NCBI GenBank assembly: GCA_025054775.1
Contig: JANWZA010000063.1
Span: 1 to 42,420, forward strand
Length of the DNA: 42,420 bases
Reading direction: 5' to 3'
Origin: Microscillaceae bacterium
Lineage (GTDB): Bacteria > Bacteroidota > Bacteroidia > Cytophagales > Microscillaceae
The notes below the pieces were generated by a model, which was not told the origin of the DNA, made no database searches, and was given only the letters and a program-made list of their open reading frames with translations. The translations under genes and the position numbers were made by a program. Below, in pieces: positions 1 through 42,420 of this stretch (its first letter is position 1; every line of letters starts with the position of its first letter).

Positions 1-1
1 A

Positions 2-358
2 AGAACTTATGAATGGAAAGTTATCAACCCAACCGCTGGCTACTATCGCTTAAAACAAATTGATTTTAACCAAACTTTAAGCTATTCAGGGGTAGTATTT
101 GTTAAAGGGTTTGATAACTCCCATGCTATTACCTTAATGCCTAATCCGAGCAACGAATACCTAAACCTTACCCTACCTTTGGCAGGCAACGAAACCGCTT
201 GGCTAACTATTTGCGACCTTCACGGCAAAGTAATTTGGCAAGGTAGCACACAAGGTGATTTGCAATGGAATGTGAGTAATTGGGCAAACGGAGTATATTT
301 GTTGCAAGTGCGTACTTCTCAGGGAGTACAATACAGAAAGTTTGTTGTGAATAAATAG
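2..358 (+). CDS. C-terminal fragment of a T9SS-secreted protein (type A sorting domain)
   Basis: The frame is open from the left edge, so the 5' part of the gene lies outside the window. The visible 118 residues begin with a stretch containing GYYRLKQIDFNQTLSYS, the linker often found just before the sorting domain of Bacteroidota secreted proteins. The end then has the features of a type A T9SS C-terminal domain: MPNPSNEYLNL, a central DLHGKVI strand, NGVYLLQV, and a final basic strand ending in RKFVVNK. In the family this domain directs export through the outer membrane by T9SS and is then removed. The function of the missing N-terminal part cannot be judged. The PorP/SprF and PorT genes elsewhere in the window fit with an active T9SS. 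Confidence 0.88.
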   Translation, partial: RTYEWKVINPTAGYYRLKQIDFNQTLSYSGVVFVKGFDNSHAITLMPNPSNEYLNLTLPLAGNETAWLTICDLHGKVIWQGSTQGDLQWNVSNWANGVYLLQVRTSQGVQYRKFVVNK

Positions 359-396
359 GTTTTCTTGCGGTTTTTTTTCAATTCTCTCGCCTTTTT

Positions 397-433
397 AGAC
401 TTTCCTGATTTAGTATAAGGGAAAGTTTTTTTT
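397..433 (+). terminator. Intrinsic terminator after the T9SS cargo gene
   Basis: ACTTTCC (399-405) pairs with GGAAAGT (420-426), with possible extra A-T and G-T pairs outside. A run of eight T follows at 426-433. It lies 40 bp after the stop codon of the cargo fragment. The T run touches the -33 element of the next promoter. Confidence 0.6.
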
Positions 434-462
434 GTTTATTTAACAAAAAAAATGTATCTTTG
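431..462 (+). promoter_or_regulatory. Bacteroidota-type promoter for the OmpA-1168 aa operon
   Basis: A TTTG (-33) at 431-434 and TATCTTTG (-7, fits TAnnTTTG) at 455-462 are separated by 20 bp. Transcription would start near 468, about 40 nt before the ATG at 510. The motif is that of the primary sigma factor of this phylum, which is encoded at 25507-26370. Confidence 0.6.
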
Positions 463-509
463 GTTTGAACTTAAAACACATAAAAAAATGAAACCCCAAC
501 CCTAGGCAC

Positions 510-1652
510 ATGAAATTTCTTTTAACTTACCTATCCATTTGCTTGATAAACAGAATTTTAATTGCTCAAAATTTAGTTCCAAATGGTAGTTTTGAGCAAT
601 ATAGCCGTTGCCCTGTGGGTTTGGGTGAGGTGAAGAACAAAGTCGTAGCTGAATGGTATGCCAACCCCAAAGATTGTACGCCTGATTTTTACCATAGTTG
701 CAATAAAAATAATTTCGGTGTCCCTAAAAATCTTTGTGGTGAAATGCCCGCCCAGCATGGTGAGGGCTATGTAGGTATGATTATACGTATTGGCGAAAGT
801 AATTTTGATATGATGCACCCTTATCACCTTCGCGATTTGCTCTACCGCGAGCATATTGCAGTAAAACTCACCGAACCATTAAAAGCAAACCACACTTACC
901 GCTTTCAAATGTACGTTGCCTTGTCTGATTATTCTAACTATGCCATAGGAAATTTAGGAGTTTTATTCACTCATTTTCCCTTGGAAATAGAGGAAGACAC
1001 TGAGTATGCTCCACAAATCTTGTTCAAACAACCGATAACTATGAAAAAAAATTGGCACCTTTTGAGCGATACTTTGATTGCCAAAGGCAATGAAACGCAC
1101 CTGATTATCGGCAATTTTGACCGATACAGAAACCGAAAACTACAAAAACTTTACGAAAATAAAAAAGATAAAGAACGCTTTAACTACAACCGTGCTTACT
1201 ACTATTTTGACAATATCTCCTTAGAATTGATACACCAACCCAACCCCGACGAACCTATTCTGAGCAACTCCCAAGAGATAAACACTCCCCTTGGAAAAAT
1301 TGAAAAAGGCAAAAAAATTACACTCAAAAATATTTTTTTTGACTTTGACAAAGCCGAACTTCTGCCCGCTTCTTTTGCCGAATTAGATAAATTAGCCCTC
1401 ACTTTACACGCCTTTCCTAAACTTAATGCCTTTATTTTAGGGCATACCGATAGCATCGGAACAGAACAAAAAAATCAACTCCTCTCAGAAGAAAGAGCAA
1501 AAAGGGTAGTACAATACCTTGAAAAGAAAGGTATTAGCTCCAAAAGATTAAGAGCAAAGGGCTTTGGAGAAAGCCAACCCATTGACACCAACAGCACCCC
1601 CGAAGGCAGACAAAATAACCGCCGTGTTGAAGCTATTTTGCGCGAGGACTAA
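510..1652 (+). CDS. OmpA-family outer-membrane protein
   Basis: This 380-residue protein has a signal peptide ending around LIAQ (residues 16-19), then an N-terminal domain opening with NLVPNGSFE, a module common in Bacteroidota surface proteins. The C-terminal ~110 residues are an OmpA domain: IFFDFDKAELLPAS, the HTDSIGT loop, LSEERAKRVVQYL, and GFGESQPIDTN ending in NNRRVEAIL. In the family this domain binds peptidoglycan non-covalently, so the protein probably links the outer membrane to the cell wall. An upstream ATG at 488 runs into a stop after five codons, so 510 is the start. The next gene begins 11 bp after the stop, suggesting one operon. The ligand of the N-terminal domain is unknown. 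Confidence 0.9.
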   Translation: MKFLLTYLSICLINRILIAQNLVPNGSFEQYSRCPVGLGEVKNKVVAEWYANPKDCTPDFYHSCNKNNFGVPKNLCGEMPAQHGEGYVGMIIRIGESNFDMMHPYHLRDLLYREHIAVKLTEPLKANHTYRFQMYVALSDYSNYAIGNLGVLFTHFPLEIEEDTEYAPQILFKQPITMKKNWHLLSDTLIAKGNETHLIIGNFDRYRNRKLQKLYENKKDKERFNYNRAYYYFDNISLELIHQPNPDEPILSNSQEINTPLGKIEKGKKITLKNIFFDFDKAELLPASFAELDKLALTLHAFPKLNAFILGHTDSIGTEQKNQLLSEERAKRVVQYLEKKGISSKRLRAKGFGESQPIDTNSTPEGRQNNRRVEAILRED

Positions 1653-1663
1653 AAACCAAAATC

Positions 1664-4600
1664 ATGAAATTTTACTCCTTTTTTATCCCGTTTTTTGTGC
1701 TAATAATAAATCACAGCTTCGCTCAAATTTCTGAAAAATGTATTTGGATAAAACTACAAAAGATTGTTGTATTACAAGATACGCTTACGCTTATTCCAAA
1801 TACAATTCAATTTTTGGACAAAAAAAAGCAACATGTTAATGTAATTTTTCAATATAAACCACATTTACAAAAGCTTGAAATTGATAGCTTATCGCTTACA
1901 AAATACGACTCTTTGTGGCTTTGTTATCAAACTTTTCCCTTCAATCTTGCTCAAAAAAAATTCAAAAGAAATCCTATTTTATTAGACTCCATTCAATTTT
2001 ATCAAGACTATAACCAAACTCAAAAACCTATTCTCTTGGAAAAAAGAGAGGAGTTCTTGAATATTGAAGGCTTAAATACCACAGGGAATATTGTGCGAGG
2101 TATATCGTTTGGAAATACCCAAAATGTATTTGTAAACTCCTCTCTCAACTTACAAATTGATGGAAAAATTAGCGAGGATATTGGTATCAAAGCTACGATT
2201 ACAGACCAAAACGTCCCCTTTCAACCCGAGGGAAATACACAAACTATTCAGCAATTTGACCGCGTCTTGGTACAACTTACACAAAAAAAAAATACCCTTA
2301 CTGCTGGGGATATTGTATTCAGAAATAAAGAAAACCACTTCTTGAAGTATTACAAAAACGTACAGGGTACACTTTTAGAAACCCAACATAAGGCTTGGGA
2401 TAAGGACAAAACTGCTATCACTACCTTTGGTATTGCCCTTGCCAAAGGCAAATTTGCTTCTATCCAAGTGCCTGCTCTGGAAGGAATACAAGGACCTTAC
2501 AGACTAACAGGACCTAACGGAGAGCGATTTATTGTAGTAATTGCCAACTCCGAAAAGGTATTTTTAGACGGAATTTTGCTTAAAAGAGGCTTCAATTTGG
2601 ACTATGTAATTGACTATAACAATGCTGAAATTACCTTTACCAATCAAGTTCTTATTACACAATTTAGCCGAATTAGAGTAGATTTTGAGTATGCAGAACG
2701 CAATTTTAACCGAACTATTTGGCAACTTTCTCACGAAAATAGCTACAAAAAACTTAATTTTTTGGCAAATATTTATCAAGAAAGTGATAACCCAAATGCC
2801 CCTGTAAATATCAATCTTACTAACGAAGACCGCCTTTCCTTGCGCGAAGCAGGCAATAATATCCGCCTTGCTTTTGTCAATGGTATTGACTCTACAGGCT
2901 TTTTACAAGGGCAAATTATGTACGAAAAACGAGATACTTTGGTAAATAATATCCTCTTCAGGGGAATTTTAGTAGCCTCTAATAATCCTAATAAGGCTTT
3001 TTTTAGAGTAACTTTTTCGCAAGTAGGGCAAAATAAAGGCAATTATATTCGCAAAACAGGTACGGCTAATGGGCAAGTTTTCCAATGGGTTGCTCCACAA
3101 AATGGTATCCCACAAGGAGATTTTGAACCAATACGGCTCATTACGCCTCCTAATCGTAAACGCATGATTGCCCTAAAAAGCGATTATTTATTTAATAAAA
3201 ATGAAAAGATTTATCTTGAAACGGCTTTCTCTCACCAAGATTTGAACCTTTTTTCACAAAAAGATAACGAACAGAATAATGGAAATGCTTTGAAAATAGG
3301 TTATCAAATTCAAGAAAAAGAGGTAAAATTTTTATCCAAGTATCGCTATAACATGGGCATAGATTATGAATTTACAGATAGTTTTTTTAAGCCCATAGAC
3401 CGATTTCGGTACATAGAATTTGACCGTGATTGGAGTGTGAATATTGATACAACTCAAATTCAAGACCATATTTTTAGCCTACAAACAGGGCTAAAAAATG
3501 AAAAAAATGACCTCTTAACCTATAAATTAGTTCGTAGAATACGCCCCGAACAGGTTGATGGTTCACAACATTTAGCACAAATAGAGCAACAAATTTTACG
3601 AAATTTAAGACTAAAAGCTCATTTTTTTCAAATGAATAATACGCAAAAAGAAGTAAAATCGGTATGGAACAGGCTCAATATGGAGTTAAATTACACACTC
3701 AAAAATTGGCAAATGAGCTATCAATTTAATTTGGATAAAAATAAAATTAGTACCAAACAAACCGATTCATTGCTTACAACAGCTATGTTTTTTGAAGAAA
3801 ATCGCTTTTATTTGAAGCGAAGCGATAGCTTGCAAAAGTTTATTTTTAGCATAGAATATATAGATAGAAACGACTTTTTACCACAAGAAGGAAAGATAAA
3901 ACCCTATCTTTATTCGCAAACTTGGAACTTACAAATGCAAAAAAGAATACGTAATAACCAAGATTTTAACCTCATAGCTACTTACCGAACTATGCAAAAT
4001 AGATTAGGAAGTGCTATTCCTGTGGCTAATTTTATCCCTCAAAATATTCAAGGCAGGTTAGACTATAATGCTACTTTTTGGGATAAACATCTACGCTCTG
4101 AACTCATGCTCAACACTGCCACAGGGCAAGAATTGAAACGCGAATTTCAATATATTGCCGTAACCAATGGCATTGGTACGCACACCTGGCGCGATGATAA
4201 CGGTGATGGCATACAAGATTTGAATGAATTTTATTTAGCGATTAACCCCGATGAAAGGCAATTTATCAAAGTTTTTTTGCCCACAAACGAATATCTGAAG
4301 GCTTTTGTCTATAATTTTAGCTACCGTCTGAATGCAGAAATGCCACGCAGTTGGCAAAAATCTGTAAATCCGTATTACAAATTTTGGAGTAAATTTTCCC
4401 TAAATACCGTTTATACACTCAACCGTAGAAGTACAAAAGCCGATATTAGCATGCGTTTTTTACCTTTTGGACAAAACATTTTTGCTGATGAGGTATTAGC
4501 CACACAAGCAAATTTGAGAAATACGCTGTTTTTTAATCGTAATAATGCCAAGCAAGGGGCAGATTTCACCTACCTACAAACACAAAACAAACAACTCTTG

Positions 4601-5170
4601 AATAGTGGTTTTGAGTTGCGTACTCAACAAGAAATTCGGCTCAACTATCGTAAAAATTTGCACAAAAATTGGAACTTACGCCTTACGTTAAGCCAAAATA
4701 ATCAGGTAAATCGCTCTGATTTTTTAGCTGCACGTAACTTTGCTTTGCGTACTCAACAAATTAGCCCAGAGGTAAGCTATCAGCCTAATAATGACACGCG
4801 TTTTACCATTACTTACACGCTTTCGGATAAGAAAAACATCCTCAAACCTGAAAGTTTACCTCCTGATTTTCGCCCTGAAGTGGCACAAATTCAGCAAATT
4901 CAGGGGGAAATTCGGTGGAATAAGAGCAGTAAACGTAGCCTTTTGGCTAACCTTCGGTATTGGAATATTCGCTACCAAGGAGAAGCAAATAGCCCTGTGG
5001 GTTATGAAATGTTAGAGGCACTTCGCATAGGTAAAAATTGGACTTGGAACCTCACTTGGCAACAACGTTTGGCAAATGGCTTACAGCTAAACCTCACCTA
5101 TGAAGGACGTAAAAGCCCTAATATTCCGCTTGTAAATATTGGAAGGGTGCAACTAGCGGCATTATTTTAA
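1664..5170 (+). CDS. Large predicted outer-membrane beta-barrel protein with a SprA-like segment
   Basis: This 1168-residue protein starts with a signal peptide (hydrophobic residues 3-20, ending HSFAQ). Residues about 141-206 (GNIVRGISFGNTQNVFVNSS, then ITDQNVPFQPEGNTQ and QFDRVLVQL) closely recall a segment of SprA, the huge T9SS translocon barrel of gliding bacteria. Near residue 843 there is an acidic DDNGDGIQDLNEF stretch, also typical of SprA-like proteins. The second half is rich in alternating aromatic and polar strands, and the C-terminus ends in a hydrophobic/aromatic pattern (VQLAALF), as expected for a barrel. SprA itself is about twice this length, so this is not SprA but may be a shorter relative. 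It sits 11 bp after the OmpA-family gene and converges on the tolC-like gene 14 bp away. The function is not known. Confidence 0.72.
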   Translation: MKFYSFFIPFFVLIINHSFAQISEKCIWIKLQKIVVLQDTLTLIPNTIQFLDKKKQHVNVIFQYKPHLQKLEIDSLSLTKYDSLWLCYQTFPFNLAQKKFKRNPILLDSIQFYQDYNQTQKPILLEKREEFLNIEGLNTTGNIVRGISFGNTQNVFVNSSLNLQIDGKISEDIGIKATITDQNVPFQPEGNTQTIQQFDRVLVQLTQKKNTLTAGDIVFRNKENHFLKYYKNVQGTLLETQHKAWDKDKTAITTFGIALAKGKFASIQVPALEGIQGPYRLTGPNGERFIVVIANSEKVFLDGILLKRGFNLDYVIDYNNAEITFTNQVLITQFSRIRVDFEYAERNFNRTIWQLSHENSYKKLNFLANIYQESDNPNAPVNINLTNEDRLSLREAGNNIRLAFVNGIDSTGFLQGQIMYEKRDTLVNNILFRGILVASNNPNKAFFRVTFSQVGQNKGNYIRKTGTANGQVFQWVAPQNGIPQGDFEPIRLITPPNRKRMIALKSDYLFNKNEKIYLETAFSHQDLNLFSQKDNEQNNGNALKIGYQIQEKEVKFLSKYRYNMGIDYEFTDSFFKPIDRFRYIEFDRDWSVNIDTTQIQDHIFSLQTGLKNEKNDLLTYKLVRRIRPEQVDGSQHLAQIEQQILRNLRLKAHFFQMNNTQKEVKSVWNRLNMELNYTLKNWQMSYQFNLDKNKISTKQTDSLLTTAMFFEENRFYLKRSDSLQKFIFSIEYIDRNDFLPQEGKIKPYLYSQTWNLQMQKRIRNNQDFNLIATYRTMQNRLGSAIPVANFIPQNIQGRLDYNATFWDKHLRSELMLNTATGQELKREFQYIAVTNGIGTHTWRDDNGDGIQDLNEFYLAINPDERQFIKVFLPTNEYLKAFVYNFSYRLNAEMPRSWQKSVNPYYKFWSKFSLNTVYTLNRRSTKADISMRFLPFGQNIFADEVLATQANLRNTLFFNRNNAKQGADFTYLQTQNKQLLNSGFELRTQQEIRLNYRKNLHKNWNLRLTLSQNNQVNRSDFLAARNFALRTQQISPEVSYQPNNDTRFTITYTLSDKKNILKPESLPPDFRPEVAQIQQIQGEIRWNKSSKRSLLANLRYWNIRYQGEANSPVGYEMLEALRIGKNWTWNLTWQQRLANGLQLNLTYEGRKSPNIPLVNIGRVQLAALF

Positions 5171-5184
5171 CCTTGTGCAATTTT

Positions 5185-6504
5185 CTAGAAATTTTTCTGA
5201 ATTAGCCCACCACTTAGCCGCAATAGGTTCAGCTCAGCTACTTTCGCATTGAACAAAGCCTCAATCAAACGGCTTTCCGTAGTAATGACGTTGCGTTGCA
5301 CTTCGCGTAGTTCCAAGGGGGTGGAAGCTCCAACTTTGTATCGTTCAAGGGCAATTGCTACATTTTGGCGAGCAATTTCTAGGTTTTCTTTTTCCAGTTG
5401 GGCAAGCAAAATAACATTTTCATAATGCTTAAATATTTGCAGAAGTTGCGACTCAAGGTTCAAAGTTTGGTTTTTAAGTTGTTGGTCCTGCATTAGGATT
5501 TGTAATTTGGCATTTTGTTCTAATCGGTTTTGGTTAAATCCATTAAAGATATTGAAAGTAGCTGTAAGCCCATAACCTACTCCAAAGTTACGACTACTTA
5601 CCAAAAAACCAGCTTGCGAGGTAAGGTAATTGAAACTTCCGTTAGCGTTCAAATCCACTTGCGGAAGCCGTAAGGCTTGCGTAGCTCGTAGGTTTAATTC
5701 ACTCATTTGGCGTTGCATTTGGGTAGTTTTGAGGCTAATATTATTGGTTTTTGCTTCATTCCAGAGGGTTTCCCATGTCAATTTAGGAGCTAAAACGAGG
5801 CTATCATTTATTTCAAAATCAGTTTCCAAAGGTCGCACTATGAGCGTGTTGAGGGCGATTTTAGCATTTACAATTTGCTGTTTTTGACTCAAAATAGCCG
5901 ATTTATCCGTATTAAAATCTACCTGTGCGTTCAAAAATTCAACCTTTGAACCTGTACCAATTTCGTATTTTGACTTTGCCAAATCTAACCTTTGTTGGGA
6001 AATAAGAAGGTTATTCTCTAAGGATTTGAGCCGTTGCTTCTGCTGAATGATGTTATAGTAAGCCAAACAAACTTGAAAAATAGTATTTTCTATTTGGTCT
6101 TTTAGTATGTTTTCGCTTATATCCGTAATTAGCCCTAAACGTTGGCGATTAACAAACATCAACCCACCGTCATAAATAGTCCAGTTCAAATTAAGGGTAG
6201 TATTAAAGTTACGTGTGGCAGCGGCATTTCTTTCATTAGTATTGCCTGAGATAAATTTTTGTTTAACGTTTTCACTTCTTCCATTAAACACAGTAATACT
6301 AGTGAGGGTTGGCAAGAATCCAGCGTTTCCCAAGGTGTTATTGTTCTGTTCAATTTGTACCTGACTTTTAGCTACTTTGAGCGAATAATTATTTTGTATA
6401 GCATAAGCAATAGCTTCGCTCAATTTGAGTTCATTCTGAGCCCAGAGTAGATCTTTCGGGCAGGAAAGCATTACCCAAACTAGAAAAAAAATTTTTTTTT
6501 TCAT
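5185..6504 (-). CDS. TolC-family outer-membrane efflux protein
   Basis: This 439-residue protein has a signal peptide (residues 1-22, ending LLWAQ) and the two-fold repeat of the TolC/OEP family. Each half opens with helix-forming segments such as LSEAIAYAIQNNYSLKVAKS and later WNEAKTNNISLKTTQMQ. Both halves carry long Q/N/L/A-rich helices that would form the periplasmic tunnel. In the family a trimer acts as the exit duct of RND, ABC or MFS pumps. No inner-membrane pump or adaptor gene is adjacent, so its partner must be encoded elsewhere. The gene follows patatin and vWA genes on the same strand with a 68-bp gap. It may be co-transcribed with them or use its own weak promoter at 6530. Confidence 0.92.
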   Translation of the reverse strand: MKKKIFFLVWVMLSCPKDLLWAQNELKLSEAIAYAIQNNYSLKVAKSQVQIEQNNNTLGNAGFLPTLTSITVFNGRSENVKQKFISGNTNERNAAATRNFNTTLNLNWTIYDGGLMFVNRQRLGLITDISENILKDQIENTIFQVCLAYYNIIQQKQRLKSLENNLLISQQRLDLAKSKYEIGTGSKVEFLNAQVDFNTDKSAILSQKQQIVNAKIALNTLIVRPLETDFEINDSLVLAPKLTWETLWNEAKTNNISLKTTQMQRQMSELNLRATQALRLPQVDLNANGSFNYLTSQAGFLVSSRNFGVGYGLTATFNIFNGFNQNRLEQNAKLQILMQDQQLKNQTLNLESQLLQIFKHYENVILLAQLEKENLEIARQNVAIALERYKVGASTPLELREVQRNVITTESRLIEALFNAKVAELNLLRLSGGLIQKNF

Positions 6505-6529
6505 AGGATTGTAGGGTGAAATGATGTGC

Positions 6530-6537
6530 CAAAATTA
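6530..6537 (-). promoter_or_regulatory. Possible -7 box for the tolC-like gene
   Basis: Reading the minus strand, TAATTTTG matches TAnnTTTG 26 bp upstream of the tolC-like start codon. I see no clear TTTG at the -33 position, so the call is tentative. Confidence 0.35.
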
Positions 6538-6572
6538 GAAAAATATTTTAGTTTTAGGGTATGGGATTAGGT

Positions 6573-7583
6573 TTATAGAAATACTTTTCTCACATCACAG
6601 GTAGAGCGATGTCCAAGAGCGTCATAATTTTCTTTGAGCCATTGGTCTGCGGTTTGTCTGCCGAGCTTGCGAAGTTTTTGCAGAAAACTCCATGTAGCGT
6701 TGTATTTGCTAGATACCCCTAGACGTTCCATCTCTTTGGGCGGGGCAATGTTATGAATATTCAGATTACGAAGTTTACCTTCGGTATTAATGCCCTTTTC
6801 CAATAATTTCTGTACAAATTGTATCTTTCGCATTTCGTACATAAGTGTGGCATTAAAGCTAATTGTATTTATTCTATCGCGAATTTCAACGGCTGTTTTA
6901 GGAATATAATCAATCTCTATGGGATTGATTTGTACCAAAACAATATCTTCGGTTTCTGTATCATCAATGAGGGGGAAAATGGGTGGATTTCCCATGAAGC
7001 CTCCGTCCCAGTAAGCTTCTCCATTGATTTCTACGGCTTTGAACAAATACGGCAAACAAGCGGAAGCCATTACCGCTTCGGCACACATTTCCTCGTTATG
7101 GAATACCTTGGCACGTGCAGTTTTCACGTTAGTAGCACAAACAAAGAGTTTGATTGCTTTGCTTTTTCGTAAAACTTCAAAATCTACCAATTCCTCTAAC
7201 AAGTCTTTAAGTGGGTTCAAGTTAATCGGATTATACTGATAGGGGGAGAATATGGCTGTAAATATATCCATGAAGTTATAGCCCCAAGAGTAGTCTAATC
7301 TTCCGTTTCCAAAGAGTCGGTCAATCCAACTGGGTTGAAAAATGGATTTGCGGTGCTGTTCGGCAATTTTTCGCCAAAATTTTTCTAGCATCTGAATAGC
7401 TCCTTGCCTTCCCCCGATGTGCATGCCATAGGCAACCATAGTAGCATTCATTGCTCCTGCACTCGTGCCACAAATTCCTTCTATTACAATACTTTCGGCT
7501 TCTAGTAAACGTTCTAAAACCCCCCATGTGAAGGCTCCGTGTGAGCCACCGCCTTGCAAAGCCAAATCAATGGTTTTGAACAT
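6573..7583 (-). CDS. Patatin-like phospholipase
   Basis: This 336-residue protein has all hallmarks of a patatin-fold serine lipase: the oxyanion-hole loop GGGSHG (residues 11-16), the nucleophile elbow GTSAG (39-43, Ser41), and the catalytic Asp in DGG (193-195). There is no signal peptide, so it should be cytosolic or peripheral on the inner membrane. The C-terminus has RSTCDVRKVF, a conserved tail of this bacterial patatin subfamily. Family members release fatty acids from phospholipids. The start codon is one base after the stop of the vWA gene upstream, so the two are almost certainly translated from one mRNA. No cyclic-nucleotide synthase is nearby, so a CBASS role like that of CapV has no support here. 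Confidence 0.93.
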   Translation of the reverse strand: MFKTIDLALQGGGSHGAFTWGVLERLLEAESIVIEGICGTSAGAMNATMVAYGMHIGGRQGAIQMLEKFWRKIAEQHRKSIFQPSWIDRLFGNGRLDYSWGYNFMDIFTAIFSPYQYNPINLNPLKDLLEELVDFEVLRKSKAIKLFVCATNVKTARAKVFHNEEMCAEAVMASACLPYLFKAVEINGEAYWDGGFMGNPPIFPLIDDTETEDIVLVQINPIEIDYIPKTAVEIRDRINTISFNATLMYEMRKIQFVQKLLEKGINTEGKLRNLNIHNIAPPKEMERLGVSSKYNATWSFLQKLRKLGRQTADQWLKENYDALGHRSTCDVRKVFL

Positions 7584-7584
7584 A

Positions 7585-8256
7585 CTATACGCTACTAGCT
7601 ATGGCATCTAAAATAGTTTGATAATCTACCTCACTTAGCCCTTCTCCTGCCTTAGAAGGATATTGAATAGTATTTTCCCAGTGATTAGCAATATCTGTCC
7701 AAGCGTATGCATCAGGAGCGTACACAATGAGCCGTTTAGAGGAGCGGCTCATGAATTGTCCATCCCAGTGGTCTGAAAGTTCATCAAAGTTTTTAGGCAT
7801 ATTAGCAGGATAGTTAGCAGGTTTTCTACCTTCGTTCTTTTCTAGTTCGTGGGTGCTAGCGTCGGTCCACACTACGATAATTTGGCGTTTTTTATCCCCT
7901 GTGGTATTCCAATCGGAGTGTATTGCTAAAAAAATAGCCTCTAGACCATTTTCAGGTTCATCGCCTCCCCCTTCAGCACGTAAGCTATCTACAAAAGCCT
8001 GAAACTGCTCACGTTGACTGGGTAAGACAAAGAAATCAGAAACTCGCATGGCATCGTTACCATCATAATAATAATCCTTAAAAGCAATTACCTTGACGCG
8101 AAGAGTATCTATGGCTTTTCCTTTGGCTTGCATCACTGCATCCAGGTCTTCATAAAATTTAAGTGCATTTTCTTTTACTTTACCGATAATAGGCGACATA
8201 CTGCCTGTGGTATCAATACACATCACAATATCTACGGTATATTTCAGCCCTTGCAT
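7585..8256 (-). CDS. von Willebrand factor type A domain protein
   Basis: The 223-residue protein is essentially one vWA domain. A MIDAS metal-binding motif lies at residues 15-19 (DTTGS, a variant of DxSxS), followed by VIAFKDYYYDG, the loop GGGDEPENGLEA, and VVWTDAS. The GGGD.PE loop resembles vWA domains of eukaryotic alpha-kinase (vWKA-like) proteins and integrin-like bacterial proteins. No signal peptide or membrane segment is visible, so it should be cytosolic. vWA domains usually act as metal-dependent protein-binding modules. Its stop codon is one base before the patatin start, which suggests the two products act together. The role of the pair is unknown. Confidence 0.88.
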   Translation of the reverse strand: MQGLKYTVDIVMCIDTTGSMSPIIGKVKENALKFYEDLDAVMQAKGKAIDTLRVKVIAFKDYYYDGNDAMRVSDFFVLPSQREQFQAFVDSLRAEGGGDEPENGLEAIFLAIHSDWNTTGDKKRQIIVVWTDASTHELEKNEGRKPANYPANMPKNFDELSDHWDGQFMSRSSKRLIVYAPDAYAWTDIANHWENTIQYPSKAGEGLSEVDYQTILDAIASSV

Positions 8257-8377
8257 AGGTTAGGAGGTATATTTTTAAGTTATGAACTGTTATGTTGAAG
8301 GAAGATAAAATTACAAACTCAAATTTTTTGCAGATTTTAGCTTATTTTATTTATATGACCAAAAACATAAAACCTAA

Positions 8378-8947
8378 TCACGAGCTAATAGCTTGGCAAA
8401 TTTTAGCGAAAATCTCTTCTATAGTACCGATACCATAAACAGCTACAAATTTGCCTTGCTTCTTATAATGTTCTGCTACGGGCAATGTTTCTGATTGATA
8501 AATCTTGATACGGCTACGCACCAGCATTTCGTTTTGATCATCAAACCTACCAAGTTCTTTGCCTCGTTGCAGAACTCGTCTAATTAGTTCTTTCTCCTCT
8601 ACTTCTAAGGCAATCATTTTACTCACGCTCATATTAAGTTTTTTGAGCAGATTATCTAAGGCTTGAGCTTGGGCAATAGTACGCGGAAACCCGTCGAAGA
8701 CAAAGCCTTTTGCTCCGTGGTTAGCATTCACTTTGTTTTCAATCATACCAATTACAATTTCATCAGGAACGAGCAACCCTTTACGCATTATGTCGTTAGC
8801 TTGCCTTCCCAAGGGTGTATTTGCCATTACCTCTGCTCGCAGTAGGTCACCAGTAGAAAGGTGAATGAGGTGATATTTCTCTACTAATTTTTTGCTTTGC
8901 GTACCTTTGCCTGCCCCTGGAGGCCCGAAAAGTAATATATTGAGCAT
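8378..8947 (-). CDS. adk: Adenylate kinase
   Basis: The enzyme catalyses ATP + AMP to 2 ADP in the cytosol. The P-loop GPPGAGKGT is at the N-terminus, followed by HLSTGDLLRAE (AMP site), GFVFDGFPRT, and a short lid around RGKELGRFDDQ without zinc cysteines. An upstream in-frame start at 8986 would add 13 residues (MIKYILISNLAQN). I chose 8947 because the protein then begins MLNILLFGPPG and has 189 residues, the usual length, and because the promoter at 8997-9030 would start RNA only a few bases before 8986. The gene appears monocistronic. Confidence 0.96.
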   Translation of the reverse strand: MLNILLFGPPGAGKGTQSKKLVEKYHLIHLSTGDLLRAEVMANTPLGRQANDIMRKGLLVPDEIVIGMIENKVNANHGAKGFVFDGFPRTIAQAQALDNLLKKLNMSVSKMIALEVEEKELIRRVLQRGKELGRFDDQNEMLVRSRIKIYQSETLPVAEHYKKQGKFVAVYGIGTIEEIFAKICQAISS

Positions 8948-8996
8948 ATTTTGTGCGAGATTTGAGATTAAAATGTATTTTATCATTAGTAATTAA

Positions 8997-9030
8997 CAAA
9001 GGTACGCAAAAATATTTACTTATAAGCAAA
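8997..9030 (-). promoter_or_regulatory. Promoter of adk
   Basis: On the minus strand a TTTG (-33) at 9027-9030 and TACCTTTG (-7, TAnnTTTG) at 8997-9004 are 22 bp apart. Transcription would start near 8990, giving a leader of about 43 nt to the ATG at 8947. Confidence 0.6.
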
Positions 9031-9174
9031 TATGCTAAAAATAAGTGGTAAGAAATAGCCTATTGAGGAAATAAAAAACTCTCTCAAAAGAAAGATTAGG
9101 TAGCGATATAAATTTGTGCTGTTGTAAGATAGATATGAAATTTTATTAGAATTAAATAGCTAATTTACTATTTT

Positions 9175-10209
9175 TCAATCTATCAAACTTGGAAAGTTCA
9201 CGATATTGATTTTTTTTCGCTTACGTTTTTTTATCTTCTTTCGGTTGGGGGGGTGGTCCTCAGTCTGTAAGCAGAGCGTAAATTCATGCGCTCCGCCAAG
9301 GCTACGGGCTATGCTAGAAATAGGGAAGTCATAGCTATAAAGTATATTTAAGCCTTTATACTTAAAACCTGATGAGAGTGAGAGGTTGGTATTAAGATTA
9401 GGTTTAAGAGGCAGACTTCGGACAAAGGCTCCAAAAGTAACTGGTTTGAAATAGGTTTGCAGTCCAAGGTCTAATTGTTGGAAATGAGCTTGTTGGCTGT
9501 AATTTATCATAGGATGTAGTGCGTAGGAATATCCTTCCTTGCGTCTTGCTCCCATAGTGTATCCGATGATTTTATAGCCCGTTTGCAAGGAATATTTTGG
9601 GGCTAATAGTTCTGGAGTTTGTCCTGTAAGCGATTGATTAGGTCGGTTAAGATGATGTGCGGCAATACTTAACCAAAAATTTTCCTTATAAAAAGCAATT
9701 CCTGCTCCAAGGTCTAAGTAATATACGTTTAGCCCCGAGGTATAGGTATCTTGTGAACTGCGGCTAAGCAACCCAGTAGGGGCGAGTTGATCACCAAAAA
9801 CTAACTTAAAATATTCTACGCTACGGTTGCCATAACCCGCTTGCAATCCCCCACGCATAGCCCAAAATGAGCTTAAAGGCACAGTATAAGCATACTGCAA
9901 ACTGATGTTGGTAGAGCGTAGCCCTGCCGAACCTGCTTTATCTGTGCTAATAAGTATACCTAAACTACTTTGTTGCCTGGCAAAATACTGGTCATAGCTG
10001 GCATTATAACTTACAAACTCACCCTCTAAAGCAGGAAATTGAGAACGAAAATTGAACAAAAATCGCCCTTGTCCTGTAGTACCTGTAAGTGCAGGATTGA
10101 GATAAAGTGGATTAGCATAAAATTGTGAAAAGTGTACGTCCTGAGCAAAAATTAGATAACTAGCGACCCAAAAGAGGGAGAAAAAGTATAATTGTAAAAG
10201 AAATGGCAT
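9175..10209 (-). CDS. PorP/SprF family T9SS outer-membrane protein
   Basis: This 344-residue protein has a signal peptide ending LIFAQ, followed directly by the family signature DVHFSQFYANPLYLNPALTG. Then come RFLFNFRSQFPAL and a series of beta strands that would form an outer-membrane barrel. In Flavobacterium johnsoniae, SprF is needed for surface localisation of a specific T9SS substrate (SprB), and PorP is a T9SS component in Porphyromonas. Bacteroidota genomes often have many copies, each next to a large adhesin gene. No such adhesin is adjacent here, so I cannot say whether this is the core PorP or a substrate-specific paralogue. The C-terminal basic tail (KKIKKRKRKK) is unusual for a barrel and probably lies in the periplasm. 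Confidence 0.9.
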   Translation of the reverse strand: MPFLLQLYFFSLFWVASYLIFAQDVHFSQFYANPLYLNPALTGTTGQGRFLFNFRSQFPALEGEFVSYNASYDQYFARQQSSLGILISTDKAGSAGLRSTNISLQYAYTVPLSSFWAMRGGLQAGYGNRSVEYFKLVFGDQLAPTGLLSRSSQDTYTSGLNVYYLDLGAGIAFYKENFWLSIAAHHLNRPNQSLTGQTPELLAPKYSLQTGYKIIGYTMGARRKEGYSYALHPMINYSQQAHFQQLDLGLQTYFKPVTFGAFVRSLPLKPNLNTNLSLSSGFKYKGLNILYSYDFPISSIARSLGGAHEFTLCLQTEDHPPNRKKIKKRKRKKINIVNFPSLID

Positions 10210-10435
10210 AAAATAGTTTATCTATTTGGGCGATATGCTTAGGGAATGACAATGGATAAGTACGTGAAAAAACATAACTAAGTTACAAAAACGTATCTTA
10301 AACTTGCGCCATGCTTACCCATTAGCTTCAAACGATAGGTGGCAATCATATCTCCTACAAAATTTACTCTTCGTTTACTTTTGAATTGTATTCCATCTCT
10401 AACTCAACAATCATTTTTTTTAGCTATCCAAGATT

Positions 10436-11635
10436 CTAACGCAATTTGAGCGTAGCCAAGGTGATAATTGCTAATAAAATGCCTACTATCCAAAAACGTG
10501 TTACAATAGTTGCCTCGTGATAACCTAATTTTTGGTAATGGTGATGCAAGGGAGCCATTCTAAAAATACGTCTGCCTTCACCATACTTCTTTTTAGTGTA
10601 TTTGAAGTAGCTTACTTGAATAATTACGGATAAATTTTCAACCAGAAACACGCCGCAAAGCACAGGAATAAGCAACTCCTTGCGGATACACAAAGCCAAT
10701 ACCGCAATAATGCCTCCCAAAGAGAGACTCCCTACATCACCCATAAACACACGTGCAGGAAAAGCATTGTACCATAGAAAGCCGATACAAGCCCCTGTAA
10801 ATGCAGTACAAAAAATTACTAATTCCCCTAAATTAGGAATAAACATAATGTTGAGGTATTTGGCAAACACAAAATTACCTGAAAGGTATGCTAAAACGCC
10901 CAATGTCAGCCCAATGATTGCCGAAATACCCGCTGCTAATCCATCTAGACCATCAGTAATATTTGCTCCATTAGATACAGCAGTGATGATAAAAGTAGCT
11001 ACTAATACATAAAATAACCAAGTAAAATCGCCTAATCCTATCAATTGCATTATTTTTTCATAATCCAACGAATTATTTTTGAAAAACGGCACCGTAGTAG
11101 CCATAGATTTTACATCTTGATAAGTATTACCACTAATAACACGAACTACCACATTTTTATTAAAGTACAAGGTTAGCCCTACAATAAAGCCCAAACCCAC
11201 TTGCCCAAATACTTTGTATTTGCCCTTGATACCTCGGTTGCTTACTAACCAACTATTCGGCTTTTTGAAAACTTTAACATAATCATCTAAAAAACCAATA
11301 AAACCCAACCACAAAGCAGAGCCAACCAACAAAAGTACATATACGTTGTCTAATTTGGCAAATAAAAGTGTGGGCAATACAATAGCAGCAATAATAATAA
11401 TGCCGCCCATAGTGGGTGTACCTTGTTTCTCTTTTTGCCCTTCTAAACCCAAATCTCGTATTGTTTCCCCTACTTGAAAGCGAATAAGCAGACGGATAAG
11501 CGTTTTGCCATAGATAATTGTAATTAAAAGTGATAGCAATGCTGCCATACCCGCCCTAAACGAAATGTATTGAAAAACACCCGCTCCTGGTAGGTTAAAT
11601 ACCTTGTCTAAATAGTTAAAAAGATAGTAAAACAT
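10436..11635 (-). CDS. mraY: Phospho-N-acetylmuramoyl-pentapeptide-transferase
   Basis: MraY transfers phospho-MurNAc-pentapeptide from UDP to undecaprenyl phosphate, forming lipid I at the inner membrane. The 399-residue protein is polytopic and has the family motifs [34 protein letters not shown] (catalytic Asp cluster) and [12 protein letters not shown], plus [10 protein letters not shown] near the C-terminus. A segment of about 60 residues ([12 protein letters not shown]...) forms an enlarged loop, as is usual in Bacteroidota MraY. The gene lies 30 bp after nosL on the same strand. It is away from the other cell-wall and division genes with which mraY is normally clustered (murE, murD, ftsW), none of which is visible in the window. 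Confidence 0.97.
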
Positions 11636-11665
11636 AAAAAATGAAGAAAAATAACAAAACGATGT

Positions 11666-12163
11666 TTACTTGTTGGTATTGATAACCTCTTTGAGTTCTT
11701 TGAGGGTTACTTCTTCAAAGTGCAGAATTTTTTTTCCTTTGTGTTCTTTCAAAAAATCTTTAGCGGCATCTGCCGTTTTGAATGGCACAAAATCGTGTCC
11801 CATTGGTCCTATTACATCGCTATTTACTACGTACCACGCTTTTTTGCCGTCTATCCGTTTGCCTTCATAATACTCTACTACCGAAACTTCTTTTACCCAA
11901 TCAGGTTTTTTCTTCTCATCTAAAAATGAAATAAACATACAGCGAGGTGAGCAGAAGTGTATCTCCTCATCACGTTCTGTGGTAACTATGGTGTGCCATT
12001 TAGGGTATTCCTTAGAAGGCATACCACAATTTCGGCAGTCGTAATCTATCAATTTGATGTCTTTTATCTCATCACTTACTTCAGTTTTATTTTTTTTAGC
12101 TTGACAAGCCCACAGCCCAACCACAAGGCTTGCAGAAAGGTAAAAATATAGCAAGTTTTTCAT
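11666..12163 (-). CDS. NosL-family copper-binding lipoprotein
   Basis: This 165-residue protein has a lipoprotein signal with a lipobox at LWAC, followed by a charged linker. The NosL core has DCRNCGMP, HFCSPRCMFISF, a YVVNS strand, and GPMGHDFVPF, with A..FL.EHKGK.ILHF near the end. Known NosL proteins bind Cu(I) and help mature nitrous oxide reductase, but members without a nos operon are frequent in Bacteroidota and probably serve general periplasmic copper or metal handling. No nosZ, nosD, nosF or nosY is in the window. The gene is 30 bp upstream of mraY and may share its transcript. Confidence 0.88.
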   Translation of the reverse strand: MKNLLYFYLSASLVVGLWACQAKKNKTEVSDEIKDIKLIDYDCRNCGMPSKEYPKWHTIVTTERDEEIHFCSPRCMFISFLDEKKKPDWVKEVSVVEYYEGKRIDGKKAWYVVNSDVIGPMGHDFVPFKTADAAKDFLKEHKGKKILHFEEVTLKELKEVINTNK

Positions 12164-12836
12164 AGAATTTCAATAGTAAAAGCTATGCAAATAATTTGGC
12201 AACAAATTACGCAGAAATTTAGGGGTTTTGCAAATAATTGGAGTAAGAAGGCAAAAAAATACACAAATCTTACTTTTACTTTGTATTCAGTCTATTCATT
12301 CAAACCTGATAGCTTTACTATTAATTTATTTTTTGGGTGGTTTGGTATGCACTTGTTTGCAAATGTTCGATTTCTGATAAAATTTCCTAACCATACCAGT
12401 ATTTCTCTCCCCTATCACCTGCCAGCATTTCACTTAAGGAGCATAGGCATACACCCTATCCAACCTTTTTAATATTTTTATCTTACATAAGACCACAATT
12501 CATCTATTTGAACACTACAATAATACCTCAATTGCAAATACCTCAATTGCAAATTAGTACAGGCATGCTCTGTTGCTTTGTTTGAACTCACGTAAAATCA
12601 TTGATATTGGCTCCGAAGTTAGTTGCCACAATTCCAAACAAAAAGTTTTGTGTTCGGTCTTCTTTACGACTATTTTTACTACCTTTGTCTTAAGTTAATG
12701 AAATAGTCTACTTTTGTTATTACTTGAAGCACAACGCAGAAGTAAAAAAACTCACTGTCTATTCCGTCAAATAGTCATCATATATTTTAGACCACAACTT
12801 AAAATACTCTGAATACCACCCTATAATATACTAAAA
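12164..12836. other. Gene-free region between divergent nosL and the nuclease-helicase gene
   Basis: I see no convincing gene, RNA or clear TAnnTTTG promoter in these 673 bp. The only notable structure is a two-copy 15-bp tandem duplication at 12523-12552. A 95-codon open frame at 12185-12472 has no recognisable domain or typical composition and is probably chance. Confidence 0.6.
12523..12552. repeat. Perfect two-copy tandem repeat of 15 bp
   Basis: ATACCTCAATTGCAA occurs at 12523-12537 and again at 12538-12552 without a mismatch. It contains the palindrome CAATTG. A recent local duplication is the simplest explanation. Confidence 0.8.
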
Positions 12837-15800
12837 ATGCTCACCTCTTTGGAAGCTCATTATTATTGGCAAAACTTATACAACATTACCCAAAGCCCTG
12901 AACTCTCACCCAAGCAACAACTTGCTGCATATGATAACATTTTCTTTTCAGTCCTAAACCTCTTGACGGAAAAGCGCGAAAAACAAATTTTTGCGGGTTT
13001 GTTTGCCAAAATTAACTTCGTGTGCCAAGTCTATGATTTAGGGCAAGCATGGGAAGACAAACTACAAGCCTTACGAAATCTTTTGCGAAAAAATAATACA
13101 CAAGTTCGCTTTCAACCTACTGAAGCTCAACGATTTACTGCTCTTTCTATTCTTACCGAACTAGTATTTCTTACACAAAATCCACAAAACCGTGAGTCTA
13201 TTCCCGAATACATAGCTCAATTTTTGGCAGATAAGCCCATAGTCAATTTAGTGGAAAGGCACCAACCTACCCAACTACTTACCAACGTTTGGGCAAGCAT
13301 TCTGAACAAAAGCCACTTAAAAGAACACCAAGGAAAAAAGCAAATCACGCTTACCTGCCAAACTGAAAACTACGGCAAAGTAGAGATTACAGTAAACGAC
13401 ATTCAAGTTTATGCACAAGGAAAATTATACAAGCACTTTCGTTTGGCTGAAAATTGCCTATGGTATGTTATCCACCAAAACCTACTTTTTACCGAAGTGG
13501 AATGTCTAGAACCTACCGCTTGGGTTACTACCGACAACACGCTCATCGTGCTTGAACCCGATTATTTGATTGATGCCTCTGCCATTGCCCGCTGTTTTTT
13601 GCGAGAAGGCGTTACACCTTACTTATATCTTTTAGATAAATTGACCCTGTTCCAAGGCAATGAATTTACACTAGAAGGAAATCTTATGAATGAAATATTA
13701 GACGAATGGGTGAAACAACCTACTATCCATTTTGAAGAAGCCTCTAAAAAAGCCCTCGCCAAGTACAGCCTCGTTGCCTCAAAAGTGCAAAAAGAGCAAC
13801 TCATGACAATACTAGAACGAATAAAAGTTCAATTTGAAAATGTTAAAAATGCTCTAAGCGAATTTCAAAAACACGAACTCATTACCGAACCTACTTTTAT
13901 CTCCCCCACGCATGGCTTGCAAGGAAGGTTAGATATTTTAGCCAAAGACAAACAAAACCCAAAACGTAAAGATATTGTAGAGCTCAAATCAGGAAATTCT
14001 TTTCCACAATCAAAAGAAGCGAACCACAATGACCTTATTCAAGTTGCATGTTACAATTTATTGATTGAGAATACTTTTCAAGAACGTACAGGTATAAGTG
14101 CTATTCTCTATTCCAAAGATAATAACCGACCTCTCCGCAACTGTGGTAAACTCAATTTTGAGCAACAAGAAGCCCTACAAATACGCAACCGCATCGTAGC
14201 TATTGATTTTGCTTTGGCACGCAACCCCCAAAAAATATTTGATAAGTTTCTCTCCCTTTTTAATAACCTACCTGACTACAAAGTAAGAGAGGCTAAATAC
14301 ATTGACCAACTTTGGCAACAAGCCAACGAACTAGAAAGAGCTTATTTTACTGCTTTTTTCAGCCTTACTATGCGCGAGCGGCTAATAGCCAAAATCGGAA
14401 GTGTATCTAATACTGACTATGCCGAAGGCTTTGCCAACTTGTGGAAACGTAGCCTTGCAGATAAAAAAGAAACTTTTAGCATCTTGCACGGGCTACAAGT
14501 AGAAAAATTTGACACAGAAAAATTCGAACTTCGTTTACGTATCCCTGATTTTCAAATAAGTATATTCCGTGAAAACGATATTGCAATACTTTACCCAACA
14601 CCTGACCCAAACGAGCCTGCCCCTACTAAACAAGCCTTACTTAAAGCTACCGTTAAACGCCTCCAAAAAAGTGAAATCTGCCTCAAACTTTGGTCTAAGC
14701 ATATAGAAAAAACTTACTTTGAACAACATGCCACTTGGGCAATAGAACCACTTTTGTTAGAAAAAAATTATGACAATCTGCTCGCTTCGCTAATCCTTTT
14801 TTTGCAAGCTACCCAAGAGAAAAAAGAACTTATTTTAGGATTGCAACAACCTACTTTTGAGCCTGAAATACCACCACAATTAGAGCAATTCCTACAAGCA
14901 TTAGCCCAAAAACTCAATGCTGAACAAATAACTATTTTGCGAAAAGCCCTTTCTGCTCAAAATTATTTCCTTTTGCAAGGACCTCCAGGCACAGGTAAAA
15001 CTTCGCAAATGCTTAAAAATATGGTGCAGTATTTATTCAACCATACCACAGAGATAATTGTTCTTTTAGCTTTTACCAACCGTGCCACAGACGAAATTTG
15101 CGAAAAATTGAAAGCCGTTTGCCCTCACGAGTTTATTCGTTTTGGCACTTCTGACGAGGGTGAGACTTTTGGTGAAAAAATTTTGAGAGAAGAGAAAACA
15201 CTCATGGCTATTAGTGAAAAGTTGAAACGAACTCGTGTTTTTGTTTCTACCGTTTCTTCTTTTTTAGCAAATATGCAGTTTATTCCCCAATTTGATACGC
15301 TTATTGTAGATGAGGCTTCGCAACTTACCGAACCCTATTTATGTGGCATTTTACCAAAATTCAAAAGATTTATCTTAATTGGTGATGAAAAACAACTCCC
15401 TGCCGTTATTACTCAACCTCCCGAATTTTGCAAAACAGATAACCCACAACTAGCCCAAATCTTTTTGAGCGATTTAAGCATCTCCATCTTTGAACGCTTA
15501 CTTCTTAATGCCCAAGCCAAAAATTGGCACGAGTGCTATGCCATGCTCAGCACCCAATTTCGTACTCACCAAGATATTGCAGGTTTTATTAGCAAAGAAT
15601 TTTACAAAACGCTGAAAGTAGGTAGCCCTCAGCAACAAGCCCCTTGGACCTGGTTTAACCCACTTTCAACAGACAACATAGAGCGAAATTTAGCCCAAAG
15701 CCGTATGATTTTTATCCCTACTCAAAAAGAAAAACAAAGCAAATTACACAAGCAAGAAGCCCAAATCGTTGCCAAATTAGTTTCTACTATTCGCAAAGCA

Positions 15801-16175
15801 CGAGGAGAACTTTTTAATGAAAACACCATAGGCATCATTACACCTTACAAAGCCCAAATTGCTGAAATTACGAAACAATTAGCCCCTGACTTACAAGAAC
15901 TCGTAACTGTTGATACCGTTGAGCGTTACCAAGGCAGTGAGCGAGAAATCATTATCATTTCTATGGCACTAAACCATGAATTACAACTCCGCAATTTGCA
16001 AATGCTTAATTATGACGGTTCAGTAGATAGAAAATTGAACGTCGCTTTGAGCCGCGCCCGCGAGCAACTTATCTTGTTAGGCAACCCTGAAATTTTGCAA
16101 AAAGCCACATTTTACCAAAAACTGTTACAATATATTCCTTACCATTGGAAATGGAAGGAGAGTGAGAGCGAGTAG
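12837..16175 (+). CDS. Dna2-like PD-(D/E)XK nuclease-SF1 helicase fusion
   Basis: This 1112-residue protein has a predicted nuclease in its first half and a superfamily 1 helicase in its second. Nuclease motifs are GRLD (363-366), VELKSG (Glu382, Lys384) and the downstream Q.ACYNLL helix, the order seen in Cas4/Dna2-type PD-(D/E)XK enzymes. The helicase has Walker A GPPGTGKT (715-722), DEAS (825-828), GDEKQLP, STQFRTHQDIAGFIS, VDTVERYQGSE and NVALSRAREQL (about 1068-1078), the set of UPF1/Dna2-like SF1B helicases. The CxxCx5C cluster that follows the nuclease in Dna2 and binds an Fe-S centre is not visible. It probably unwinds and trims DNA flaps or ends in repair. No defence genes adjoin it; it stands alone 92 bp before purL. 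Confidence 0.87.
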   Translation: MLTSLEAHYYWQNLYNITQSPELSPKQQLAAYDNIFFSVLNLLTEKREKQIFAGLFAKINFVCQVYDLGQAWEDKLQALRNLLRKNNTQVRFQPTEAQRFTALSILTELVFLTQNPQNRESIPEYIAQFLADKPIVNLVERHQPTQLLTNVWASILNKSHLKEHQGKKQITLTCQTENYGKVEITVNDIQVYAQGKLYKHFRLAENCLWYVIHQNLLFTEVECLEPTAWVTTDNTLIVLEPDYLIDASAIARCFLREGVTPYLYLLDKLTLFQGNEFTLEGNLMNEILDEWVKQPTIHFEEASKKALAKYSLVASKVQKEQLMTILERIKVQFENVKNALSEFQKHELITEPTFISPTHGLQGRLDILAKDKQNPKRKDIVELKSGNSFPQSKEANHNDLIQVACYNLLIENTFQERTGISAILYSKDNNRPLRNCGKLNFEQQEALQIRNRIVAIDFALARNPQKIFDKFLSLFNNLPDYKVREAKYIDQLWQQANELERAYFTAFFSLTMRERLIAKIGSVSNTDYAEGFANLWKRSLADKKETFSILHGLQVEKFDTEKFELRLRIPDFQISIFRENDIAILYPTPDPNEPAPTKQALLKATVKRLQKSEICLKLWSKHIEKTYFEQHATWAIEPLLLEKNYDNLLASLILFLQATQEKKELILGLQQPTFEPEIPPQLEQFLQALAQKLNAEQITILRKALSAQNYFLLQGPPGTGKTSQMLKNMVQYLFNHTTEIIVLLAFTNRATDEICEKLKAVCPHEFIRFGTSDEGETFGEKILREEKTLMAISEKLKRTRVFVSTVSSFLANMQFIPQFDTLIVDEASQLTEPYLCGILPKFKRFILIGDEKQLPAVITQPPEFCKTDNPQLAQIFLSDLSISIFERLLLNAQAKNWHECYAMLSTQFRTHQDIAGFISKEFYKTLKVGSPQQQAPWTWFNPLSTDNIERNLAQSRMIFIPTQKEKQSKLHKQEAQIVAKLVSTIRKARGELFNENTIGIITPYKAQIAEITKQLAPDLQELVTVDTVERYQGSEREIIIISMALNHELQLRNLQMLNYDGSVDRKLNVALSRAREQLILLGNPEILQKATFYQKLLQYIPYHWKWKESESE

Positions 16176-16210
16176 CTAACTGCTCAATTTCCAAGCTATC
16201 ACTTTTTTTG

Positions 16211-16218
16211 TAGATTTG
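16211..16218 (+). promoter_or_regulatory. -7 box upstream of purL
   Basis: TAGATTTG fits TAnnTTTG. RNA would begin near 16224, which is downstream of the TTG codon at 16216 that would give the longest purL frame. This supports the GTG at 16267 as the real start. A -33 TTTG is not evident. Confidence 0.45.
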
Positions 16219-16266
16219 CACGAAAAAAATCATTCTTGTTTTATTTCTAAAACCATAATTAAAAAC

Positions 16267-18543
16267 GTGCAAACTACCCAAACTTTACCCACCGTAGAAA
16301 CTGCCCAAAAATTAGGGCTGCTGCCCGAAGAGTATGACAAAATTTGTGAATACTTAGGCAGAAAACCTAATTTTACCGAACTCTCTGCCTATTCGGTCAT
16401 GTGGTCAGAGCATTGTAGCTACAAAAATTCTATTGCATGGCTCAAAAAATTGCCCAAAGACTCGCCCCGAATGTTAGCAAAAGCAGGTGAGGAGAACGCG
16501 GGTCTGGTAGCTATTGGTGATGGCTTGGCTTGCGTCTTCAAAATAGAATCGCACAATCACCCTTCTGCCATTGAGCCTTACCAAGGGGCAGCCACAGGGG
16601 TTGGCGGTATCAATCGCGATATTTTTACCATGGGCGCGCGCCCTATTGCTCAGCTCAATTCTTTAAGATTTGGAAATATTGCTTTGGATAAAACGAAATT
16701 TTTAGTCAAAGGAGTAGTCAAAGGCATTAGTGATTACGGCAATGCCTTCGGGATTCCTACCGTAGGAGGAGAGGTGTATTTTGAGGAATGTTACGAGACT
16801 AATCCCTTAGTTAATGTCTTTTCTGCGGGTATTGTCAAGATAGGGAAAATTGCTTCTGCTATCGCTTATGGTGTAGGAAATCCTGTCTTTATCGTTGGCT
16901 CTGCCACAGGAAAAGACGGTATCCACGGAGCCACTTTTGCTTCGGAAGATATTACCGAAAAATCCTCCTCTAAATTGCCTTCAGTGCAAGTGGGCGACCC
17001 TTTCCAAGAAAAATTATTGTTAGAAGCCACCTTAGAAGTTATTGACAAAGAACTGGTTATCGGTGTGCAGGATATGGGTGCAGCAGGAATTATCTGCTCT
17101 ACCTCCGAAATGTCTGCTAAAGGCAAGCATGGCATGGTGATTGATTTAGACAAGGTACCACTTCGGCAAGCTAACATGGAAGCCTTTGAAATCCTGCTCT
17201 CCGAAAGCCAAGAGCGTATGCTCATTGTGGGCAAAAAAGGCAAAGAAGCCGAAATTCAAGCCATTTTTGAAAAATGGGACCTAAACTGCTCACAAATTGG
17301 CGAAGTTACCGATACCCAACGTTTACACTTTTACCAAAAAGGTGAACTCGTTGCCGATATTCCTGCCAGTAGCTTGGTGTTAGGCGGCGGCGCCCCTGTG
17401 TATTACAGAGAATACACCGAGCCAAGCTATTTCAAAGAATACCAGCAGTTTGACCTACACACCATTCCCCAACCACAAACCTTAGAAGAGTACCAACAAA
17501 TTGCCCAATTTTTACTCTCTCACCCTAACATTTGTAGCCGCAAGTGGATTTACGAACAATACGATAGCATGGTAGGTACTGCCAACGCAAGCACCAACTT
17601 GCCCGCTGACGCTGCCGTCGTGCATATCAAAGGCACGGACAGAGCCATCGTCATTTGTGTAGATTGCAACGGCAGATACGTATTTGCCAACCCCGAAATA
17701 GGTACTATGATAGCCGTTTGCGAAGCAGCACGCAACGTGGTGTGTGCAGGTGGCGAGCCTGTTGCCATTACTAATAACTTAAACTTTGGTAATCCTTATA
17801 ATCCTGAGGTCTATTGGCAATTTGTAGGAGCTATTCAAGGCATGAAAGCCGCTTGCGAAGCCCTTGGCACTCCCGTTACAGGCGGAAACGTAAGTTTTTA
17901 CAACCAATCCAGCAGTGTAAACAAACAAGGTGGAAACGTGAGCAATGCCGTTTTTCCTACACCTACTATCGGAATGTTAGGCATTATGGACAACATTCAC
18001 ACCCAACGCATGGGGCTGGGCTTCCAAAACGTAGGGGATATGATTTATGTGTTAGGAAACATCACCAACGATATTGCTTGCTCTACTTACCTTTACCATT
18101 ACCACCAGCACAAAGCCGCCCCTGCTCCTTTCTTTGATTTGCAAGCTGAAATTGATTTACAAAAGTTAGTCAAAGGGCTAATCCAACACCAACTTATTCA
18201 ATCCGCACACGATATCTCTGACGGAGGCTTATTCATTACCCTTGCTGAAAGTGCTTTGGTCAAGCAGTTAGGTTTTTCGGTATTTATGCCTGAAAGTGTG
18301 AAAGAAAACCAAATCCGCCCTGACGCTTTCTGGTTCGGTGAAGGGCAAGGGCGAATAGTGGTGAGCGTAAACCCTGACAAGGTGCAAGCCTTTGAACAAT
18401 TTTTAATAGAAAACGATACCGTTGAGGCTACCTACATAGGAGAGGTTACACAAACTGACTTCCTAATTGATGGTGAACTCTGGATTACTACCCAAGAAGC
18501 AAAAAATTTGTATGATAACACATTAGAAAACCTTTTAGACTAA
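16267..18543 (+). CDS. purL: Phosphoribosylformylglycinamidine synthase, small PurL
   Basis: PurL makes FGAM from FGAR, ATP and ammonia in purine synthesis. Small PurL works with PurQ and PurS, neither of which is in the window. The protein shows SEHCSYKNS, the HNHPSAIEPYQGAATGVGG active-site segment, the internal repeat (DSMVGTANAS, GNLNFGNPYNPEVYWQF-type strand, TGGNVSFYNQ), and a late HDISDGGL motif. The longest frame begins with TTG at 16216, inside a promoter-like box. Starting at the GTG at 16267 gives 758 residues beginning with a QTTQTLPTVETAQKLGL segment, close to normal small-PurL length. Neither site has an obvious Shine-Dalgarno, as is usual in this phylum. Confidence 0.95.
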   Translation: MQTTQTLPTVETAQKLGLLPEEYDKICEYLGRKPNFTELSAYSVMWSEHCSYKNSIAWLKKLPKDSPRMLAKAGEENAGLVAIGDGLACVFKIESHNHPSAIEPYQGAATGVGGINRDIFTMGARPIAQLNSLRFGNIALDKTKFLVKGVVKGISDYGNAFGIPTVGGEVYFEECYETNPLVNVFSAGIVKIGKIASAIAYGVGNPVFIVGSATGKDGIHGATFASEDITEKSSSKLPSVQVGDPFQEKLLLEATLEVIDKELVIGVQDMGAAGIICSTSEMSAKGKHGMVIDLDKVPLRQANMEAFEILLSESQERMLIVGKKGKEAEIQAIFEKWDLNCSQIGEVTDTQRLHFYQKGELVADIPASSLVLGGGAPVYYREYTEPSYFKEYQQFDLHTIPQPQTLEEYQQIAQFLLSHPNICSRKWIYEQYDSMVGTANASTNLPADAAVVHIKGTDRAIVICVDCNGRYVFANPEIGTMIAVCEAARNVVCAGGEPVAITNNLNFGNPYNPEVYWQFVGAIQGMKAACEALGTPVTGGNVSFYNQSSSVNKQGGNVSNAVFPTPTIGMLGIMDNIHTQRMGLGFQNVGDMIYVLGNITNDIACSTYLYHYHQHKAAPAPFFDLQAEIDLQKLVKGLIQHQLIQSAHDISDGGLFITLAESALVKQLGFSVFMPESVKENQIRPDAFWFGEGQGRIVVSVNPDKVQAFEQFLIENDTVEATYIGEVTQTDFLIDGELWITTQEAKNLYDNTLENLLD

Positions 18544-18605
18544 CACCTTAATACTTCTTACATCACTGATAACAACTAATAAAATACTCTAAGAACTTAA
18601 TAGCT

Positions 18606-18983
18606 AATTTCTATTACTCAATGTTTATTCTTTAATAGTAAATATTTAACTTTTAATGTCTAATGTTTAGTTTTTAATACTCAATGTTTACTATTTAATA
18701 GTAAATGTTTATTTTTTAATAGTAAATGTTAAATTTCAGTTATATAATACTTAATTTTTAATGTTAAAGCCTTAACACCTAATGTTAAAACTTCAATATT
18801 TAATAATTAAAGATTAACATTTAGTACTAAAACAGTAACACTTAACACTAAAATGCTAACATTTAATTTCAATATATTAAAATATAATACTTAAACAGTA
18901 ACATTTAATATTAAAATCTTACTTTCTAATACTTATAAATTAACATTTATTGTTAAAATCTTAACATTTAACATTAAAAACTA
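18606..18983. repeat. Tandem array of 18 degenerate 21-bp units
   Basis: Cutting the sequence every 21 bp from 18606 gives 18 units in perfect register, with no insertion or deletion. Most contain a core close to TTTAATANTAAA, flanked by AACA on the left and TT on the right. Examples start at 18816, 18837, 18900, 18942 and 18963. Units at 18585-18605 and 18984-19004 are weaker matches. The left third carries AATGTTT words and the right half AACATTT words, so the array is roughly self-complementary and could fold on itself. Stop codons occur in several units in the frames tested on both strands, so it does not appear to be coding now. It fills most of the 546-bp gap between purL and nadD. The function is unknown. 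Confidence 0.85.
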
Positions 18984-19089
18984 AATATAAAATACTTTAA
19001 GTAAATAAAATGCTATAATTTTCAAAAAATTAGGTCTTAGGAATTAAGTTATTTAGGTTAGATATATTTAACACAATCTTTTTAGATAC

Positions 19090-19668
19090 ATGAAAATTGG
19101 CTTATTCTTTGGCTCATTTAATCCTATTCACATAGGACATCTCATTATTGCTAACATCATGGCAGAGCGTTCTGACTTAGAGCAGGTATGGTTTGTAGTT
19201 TCGCCTCAAAACCCATTCAAAAAACAACACTCCCTTTTGCACCACTTCGATAGGTTAGACATGGTAGAAAAAGCCATCGCCGACAATCACAAACTCAAAG
19301 CCACAGATATTGAATTTCACTTGCCTCAGCCTAGCTATACAATCGATACGCTCACCTATTTGCAAGATAAGTACCCACAACACACCTTCGCTCTTGTCTT
19401 AGGAAGCGATAACCTGCAACATTTTGAGAAATGGAAAAACTACGAAAAAATTTTAGAATATTACTCTCTATATGTTTTTCCACGCCCTAACTACGATATT
19501 AGCCAACACACACTCGCCAAACATCCTAAAGTGCATATCGTTGAAGCACCTATGTTAGATATCTCAGCTACCTTCATTCGGCAGAGCATTCAACAAGGTT
19601 ATTCTATTCGTTACCTCGTACCTGACGTGGTGGCTGAGTATATCGAGCGAAAAAAATTTTATCTCTAA
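19090..19668 (+). CDS. nadD: Nicotinate-nucleotide adenylyltransferase
   Basis: NadD joins nicotinate mononucleotide and ATP to form NaAD, a late cytosolic step of NAD synthesis. The 192-residue protein begins MKIGLFFGSFNPIHIGHLI, with the HIGH-type nucleotidyltransferase motif. It continues with VWFVVSPQNPFKK, TLTYLQ, LVLGSDNLQHFEKWKNY (GxDxL, substrate site), VFPRPNY and ISATFIRQSI (the ISxTxxR motif). Length and motif order are normal. The gene follows the 21-bp repeat array; I see no clear promoter box in front of it. Confidence 0.95.
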   Translation: MKIGLFFGSFNPIHIGHLIIANIMAERSDLEQVWFVVSPQNPFKKQHSLLHHFDRLDMVEKAIADNHKLKATDIEFHLPQPSYTIDTLTYLQDKYPQHTFALVLGSDNLQHFEKWKNYEKILEYYSLYVFPRPNYDISQHTLAKHPKVHIVEAPMLDISATFIRQSIQQGYSIRYLVPDVVAEYIERKKFYL

Positions 19669-19818
19669 AAATTGCTCTCAAAAGTTATATTTTTCTTATC
19701 ATATTTAAGCTAATTCTTTGAAAAATACAATTTAACAAATATTTAACGTATTTTTCAGGTATAAAATTAAACTTTATTTCACCAAATAACGTTTTGAGTC
19801 TTGGTGATTAAAACACCA

Positions 19819-19852
19819 CATGCCAATATAGAATAGCACAAAATTTGGCATG
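19819..19852 (+). promoter_or_regulatory. Inverted repeat upstream of ccmD
   Basis: CATGCCAA (19819-19826) and TTGGCATG (19845-19852) are perfect inverted arms of 8 bp with 18 nt between. The repeat ends 32 bp before the ccmD start codon, in the likely leader or promoter. It could be an operator or an RNA hairpin. No ligand is known. Confidence 0.5.
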
Positions 19853-19884
19853 AGTTTATTATTTCAATAAAAACTAAAAGTAAA

Positions 19885-20118
19885 ATGAAACTTAAAAAAA
19901 TTCAATTTTTCTTGTATGCCCTTGTGCTATTGTTTTTACCAGCTATGCAAAGTTTTGCACAAAGCGCGGAAGTAGAAATGGCTGATAGCCTCCGTGAAGA
20001 CGGAAAAATTTATGTGGTAATTGCCGTTTTATTATGTATATTTGCATTTCTATTCATCTATCTTGTAACTTTAGAGAAAAAAATAAGAAAGATGGAGAAT
20101 GAAATCAAATCATCGTAA
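19885..20118 (+). CDS. ccmD: CcmD-like small membrane protein
   Basis: This 77-residue protein has a cleavable signal (ending SFAQ, near residue 26), a periplasmic stretch, and one membrane helix (VVIAVLLCIFAFLFIYLV, about residues 44-61) followed by a basic cytoplasmic tail (KKIRKMENEIKSS). This matches the CcmD-like proteins that in Bacteroidota sit beside cytochrome c maturation genes. CcmD helps release haem-loaded CcmE from the CcmABC complex. Identification rests on size, topology and the ccmE gene 18 bp downstream, because CcmD sequences are poorly conserved. Confidence 0.75.
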   Translation: MKLKKIQFFLYALVLLFLPAMQSFAQSAEVEMADSLREDGKIYVVIAVLLCIFAFLFIYLVTLEKKIRKMENEIKSS

Positions 20119-20136
20119 TAATTCGGTAACATTATT

Positions 20137-20568
20137 ATGAAAGTTAGTTATATCATAGGAATTGTGGTAATTGCTTTGGCAATTGCCATAATCATTTCCA
20201 CTACTGGGGATGCAAGCCAATACGTAAGTTTTGCAGAAGCCCAAGCTATGGCTCAAAAAGGACAAACTACCAAAATTCACGTGGTAGGTGAGTTGAAAAG
20301 AGATGCACAAGGCAATATCGTAGATATGGAATACAACCCCATCAAAAATCCTAATCTATTCACCTTTACACTTATAGACCAAAAAAAACAAGCCTGTAAA
20401 GTAGTGTATAGAAACCCTAAACCCGCTGACTTTGAACGCTCTGAACAAATTGTAGTGGTAGGCAATATGCAAAACAATGTGTTCGTAGCAGAGAAAATTC
20501 TAATGAAATGCCCTTCCAAATACCAAGATAATAAATTAGAAGTTAAAAGAGTACCCGCAAAACCCTAA
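20137..20568 (+). CDS. ccmE: Cytochrome c maturation protein CcmE, cysteine (CxxxY) type
   Basis: CcmE is the periplasmic haem chaperone of system I cytochrome c maturation. The 143-residue protein has an N-terminal membrane anchor (residues 5-21) and an OB-fold domain with VVGELKRDAQGN, FTFTLIDQKKQACKVVYR, and IVVVGNMQNNVFVAEKILMKCPSKY. In E. coli CcmE the haem-binding residue is a His in a HxxxY motif. Here the same place reads C125-P-S-K-Y129, so cysteine replaces histidine. Cys-type CcmE is known from system I* in archaea and some deltaproteobacteria. The gene is 18 bp after ccmD, but ccmA, ccmB, ccmC and ccmF are not in the window. Confidence 0.9.
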   Translation: MKVSYIIGIVVIALAIAIIISTTGDASQYVSFAEAQAMAQKGQTTKIHVVGELKRDAQGNIVDMEYNPIKNPNLFTFTLIDQKKQACKVVYRNPKPADFERSEQIVVVGNMQNNVFVAEKILMKCPSKYQDNKLEVKRVPAKP

Positions 20569-20650
20569 CACCATATGAAAAAATCTAGAAAGTTATCTTA
20601 ATTTTTTTACCCCTGTAACTCTGAAATTTTTTTATCTTTTTTGAATTGTT

Positions 20651-20658
20651 TATCTTTG
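20651..20658 (+). promoter_or_regulatory. -7 box of the thiamin-regulated receptor gene
   Basis: TATCTTTG fits TAnnTTTG and would start transcription near 20664, just before the riboswitch. A -33 TTTG at the right distance is not clear. Confidence 0.5.
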
Positions 20659-20670
20659 CACGCAAACACG

Positions 20671-20758
20671 CTTCACTAAAAGGGGTGCCTTACTCTACAG
20701 GCTGAGATTATACCCATTGAACCTGATGCAGGTAATGCTGCCGAAGGGAATATTGAAG
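20671..20758 (+). promoter_or_regulatory. TPP riboswitch (THI element)
   Basis: The strongly conserved TPP aptamer core is present: GGGGTGCC, GGCTGAGATTATACCC, then TGAACCTGATGCAGGTAAT and GCCGAAGGGAA. CTTCA (20671-20675) and TGAAG (20754-20758) can form the closing P1 stem. It lies 160 nt upstream of the TonB receptor gene on the same strand, so TPP should repress that receptor when thiamin is sufficient. Confidence 0.95.
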
Positions 20759-20864
20759 AAAATGCGCTAACCTAAGCAAAACCTAATTTGCTGATTTCTA
20801 ACTTTTTACTCCACACCAGTTAGTGCAAAGACTTCAAACATAATCTTTACAAGTCTCCTCTTTT

Positions 20865-20917
20865 GGTTGAGGTTGTTCAATTAGTCTAATTGTTCAACTC
20901 AAAACCTTATTTTTTAC
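20865..20917 (+). terminator. Hairpin with T-rich tail before the receptor gene: candidate riboswitch expression platform
   Basis: CAATTAG (20878-20884) and CTAATTG (20886-20892) are perfect inverted arms, extended outward by GAG.TTG/CAACTC and GGTT/AACC pairs with small bulges, to about 20865-20906. A T-rich stretch with TTATTTTTT follows, ending just before the ATG at 20919. It could act as a terminator, or mask translation initiation, under control of the TPP aptamer. No competing antiterminator pairing was worked out. Confidence 0.5.
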
Positions 20918-20918
20918 T

Positions 20919-23366
20919 ATGCTTAAATTCTATTTCACAAGCCTTTTGATAGGGCTTACTACCTATTTCACTTTTGCTCAATTTACACTTAAAGGTACAG
21001 TCAAAGACTCACTTACCCAAGAGAATCTGGTAGGCGCAGTAGTGATGCTTACCAATACGTTCAAAGCAACGGCTACGCAAACGGATGGCTCATTTTTACT
21101 TACAGGGCTAAAACCGGGCAAATATTCGCTTAAAGTTTCATTCTTGGGCTACAAAACAGCTACCCAAGAAATTCAAATCTCTGAAAACCAAGAAATTGTA
21201 ATTCTACTTGCTAAAAATACGTTTTTAGCCGATGAGTTAGTGGTGCTAGCTACCCGTGCTAATCAAAAATCGGCAGTAGCCTATACCGAAGTAAGCCAAG
21301 AAGAAATTGCCAAGCAAAATTTAGGGCAAGATTTACCCATTCTGCTCAATTTCACACCTTCTGTGGTTACAACCTCTGATGCAGGAGCAGGTATAGGCTA
21401 TACAGGCATACGTATCCGAGGCTCTGACGGTACACGTATCAACGTTACCATCAACGGTATTCCATTGAATGATGCTGAAAGTCAAGGCGTTTTTTGGGTA
21501 AATATGCCCGATTTTGCCTCCTCGGTAAGTAGTGTGCAAATTCAGCGAGGTGTAGGTACTTCTACTAATGGAGCAGGAGCTTTCGGAGCTACAATCAATA
21601 TTCAAACTAATCAACTCAACGAAAAAAGCTATACCGAAGTGAATAATAGTTATGGCAGTTTCAACACATGGAAACATACCCTTATGGCAGGCACAGGGCT
21701 AATTGACAATAAATTTACCTTAGATGCGCGCCTCTCTCGCATTACTTCTGATGGATTTATCGATAGAGCAAGTTCTGAACTCAAATCTTTTTACACCTCA
21801 GGAGCTTACTATGGCAAAAAAAGTTTACTTCGCTTGAATATTTTTTCAGGAAAAGAAAAAACCTACCAAGCTTGGAACGGCGTACCTGAAGCTAAACTAC
21901 GTGGCGATTTACAGGGCATACGTGCTTACATTGACCGCAACGGCTTAGACACCGAAGATGCTAATAATTTACTTACAGCAAACAACCGTACCTACAATGC
22001 CTATCTTTATGATAACCAAACTGATAACTACCAACAAGACCATTACCAACTATTTTACACTTACGAAATTAGCCCTAAACTCAATGCCAACATAGCATTG
22101 CATTATACCTATGGGCGCGGTTATTTTGAACAATATCGCAAAAACGATGACTTTGCTACCTATAACCTCACTCCCCTTACTATAGGAAATACTACTATTT
22201 CCCAAACTGACGTTATTCGCCGTTTATGGTTAGATAATCATTTCTACGGGACAGTCTATTCGCTTAACTACCAAAGTAATCTTTGGAATATCACCTTTGG
22301 TGGTGGAGCAAATACCTACCAAGGCAAACATTTTGGAGAATTGATTTGGGCAAGATTTGCCAGCAACAGCCAAATCAGACAACGCTACTATGACAATGAC
22401 GCTACTAAAAACGATATAAACAATTTTATAAAAATAGCTTACCAAATCACTCCTAAGCTTAATATTTTGGTAGACTTGCAGCATCGTAACGTGTTTTATT
22501 CCTTTTTAGGCTTCGGCAGACAAGGGCAAAACGTACAACAATCAGCAGATTTGCACTTTTTTAATCCTAAATTTGGGGCAACCTATCAACTCAATACCAA
22601 CCAAAATTTATACGCTTATTTTGGTATTGCCCATCGCGAACCTAATCGCGAGGACTTTACGCAATCCACCCCTGACAGCCGCCCTAAAGCTGAGCAGTTG
22701 CAAAACTGGGAATTAGGCTACAAACTACAAGCTAATCAAATTGCGTTTAATGCTAATTTGTATTACATGAACTACCGAAACCAACTTGTGCTAACAGGGC
22801 AAGTGAACGACGTAGGAAACTATGTACGCACTAACATTCCACAAAGCTACCGTGCAGGCATAGAATTAGAACTTGGGCTAAAATTGAATAACCGATTTAC
22901 TTGGAACGCTAATGCTACTTTTAGCCAAAATAAAATCCAAAATTTTGAGGAGTTTATTGACGATTTTGACAATGGCGGGCAAGTAAAACAAACCTATTCG
23001 CAAACGGATATTGCTTTTTCACCTAACGTAATTTGCGGTAGCCAATTAGAGTACAAACCTTTGCCCAATTTGAGCCTTGCTTTGCTCTCTAAATACGTAA
23101 GTGAGCAATTTTTGGACAATACCTCTAACCCAAACCGAAAACTTAATGCCTTCTTTACCAATGATTTACGCTTTATTTACCAACTTAAACCCAAGTTTTG
23201 CAAAACCCTCACCATGAGTTTGTTAGTAAACAATATTTTTAACCAACTCTACGAACCTAATGGCTATACCTTTGGCTACATTGCAGGCGGAGAACGAATT
23301 ACTGAAAATTTTTACTATCCGCAAGCAGGAACAAACTTTTTGGTAGGGCTGGGAATACGCTTTTAG
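20919..23366 (+). CDS. TonB-dependent outer-membrane receptor, probably for thiamin
   Basis: This 815-residue protein has a signal peptide ending TFAQ, a carboxypeptidase-regulatory-like domain (about residues 22-100, with LKGTVKDS and DGSFLLTGLKPGKYSLKVSFLGYK), a plug domain (about 120-235, with GIRIRGSDGTRINVTINGIP and GAGAFGATINIQT), and a long barrel with the final strand GTNFLVGLGIRF. Such receptors use TonB and proton-motive force to import scarce nutrients. The TPP riboswitch upstream points to thiamin or a thiamin precursor as substrate. This is an inference from regulation, not from the barrel itself. No inner-membrane thiamin transporter (for example pnuT) is adjacent. A strong terminator follows. 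Confidence 0.93.
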   Translation: MLKFYFTSLLIGLTTYFTFAQFTLKGTVKDSLTQENLVGAVVMLTNTFKATATQTDGSFLLTGLKPGKYSLKVSFLGYKTATQEIQISENQEIVILLAKNTFLADELVVLATRANQKSAVAYTEVSQEEIAKQNLGQDLPILLNFTPSVVTTSDAGAGIGYTGIRIRGSDGTRINVTINGIPLNDAESQGVFWVNMPDFASSVSSVQIQRGVGTSTNGAGAFGATINIQTNQLNEKSYTEVNNSYGSFNTWKHTLMAGTGLIDNKFTLDARLSRITSDGFIDRASSELKSFYTSGAYYGKKSLLRLNIFSGKEKTYQAWNGVPEAKLRGDLQGIRAYIDRNGLDTEDANNLLTANNRTYNAYLYDNQTDNYQQDHYQLFYTYEISPKLNANIALHYTYGRGYFEQYRKNDDFATYNLTPLTIGNTTISQTDVIRRLWLDNHFYGTVYSLNYQSNLWNITFGGGANTYQGKHFGELIWARFASNSQIRQRYYDNDATKNDINNFIKIAYQITPKLNILVDLQHRNVFYSFLGFGRQGQNVQQSADLHFFNPKFGATYQLNTNQNLYAYFGIAHREPNREDFTQSTPDSRPKAEQLQNWELGYKLQANQIAFNANLYYMNYRNQLVLTGQVNDVGNYVRTNIPQSYRAGIELELGLKLNNRFTWNANATFSQNKIQNFEEFIDDFDNGGQVKQTYSQTDIAFSPNVICGSQLEYKPLPNLSLALLSKYVSEQFLDNTSNPNRKLNAFFTNDLRFIYQLKPKFCKTLTMSLLVNNIFNQLYEPNGYTFGYIAGGERITENFYYPQAGTNFLVGLGIRF

Positions 23367-23465
23367 CACGAGAACGAAAAGCTCCAAAATTCTTACAAAC
23401 ATCAAGTTTGAGCCTTTTACAATTGTTTAGCTGTAAGTTTCTACAAAAATTGATTATTACCTCTC

Positions 23466-23499
23466 TCCCACTGCTTAATAACAGTGGGAGTATTTGTTA
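23466..23499 (+). terminator. Intrinsic terminator of the receptor gene
   Basis: CTCCCACTG (23466-23474) and CAGTGGGAG (23483-23491) form a perfect 9-bp stem with an 8-nt loop, followed by TATTTGTT. It lies 100 bp after the receptor stop and just before the convergent TIGR02757 gene. Confidence 0.85.
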
Positions 23500-23525
23500 A
23501 ATTACAATTTCACAAGAATTAGCTG

Positions 23526-24314
23526 TTATCCCCAATTTTCATAAGCACCTAAACCAAAGAGAGCAAAATCATATTTTACAGGATCCTCAGCATCAAAAGT
23601 GCGTAATTTTTGGGTAAGCAGTTGAGCTGTTTGCCAATTAGATTGTATTTTAGGAATAAGCCCCAGATGCAAAGCTACACGCTCTACGTGAACATCGCAA
23701 GGACAGATAAGTTGGCGAGTAGAAATACCGTGCCACAAACCAAAATCTACCTTTTGGGAGTCTTTTCGTACCATCCACCTAAGAAATAGGTTTAAGCGTT
23801 TGCAAGCCGAATTACGAAGCGGTGTAGCAATATGTTTTTGGGTACGTTTGGGATAGTCTGACAGAAAACCAAAAAAAAATTCGTGAAATTGAATAAGCGA
23901 CTTTTTTACGTCAATTTCTTGGGCTTGGGTTGGCACAAGAAAAGCCGTTTCCAAAGAAGTATGTTTTTCATACCAGTACCGAAGAAAAGCAACAAAATAA
24001 AGCAAATCAGTGGGCTGAAAAGTGCGGTGCTTAAAGTGTTGCAAAGCTTTCAAATCACTTTCTTGATGTTGGAGTATGAATTGATAAGGTGCATTATCAA
24101 ACAGGGTTATCAATTCTTTGCACTTTTTGATAATCGTAGTGCGGTTGCCCCAAGCTAAAGTAGCGGCAAAAAAGCCCATGATTTCAATATCTTGTTTTTG
24201 ACTAAACAGGTGTGGAATAGCAATAGGATCCTGCTCAATAAATTGAGGCGTATTGTATCGCAGGTAAGCCTTATCCAATATTTCCTTTACTTGTAGAGAG
24301 GATATAGCTTGCAT
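23526..24314 (-). CDS. TIGR02757 (DUF2400) family protein
   Basis: The 262-residue protein matches this Bacteroidota-rich family: DIEIMGFFAATLAWGNR, FKHRTFQPTDLLYF, RLNLFLRWMVRKD, and DPVKYDFALFGLGAYENWG at the C-terminus. The segment CPCDVHVERVALHLGL resembles the VDTHVxRVxxRLGL region of helix-hairpin-helix DNA glycosylases such as endonuclease III, where the Asp is catalytic. A DNA-repair role is therefore possible but unproven. I chose the ATG at 24314, since the longer frame from 24389 would overlap asd. The start is then 16 bp after the asd stop, so the two are probably co-transcribed. Confidence 0.88.
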   Translation of the reverse strand: MQAISSLQVKEILDKAYLRYNTPQFIEQDPIAIPHLFSQKQDIEIMGFFAATLAWGNRTTIIKKCKELITLFDNAPYQFILQHQESDLKALQHFKHRTFQPTDLLYFVAFLRYWYEKHTSLETAFLVPTQAQEIDVKKSLIQFHEFFFGFLSDYPKRTQKHIATPLRNSACKRLNLFLRWMVRKDSQKVDFGLWHGISTRQLICPCDVHVERVALHLGLIPKIQSNWQTAQLLTQKLRTFDAEDPVKYDFALFGLGAYENWG

Positions 24315-24330
24315 AAAAATAGTTTTAATT

Positions 24331-25323
24331 TTACAAAAGTCCTTTTTGCAAAAGGTATTCAGCAATTTGAACAGCGTTAGTTGCCGCACCTTTACGAAGG
24401 TTATCGGCTACAATCCACAAATTGAGTGTTTTGGGTTGGGTTTCATCTCTGCGTATACGTCCAACAAAAACTTCATCTCTGCGGTGTGCCAATATGGGCA
24501 TAGGATAGAGGTTATTTTTTACATCATCTTGCACCACTACTCCTTTCGTACTATGCAGAATTTCATACACTTCTGCAAGGTCAAACTCTTGCTCAAATTC
24601 TACATTTACTGCCTCAGAGTGTCCGCCGATGGTGGGAACGCGTACTGCAGTGGCAGTAACACGAATTTGGTCATCACCCATGATTTTTTTAGTTTCATTT
24701 ACCATTTTCATTTCCTCTTTGGTGTAGCCATTTTCCAAAAAAACGTCAATATGAGGCAATACGTTGAGGTCAATAGGGTGTGGGTAGGCTCTTTCGGTAG
24801 GTACTGTTCCTTTTCGCTCGGCCATGAGTTGGTCAACGGCTTTTTTACCTGTGCCTGTAACGCTTTGGTAAGTAGAAACTACAATTCGCTTTATGCGATA
24901 TCTTTGGTGTAAGCCGTTCAAAGCTACAACCATTTGAATAGTAGAGCAATTAGGGTTAGCAATAATTTTATCAGCTTGGGTAAGTAAATGGGCATTAATT
25001 TCAGGCACAATCAATTTTTTGTCAGGATGCATGCGCCACGCTGAGGAGTTGTCAATAACAGTAATACCCGCTTCGGCAAATTGTGGGGCCAGAATCAAAG
25101 ACGTATGGCTGCCTGCTGAGAAGATGGCTACTTGTGGCTTTCGGGTTATGGCTTCTTGGGCAGAAACTACCGTGAGAGATTGTCCTTTGAATATAATAGT
25201 TTTACCTACCGATTTTTCGGAAGCCACAGGAATAAGCTGACTTACAGGAAAATTACGCTCTGCTAATACAGAAAGGATTTCATTGCCTACTAAACCCGTT
25301 GCTCCTACGACAGCAACTTTCAT
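24331..25323 (-). CDS. asd: Aspartate-semialdehyde dehydrogenase
   Basis: Asd reduces aspartyl phosphate to aspartate semialdehyde, the branch point to lysine, diaminopimelate, threonine and methionine. The 330-residue protein has the NADP-binding GATGLVGNEIL, FSAGSHTS, DNSSAWRM, the catalytic cysteine in NPNCSTIQ (Cys126), STYQSVTGTGKKA, and the late substrate-binding VPTIGGHSEAVN. Length is normal. The TIGR02757 gene follows after 16 bp. No exact TAnnTTTG box was found upstream; a near match (minus-strand CAACTTTG) lies around 25372-25379. Confidence 0.97.
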   Translation of the reverse strand: MKVAVVGATGLVGNEILSVLAERNFPVSQLIPVASEKSVGKTIIFKGQSLTVVSAQEAITRKPQVAIFSAGSHTSLILAPQFAEAGITVIDNSSAWRMHPDKKLIVPEINAHLLTQADKIIANPNCSTIQMVVALNGLHQRYRIKRIVVSTYQSVTGTGKKAVDQLMAERKGTVPTERAYPHPIDLNVLPHIDVFLENGYTKEEMKMVNETKKIMGDDQIRVTATAVRVPTIGGHSEAVNVEFEQEFDLAEVYEILHSTKGVVVQDDVKNNLYPMPILAHRRDEVFVGRIRRDETQPKTLNLWIVADNLRKGAATNAVQIAEYLLQKGLL

Positions 25324-25420
25324 AGCGATTAGAAGAGGTTTTGTTTTGAATAATTTGTCAAAAAAAGTTCACAAAGTTGCAATTTTTCCAAGAAAACGCA
25401 AAATAGACTACACTTTATTA

Positions 25421-25472
25421 AAAGGAAAAAAACAAAGAAGCATCTTACTTTAAGGGAAAAGTAAGACGCTTC
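25421..25472 (-). terminator. Intrinsic terminator of rpoD
   Basis: GAAGC (25437-25441) pairs with GCTTC (25468-25472) and TCTTACTT (25443-25450) with AAGTAAGA (25459-25466), with one A/C mismatch between. On the minus strand the stem is followed by a T-rich run (complement of 25421-25436). It lies about 35 bp after the rpoD stop. Confidence 0.85.
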
Positions 25473-25506
25473 TCAAATGTAAATATATTTTGAAACTTAG
25501 CCCATT

Positions 25507-26370
25507 TTAGCCCAAATAAGGCTTCAAGAATTTACTTCTTGATGTGTGGCGAAGCCTACGAATGGCTTTCTCTTTAATCTGACGCACTCTTTCACGTGTA
25601 AGGCTAAATTTTTCACCAATTTCTTCCAAGGTTAACGATGTGGTATTGTTTAGACCAAAATACAGAGAAATGACATCGGCTTCTCTGGCACTTAAAGTAG
25701 ATAAAGCCCGTTGCACTTCACGGCAGAGTGAGTCATTCATTAGTGAAGCATCGGGTGTCTCTTCGCTATCATTTTCTAACACATCTAACAAACTATTCTC
25801 CTCTCCTTGAACGAAAGGAGCATCTACCGAAACATGCCTTCCTGATATCTTGAGCGTATCTACCACCTCGGCAGGAGGCAAGTCCAATACCTCGGCTAAC
25901 TCCTCAGGAGAAGGCTCACGTTCAAATTTCTGCTCTAAATCAGAGAAGGTTTTAGAGATTTTATTTAATGAGCCTACCCGATTAAGCGGCAAACGTACAA
26001 TACGTGATTGTTCAGCTAAAGCTTGCAAAATAGATTGACGAATCCACCACACGGCGTAAGAAATGAATTTGAATCCACGGGTTTCGTCAAAACGTTGAGC
26101 GGCTTTAATTAAGCCCAGATTACCTTCATTTATCAAATCGCCCAAAGAAAGTCCTTGGTTCTGATATTGTTTTGCTACCGAAACTACAAAGCGTAAGTTA
26201 GCCTTAGTCAATTTTTCAAGGGCTACTTGGTCTCCTTCACGAATGCGTTTTGCTAATTCTACCTCCTCATCAGGTGTCAATAAATCTACCTTTCCAATTT
26301 CTTGCAAGTACTTATCCAATGACTGGCTTTCACGATTGGTAATTTGTTTGCTAATTTTGAGTTGTCTCAT
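25507..26370 (-). CDS. rpoD: Primary RNA polymerase sigma factor (sigma-70, RpoD/SigA type)
   Basis: This 287-residue protein starts with [22 protein letters not shown], the usual N-terminus of the Bacteroidota primary sigma factor, which lacks region 1.1 and the large spacer. Region 2 is clear ([47 protein letters not shown]), then region 3 and region 4 with [30 protein letters not shown]. In this phylum it recognises TTTG/TAnnTTTG promoters, many of which occur in this window. It appears to be a single-gene unit with its own terminator. Confidence 0.95.
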
Positions 26371-26604
26371 GGGTAGCGTTTCTATTGTTTAAGTTAATCA
26401 ATTAAATAAAACTTAAATCAGGAATTTATATGAACTACAAGAGATTTTCAGATTTTAATCCTATTATAGACCACTCGCAAATGTTAGAGCTATTATTGAC
26501 CTTTGAAGTGCGAAAACTATAAAAAAAATTAGAAAATGGATTTTCAACACATCTATCTGTTGTAATAGAAATTCCTTAGGTATCGCATTGAATCATCCAT
26601 GAAC

Positions 26605-26620
26605 TTTTACCGAGGTAAAA
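26605..26620. repeat. 16-bp palindrome between rpoD and the flippase gene
   Basis: TTTTACC and GGTAAAA are perfect inverted arms separated by GA. It lies 24 bp after the flippase stop codon on the minus strand. No T run follows on either side, so it looks more like a protein site or a stable mRNA end than a terminator. Confidence 0.5.
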
Positions 26621-26643
26621 ACGTTAGCATACAAAAAAAAGTT

Positions 26644-28128
26644 TTATTTTTTTGAAAAAAATGAAAAAATTTTGCTTAATTGCATATTAACTTCTGGCGA
26701 TATATGCAATAGAATTGTTAGCCCTACAAAGAGCAAACTAATAAGCACCGAACGCATAAAAATAGCCACAATTCCTTGCAAAGGAAGAGGCATAAAGCTA
26801 ACCAAAGTAAAGACAAATAAAGAAACACCTAAAACATACAAAGTTTGATATGTGAAAGGGTGTATTTTGAAATAATACCAAACATACACCGACTTAATAA
26901 GCTCATAGGCCACAATACAAGTCAAATTTGCTAATCCTGCTCCATTTAAGCCATAAAAAGAGATAAAAAAATAATTGCTAACTATGGTAATTATTCCTAA
27001 AAAAATAGTCAAAACCAATACAAACCGATAATGTGAAGAGAAGAGTAATAATTCACCATTTAGCCCTGTTGCCATATCAATCACTTTTGCCAAGCCCAAA
27101 AATAGCACTACGTACTTTCCTTGTTTGTAAATTTCATTTGGAATAATCCCTAGAACATCGTCTATATTGAGCCAAATACCTAAAAAGATAAAACTTCCCA
27201 CTAAAAACAAATGTAAAGAGGTTTTTTGGTAAATATTATACATTAAGACTCTATCTTGTGTATGTAATGCATGAGCTAAAATAGGAGTACTAATTTGTTT
27301 AAGGGCTTTCTTCGGTACTTCAATTACTAAACTAATAAAGTAAGGAATAGTAAAAATCCCCATCATTTTTTCGCCCAAGAGTGAGGGTATCATAATAGCA
27401 TCAACCTTGCTCACAATGACTACTCCAATCCCTCCCAAGATAGTGTAAAGCCCATAAATACCCATAGTTTTGGTTTTCTCCCAACTAAAATATTGCCATT
27501 GCGGTTTGAGATAAAGCCGTTGTAACCAAGCTAGATAAAAAAATAAAAAAATAACAGGCAAAGCATATAAAACAACTGTTGCCCATACCAAGCCCGTAAG
27601 TTGGTAAAAGCCCCATCCGAAACCCAAGACCATGACCAAATTACCTATTTTCACGAGCAATTCGCGCAAAATATTCGGTACAACAATTCTTAAATGCAAA
27701 TGACTATACGTTTCTAAAACTACTTGATAGGTGAGAAATATTGTAAGCGGAATCACAAAGTAGTAATAATTCACTAAAATAGGTGATTTAAGCTCATAAA
27801 AACCTGTAATCCAATCCTTTAGTAAAACATACAACCCTAAGCAAAGCCCTAAACCCAAAAGCGGATACAAGAGCATATAAGCAAAAAAGCCTCTATGTTG
27901 CAGATTTTCTTGCCTAAATTCTGAGAAAAACTTGTTAGCAATGAAAGGAATCCCTAAATGAGCAAAAGCAGCAAACAAAAAAGCATACTCTACCAAAGCT
28001 CGCACCACACCAATATATTCAGGAGGAAGATATTTAGGCATTACCCAAATATTATTTACCGTACCTACCACAACTGCCACATAAATAACTACTGTCCCTT
28101 TCAAACTTTGCCGTATAACAATGCCCAT
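26644..28128 (-). CDS. Polysaccharide flippase of the MOP superfamily (Wzx-like)
   Basis: This 494-residue protein is almost wholly hydrophobic, with about 12-14 predicted membrane helices. It opens GIVIRQSLKGTVVIYVAVVVGTVNN, a start common to lipopolysaccharide and capsule biosynthesis flippases of Bacteroidota. Conserved polar points include the YGLYTILGGIGVVIVSKVDAIMI segment (helix 7 region) and GLNGAGLANLTCIVAYEL near the C-terminus. Such proteins flip undecaprenyl-linked oligosaccharides across the inner membrane. No glycosyltransferase or polymerase gene is adjacent, so the glycan it moves cannot be named. The end is rich in Phe, Ser and Lys (KIFSFFSKK). Confidence 0.85.
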   Translation of the reverse strand: MGIVIRQSLKGTVVIYVAVVVGTVNNIWVMPKYLPPEYIGVVRALVEYAFLFAAFAHLGIPFIANKFFSEFRQENLQHRGFFAYMLLYPLLGLGLCLGLYVLLKDWITGFYELKSPILVNYYYFVIPLTIFLTYQVVLETYSHLHLRIVVPNILRELLVKIGNLVMVLGFGWGFYQLTGLVWATVVLYALPVIFLFFYLAWLQRLYLKPQWQYFSWEKTKTMGIYGLYTILGGIGVVIVSKVDAIMIPSLLGEKMMGIFTIPYFISLVIEVPKKALKQISTPILAHALHTQDRVLMYNIYQKTSLHLFLVGSFIFLGIWLNIDDVLGIIPNEIYKQGKYVVLFLGLAKVIDMATGLNGELLLFSSHYRFVLVLTIFLGIITIVSNYFFISFYGLNGAGLANLTCIVAYELIKSVYVWYYFKIHPFTYQTLYVLGVSLFVFTLVSFMPLPLQGIVAIFMRSVLISLLFVGLTILLHISPEVNMQLSKIFSFFSKK

Positions 28129-28155
28129 TTTCTAAAAAAGTGTATTTTTTGCGTA

Positions 28156-28163
28156 CAAAGGTA
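28156..28163 (-). promoter_or_regulatory. -7 box for the flippase gene
   Basis: The minus strand reads TACCTTTG (TAnnTTTG), placing the RNA start near 28150, about 20 nt before the start codon at 28128. A TTTG at 28180-28183 is only 16 bp away, closer than at other promoters here. Confidence 0.45.
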
Positions 28164-28229
28164 GAAATTTAGATATAAACAAATCATACTACCAAAGATT
28201 AGAAAATCTAATTAAAGTTTGGATATTCC

Positions 28230-28306
28230 CCTTGCCGTTGCCTTGCACAAAACCTACACCACAGAACGGCAAAGGTCAGGTTGTTGGGAAGCTTGCTTCG
28301 CCAACA
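28230..28306. other. Structured, relatively GC-rich intergenic element with two hairpins
   Basis: CCTTGCCGTT (28230-28239) pairs with AACGGCAAAGG (28265-28275) with one bulged A. Next to it, TGTTGG (28282-28287) pairs with CCAACA (28301-28306), enclosing an inner AAGC/GCTT stem. The element is visibly richer in G and C than the AT-rich DNA on either side. It lies in the 409-bp gap between the divergent flippase and cysteine desulfurase genes, where I find no coding frame. It could be a small RNA, the end of a mobile element, or a regulatory structure. Confidence 0.5.
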
Positions 28307-28537
28307 CTTTACATATAGACGTACTCCCTCCCCTTCGCATCTTTCACGCATTAAACTTTTATTCTGTAATACATCTTGAATAAGTGAGTTATTTTCTCAA
28401 AGTAACAAAATAAAATATTGAAATAGTAAAATAAAATATTACTTGCAAATGAAACCAATTTCATTTTTTTTTCAGAAATTTGTAGCCTTCAAGTAAAACA
28501 ATCACTTTTATCTATTACCTAAAACTAAAACCACACA

Positions 28538-29692
28538 ATGAAAAACATCTATCTAGACAACGCAGCCTCCACACCACTTGACAAAGAAGTCTTGGCTGTT
28601 ATGCTACCTTACCTTGAACATAGCTTCGGTAATCCGTCCTCTATTCATTTTCATGGACGAGAAACCCGCTCTGCTATTGAGAAAGCCCGCAAAACTATCG
28701 CCCAACTGCTTAATACCTCCCCTTCCGAAATCTTTTTTACCTCTGGGGGCACCGAAGCCGACAACACCGCCATTGTCGCCACCATAGAAACCAAACAGAT
28801 TAAGCATGCCATTACCAGCCCCCTAGAACATCATGCCGTTTTGCATACCTTAGAACATTTGCATAGAGTAGGCAAAATACGACTTTCCTTGTTAGAGGTA
28901 GATAAGCAGGGAAATCTAAATTTAGAACAACTAAAACAATTACTGCAAGCTAACCCTAATAGTTTTGTTTCTCTTATGCATGCTAACAATGAAATCGGTA
29001 ACATCTACCCCATAGAGCAAATCAGTGAACTTTGCAAACATTACAAGGCTATTTTTCATACTGACACCGTGCAAACCATAGGACACTACAAACACGATTT
29101 GCAAATGCTTTCAGTAGATTTCTTAGTAGGTTCAGCACATAAGTTCCACGGACCTAAAGGTGTAGGATTTTTGTATATCAATGCTAAAAATAAAATTCAG
29201 CCTTTCATTCACGGTGGTTCGCAAGAGCGAAACATGCGAGGAGGTACAGAAAACGTATATGGCATCGTAGGTATGGCAAAGGCACTAGAATTAGCATATC
29301 ATACCATGCAAAGCCACCGAGTGCATATTGAAACTTTGAAACGAACCTTTATGCAAAAGCTAAAAGAAAACATAGAAGATGTGCAATTTAATGGCAAAAG
29401 TGCTGACTTAGACCAAAGCCTTTACACTATACTCAATGTAAGTTTTCCTCCCTCTGACTATGGGGATATGCTTTTGTTCAATTTAGATATTGAAAAAATA
29501 TCTGCCTCTGGAGGAAGTGCCTGCTCTAGTGGTTCAGAAATCGGCTCTCACGTCTTGCGTGCTATTGGCACTCCCCAAGAGCGAGCTTCAGTACGGTTTT
29601 CATTCAGCCGTTTTAATACATTAGACGAAATAAACTATGTCATAAAAGTTCTTACCCGAATATTCGCTAAGGAAAAGACACCTCTTAACTAA
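28538..29692 (+). CDS. Cysteine desulfurase (NifS/IscS family)
   Basis: This PLP enzyme removes sulfur from cysteine for Fe-S clusters, thio-tRNA or cofactors. The 384-residue protein has MKNIYLDNAASTPLD at the start, FFTSGGTEADN, HANNEIGNIYP, the PLP lysine in SAHKFHGPKG (Lys202), GGSQERNMRGGTENV, and the sulfur-carrying cysteine in SGGSACSSGS (Cys329). The loop around Cys329 is of the IscS/NifS (group I) kind rather than SufS. No iscU, iscA or mnmA gene is nearby, so its acceptor is not identified. It is followed by glnS after 45 bp. Confidence 0.95.
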   Translation: MKNIYLDNAASTPLDKEVLAVMLPYLEHSFGNPSSIHFHGRETRSAIEKARKTIAQLLNTSPSEIFFTSGGTEADNTAIVATIETKQIKHAITSPLEHHAVLHTLEHLHRVGKIRLSLLEVDKQGNLNLEQLKQLLQANPNSFVSLMHANNEIGNIYPIEQISELCKHYKAIFHTDTVQTIGHYKHDLQMLSVDFLVGSAHKFHGPKGVGFLYINAKNKIQPFIHGGSQERNMRGGTENVYGIVGMAKALELAYHTMQSHRVHIETLKRTFMQKLKENIEDVQFNGKSADLDQSLYTILNVSFPPSDYGDMLLFNLDIEKISASGGSACSSGSEIGSHVLRAIGTPQERASVRFSFSRFNTLDEINYVIKVLTRIFAKEKTPLN

Positions 29693-29701
29693 TTTTTTTT
29701 G

Positions 29702-29709
29702 TATTTTTG
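29702..29709 (+). promoter_or_regulatory. Possible -7 box for glnS
   Basis: TATTTTTG fits TAnnTTTG and lies between the desulfurase stop and the ATG at 29738. It overlaps the first codons of a longer frame from a TTG at 29699, which argues against that longer start. No clear -33 element is seen. Confidence 0.4.
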
Positions 29710-29737
29710 CAATCCAGCTTTTCTAAATTTTCACCGC

Positions 29738-31432
29738 ATGGAAACAGAAAACAAAACTACCGAATATGAACCGCTCAATTTTATTGAGCAAATTATTGAA
29801 GAACACAATAGAACCAACCGTTTTAACAAAAAAGTTCACACCCGCTTTCCACCCGAGCCTAACGGATACCTGCACATCGGACATGCCAAATCAATTTGCC
29901 TTAACTTCGGCTTGGCAGAGAAATATAACGGACTTACAAACCTCCGCTTTGATGATACTAATCCCGAGACCGAAGACGTAGAATATGTAAATGCAATTGA
30001 AGAAGACGTAAAATGGTTAGGCTTTGATTGGCAAGACAGAAAATTTTTCGCTTCTGATTACTTTGAGCAACTTTACCAATACGCTGTGCAGCTTATTCGC
30101 TTAGGCAAGGCATACGTAGATGACCAAACAGCAGAGGAAATAAGCAATACACGTGGTACCCCTACCATAGCAGGGAAGGAAAGCCCTTATCGCAATCGTA
30201 GTATAGAGGAGAATTTAGCCCTTTTTGAAGCCATGAAGCGTGGTGAGGTAGAGGAAGGTGCTAAAGTGTTACGCGCTAAAATTGATATGGCTTCACCTAA
30301 TATGCATATGCGCGACCCAGTGATTTATCGCATCAAGAAAACTCCTCATCACCGTACAGGAACTAAATGGTGTATTTACCCTATGTATGACTTCGCTCAC
30401 TGCCTTTCTGATGCTATCGAAGGTATTACGCATTCAATATGCACATTAGAATTTGAAGTCCATCGCCCACTTTATGACTGGATTTTAGACCAACTTGGTA
30501 CACACCATCCACAGCAGATTGAATTTGCACGCCTCAACCTTACTTACACTGTCATGAGCAAACGAAAGCTCAAAATTTTAGTAGAGCAAGGCTACGTAAA
30601 TGGTTGGGACGACCCGCGCATGCCTACCATTTCAGGTTTAAGACGCAGAGGTTATACCCCTGAGGCTATACGTAATTTCGCTCAAAAGATAGGAGTTTCC
30701 AGACGTGATACCATAGTAGATATAGCACTTTTGGAGTTTAGTGTAAGAGAACACTTAAACAAAATCTGCCCTAGAGTAATGGCTGTGCTTAACCCTTTGA
30801 AAGTTATTATTACTAATTACCCTGAAAATCAGACCGAAAACCTTATCACTGAAAATAATCCCGAAGATGAAACCGCAGGCAACCGTACTATACCCTTTAG
30901 CCGTGAAATTTGGATAGAACGTGATGACTTTATGGAAAATCCCCCCAAAGGCTATTTCCGGTTAACTCCCAAAGGTATGGTACGGCTTAAATCAGCTTAT
31001 ATTATCCAATGCGAAGAGGTTATAAAAGATAGGGAAGGAAATATCATTGAACTACATTGTAGATACTTTGAGAATTCTAAAAGTGGAAATGATACCAGTG
31101 GCTTGAAAGTGAAAGGTACTATTCATTGGGTTTCAGTGGCACATGCCCTACCTATTGAAGTGCGTTTGTATGATAGACTTTTTGAGGTAGAAGAACCCGA
31201 GGGACATGAAGGCAAAGAATTCACAGAGTTTATCAATCCTAACTCTCTACAAATATTACCCAAATGTTTTGCAGAACCTTCGCTGGCAAAGGCAAAAGTA
31301 GGCGATAAATTTCAATTCCAACGATTAGGCTACTTTTGCGTGGACAAGGATAGCACGCCTGAAAAGCTAGTATTTAATCGTACTATTACCCTCAAAGATA
31401 CTTGGGCAAAAGAACAAAAAAAGAATAATTGA
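29738..31432 (+). CDS. glnS: Glutaminyl-tRNA synthetase
   Basis: GlnRS charges tRNA-Gln with glutamine in the cytosol. The protein has the class I HIGH motif in [17 protein letters not shown], the [10 protein letters not shown] segment that distinguishes GlnRS/GluRS, and the KMSKS equivalent [11 protein letters not shown]. The C-terminal half is the beta-barrel anticodon-binding region ([33 protein letters not shown]). I chose the ATG at 29738, which gives 564 residues starting [12 protein letters not shown]. The 13-residue extension from TTG 29699 lies over a promoter-like box. Presence of GlnRS implies direct charging rather than the GatCAB route for Gln. Confidence 0.96.
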
Positions 31433-31645
31433 GAAACCTAAACTTGCTACAAGAGATAGAAAAATTTTTTCCCAATTAGCTATTAGCTTAAAAATTAGCT
31501 GTTGGTAATGCTCGTTGTAATCTGAATAAATGCAAAATATTTTAAAGTTTTGGAACAAAGACAACAGCCTTTGTGAGTATGAAAGTTTTAATTATTGATT
31601 TTCAAGAAATTATATTTTTTTAAAGAAAAATAAGCCATACAAAGT

Positions 31646-32344
31646 TTAGCCTGCTTTGGCAATAGTAGCAATGCTTACTTTGGCACAACCCGCTTCAATC
31701 AAAGCCAAGAGGCAGGCTTCTAAGGTAGCTCCTGTGGTTACAACATCATCTACTACTAAAACGTGCTTATTTTGAACAATCTGCGGTTGCACAACTTCAA
31801 AAACGTTAGCTACATTTTGCAAGCGTTCTAAACGGTTTTTTTTGGTTTGAGTTTCGGTGGCTTTGGTACGAATCAAAACATCGTTTTGGTAAGGTAGTTG
31901 TAGAGTTTGTGAAAGCCCCTTGGCAAACACCTCACTTTGGTTATAGCCACGCTTCTTGAGTTTAGAGGGATGTAAAGGTACAGGAATAATTAAGTCAAAA
32001 ACAGTATTGAAATTTGCCTCAAAAAGCAATTGCCCAAACCATCGCCCTAATACCTCACCCAGCTCGGGACTATGGTTGTATTTCAAGTGGTGCAAAATAG
32101 CTTGCACTTTGCCTCGTTTGCTAAATTTGAGGTAAGCCAAAGCATATTCCATGTTAGGTACACGCGTGCCAAACACCTTTCGTAAATCGGTATCTTTATT
32201 TTGAAAATCAGTAAAAGTGGGCAACTCAAAACGGCAGGGTGTACAAATCCAAGTTTCATTACTTACCAATACTTGCGAACAGACTACGCAACATGTAGGA
32301 AAAATAAGTTCTAAAAAATCGTTCCAAATAGCTTTGATAAGCAT
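31646..32344 (-). CDS. ComF-family phosphoribosyltransferase-like protein
   Basis: This 232-residue protein has the ComF layout: an N-terminal zinc-finger-like region with PTCCVVCSQ and CTPC, then LKYNHSPELGEVLGRW, a PVPLHPSKLKKRGYNQSE segment, and the PRPP-binding loop VLVVDDVVTTGATL. In transformable bacteria ComF acts in DNA uptake, probably on single-stranded DNA in the cytosol. Many non-competent bacteria also keep it. No other competence gene is in the window. It is the third gene of a probable ribBA-GNAT-comF transcript, with a 65-bp gap from the GNAT gene. Confidence 0.92.
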   Translation of the reverse strand: MLIKAIWNDFLELIFPTCCVVCSQVLVSNETWICTPCRFELPTFTDFQNKDTDLRKVFGTRVPNMEYALAYLKFSKRGKVQAILHHLKYNHSPELGEVLGRWFGQLLFEANFNTVFDLIIPVPLHPSKLKKRGYNQSEVFAKGLSQTLQLPYQNDVLIRTKATETQTKKNRLERLQNVANVFEVVQPQIVQNKHVLVVDDVVTTGATLEACLLALIEAGCAKVSIATIAKAG

Positions 32345-32409
32345 AGGCGTTCGCTTAAAGGTTACTAATTTTTATATTTAATCCGTTTGTCCATAGTTTC
32401 AAAGTGAAG

Positions 32410-32868
32410 TTAAGCATCATTTAGTACCATCTTATAATGTTGTATGGCACACTCCTCAAACATTTCCCCTACAGCTCTGAAACCAAATTTGGCATATAAG
32501 CCCATAGCTGTAATTTGAGCGTGTAAATATTTAAGTTTTCCTTTGGTATTAGGGTGATTATCAATATCTTGTAAAACCTTTTGCAAAATAGCTGAACCAA
32601 CGCCTCTGCTACGGTAATTGTGCAGAACGGCAAAACGCTCCAACTTAATACCTTTGTCTGTAAAACGCCAGCGGGCTGTTCCACAAGGCAAATTATAAGT
32701 TTTATGAATAGCAATAAAATGCCTCGCTTGATTTTCAAACGCATCGTACTCCTCTTCAGCAGGCACATTTTGCTCAATTACAAAAACTTTATGCCGAATA
32801 GCAAAAACAGCTTGTAATTCTGCTAGAGTTTCTGCTAACTTTACTTCAATCTCGGTTGGTATAAGCAT
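32410..32868 (-). CDS. GNAT-family N-acetyltransferase (ElaA-like)
   Basis: This 152-residue protein carries the GNAT fold. It has IRHKVFVIEQNVPAEEEYD near the N-terminus, typical of the ElaA-like subfamily, then GTARWRF, KLERFAVLHNYRSRGVGSAIL (acetyl-CoA binding, with RSRGVG), and an MGLYAKFGFRAVGE segment at the C-terminal end. The acceptor is unknown. It starts 11 bp after the ribBA stop, so it is probably co-transcribed, but a link to riboflavin synthesis is not established. Confidence 0.9.
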   Translation of the reverse strand: MLIPTEIEVKLAETLAELQAVFAIRHKVFVIEQNVPAEEEYDAFENQARHFIAIHKTYNLPCGTARWRFTDKGIKLERFAVLHNYRSRGVGSAILQKVLQDIDNHPNTKGKLKYLHAQITAMGLYAKFGFRAVGEMFEECAIQHYKMVLNDA

Positions 32869-32879
32869 GCCTCAAATCC

Positions 32880-34100
32880 TTAAATATTTTTAAGAATAGT
32901 ATGTCCCATTTTATCGCGTTTGGTTTTGAGATAATTTTCATTATGCGGATTAGGCTGAATTTCAATTGGTACATTTTCAACGATTTCCAGTCCATAGCCA
33001 ATTAGTCCTGCTCTTTTTTTAGGATTATTAGAAATGAGTCTGATCTTAGTAACTCCCAAATCTCTCAAAATTTGGGCACCTACCCCATAATCGCGAGCAT
33101 CCATTTGGAAGCCGAGCAGGAGGTTAGCCTGTACGGTATCTAATCCTTGCTCTTGTAATTTGTAGGCCTTGAGTTTATTTAACAGCCCAATTCCGCGTCC
33201 CTCTTGGTTCATATAAAGTACGATGCCTTTTCCTTCTTTTTCTACCATTTGCATTGCGGTATGAAGTTGTTCACCACAATCACAACGGCAAGAACCAAAG
33301 ATATCTCCTGTAACACAAGAGGAGTGGACACGCACCAAAATTGGCTCATCCTTTTGCCAGCTTCCTTTAATAAGTGCTAAATGTAATTGGTCATTATCAA
33401 TCTGACGATAAGCAATGAGGTCAAAGTCTCCAAAGCGTGTCGGCATTTTGACTCCAATTTCCCGCTGAACGAGGCTTTCGTGTTTCAAGCGATAAGCAAT
33501 CAGGTCTTCAATAGATACGAGTTTGAGGTTAAACTTATCTGCAATTTGGCGTAGTTGTGGTAGGCGTGCCATTGTGCCGTCATCATTAAGTACTTCAATG
33601 AGTACTCCTGCAGGGTAAAGCCCTGCCAAACGAGCAAAATCTACCGAAGCCTCTGTATGTCCTGCACGTCGCAGAACTCCACCTTCTTTGGCTTTGAGTG
33701 GAAAAATGTGCCCTGGTCTGCCCAACTCTTCGGGTTTGGTATTTGGATTTACTAATGCTTGAATGGTTTTCGCTCTATCGTGAGCTGAAATCCCCGTGGT
33801 ACAGCCATGCCCTAATAAATCCACCGAGATAGTAAAAGGTGTAGCATGAGCCGAAGTATTACTATCAACCATCATGTCTAATTTCAATTCACGGCAGCGT
33901 TGCTCAGTAAGCCCTACACACATCAAACCGCGTGCTTCCTTTATCATGAAATTAGCAATTTCAGGGGTGATGTGCTGTGCAGCACAAATCATGTCGCCCT
34001 CGTTTTCGCGGTTCTCATCATCTACTACTATAATTACCTCGCCCCTGCGTATGGCTTCTATGGCTTCCTCTATAGTGTTTAGCTGTATTTTTTCTTGCAT
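32880..34100 (-). CDS. ribBA: Bifunctional DHBP synthase / GTP cyclohydrolase II
   Basis: RibBA supplies both precursors of riboflavin: 3,4-dihydroxy-2-butanone 4-phosphate from ribulose 5-phosphate and the pyrimidine from GTP. The N-terminal half shows [16 protein letters not shown] and [20 protein letters not shown] (RibB). The C-terminal half shows [20 protein letters not shown] (zinc cysteines of RibA), [14 protein letters not shown] and a [13 protein letters not shown] tail. The 406-residue length is normal and both active sites look complete. No FMN riboswitch is present in the 5' region. A -7 box lies 30 bp upstream. Confidence 0.97.
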
Positions 34101-34129
34101 AATGGAGGAGATAAGTTAGTAAATTTGCG

Positions 34130-34137
34130 CAAAGATA
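34130..34137 (-). promoter_or_regulatory. -7 box of the ribBA operon
   Basis: The minus strand reads TATCTTTG (TAnnTTTG), with RNA start predicted near 34124, about 24 nt before the ATG at 34100. A TTTCG around 34159-34163 could stand in for the -33 element. Confidence 0.5.
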
Positions 34138-34230
34138 CTTAAAATGTTTGGTATCTTACGAAAAGCTAAATTAGGTGAAGTACAGATAATATGAGAGTTT
34201 ACTGAATACTGTATGTTGTATGGAGATAGA

Positions 34231-34267
34231 AACGAAAAAGACTACCTGTCAAAAGATAGTCTTCTTT
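34231..34267 (-). terminator. Intrinsic terminator of the lipocalin-like gene
   Basis: AAGACTA (34238-34244) pairs with TAGTCTT (34257-34263), with a 12-nt loop. On the minus strand the stem is followed by TTTTCG and more T-rich bases. It lies about 40 bp after the stop of the minus-strand lipoprotein gene. Confidence 0.7.
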
Positions 34268-34300
34268 GTATTTGTAACTGTTAATCCGATTACAGGTAGG

Positions 34301-34735
34301 CTATATTTTCTCAAAGGTAGTTTCTATGGTAGCACCCGAGTTCATGATGTTCTCTGCCCTAACTCTTATTCTAGTTTTAGTAAGTTCCAGTACTTGATAC
34401 GATATACCAATATTACCTATACTTGGTAATGTGATAATAAGTGTTCTAGCATCGCCTGTCAATGCCCAAGTACCCTGTTCAGTTTGTGGAGATGAAGCAT
34501 CACATTTGGTTCTTCCTTCATCAAAAATTAAGGTTCCTCCTGACTTGAACTCAACAGTATTATCTAATTCACAAGAAGCAGCAGGGAACGTCTGCCCACT
34601 CATAATAGTATTTTGTGCGGTAATACGCCATTTACCTATGATTTTCTCTTGTGGAGTGGGTTCTTTTTCCTTTTTACAAGAAATCGCAAACATCACTATT
34701 GCCAACAAAGCAAAAAGATTAACTAACTTTTTCAT
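34301..34735 (-). CDS. Lipocalin-like lipoprotein
   Basis: This 144-residue protein has a lipoprotein signal (lipobox AISC, Cys20) followed by KKEKEPTPQ. The mature part matches small lipocalin-like Bacteroidota proteins: EKIIGKWRITAQN, NTVEFKSGGTLIFDEG, GTWALTGDARTLIITLP, and a final TRIRVRAENI strand. These form a small beta-barrel, presumably on the periplasmic face or surface of a membrane. No ligand or pathway can be deduced. It stands alone with its own terminator. Confidence 0.82.
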   Translation of the reverse strand: MKKLVNLFALLAIVMFAISCKKEKEPTPQEKIIGKWRITAQNTIMSGQTFPAASCELDNTVEFKSGGTLIFDEGRTKCDASSPQTEQGTWALTGDARTLIITLPSIGNIGISYQVLELTKTRIRVRAENIMNSGATIETTFEKI

Positions 34736-35061
34736 AAACTCGTCTATGTTTTTAGTGAATGAATAGCAATTTTTTAGTAGATTACAAGTAACTTACTACA
34801 TAGGAATACGCCTTTAATAAGCGGTAGGTTGCCTTGAGGTATTATTTTTTCAATAATTTGTTATTGTTTCAATTTACTATGTTTAGTGTTCTCAAATGGA
34901 GAATTTTAATTGATTGATTTGATTTTCAGAGGTACTTAACTTTTAATTTGATAGTCAATCTATGCTTGGCTTCAAATAGTTCTTTGGTCTTTCAAAAAAT
35001 AAAGAGCCGAACCAATTGGCTCGGCTTTTTATGAACTTTATCATGAAACACAACACCATTG
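34736..35061. other. Intergenic region between aceA and the lipocalin-like gene
   Basis: This 326-bp stretch holds the aceA terminator at 34994-35030 and a small perfect hairpin, CAATAA-TTTG-TTATTG, at about 34851-34866. No coding frame or clear promoter box was found. Confidence 0.5.
34994..35030 (-). terminator. Intrinsic terminator of aceBA (possibly bidirectional)
   Basis: AGCCGA (35005-35010) pairs with TCGGCT (35021-35026), with inner CC/GG pairs and an AATT loop. The plus strand has five T after the stem and the minus strand a T-rich run from the complement of CAAAAAATAAA. It is 32 bp past the aceA stop. Confidence 0.85.
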
Positions 35062-36351
35062 CTAAGAAACAAATTGCACTTCCTCGGTAGAACCTTTAAG
35101 GGCTACGGTAGAGCTATTTCCATTCGTAACTATATTCTGAATAGCATCAAAATAACCTGTTCCCACAAAACTCTGATGCTTAACTGCCTTGAAGCCTTTG
35201 GTTTTCTCTTGCCGAAATTCCCTTTCTTGAAACTCGGAATAGCCTAACATTCCGCGTTCTTTGTATGCGTGTGCCAGTTCAAACATACTTAGATTGAGAG
35301 CATGGAAACCTGCTAAGGTAATAAACTGGAACTTATAGCCCATATCTGCCAACTTTTCACTAAAGTGACGCATAGTTTTTTGGTCAAGGTTTGCTGCCCA
35401 ATTGAAAGAGGGTGAGCAGTTGTAAGCCAATAATTTGTTAGGATATTTTGCTCTAATAGCTTGGGCAAATTCATGTGCTTGACCAAGGTCAGGGGTAGAT
35501 GTTTCACACCAAACCAAATCGGCAAAAGGGGCGTAAGACAAGCCTCTGTCAATAGCTTGCTCTAATCCATTTTTCACGTAGAAAAAGCCTTCAGCAGTAC
35601 GTTTTCCTGTTATGAATTTTCTATCTCTCTCGTCAATATCACTAGTTAAGAGATTAGCAGCATCAGCGTCAGTGCGGGCAATTAATATAGTAGGTACATC
35701 TAACACGTCAGCAGCCAAACGAGCAGAGACTAATTTGTTAATTGCTTCTTGTGTAGGTACAAGCACTTTTCCTCCCAAATGTCCGCATTTTTTAGCCGAT
35801 GAGAGTTGGTCTTCAAAGTGAACACCTGCGGCACCCGCCTTAATCATCATTTTCATGAGTTCAAAGGCATTCAGATTTCCGCCAAAACCTGCTTCGGCAT
35901 CGGCGACGATAGGAGCAAGCCAATGTATTTTCTCCTTGCCTTGCAAATGCTGAATTGCATCAGCACGGAGTAGGGCATTGTTAATTCGCTCTACTACTTT
36001 GGGAACGCTATCAGCGGGATAGAGGCTTTGGTCAGGGTACATTTCACCTGCAAGATTAGCATCAGCAGCTACCTGCCAGCCACTCAAATAAATGGCCTTT
36101 AATCCTGCCTGTACTTGTTGAATAGCTTGGTTACCTGTTAAGGCTCCCAAAGCAGATACGTAGTGTTCACTGTGTAATAACTTCCACAGGCGCTCTGCCC
36201 CCATACGGGCAATGCTATACTCTATATGATAAGAACCTGCTAAATTAGCTACATCTTCGGCAGTGTAGGGGCGTTCTACACCATTCCAACGATTTTTATC
36301 ACTCCAAGCTGTAATTATACGTTGTATTCTTTCGGATTTTGAAATATACAT
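35062..36351 (-). CDS. aceA: Isocitrate lyase
   Basis: Isocitrate lyase splits isocitrate to glyoxylate and succinate, the first step of the glyoxylate shunt. The 429-residue protein has the catalytic KKCGH motif (187-191, Cys189), [12 protein letters not shown], a [12 protein letters not shown] metal site, and [10 protein letters not shown]. The length matches the short bacterial form. It follows aceB by 117 bp on the same strand and no promoter box is seen in the gap, so the two form one operon. A stable hairpin in that gap may set relative expression. A kinase/phosphatase gene (aceK) is absent from the window. Confidence 0.97.
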
Positions 36352-36414
36352 ATTATTTTTGCGTGTTAGTTGTTAAAAATATATTATGTAAGAAAGTTGC
36401 ATAATTTTTTAAGT

Positions 36415-36441
36415 GTTCTGGAAGTTTTTAACTTTCAGAAC
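36415..36441. other. Stable hairpin between aceB and aceA
   Basis: GTTCTGGAAGTT (36415-36426) and AACTTTCAGAAC (36430-36441) pair over 12 positions with one G-T pair and a TTT loop. On the minus strand, the direction of the operon, no T run follows, so it is unlikely to be a simple terminator of aceB. An mRNA processing or stability signal is possible. Confidence 0.55.
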
Positions 36442-36468
36442 ATTTTTGTTTTATTTTCTTGTTAGCTG

Positions 36469-38082
36469 TTAGTCAATATAATTATAGGCTTCTAATGTAA
36501 GAAATTCTGGGAAATCGGGGCTAAAAACTAAATGCTCAAAAATTTGTTTTGCTTCTGCAAAACGACCTTGTGTAAATCGTTCTTTACCTACATATCGTTC
36601 TATTTTTGTTATCTCCTCTTCAATAAGACTTTGTACAAGTGCTTTGTCAATCGCCGTTCCATTTTCTAGTCGGGCTTGGTGTTTGAGCCATTGCCACACT
36701 TGCGCTCTTGAAATTTCAGCAGTGGCAGCATCTTCCATTAAGTTGTAAAGTGCAGCGGCTCCATTGCCCATAAGCCATGACTCTATGTAAAGAATACCTA
36801 CATTGATATTCAAGCGAAGCCCTTGTTCAGTAATTTTTCCCTCAGGAATATGAAAATTAAGCAAATCATTTTGAGAAATTTCCAAGTCTTTTTTGTAATA
36901 GCCTTTTTGGTTATCTTTCTCACCCAAAACTGCATTAAAGGCTTCTAGGGCAATGGGTACTAAATCGGGGTGGGCTACCCACGTACCGTCAAAGCCGTTA
37001 GTGGCTTCTAGCTGTTTATCGGCATGCACTTTTTGCAAAGCCTGTTCGGTTACTTGGGCATCTTTGCGGTTAGGAATAAAAGCCGCCATGCCACCTATAG
37101 CATGTACATTGCGTTTGTGGCACGTTTTCACTAAAAGCTGTGTATATGCTCGCATGAAAGGCACTTGCATCGTAACCTGCGACCTATCGGGAAATACACG
37201 GTCGGGAAATTGAATAAATTTTTTGATAGCACTAAAAATATAATCCCATCTGCCTGCATTTAGCCCTGCAATATGTTCACGTAGTTCATAAATAATTTCC
37301 TCCATTTCAAAGGCGGCTAAAATGGTTTCAATCAAAACGGTAGCTTTGATAGTACCATTCGGAATATGCAGTTCTTGCTGGGCAAATTCAAACACTTCGT
37401 TCCAAAGGCGTGCTTCTTGATGGCCTTCTAACTTAGGTAAATAAAAATAAGGAGCAGAACCATTTTGCAAAAGTTGATGGGCATTATGGAAAAAGTATAG
37501 CCCAAAATCAAACAAAGAGGCGGAAATGGGCTCATTATTCACCAAAAAATGCTTTTCTACTAAATGCCACCCACGAGGACGCACCATGAGAATAGCTACT
37601 TTTTTATTCAACTTGTAAGTTTTACCGTTTTCAGCTGTAAAATCAATTTGCCTACGAATAGCATCATATAAATTGATTTGCCCTTGCAAGCAATTATCCC
37701 ACGTGGGTGAGTTGGCATCTTCAAAATCAGCCATAAAAACATTTGCCCCAGAGTTTAAGGCATTGATAATCATTTTTCTGTCCACAGGTCCTGTAATTTC
37801 TACTCTTCGATTGTGCAGTTCAGCAGGTACAGGAGCAGTTTGCCAATCTGTTTCGCGAATAGCACGTGTCTTTTCCAAAAAGTGTGGCAAGAACCCTTGG
37901 TTAATTTCCTGCTGGCGCTCCTTGCGTTTCTGCAGTAACCGCAATCGTTTTGCATTAAACTTTTGATGTAATTTTTCCAAAAACTGCACGGCCTCAGGTG
38001 AGAGAATTGCCTGATAAGCAGGTGGCATTGGTGCATTAATCTGCACCTTATTGTGTATAGCTTGTGAAATAACTGCTTCCAT
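36469..38082 (-). CDS. aceB: Malate synthase A
   Basis: Malate synthase condenses glyoxylate with acetyl-CoA to malate, the second glyoxylate-shunt step. The protein shows [19 protein letters not shown] and [14 protein letters not shown] near the N-terminus, [25 protein letters not shown], the [12 protein letters not shown] segment, and [14 protein letters not shown], all typical of the A isoform (about 530 residues). The longest frame starts with TTG at 38160 inside a -7 box. I prefer the ATG at 38082, giving 537 residues and an N-terminus [18 protein letters not shown]. It is the first gene of the aceB-aceA operon, and its promoter carries a perfect palindrome. Confidence 0.96.
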
Positions 38083-38157
38083 AGGGTTGAAAATACTTAA
38101 CAATTCAACGAACCTGGTGAACTTGGCTTCAAGCCTCTTCTGTTTTTTTGAGTAATC

Positions 38158-38198
38158 CAAAGTTAGAAAGTTTTTTAGAATTAGCGAAATTTCGCTAA
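38158..38198 (-). promoter_or_regulatory. aceBA promoter with an 18-bp palindromic candidate operator
   Basis: The minus strand reads TAACTTTG (TAnnTTTG) at 38158-38165. The perfect palindrome TTAGCGAAATTTCGCTAA at 38181-38198 covers the position expected for the -33 element (TTTCG at 38185-38189). A protein bound there could block or replace -33 recognition. RNA would start near 38152, 70 nt before the ATG at 38082. Confidence 0.6.
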
Positions 38199-38219
38199 AA
38201 AAATTTTTTCATTTTTTTG

Positions 38220-38259
38220 AAAAAAAAAACCTAAATTGTACTTTTCTAAGCCAATTTAG
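38220..38259 (-). terminator. Intrinsic terminator of the ECF sigma operon
   Basis: CTAAATTG (38231-38238) and CAATTTAG (38252-38259) are perfect inverted arms with a 13-nt loop. On the minus strand the stem is followed by a long T run (complement of 38220-38229). It lies 66 bp after the last gene of the operon. Confidence 0.85.
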
Positions 38260-38325
38260 ATTATATTCAATAGGAATTAAGAAAGACAAGAACAGACTTT
38301 AACGAAAATTCGCTTGAATTATAAC

Positions 38326-38589
38326 TTAATTCTGTTTCTGCTCTGAAGGGAGAGAGAGGCTATGCGTTTGACTATGATACAGAATTTTCTGCACACACTC
38401 TTCTGAAGGTTCGGCTAATTTAGTACTATAATAAAGCTCTAAAAGTTGGCACATTTCATTCAGTTCCTCAAAGAGAATTTCTATTGTATCATCTTGGGTG
38501 AGCCATTGTTCAATTGCCTCGTTCTCTTGAGGTGAGGTTTCTTTATAGAGATAACGTAAGAGATCGTTTTCAGTAAAAGTCTGTATCAT
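38326..38589 (-). CDS. Small protein encoded with an ECF sigma factor, candidate anti-sigma factor
   Basis: The 87-residue protein starts MIQTFTENDLLRYLYKETSP, then ENEAIEQWLTQDDTIEILFEEL. This helical pattern resembles the cytoplasmic N-terminal domain of FecR-type and related anti-sigma factors, but no membrane helix follows, so it would be soluble. The usual zinc-binding HxxxCxxC anti-sigma motif is absent. Its ATG at 38589 lies inside the end of the sigma factor gene (20-bp overlap), which suggests translational coupling and a partner role. A longer frame from 38637 is possible but would overlap more. An alternative is a small regulatory protein of other function. Confidence 0.65.
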   Translation of the reverse strand: MIQTFTENDLLRYLYKETSPQENEAIEQWLTQDDTIEILFEELNEMCQLLELYYSTKLAEPSEECVQKILYHSQTHSLSLPSEQKQN

Positions 38590-39163
38590 GCACTTGTAGG
38601 TTTTCTTTGATAAATTTTCGGAGATTGAGCAGGGCATAGCGCATGCGCCCCAGTGCCGTATTGATACTTACGTTAGTAATTCGGGCAATTTCTTGAAAAG
38701 TTAGTCGGCTATAATGTCGTAACAGAACAACTTCTCTTTGAGAGTCAGGTAGTAGGTTAATAAACGATTCTAGTCGTTCAAAGGTTTCGTTTTGGAGGTA
38801 GTTATCTTCGTAATCATTTGTTTCTGCCGTAATTTGCTTAGCCAATTGTAAGGACTCTGTTGGATATTTTTTTTTAGCTGTTCTCTGTTTACGAAAGAAG
38901 TCAATAGCTAGATTGTAGGCAATTTGTATTATCCAAGCAGCAAAGCGTCCTTGTTCGCAGTATTTACCCTCACGAATTTTTTGTATAACTTTAATAAAAA
39001 CCTCTTGTAGCAAGTCCTCTGCAGTTTCACGTTGTTTTACTATTAAAAGAATAGTAGTGAAAACCTTGTTCTTATAACGATTAAGCAAAACCTCAAACGC
39101 TCTCTCATCTCCCTCTTGGTAAAGAGCGATAAGAGCATGGTCTGATAAATGCGGATAGTTCAT
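38570..39163 (-). CDS. ECF-type RNA polymerase sigma factor
   Basis: The 197-residue protein has sigma region 2 (ALIALYQEGDERAFEVLLNRY, ETAEDLLQEVFIKVIQKI, FAAWIIQIAYNLAIDFFRKQ) and region 4 (LLPDSQREVVLLRHYSRLTF, QEIARITNVSINTALGRMRY, ALLNLRKFI), with the short linker typical of ECF (RpoE-like) factors. The target promoters are unknown. The gene overlaps the small downstream gene by 20 bp. An inverted repeat lies just in front of its start codon and could be a control site. No TAnnTTTG box was found upstream, so it may be transcribed by its own or another sigma factor. Confidence 0.93.
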   Translation of the reverse strand: MNYPHLSDHALIALYQEGDERAFEVLLNRYKNKVFTTILLIVKQRETAEDLLQEVFIKVIQKIREGKYCEQGRFAAWIIQIAYNLAIDFFRKQRTAKKKYPTESLQLAKQITAETNDYEDNYLQNETFERLESFINLLPDSQREVVLLRHYSRLTFQEIARITNVSINTALGRMRYALLNLRKFIKENLQVHDTDFY

Positions 39164-39174
39164 TATTCCTCTCG

Positions 39175-39197
39175 TTTACGTTTGGTTTGAACGTAAA
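39175..39197. promoter_or_regulatory. Perfect inverted repeat just upstream of the ECF sigma gene
   Basis: TTTACGTT (39175-39182) and AACGTAAA (39190-39197) are perfect 8-bp inverted arms with 7 nt between. The repeat starts 11 bp before the start codon. It could be an operator for a regulator, or an mRNA hairpin that limits translation. Confidence 0.55.
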
Positions 39198-39563
39198 GTC
39201 GTCTCATAGGATAATTGAAGTAGAATAGATTTAGCAAATAATTATTTATCTGTTGAAAAAAAAGTAGGGTATCATTCCCACGCTGAATGTAAATCAGAGT
39301 AGAAAAAGAAGGTATCAACTAAACATTGAATTTGCTTTTATACGTAAAAAAGACAAAATAAGTTGCTTTACACACAGAAAAAATTAAAAATTAGGATTAT
39401 TACGTTAGTATACCTCTGTTAGGCTAAATGAATAACTTGGTAGAGGAGGAGAACTAATTCATGTGTTTATGAACAAAAGTTATAGATAAATCTAAAAATT
39501 TTTATGGGAACATTGGTTTAGCCGTAATTAGGCTATGCATCGTAAATATAGAAGTTTTTTTAT
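39198..39563. other. Gene-free region between the TPR lipoprotein and the ECF sigma gene
   Basis: No coding frame, RNA gene or TAnnTTTG box was recognised in this 366-bp stretch. One short hairpin, TAGCC-GTAATTA-GGCTA at about 39519-39535, lies 30 bp after the TPR gene stop and lacks a T run on the minus strand. Confidence 0.5.
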
Positions 39564-40148
39564 TCACTTACAATGTTGATCAATCAGGTATTTTGCATTA
39601 GAGAAACCTAGGGCAAAAGCTTTGGTCCAGTCTTCACAAGCTCCCTTTTTATCTTTAAGAGCAAATTTAGCGTTACCTCTTTGATAAAATACAAGTTCAT
39701 CTTGTGGGTTAAGTTCTGAGGCACGATTAAAATCCTCTAGGGCTCCTCTAAAATCTTTTCTATCTAAGCGGATAGCCCCTCTACTGCTATAAGGCGAATG
39801 ATAAGTTTTGTCTAATTGCATAGCTTTTTCATAATTTTTCAACGCTTGTACAGTATCTTTAAGATACAGAAAAGCCAAACCTTTGTTATGGTAAGCAGTA
39901 GCGGCGTTGATGCTATCATTTTGAGCTATTTCAATACTTTGATTATATAGCTCAATAGCTTCTTTATAAGCTTGCTTCCCCATAAGTTCGTTAGCTTGGT
40001 CTAAAATTTTGCGGGCATTGAGCGTTGCTTTGGCACTTTGCGAGGTAGAGTCTTGTTGTCTGTGTTGTTTTTGGCTTGTTTCTGTTTGGCAGGCAAATAT
40101 GCTAAGACATAAGCCAACAATTAGGTAAAGAAATTGATTAATTTTCAT
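39564..40148 (-). CDS. Tetratricopeptide-repeat lipoprotein
   Basis: The 194-residue protein has a lipoprotein signal (lipobox SIFAC, Cys20) followed by a Q/S/T-rich linker. Residues about 45-190 contain four TPR-like repeats with W/Y-G-A-Y-P spacing: ANELMGKQAYKEAIELYNQS, AAYHNKGLAFLYLKDTVQ, SPYSSRGAIRLDRKDFRGA, and VFYQRGNAKFALKDKKGA. The last repeat ends CEDWTKAFALG, a frequent form in Bacteroidota TPR lipoproteins. TPRs mediate protein-protein contacts, and the protein is probably anchored to the periplasmic side of the outer membrane. The partner is unknown. It has its own promoter, divergent from ubiE. Confidence 0.88.
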   Translation of the reverse strand: MKINQFLYLIVGLCLSIFACQTETSQKQHRQQDSTSQSAKATLNARKILDQANELMGKQAYKEAIELYNQSIEIAQNDSINAATAYHNKGLAFLYLKDTVQALKNYEKAMQLDKTYHSPYSSRGAIRLDRKDFRGALEDFNRASELNPQDELVFYQRGNAKFALKDKKGACEDWTKAFALGFSNAKYLIDQHCK

Positions 40149-40191
40149 AATAAAATTTGTATAATGGAATTATATTTTTCATTCTGAACTG

Positions 40192-40226
40192 CAAAGATAA
40201 CTTTTTTAGATTTATGGATTTACAAA
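40192..40226 (-). promoter_or_regulatory. Promoter of the TPR lipoprotein gene
   Basis: On the minus strand TTTG (40223-40226, -33) and TATCTTTG (40192-40199, -7) are 23 bp apart. RNA would start near 40186, about 38 nt before the ATG. Confidence 0.6.
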
Positions 40227-40256
40227 TTGCCCTGCTGAGGCATATCTCAGAATAAA

Positions 40257-40291
40257 TTTGACAAACGTATAGATAGATTTTAGTAACTTTG
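40257..40291 (+). promoter_or_regulatory. Promoter upstream of ubiE
   Basis: TTTG (40257-40260, -33) and TAACTTTG (40284-40291, -7) are 23 bp apart on the plus strand. RNA would start near 40297. This leaves a leader of about 290 nt before ubiE, in which I see no gene and no known riboswitch. Confidence 0.55.
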
Positions 40292-40584
40292 TTCGGCAAA
40301 ATAAATTTTCACTTTTTATTTTTATATACTAAATACAATTCTAAACTATAAGCACTTGCACTCATAACTTGTTAAAGTTTAGGTTATTAAAAGTTGGTAA
40401 GAAACAAGCAAAAAAATTGCGTTAAGAGCTGAAAGAGCGAAGCCAAAGAATTTAGTAAACAAAAACTATGAGAAAATAGAAAAGTAATATTCAAACATTT
40501 TTCCCTTACAACTTGTATTCAAAGATAATATAGCTAAAAATATAAAAATTTATTATCCCATACTCTTCAAAATTACCCAAAGAT

Positions 40585-41322
40585 ATGTCCCTAATTGAAG
40601 TTGTACCTTACAAAGATAGTACTGCTAGCAAAAAAGCTCAAGTGGCTCAAATGTTTGATAATATCTCGCCCAAATACGATTTTCTGAATCACTTATTGAG
40701 TTTGGGCATTGATTATTACTGGCGTTGGCGGGCAATTCGCATGCTACGCAAACATAAGCCTAAATTTATTTTGGATGTAGCCACAGGTACTGCTGACTTC
40801 GCTATAGAAGCCTGTAAGTTGAAACCACAAAAAATTATAGGAATTGACATCTCTGAAGGAATGCTTAATTACGGAAGGCAGAAAATTAACCGTTTGAAAT
40901 TGAACCACTTAATAGAATTACAGCAGGCAGACTCAGAAAAATTGCCTTTTGAGCAAAACATTTTTGATGCAGTTATCGTATCATTTGGCGTGAGAAATTT
41001 TGAAAACCTAGAGCAAGGGCTGGCAAATATATATAGAGTGCTCAAACCTAAGGGAGTGGTTCTTATTTTAGAATTTTCAAAGCCCAAATATTTTCCTTTT
41101 AAGCAGTTGTATCAGTTTTATTTTAATCGTATTTTACCTTTTATTGGTAAAATTATTTCAAAAGACGCCTCTGCTTATAGCTATTTACCCGAGTCTGTTA
41201 AAGTATTTCCTGATGGTCAAGATTTTATTAATATATTAGTTAAAACAGGTTTTAAAGATAATCAATGTATACCACTTACTTTTGGGATAAGTTCTATTTA
41301 CAAGGGAACAAAGCCCAGTTGA
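40585..41322 (+). CDS. ubiE: Demethylmenaquinone methyltransferase (UbiE/MenG)
   Basis: This enzyme methylates demethylmenaquinone with S-adenosylmethionine, the last step of menaquinone synthesis. The 245-residue protein has FDNISPKYDFLNHLLSLGID near the start, the SAM loop ILDVATGTADFAIEA, GIDISEGMLNYGR, ADSEKLPFEQNIFDAVIVSF, RVLKPKGVVLILEFSKP, and YSYLPESVKVFPDG. These are the family signatures. In many Bacteroidota ubiE is followed by the T9SS gene porT, as here. The next frame overlaps its 3' end by 58 bp if the first ATG is used, or by three bases with the TTG at 41319. Confidence 0.95.
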   Translation: MSLIEVVPYKDSTASKKAQVAQMFDNISPKYDFLNHLLSLGIDYYWRWRAIRMLRKHKPKFILDVATGTADFAIEACKLKPQKIIGIDISEGMLNYGRQKINRLKLNHLIELQQADSEKLPFEQNIFDAVIVSFGVRNFENLEQGLANIYRVLKPKGVVLILEFSKPKYFPFKQLYQFYFNRILPFIGKIISKDASAYSYLPESVKVFPDGQDFINILVKTGFKDNQCIPLTFGISSIYKGTKPS

Positions 41323-42062
41323 TTGCTTGTTTGTCAATTGTTTTTATAAGTTTAACTGCGAGCCCAACCTTCGCCCAAGGAAATGACTTGGCCTGGTTTA
41401 GGGTGAAACGCTCCTCAGGACATTATGCCAAAGATGCGGATAAGGACTTCTTTAACAATAATAAGAAAAAACTTACTCGCGACTTAAATTACGGCTTCTT
41501 GCTTGGCTTAAACCAAACACGATTTATAGCTCCTATCAACCACCCTTTACCTGATAGCATTTCTACGGTTATTCCACTCAAAAGCATTGGCTTTTCAGTA
41601 GGTTTTGTGCTAAATAAAAGATTAAAAGAATTTTGGGACGTACGTATTACTCCTACAGTAGGTTTTTTTGAGCGAAATTTAGAATATCGTTTCCAAGACT
41701 CAAGCGCTGCGCCAAGTACCAAAAATATAGAAATGACTATGTTAGAGGTTCCTGTGTTGTTCAAATATCGTTCTGCATTGCGTGGGCGAACAGGTATGTA
41801 CTTGGTAGGTGGGCTAAAGCCAGGCTTTGTACTTTCAGCTCAAAAGCAAGAAAGCTTGGATTTAGTACGTGTAGGACGCTCTGATTTATCTATTGAGTAT
41901 GGCTTTGGATTAGATATTTTTTATTCTTACTTCAAGTTCTCTCCTGAACTTCGTTTTTCCCATGGAATAAGCAATATGCTCATCAATGATAGAAACCCCT
42001 ATAGCCGAACCATGAAGGGATTATTTACGCACAATGTTTCGCTGTATTTGCATTTTGAGTAA
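41265..42062 (+). CDS. porT: PorT-family T9SS protein
   Basis: The 265-residue protein is an outer-membrane beta-barrel of the PorT family. A hydrophobic signal (LIACLSIVFISLTA) ends at ASPTFAQ. Mature features include the YGFLLGLNQTRF and FSVGFVLNKRL strands, VRITPTVGFFERNLEYRF, LEVPVLFKYRS, YLVGGLKPGFVL, and a final THNVSLYLHFE. PorT (SprT in Flavobacterium) is required for T9SS function, and its place directly after ubiE is conserved in the phylum. The ATG at 41265 overlaps ubiE by 58 bp. The TTG at 41319 overlaps the ubiE stop as TTGA and would leave a 20-residue signal without basic residues. Either start is possible. Confidence 0.88.
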   Translation: MYTTYFWDKFYLQGNKAQLIACLSIVFISLTASPTFAQGNDLAWFRVKRSSGHYAKDADKDFFNNNKKKLTRDLNYGFLLGLNQTRFIAPINHPLPDSISTVIPLKSIGFSVGFVLNKRLKEFWDVRITPTVGFFERNLEYRFQDSSAAPSTKNIEMTMLEVPVLFKYRSALRGRTGMYLVGGLKPGFVLSAQKQESLDLVRVGRSDLSIEYGFGLDIFYSYFKFSPELRFSHGISNMLINDRNPYSRTMKGLFTHNVSLYLHFE

Positions 42063-42101
42063 AAAATTATTCCTAATTTAAGTTGAAAAATGAAAATTAC
42101 A

Positions 42102-42124
42102 CAACCCTTCAAAACTTGAAGGGT
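42102..42124 (+). terminator. Perfect hairpin after porT
   Basis: AACCCTTCAA (42102-42111) and TTGAAGGGTT (42115-42124) form a 10-bp stem with an AAC loop. The T run is weak, so termination efficiency is uncertain. It lies 40 bp after the porT stop. Confidence 0.6.
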
Positions 42125-42241
42125 TTGAAGTAACATTTGGGTCATGTTTAGCTTTTAATTTGTATAACTTGTGCAAACGAGATAGTTATTTAGTAGGTTA
42201 TGTAAGAATTAAATACGGCGTGTAATACGTGGACATAACCA

Positions 42242-42301
42242 TAAAAACAAATAAAAAAATAACCGATAGAAATACGCTCCTGATAAAAGCATTTCCATCG
42301 G
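42242..42301 (-). terminator. Terminator of the rRNA operon
   Basis: CCGATaGAAAT (42263-42273) and ATTTCcATCGG (42291-42301) pair with one mismatch and a 17-nt loop. On the minus strand the stem is followed by a T-rich run (complement of 42242-42262). It lies about 30 bp after the 3' end of 5S rRNA. Confidence 0.75.
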
Positions 42302-42332
42302 CTCCTTGTATACCCACTCCAACTTAATAATA

Positions 42333-42420
<88 letters not shown>

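Follow-up and report, generated by a model that had tools for sequence, protein, structure and literature searches.

The 42,420-nucleotide window analysed here, contig JANWZA010000063.1 of a Microscillaceae bacterium (Bacteroidota), carries a gene for a CcmE protein in which cysteine takes the place of the haem-binding histidine, and this protein is very probably the haem chaperone of a cytochrome c maturation pathway of the System I* (CxxxY) type. The system fits the published System I*, because the Cys-type CcmE is accompanied in the genome by CcmF, CcmC, CcmB, a CcmD-type protein, a DsbD-type protein and cytochrome c domains, with neither CcmH nor ResB detected. Comparison of the sequences of relatives indicates that the Cys-type CcmE is normal for the group, showing no variation in the order and almost none in the phylum loci read. 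With this, the Cys-type system, until now a peculiarity of archaea and certain bacteria, looks like the standard form in a large bacterial phylum. The features of the window that bear on this reading are the following.

19885-20118, + strand: ccmD-type gene for a small membrane protein, 77 codons; PF20077 (CcmD_alt) 71.7 bits (cut-off 23.5)
20137-20568, + strand: ccmE ORF, 143 amino acids, ATG start; PF03100 match
20509-20511, + strand: codon TGC of Cys125, the residue predicted to attach haem; it aligns with the His that binds haem in E. coli CcmE and is invariant in 46 proteins
20521-20523, + strand: codon TAC of Tyr129, the Y of CxxxY and a predicted ligand of the haem iron; no variation among 46 aligned proteins

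CcmE and its haem-binding motif

The ORF at 20137-20568 encodes CcmE, a membrane-anchored OB-fold protein of the PF03100 family. The profile matched with 54 bits (2.2e-14; cut-off 24.6), its positions 4-98 of 99 aligning with residues 29-131 of the protein, and five NCBIfam CcmE models also matched, all of them below their cut-offs (the best with 41.9 bits versus 126). In the AlphaFold model, computed with 46 sequences (mean pLDDT 83.8), residues 3-25 form a helix and a beta domain comes after it; as modelled, the protein is composed of one N-terminal membrane helix and an OB-fold domain that bears the CPSKY motif. In a fold search against the PDB, the CcmE entries 1lm0, 1j6q and 1sr3 were among the top five (E 0.001-0.003, TM by target 0.56-0.70) and the CcmE of D. 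vulgaris, 2kct, appeared at rank fifteen, no match being better than E 0.001. The single CcmE sequence gave no match to the PDB with phmmer, but a profile built from the CcmE alignment did match CcmE chains.

The sequence-only reading had placed a C125-PSK-Y129 motif where HxxxY is usual, with cysteine standing for the haem-binding histidine, and both statements hold. Read from the ORF, the motif is K124-C125-P126-S127-K128-Y129, and C125 and Y129 show no exception among the aligned proteins. When E. coli K-12 CcmE was placed in the profile alignment, CPSKY lay over HDENY, with C125 on the histidine and Y129 on the tyrosine. The E. coli-type chains 1sr3 and 8ce8 gave the same C125/His pairing; in 2kct, the stretch that aligns reads KCP where C125 falls. 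From the known CcmE proteins we take Y129 to be a ligand of the haem iron. An alternative histidine at the haem-binding position, which would have spoken for a conventional CcmE, was not found in the 46 aligned proteins, whose sole nearly invariant histidine, H48, sits in an early strand. By analogy, C125 would be the haem site, the counterpart of the histidine numbered H130 in E. coli CcmE (PMC9084895).

The CcmE profile also matched residues 1563-1650 of chain R0 in PDB entry 9hcj, a nuclear pore protein of D. discoideum named Nup160 (E 1.7e-5). The same nucleoporin chain ranked fourth against the CcmE fold model (E 1.9e-3), which amounts to a CcmE-type OB domain in a nucleoporin.

Ccm inventory of the genome

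The genome that contains the window comprises 3.01 Mb in 65 contigs and yielded a single CcmE match in the PF03100 profile search. At a completeness of 99%, it gave zero matches to PF03918 (CcmH), a search that did detect the protein in 4 of 14 control genomes, and zero matches to PF05140 (ResB); with the assembly divided into 65 contigs, these absences are not absolute. Two proteins with the Cytochrom_C_asm domain are encoded, CcmF (869 amino acids, matching both PF01578 and PF16327) and CcmC (225 amino acids); CcmB is present, as are one DsbD_TM match, belonging to a DsbD-type protein, and four cytochrome c domain matches. Among 36 ABC ATPase matches none rose above the TIGR01189 cut-off for CcmA.

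This inventory agrees with the expectation of the sequence-only reading that the pathway is modified and possibly lacks a classical CcmH, and that a suitable CcmF should accompany the cysteine-type CcmE; it also contains no complete System I with a second, His-type CcmE. A classical System I was set aside, with no HxxxY CcmE and no CcmH in the genome, and so was System II (CcsBA/ResBC), with no ResB; a second CcmE or a System II elsewhere in the genome was rejected on the single CcmE and the zero ResB matches. The ccm genes lie on four contigs, ccmD and ccmE together and ccmB, ccmC and ccmF on three others, a more scattered set than in relatives of the order, in which ccmBCDEF together is the commonest arrangement.

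CcmF

The residues aligned with His173, 261, 303 and 491 of E. coli CcmF, which we take to be the haem ligands, are histidine in 133 of 133 proteins (132 from the loci and the genome's own), and the tryptophan-rich (WWD) motif of the latter reads WNWDPVEN. Bacteroidota CcmF is longer than the 647 amino acids of the E. coli protein. Uncut ORFs, 62 from the named loci and 47 from the order loci, span 809-907 amino acids; a further 30 in order loci are cut at the locus end, and one locus holds a piece of 142 residues. In the wider phylum, 34 of 53 loci had a linked CcmF: 32 of these proteins measured 750-943 amino acids, another had 688 and the last was cut.

The additional length lies ahead of the last membrane helix. 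In a model of the Reichenbachiella CcmF (mean pLDDT 77.7 over the whole model) the extra region is all beta, with strands from 559 to 805, and the protein is thus modelled with an enlarged all-beta periplasmic domain, a difference that is drawn against E. coli CcmF alone. CcmH is helical and CcmI is of the TPR type. Since the extra region is all beta, neither of them would be simply fused into CcmF. Against the PDB, the whole model matched CcmF 6zmq (Z 34.8, rmsd 3.0, 570 aligned) and CcsBA 7s9y (Z 23.6, rmsd 3.3, 288 aligned); CcmH and CcmI are not among the listed fold matches, a result that excludes nothing, as the extra domain was searched only as part of the whole. A CxxC motif occurs inside CcmF in 2 of the 132 locus proteins and is absent from the protein of the window's genome, the only cysteines of which are at 98, 219 and 389.

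Proposed pathway

The System I* reading is based on the gene, the residue, the gene inventory and their conservation; from these we infer all the chemical steps, as well as the function given to the CcmF domain. CcmB, CcmC and CcmD, together with a CcmA-type ATPase, would load haem onto CcmE on the periplasmic side, where, by analogy, C125 would take it, probably via a thioether and possibly by iron coordination only, with Y129 as a ligand. CcmE would then hand the haem to CcmF. This protein, enlarged by the beta domain in the periplasm, would join the haem to apocytochrome c without CcmH, the electrons likely coming from DsbD-type thiol reduction.

It could also be that CcmE holds haem exclusively by coordination of the iron to cysteine and never covalently, and is a haem shuttle instead of a covalent chaperone. 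The Cys-type CcmE of D. vulgaris, the structure of which (2kct) is among the PDB matches of the window protein, is reported to bind ferric haem non-covalently via its cysteine (PMC3884852), so that covalent attachment at C125 is not to be assumed. However, covalent haem on a Cys-containing Desulfovibrio CcmE has been reported as well (PMC3601427), and haem staining is described as lost in the C120A mutant of M. acetivorans CcmE (PMC9084895); we consider an exclusively non-covalent shuttle unlikely. Returning to CcmE as the chaperone of System I*, its cysteine and the histidine of the classical proteins are reported not to be interchangeable in the cases tested (PMC9084895, PMC3601427, PMC3884852).

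CcmH in the phylum and possible substitutes

Across the phylum, 12 of 392 genomes had PF03918 (CcmH) matches, 5 of them above the cut-off. Two of the 12 belong to the same order as the window's genome, and both of these matches fail to reach the cut-off and are partial, spanning positions 87-135 and 70-142 of the 143 of the profile. The six proteins viewed, including the five above the cut-off, are unlike E. coli CcmH, where the motif is LRCPKC: their cysteine motifs are CGCGSC-like or related, and in four of the six a zinc-ribbon-like start comes first; they may be true distant relatives. When E. coli CcmH was used as a query against the collected loci (phmmer and one profile round), only E. 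coli's own protein was matched, while an E. coli CcmG query had matches in 6 loci. These searches indicate that a classical CcmH, if it occurs at all, is rare in a group whose usual CcmE is of the Cys type. The sequence-only reading had derived the possible loss of CcmH from the cysteine, and the absence itself stands; the cysteine alone would not predict it, because about one-third of the bacteria with a Cys-type CcmE do have CcmH according to a 2011 review (PMC3601427).

A broader proposal, which we put forward tentatively and with more doubt than trust, is that the Cys-type system is the only one run by those Bacteroidota that have Ccm, nearly always with CcmH missing, and that the enlarged periplasmic beta domain of CcmF took over the handling of apocytochrome that falls to CcmH and CcmI in other organisms, making CcmF a self-sufficient one-chain haem lyase. 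If, on the contrary, an unrelated periplasmic protein did the work of CcmH, CcmF would not act alone. Such a hidden substitute would be in keeping with the abundance of thiol proteins in Bacteroidota and with the CcmH-like proteins with CGCGSC-type motifs of a few phylum genomes. Yet among the ORFs of at least 90 amino acids within 4 kb after ccmF, grouped for the 62 named loci, the eight largest clusters offered no candidate for a CcmH replacement, and the largest of them, present in 34 loci, resembles what is presumably a metabolic oxidoreductase. In addition, M. acetivorans reportedly gets by with CcmABCEF (PMC9084895), and the existence of a substitute appears improbable to us. For the System I* pathway proposed above, the single large CcmF is offered as a place to ask how Cys-bound haem is released and why CcmH is dispensable.

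Distribution of the Cys-type CcmE

The cysteine was first followed in named genomes (Microscillaceae, Cytophagales, Cyclobacteriaceae, Flavobacteriales and others), where the best 80 of 201 relatives had C and Y at both motif positions in 80 of 80, a scan biased by the use of peptide patterns, one of which contained the motif. The record labels of these relatives also placed the window in Bacteroidota. A family search free of this motif bias covered 146 genomes of the order and 392 of the phylum and detected CcmE in 134 (137 matches) and 264 of them, respectively. The motif was read in all 137 order matches and in 83 loci of the phylum search: CPSKY is present in 137 of 137 and in 82 of 83, the last one having CPSRY. 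With all loci pooled from the three overlapping sets, cysteine occupies the position in 300 of 300 (CPSKY in 299, CPSRY in 1), E. coli being the only His-type control in this comparison. Of the 12 order genomes without CcmE, ten measure 0.7-1.8 Mb and belong to one family.

The occurrence of a Cys-type CcmE in this organism, to which the sequence-only reading had drawn attention, is therefore real without being special. That the cysteine is a sequencing error, or marks the recent decay of a His-type protein, can practically be dismissed and was rejected, in that the cysteine is kept in all loci read and the change from histidine to cysteine requires two base changes, for which one sequencing error would not suffice.

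Comparison with known systems

According to the review PMC3601427, the description of System I* goes back to Allen et al. 2006 and Goddard et al. 2010. In Desulfovibrio and other bacteria this system resembles the present one in that cysteine replaces the histidine that binds haem, CPSKY being the main form of the motif (25 of 36 in PMC3601427), and in that CcmH is frequently missing; the Desulfovibrio Cys-type Ccm is reported to produce cytochrome c in E. coli in the absence of both CcmH and CcmG (PMC3601427). M. acetivorans likewise has a CxxxY CcmE and no CcmH, but archaea are described as lacking ccmD and the M. acetivorans CcmF as split in two (PMC9084895), whereas here a CcmD-type gene stands beside ccmE and CcmF is a single chain. 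The classical System I of E. coli K-12 has in common the CcmB, C, E and F homologues and the B-C-D-E-F order, the commonest one in the window's relatives, and differs by its HxxxY CcmE, the presence of CcmH and the shorter CcmF.

The System I* organisms given in the 2011 review are delta-proteobacteria, Chloroflexi and Firmicutes, not Bacteroidota (PMC3601427), and the System I organisms of a 2013 review are likewise given without Bacteroidota (PMC3884852). The phylum is not mentioned in the main texts of PMC9084895, PMC3601427, PMC12285233 and PMC3884852. Among the papers listed in our literature search, no title concerned CcmE in Bacteroidota; the phylum may be included in Allen 2006 or in the 500-sequence CcmE tree of PMC9084895, and Pfam already recognises Bacteroidota CcmE proteins (PF03100). 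The phylum-wide uniformity of the Cys-type CcmE, as judged from the loci compared, would be a useful extension of the known System I*, with no claim of its being unpublished.

Gene order and neighbouring genes

The arrangement ccmB-C-D-E-F is the commonest in relatives and is complete in 105 of 217 overlapping loci; in the order it is complete, on one strand and in this order in 56 of 137 loci, the remaining ones being without one or more neighbours partly on account of contig ends and partly of 29 loci taken with only 1.5 kb per side. In the window's own family, 11 other loci show B-C-D-E in 3, C-D-E in 4 and no neighbour in 4, with F in none. Of the 138 CcmB-bearing loci in the named and order sets, 130 have no ATPase akin to E. 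coli CcmA within 2.5 kb of ccmB, so that ccmA seems to be mostly unlinked to the ccm locus in these Bacteroidota relatives.

CcmE-like proteins that stop short of a CxxxY or HxxxY motif are encoded in three phylum loci (L298:4594-4974, L288:4609-5034 and L102:441-800, all on the - strand). The short ORF directly follows the Cys-type ccmE in L298 and L288 and lies some 670 bases after it in L102; these motif-less proteins are possibly a second, non-haem-binding OB partner.

In the window itself, the ccmD-type gene ends 18 bases upstream of ccmE, and TIGR04391 scored it with 23.1 bits, slightly below the cut-off of 24. On the other side of ccmE, a TPP riboswitch (RF00059, 64.7 bits) lies at 20671-20767 on the + strand, between ccmE and a TonB-dependent receptor gene at 20919-23366; this arrangement points to thiamine or a precursor as the probable substrate of the receptor.
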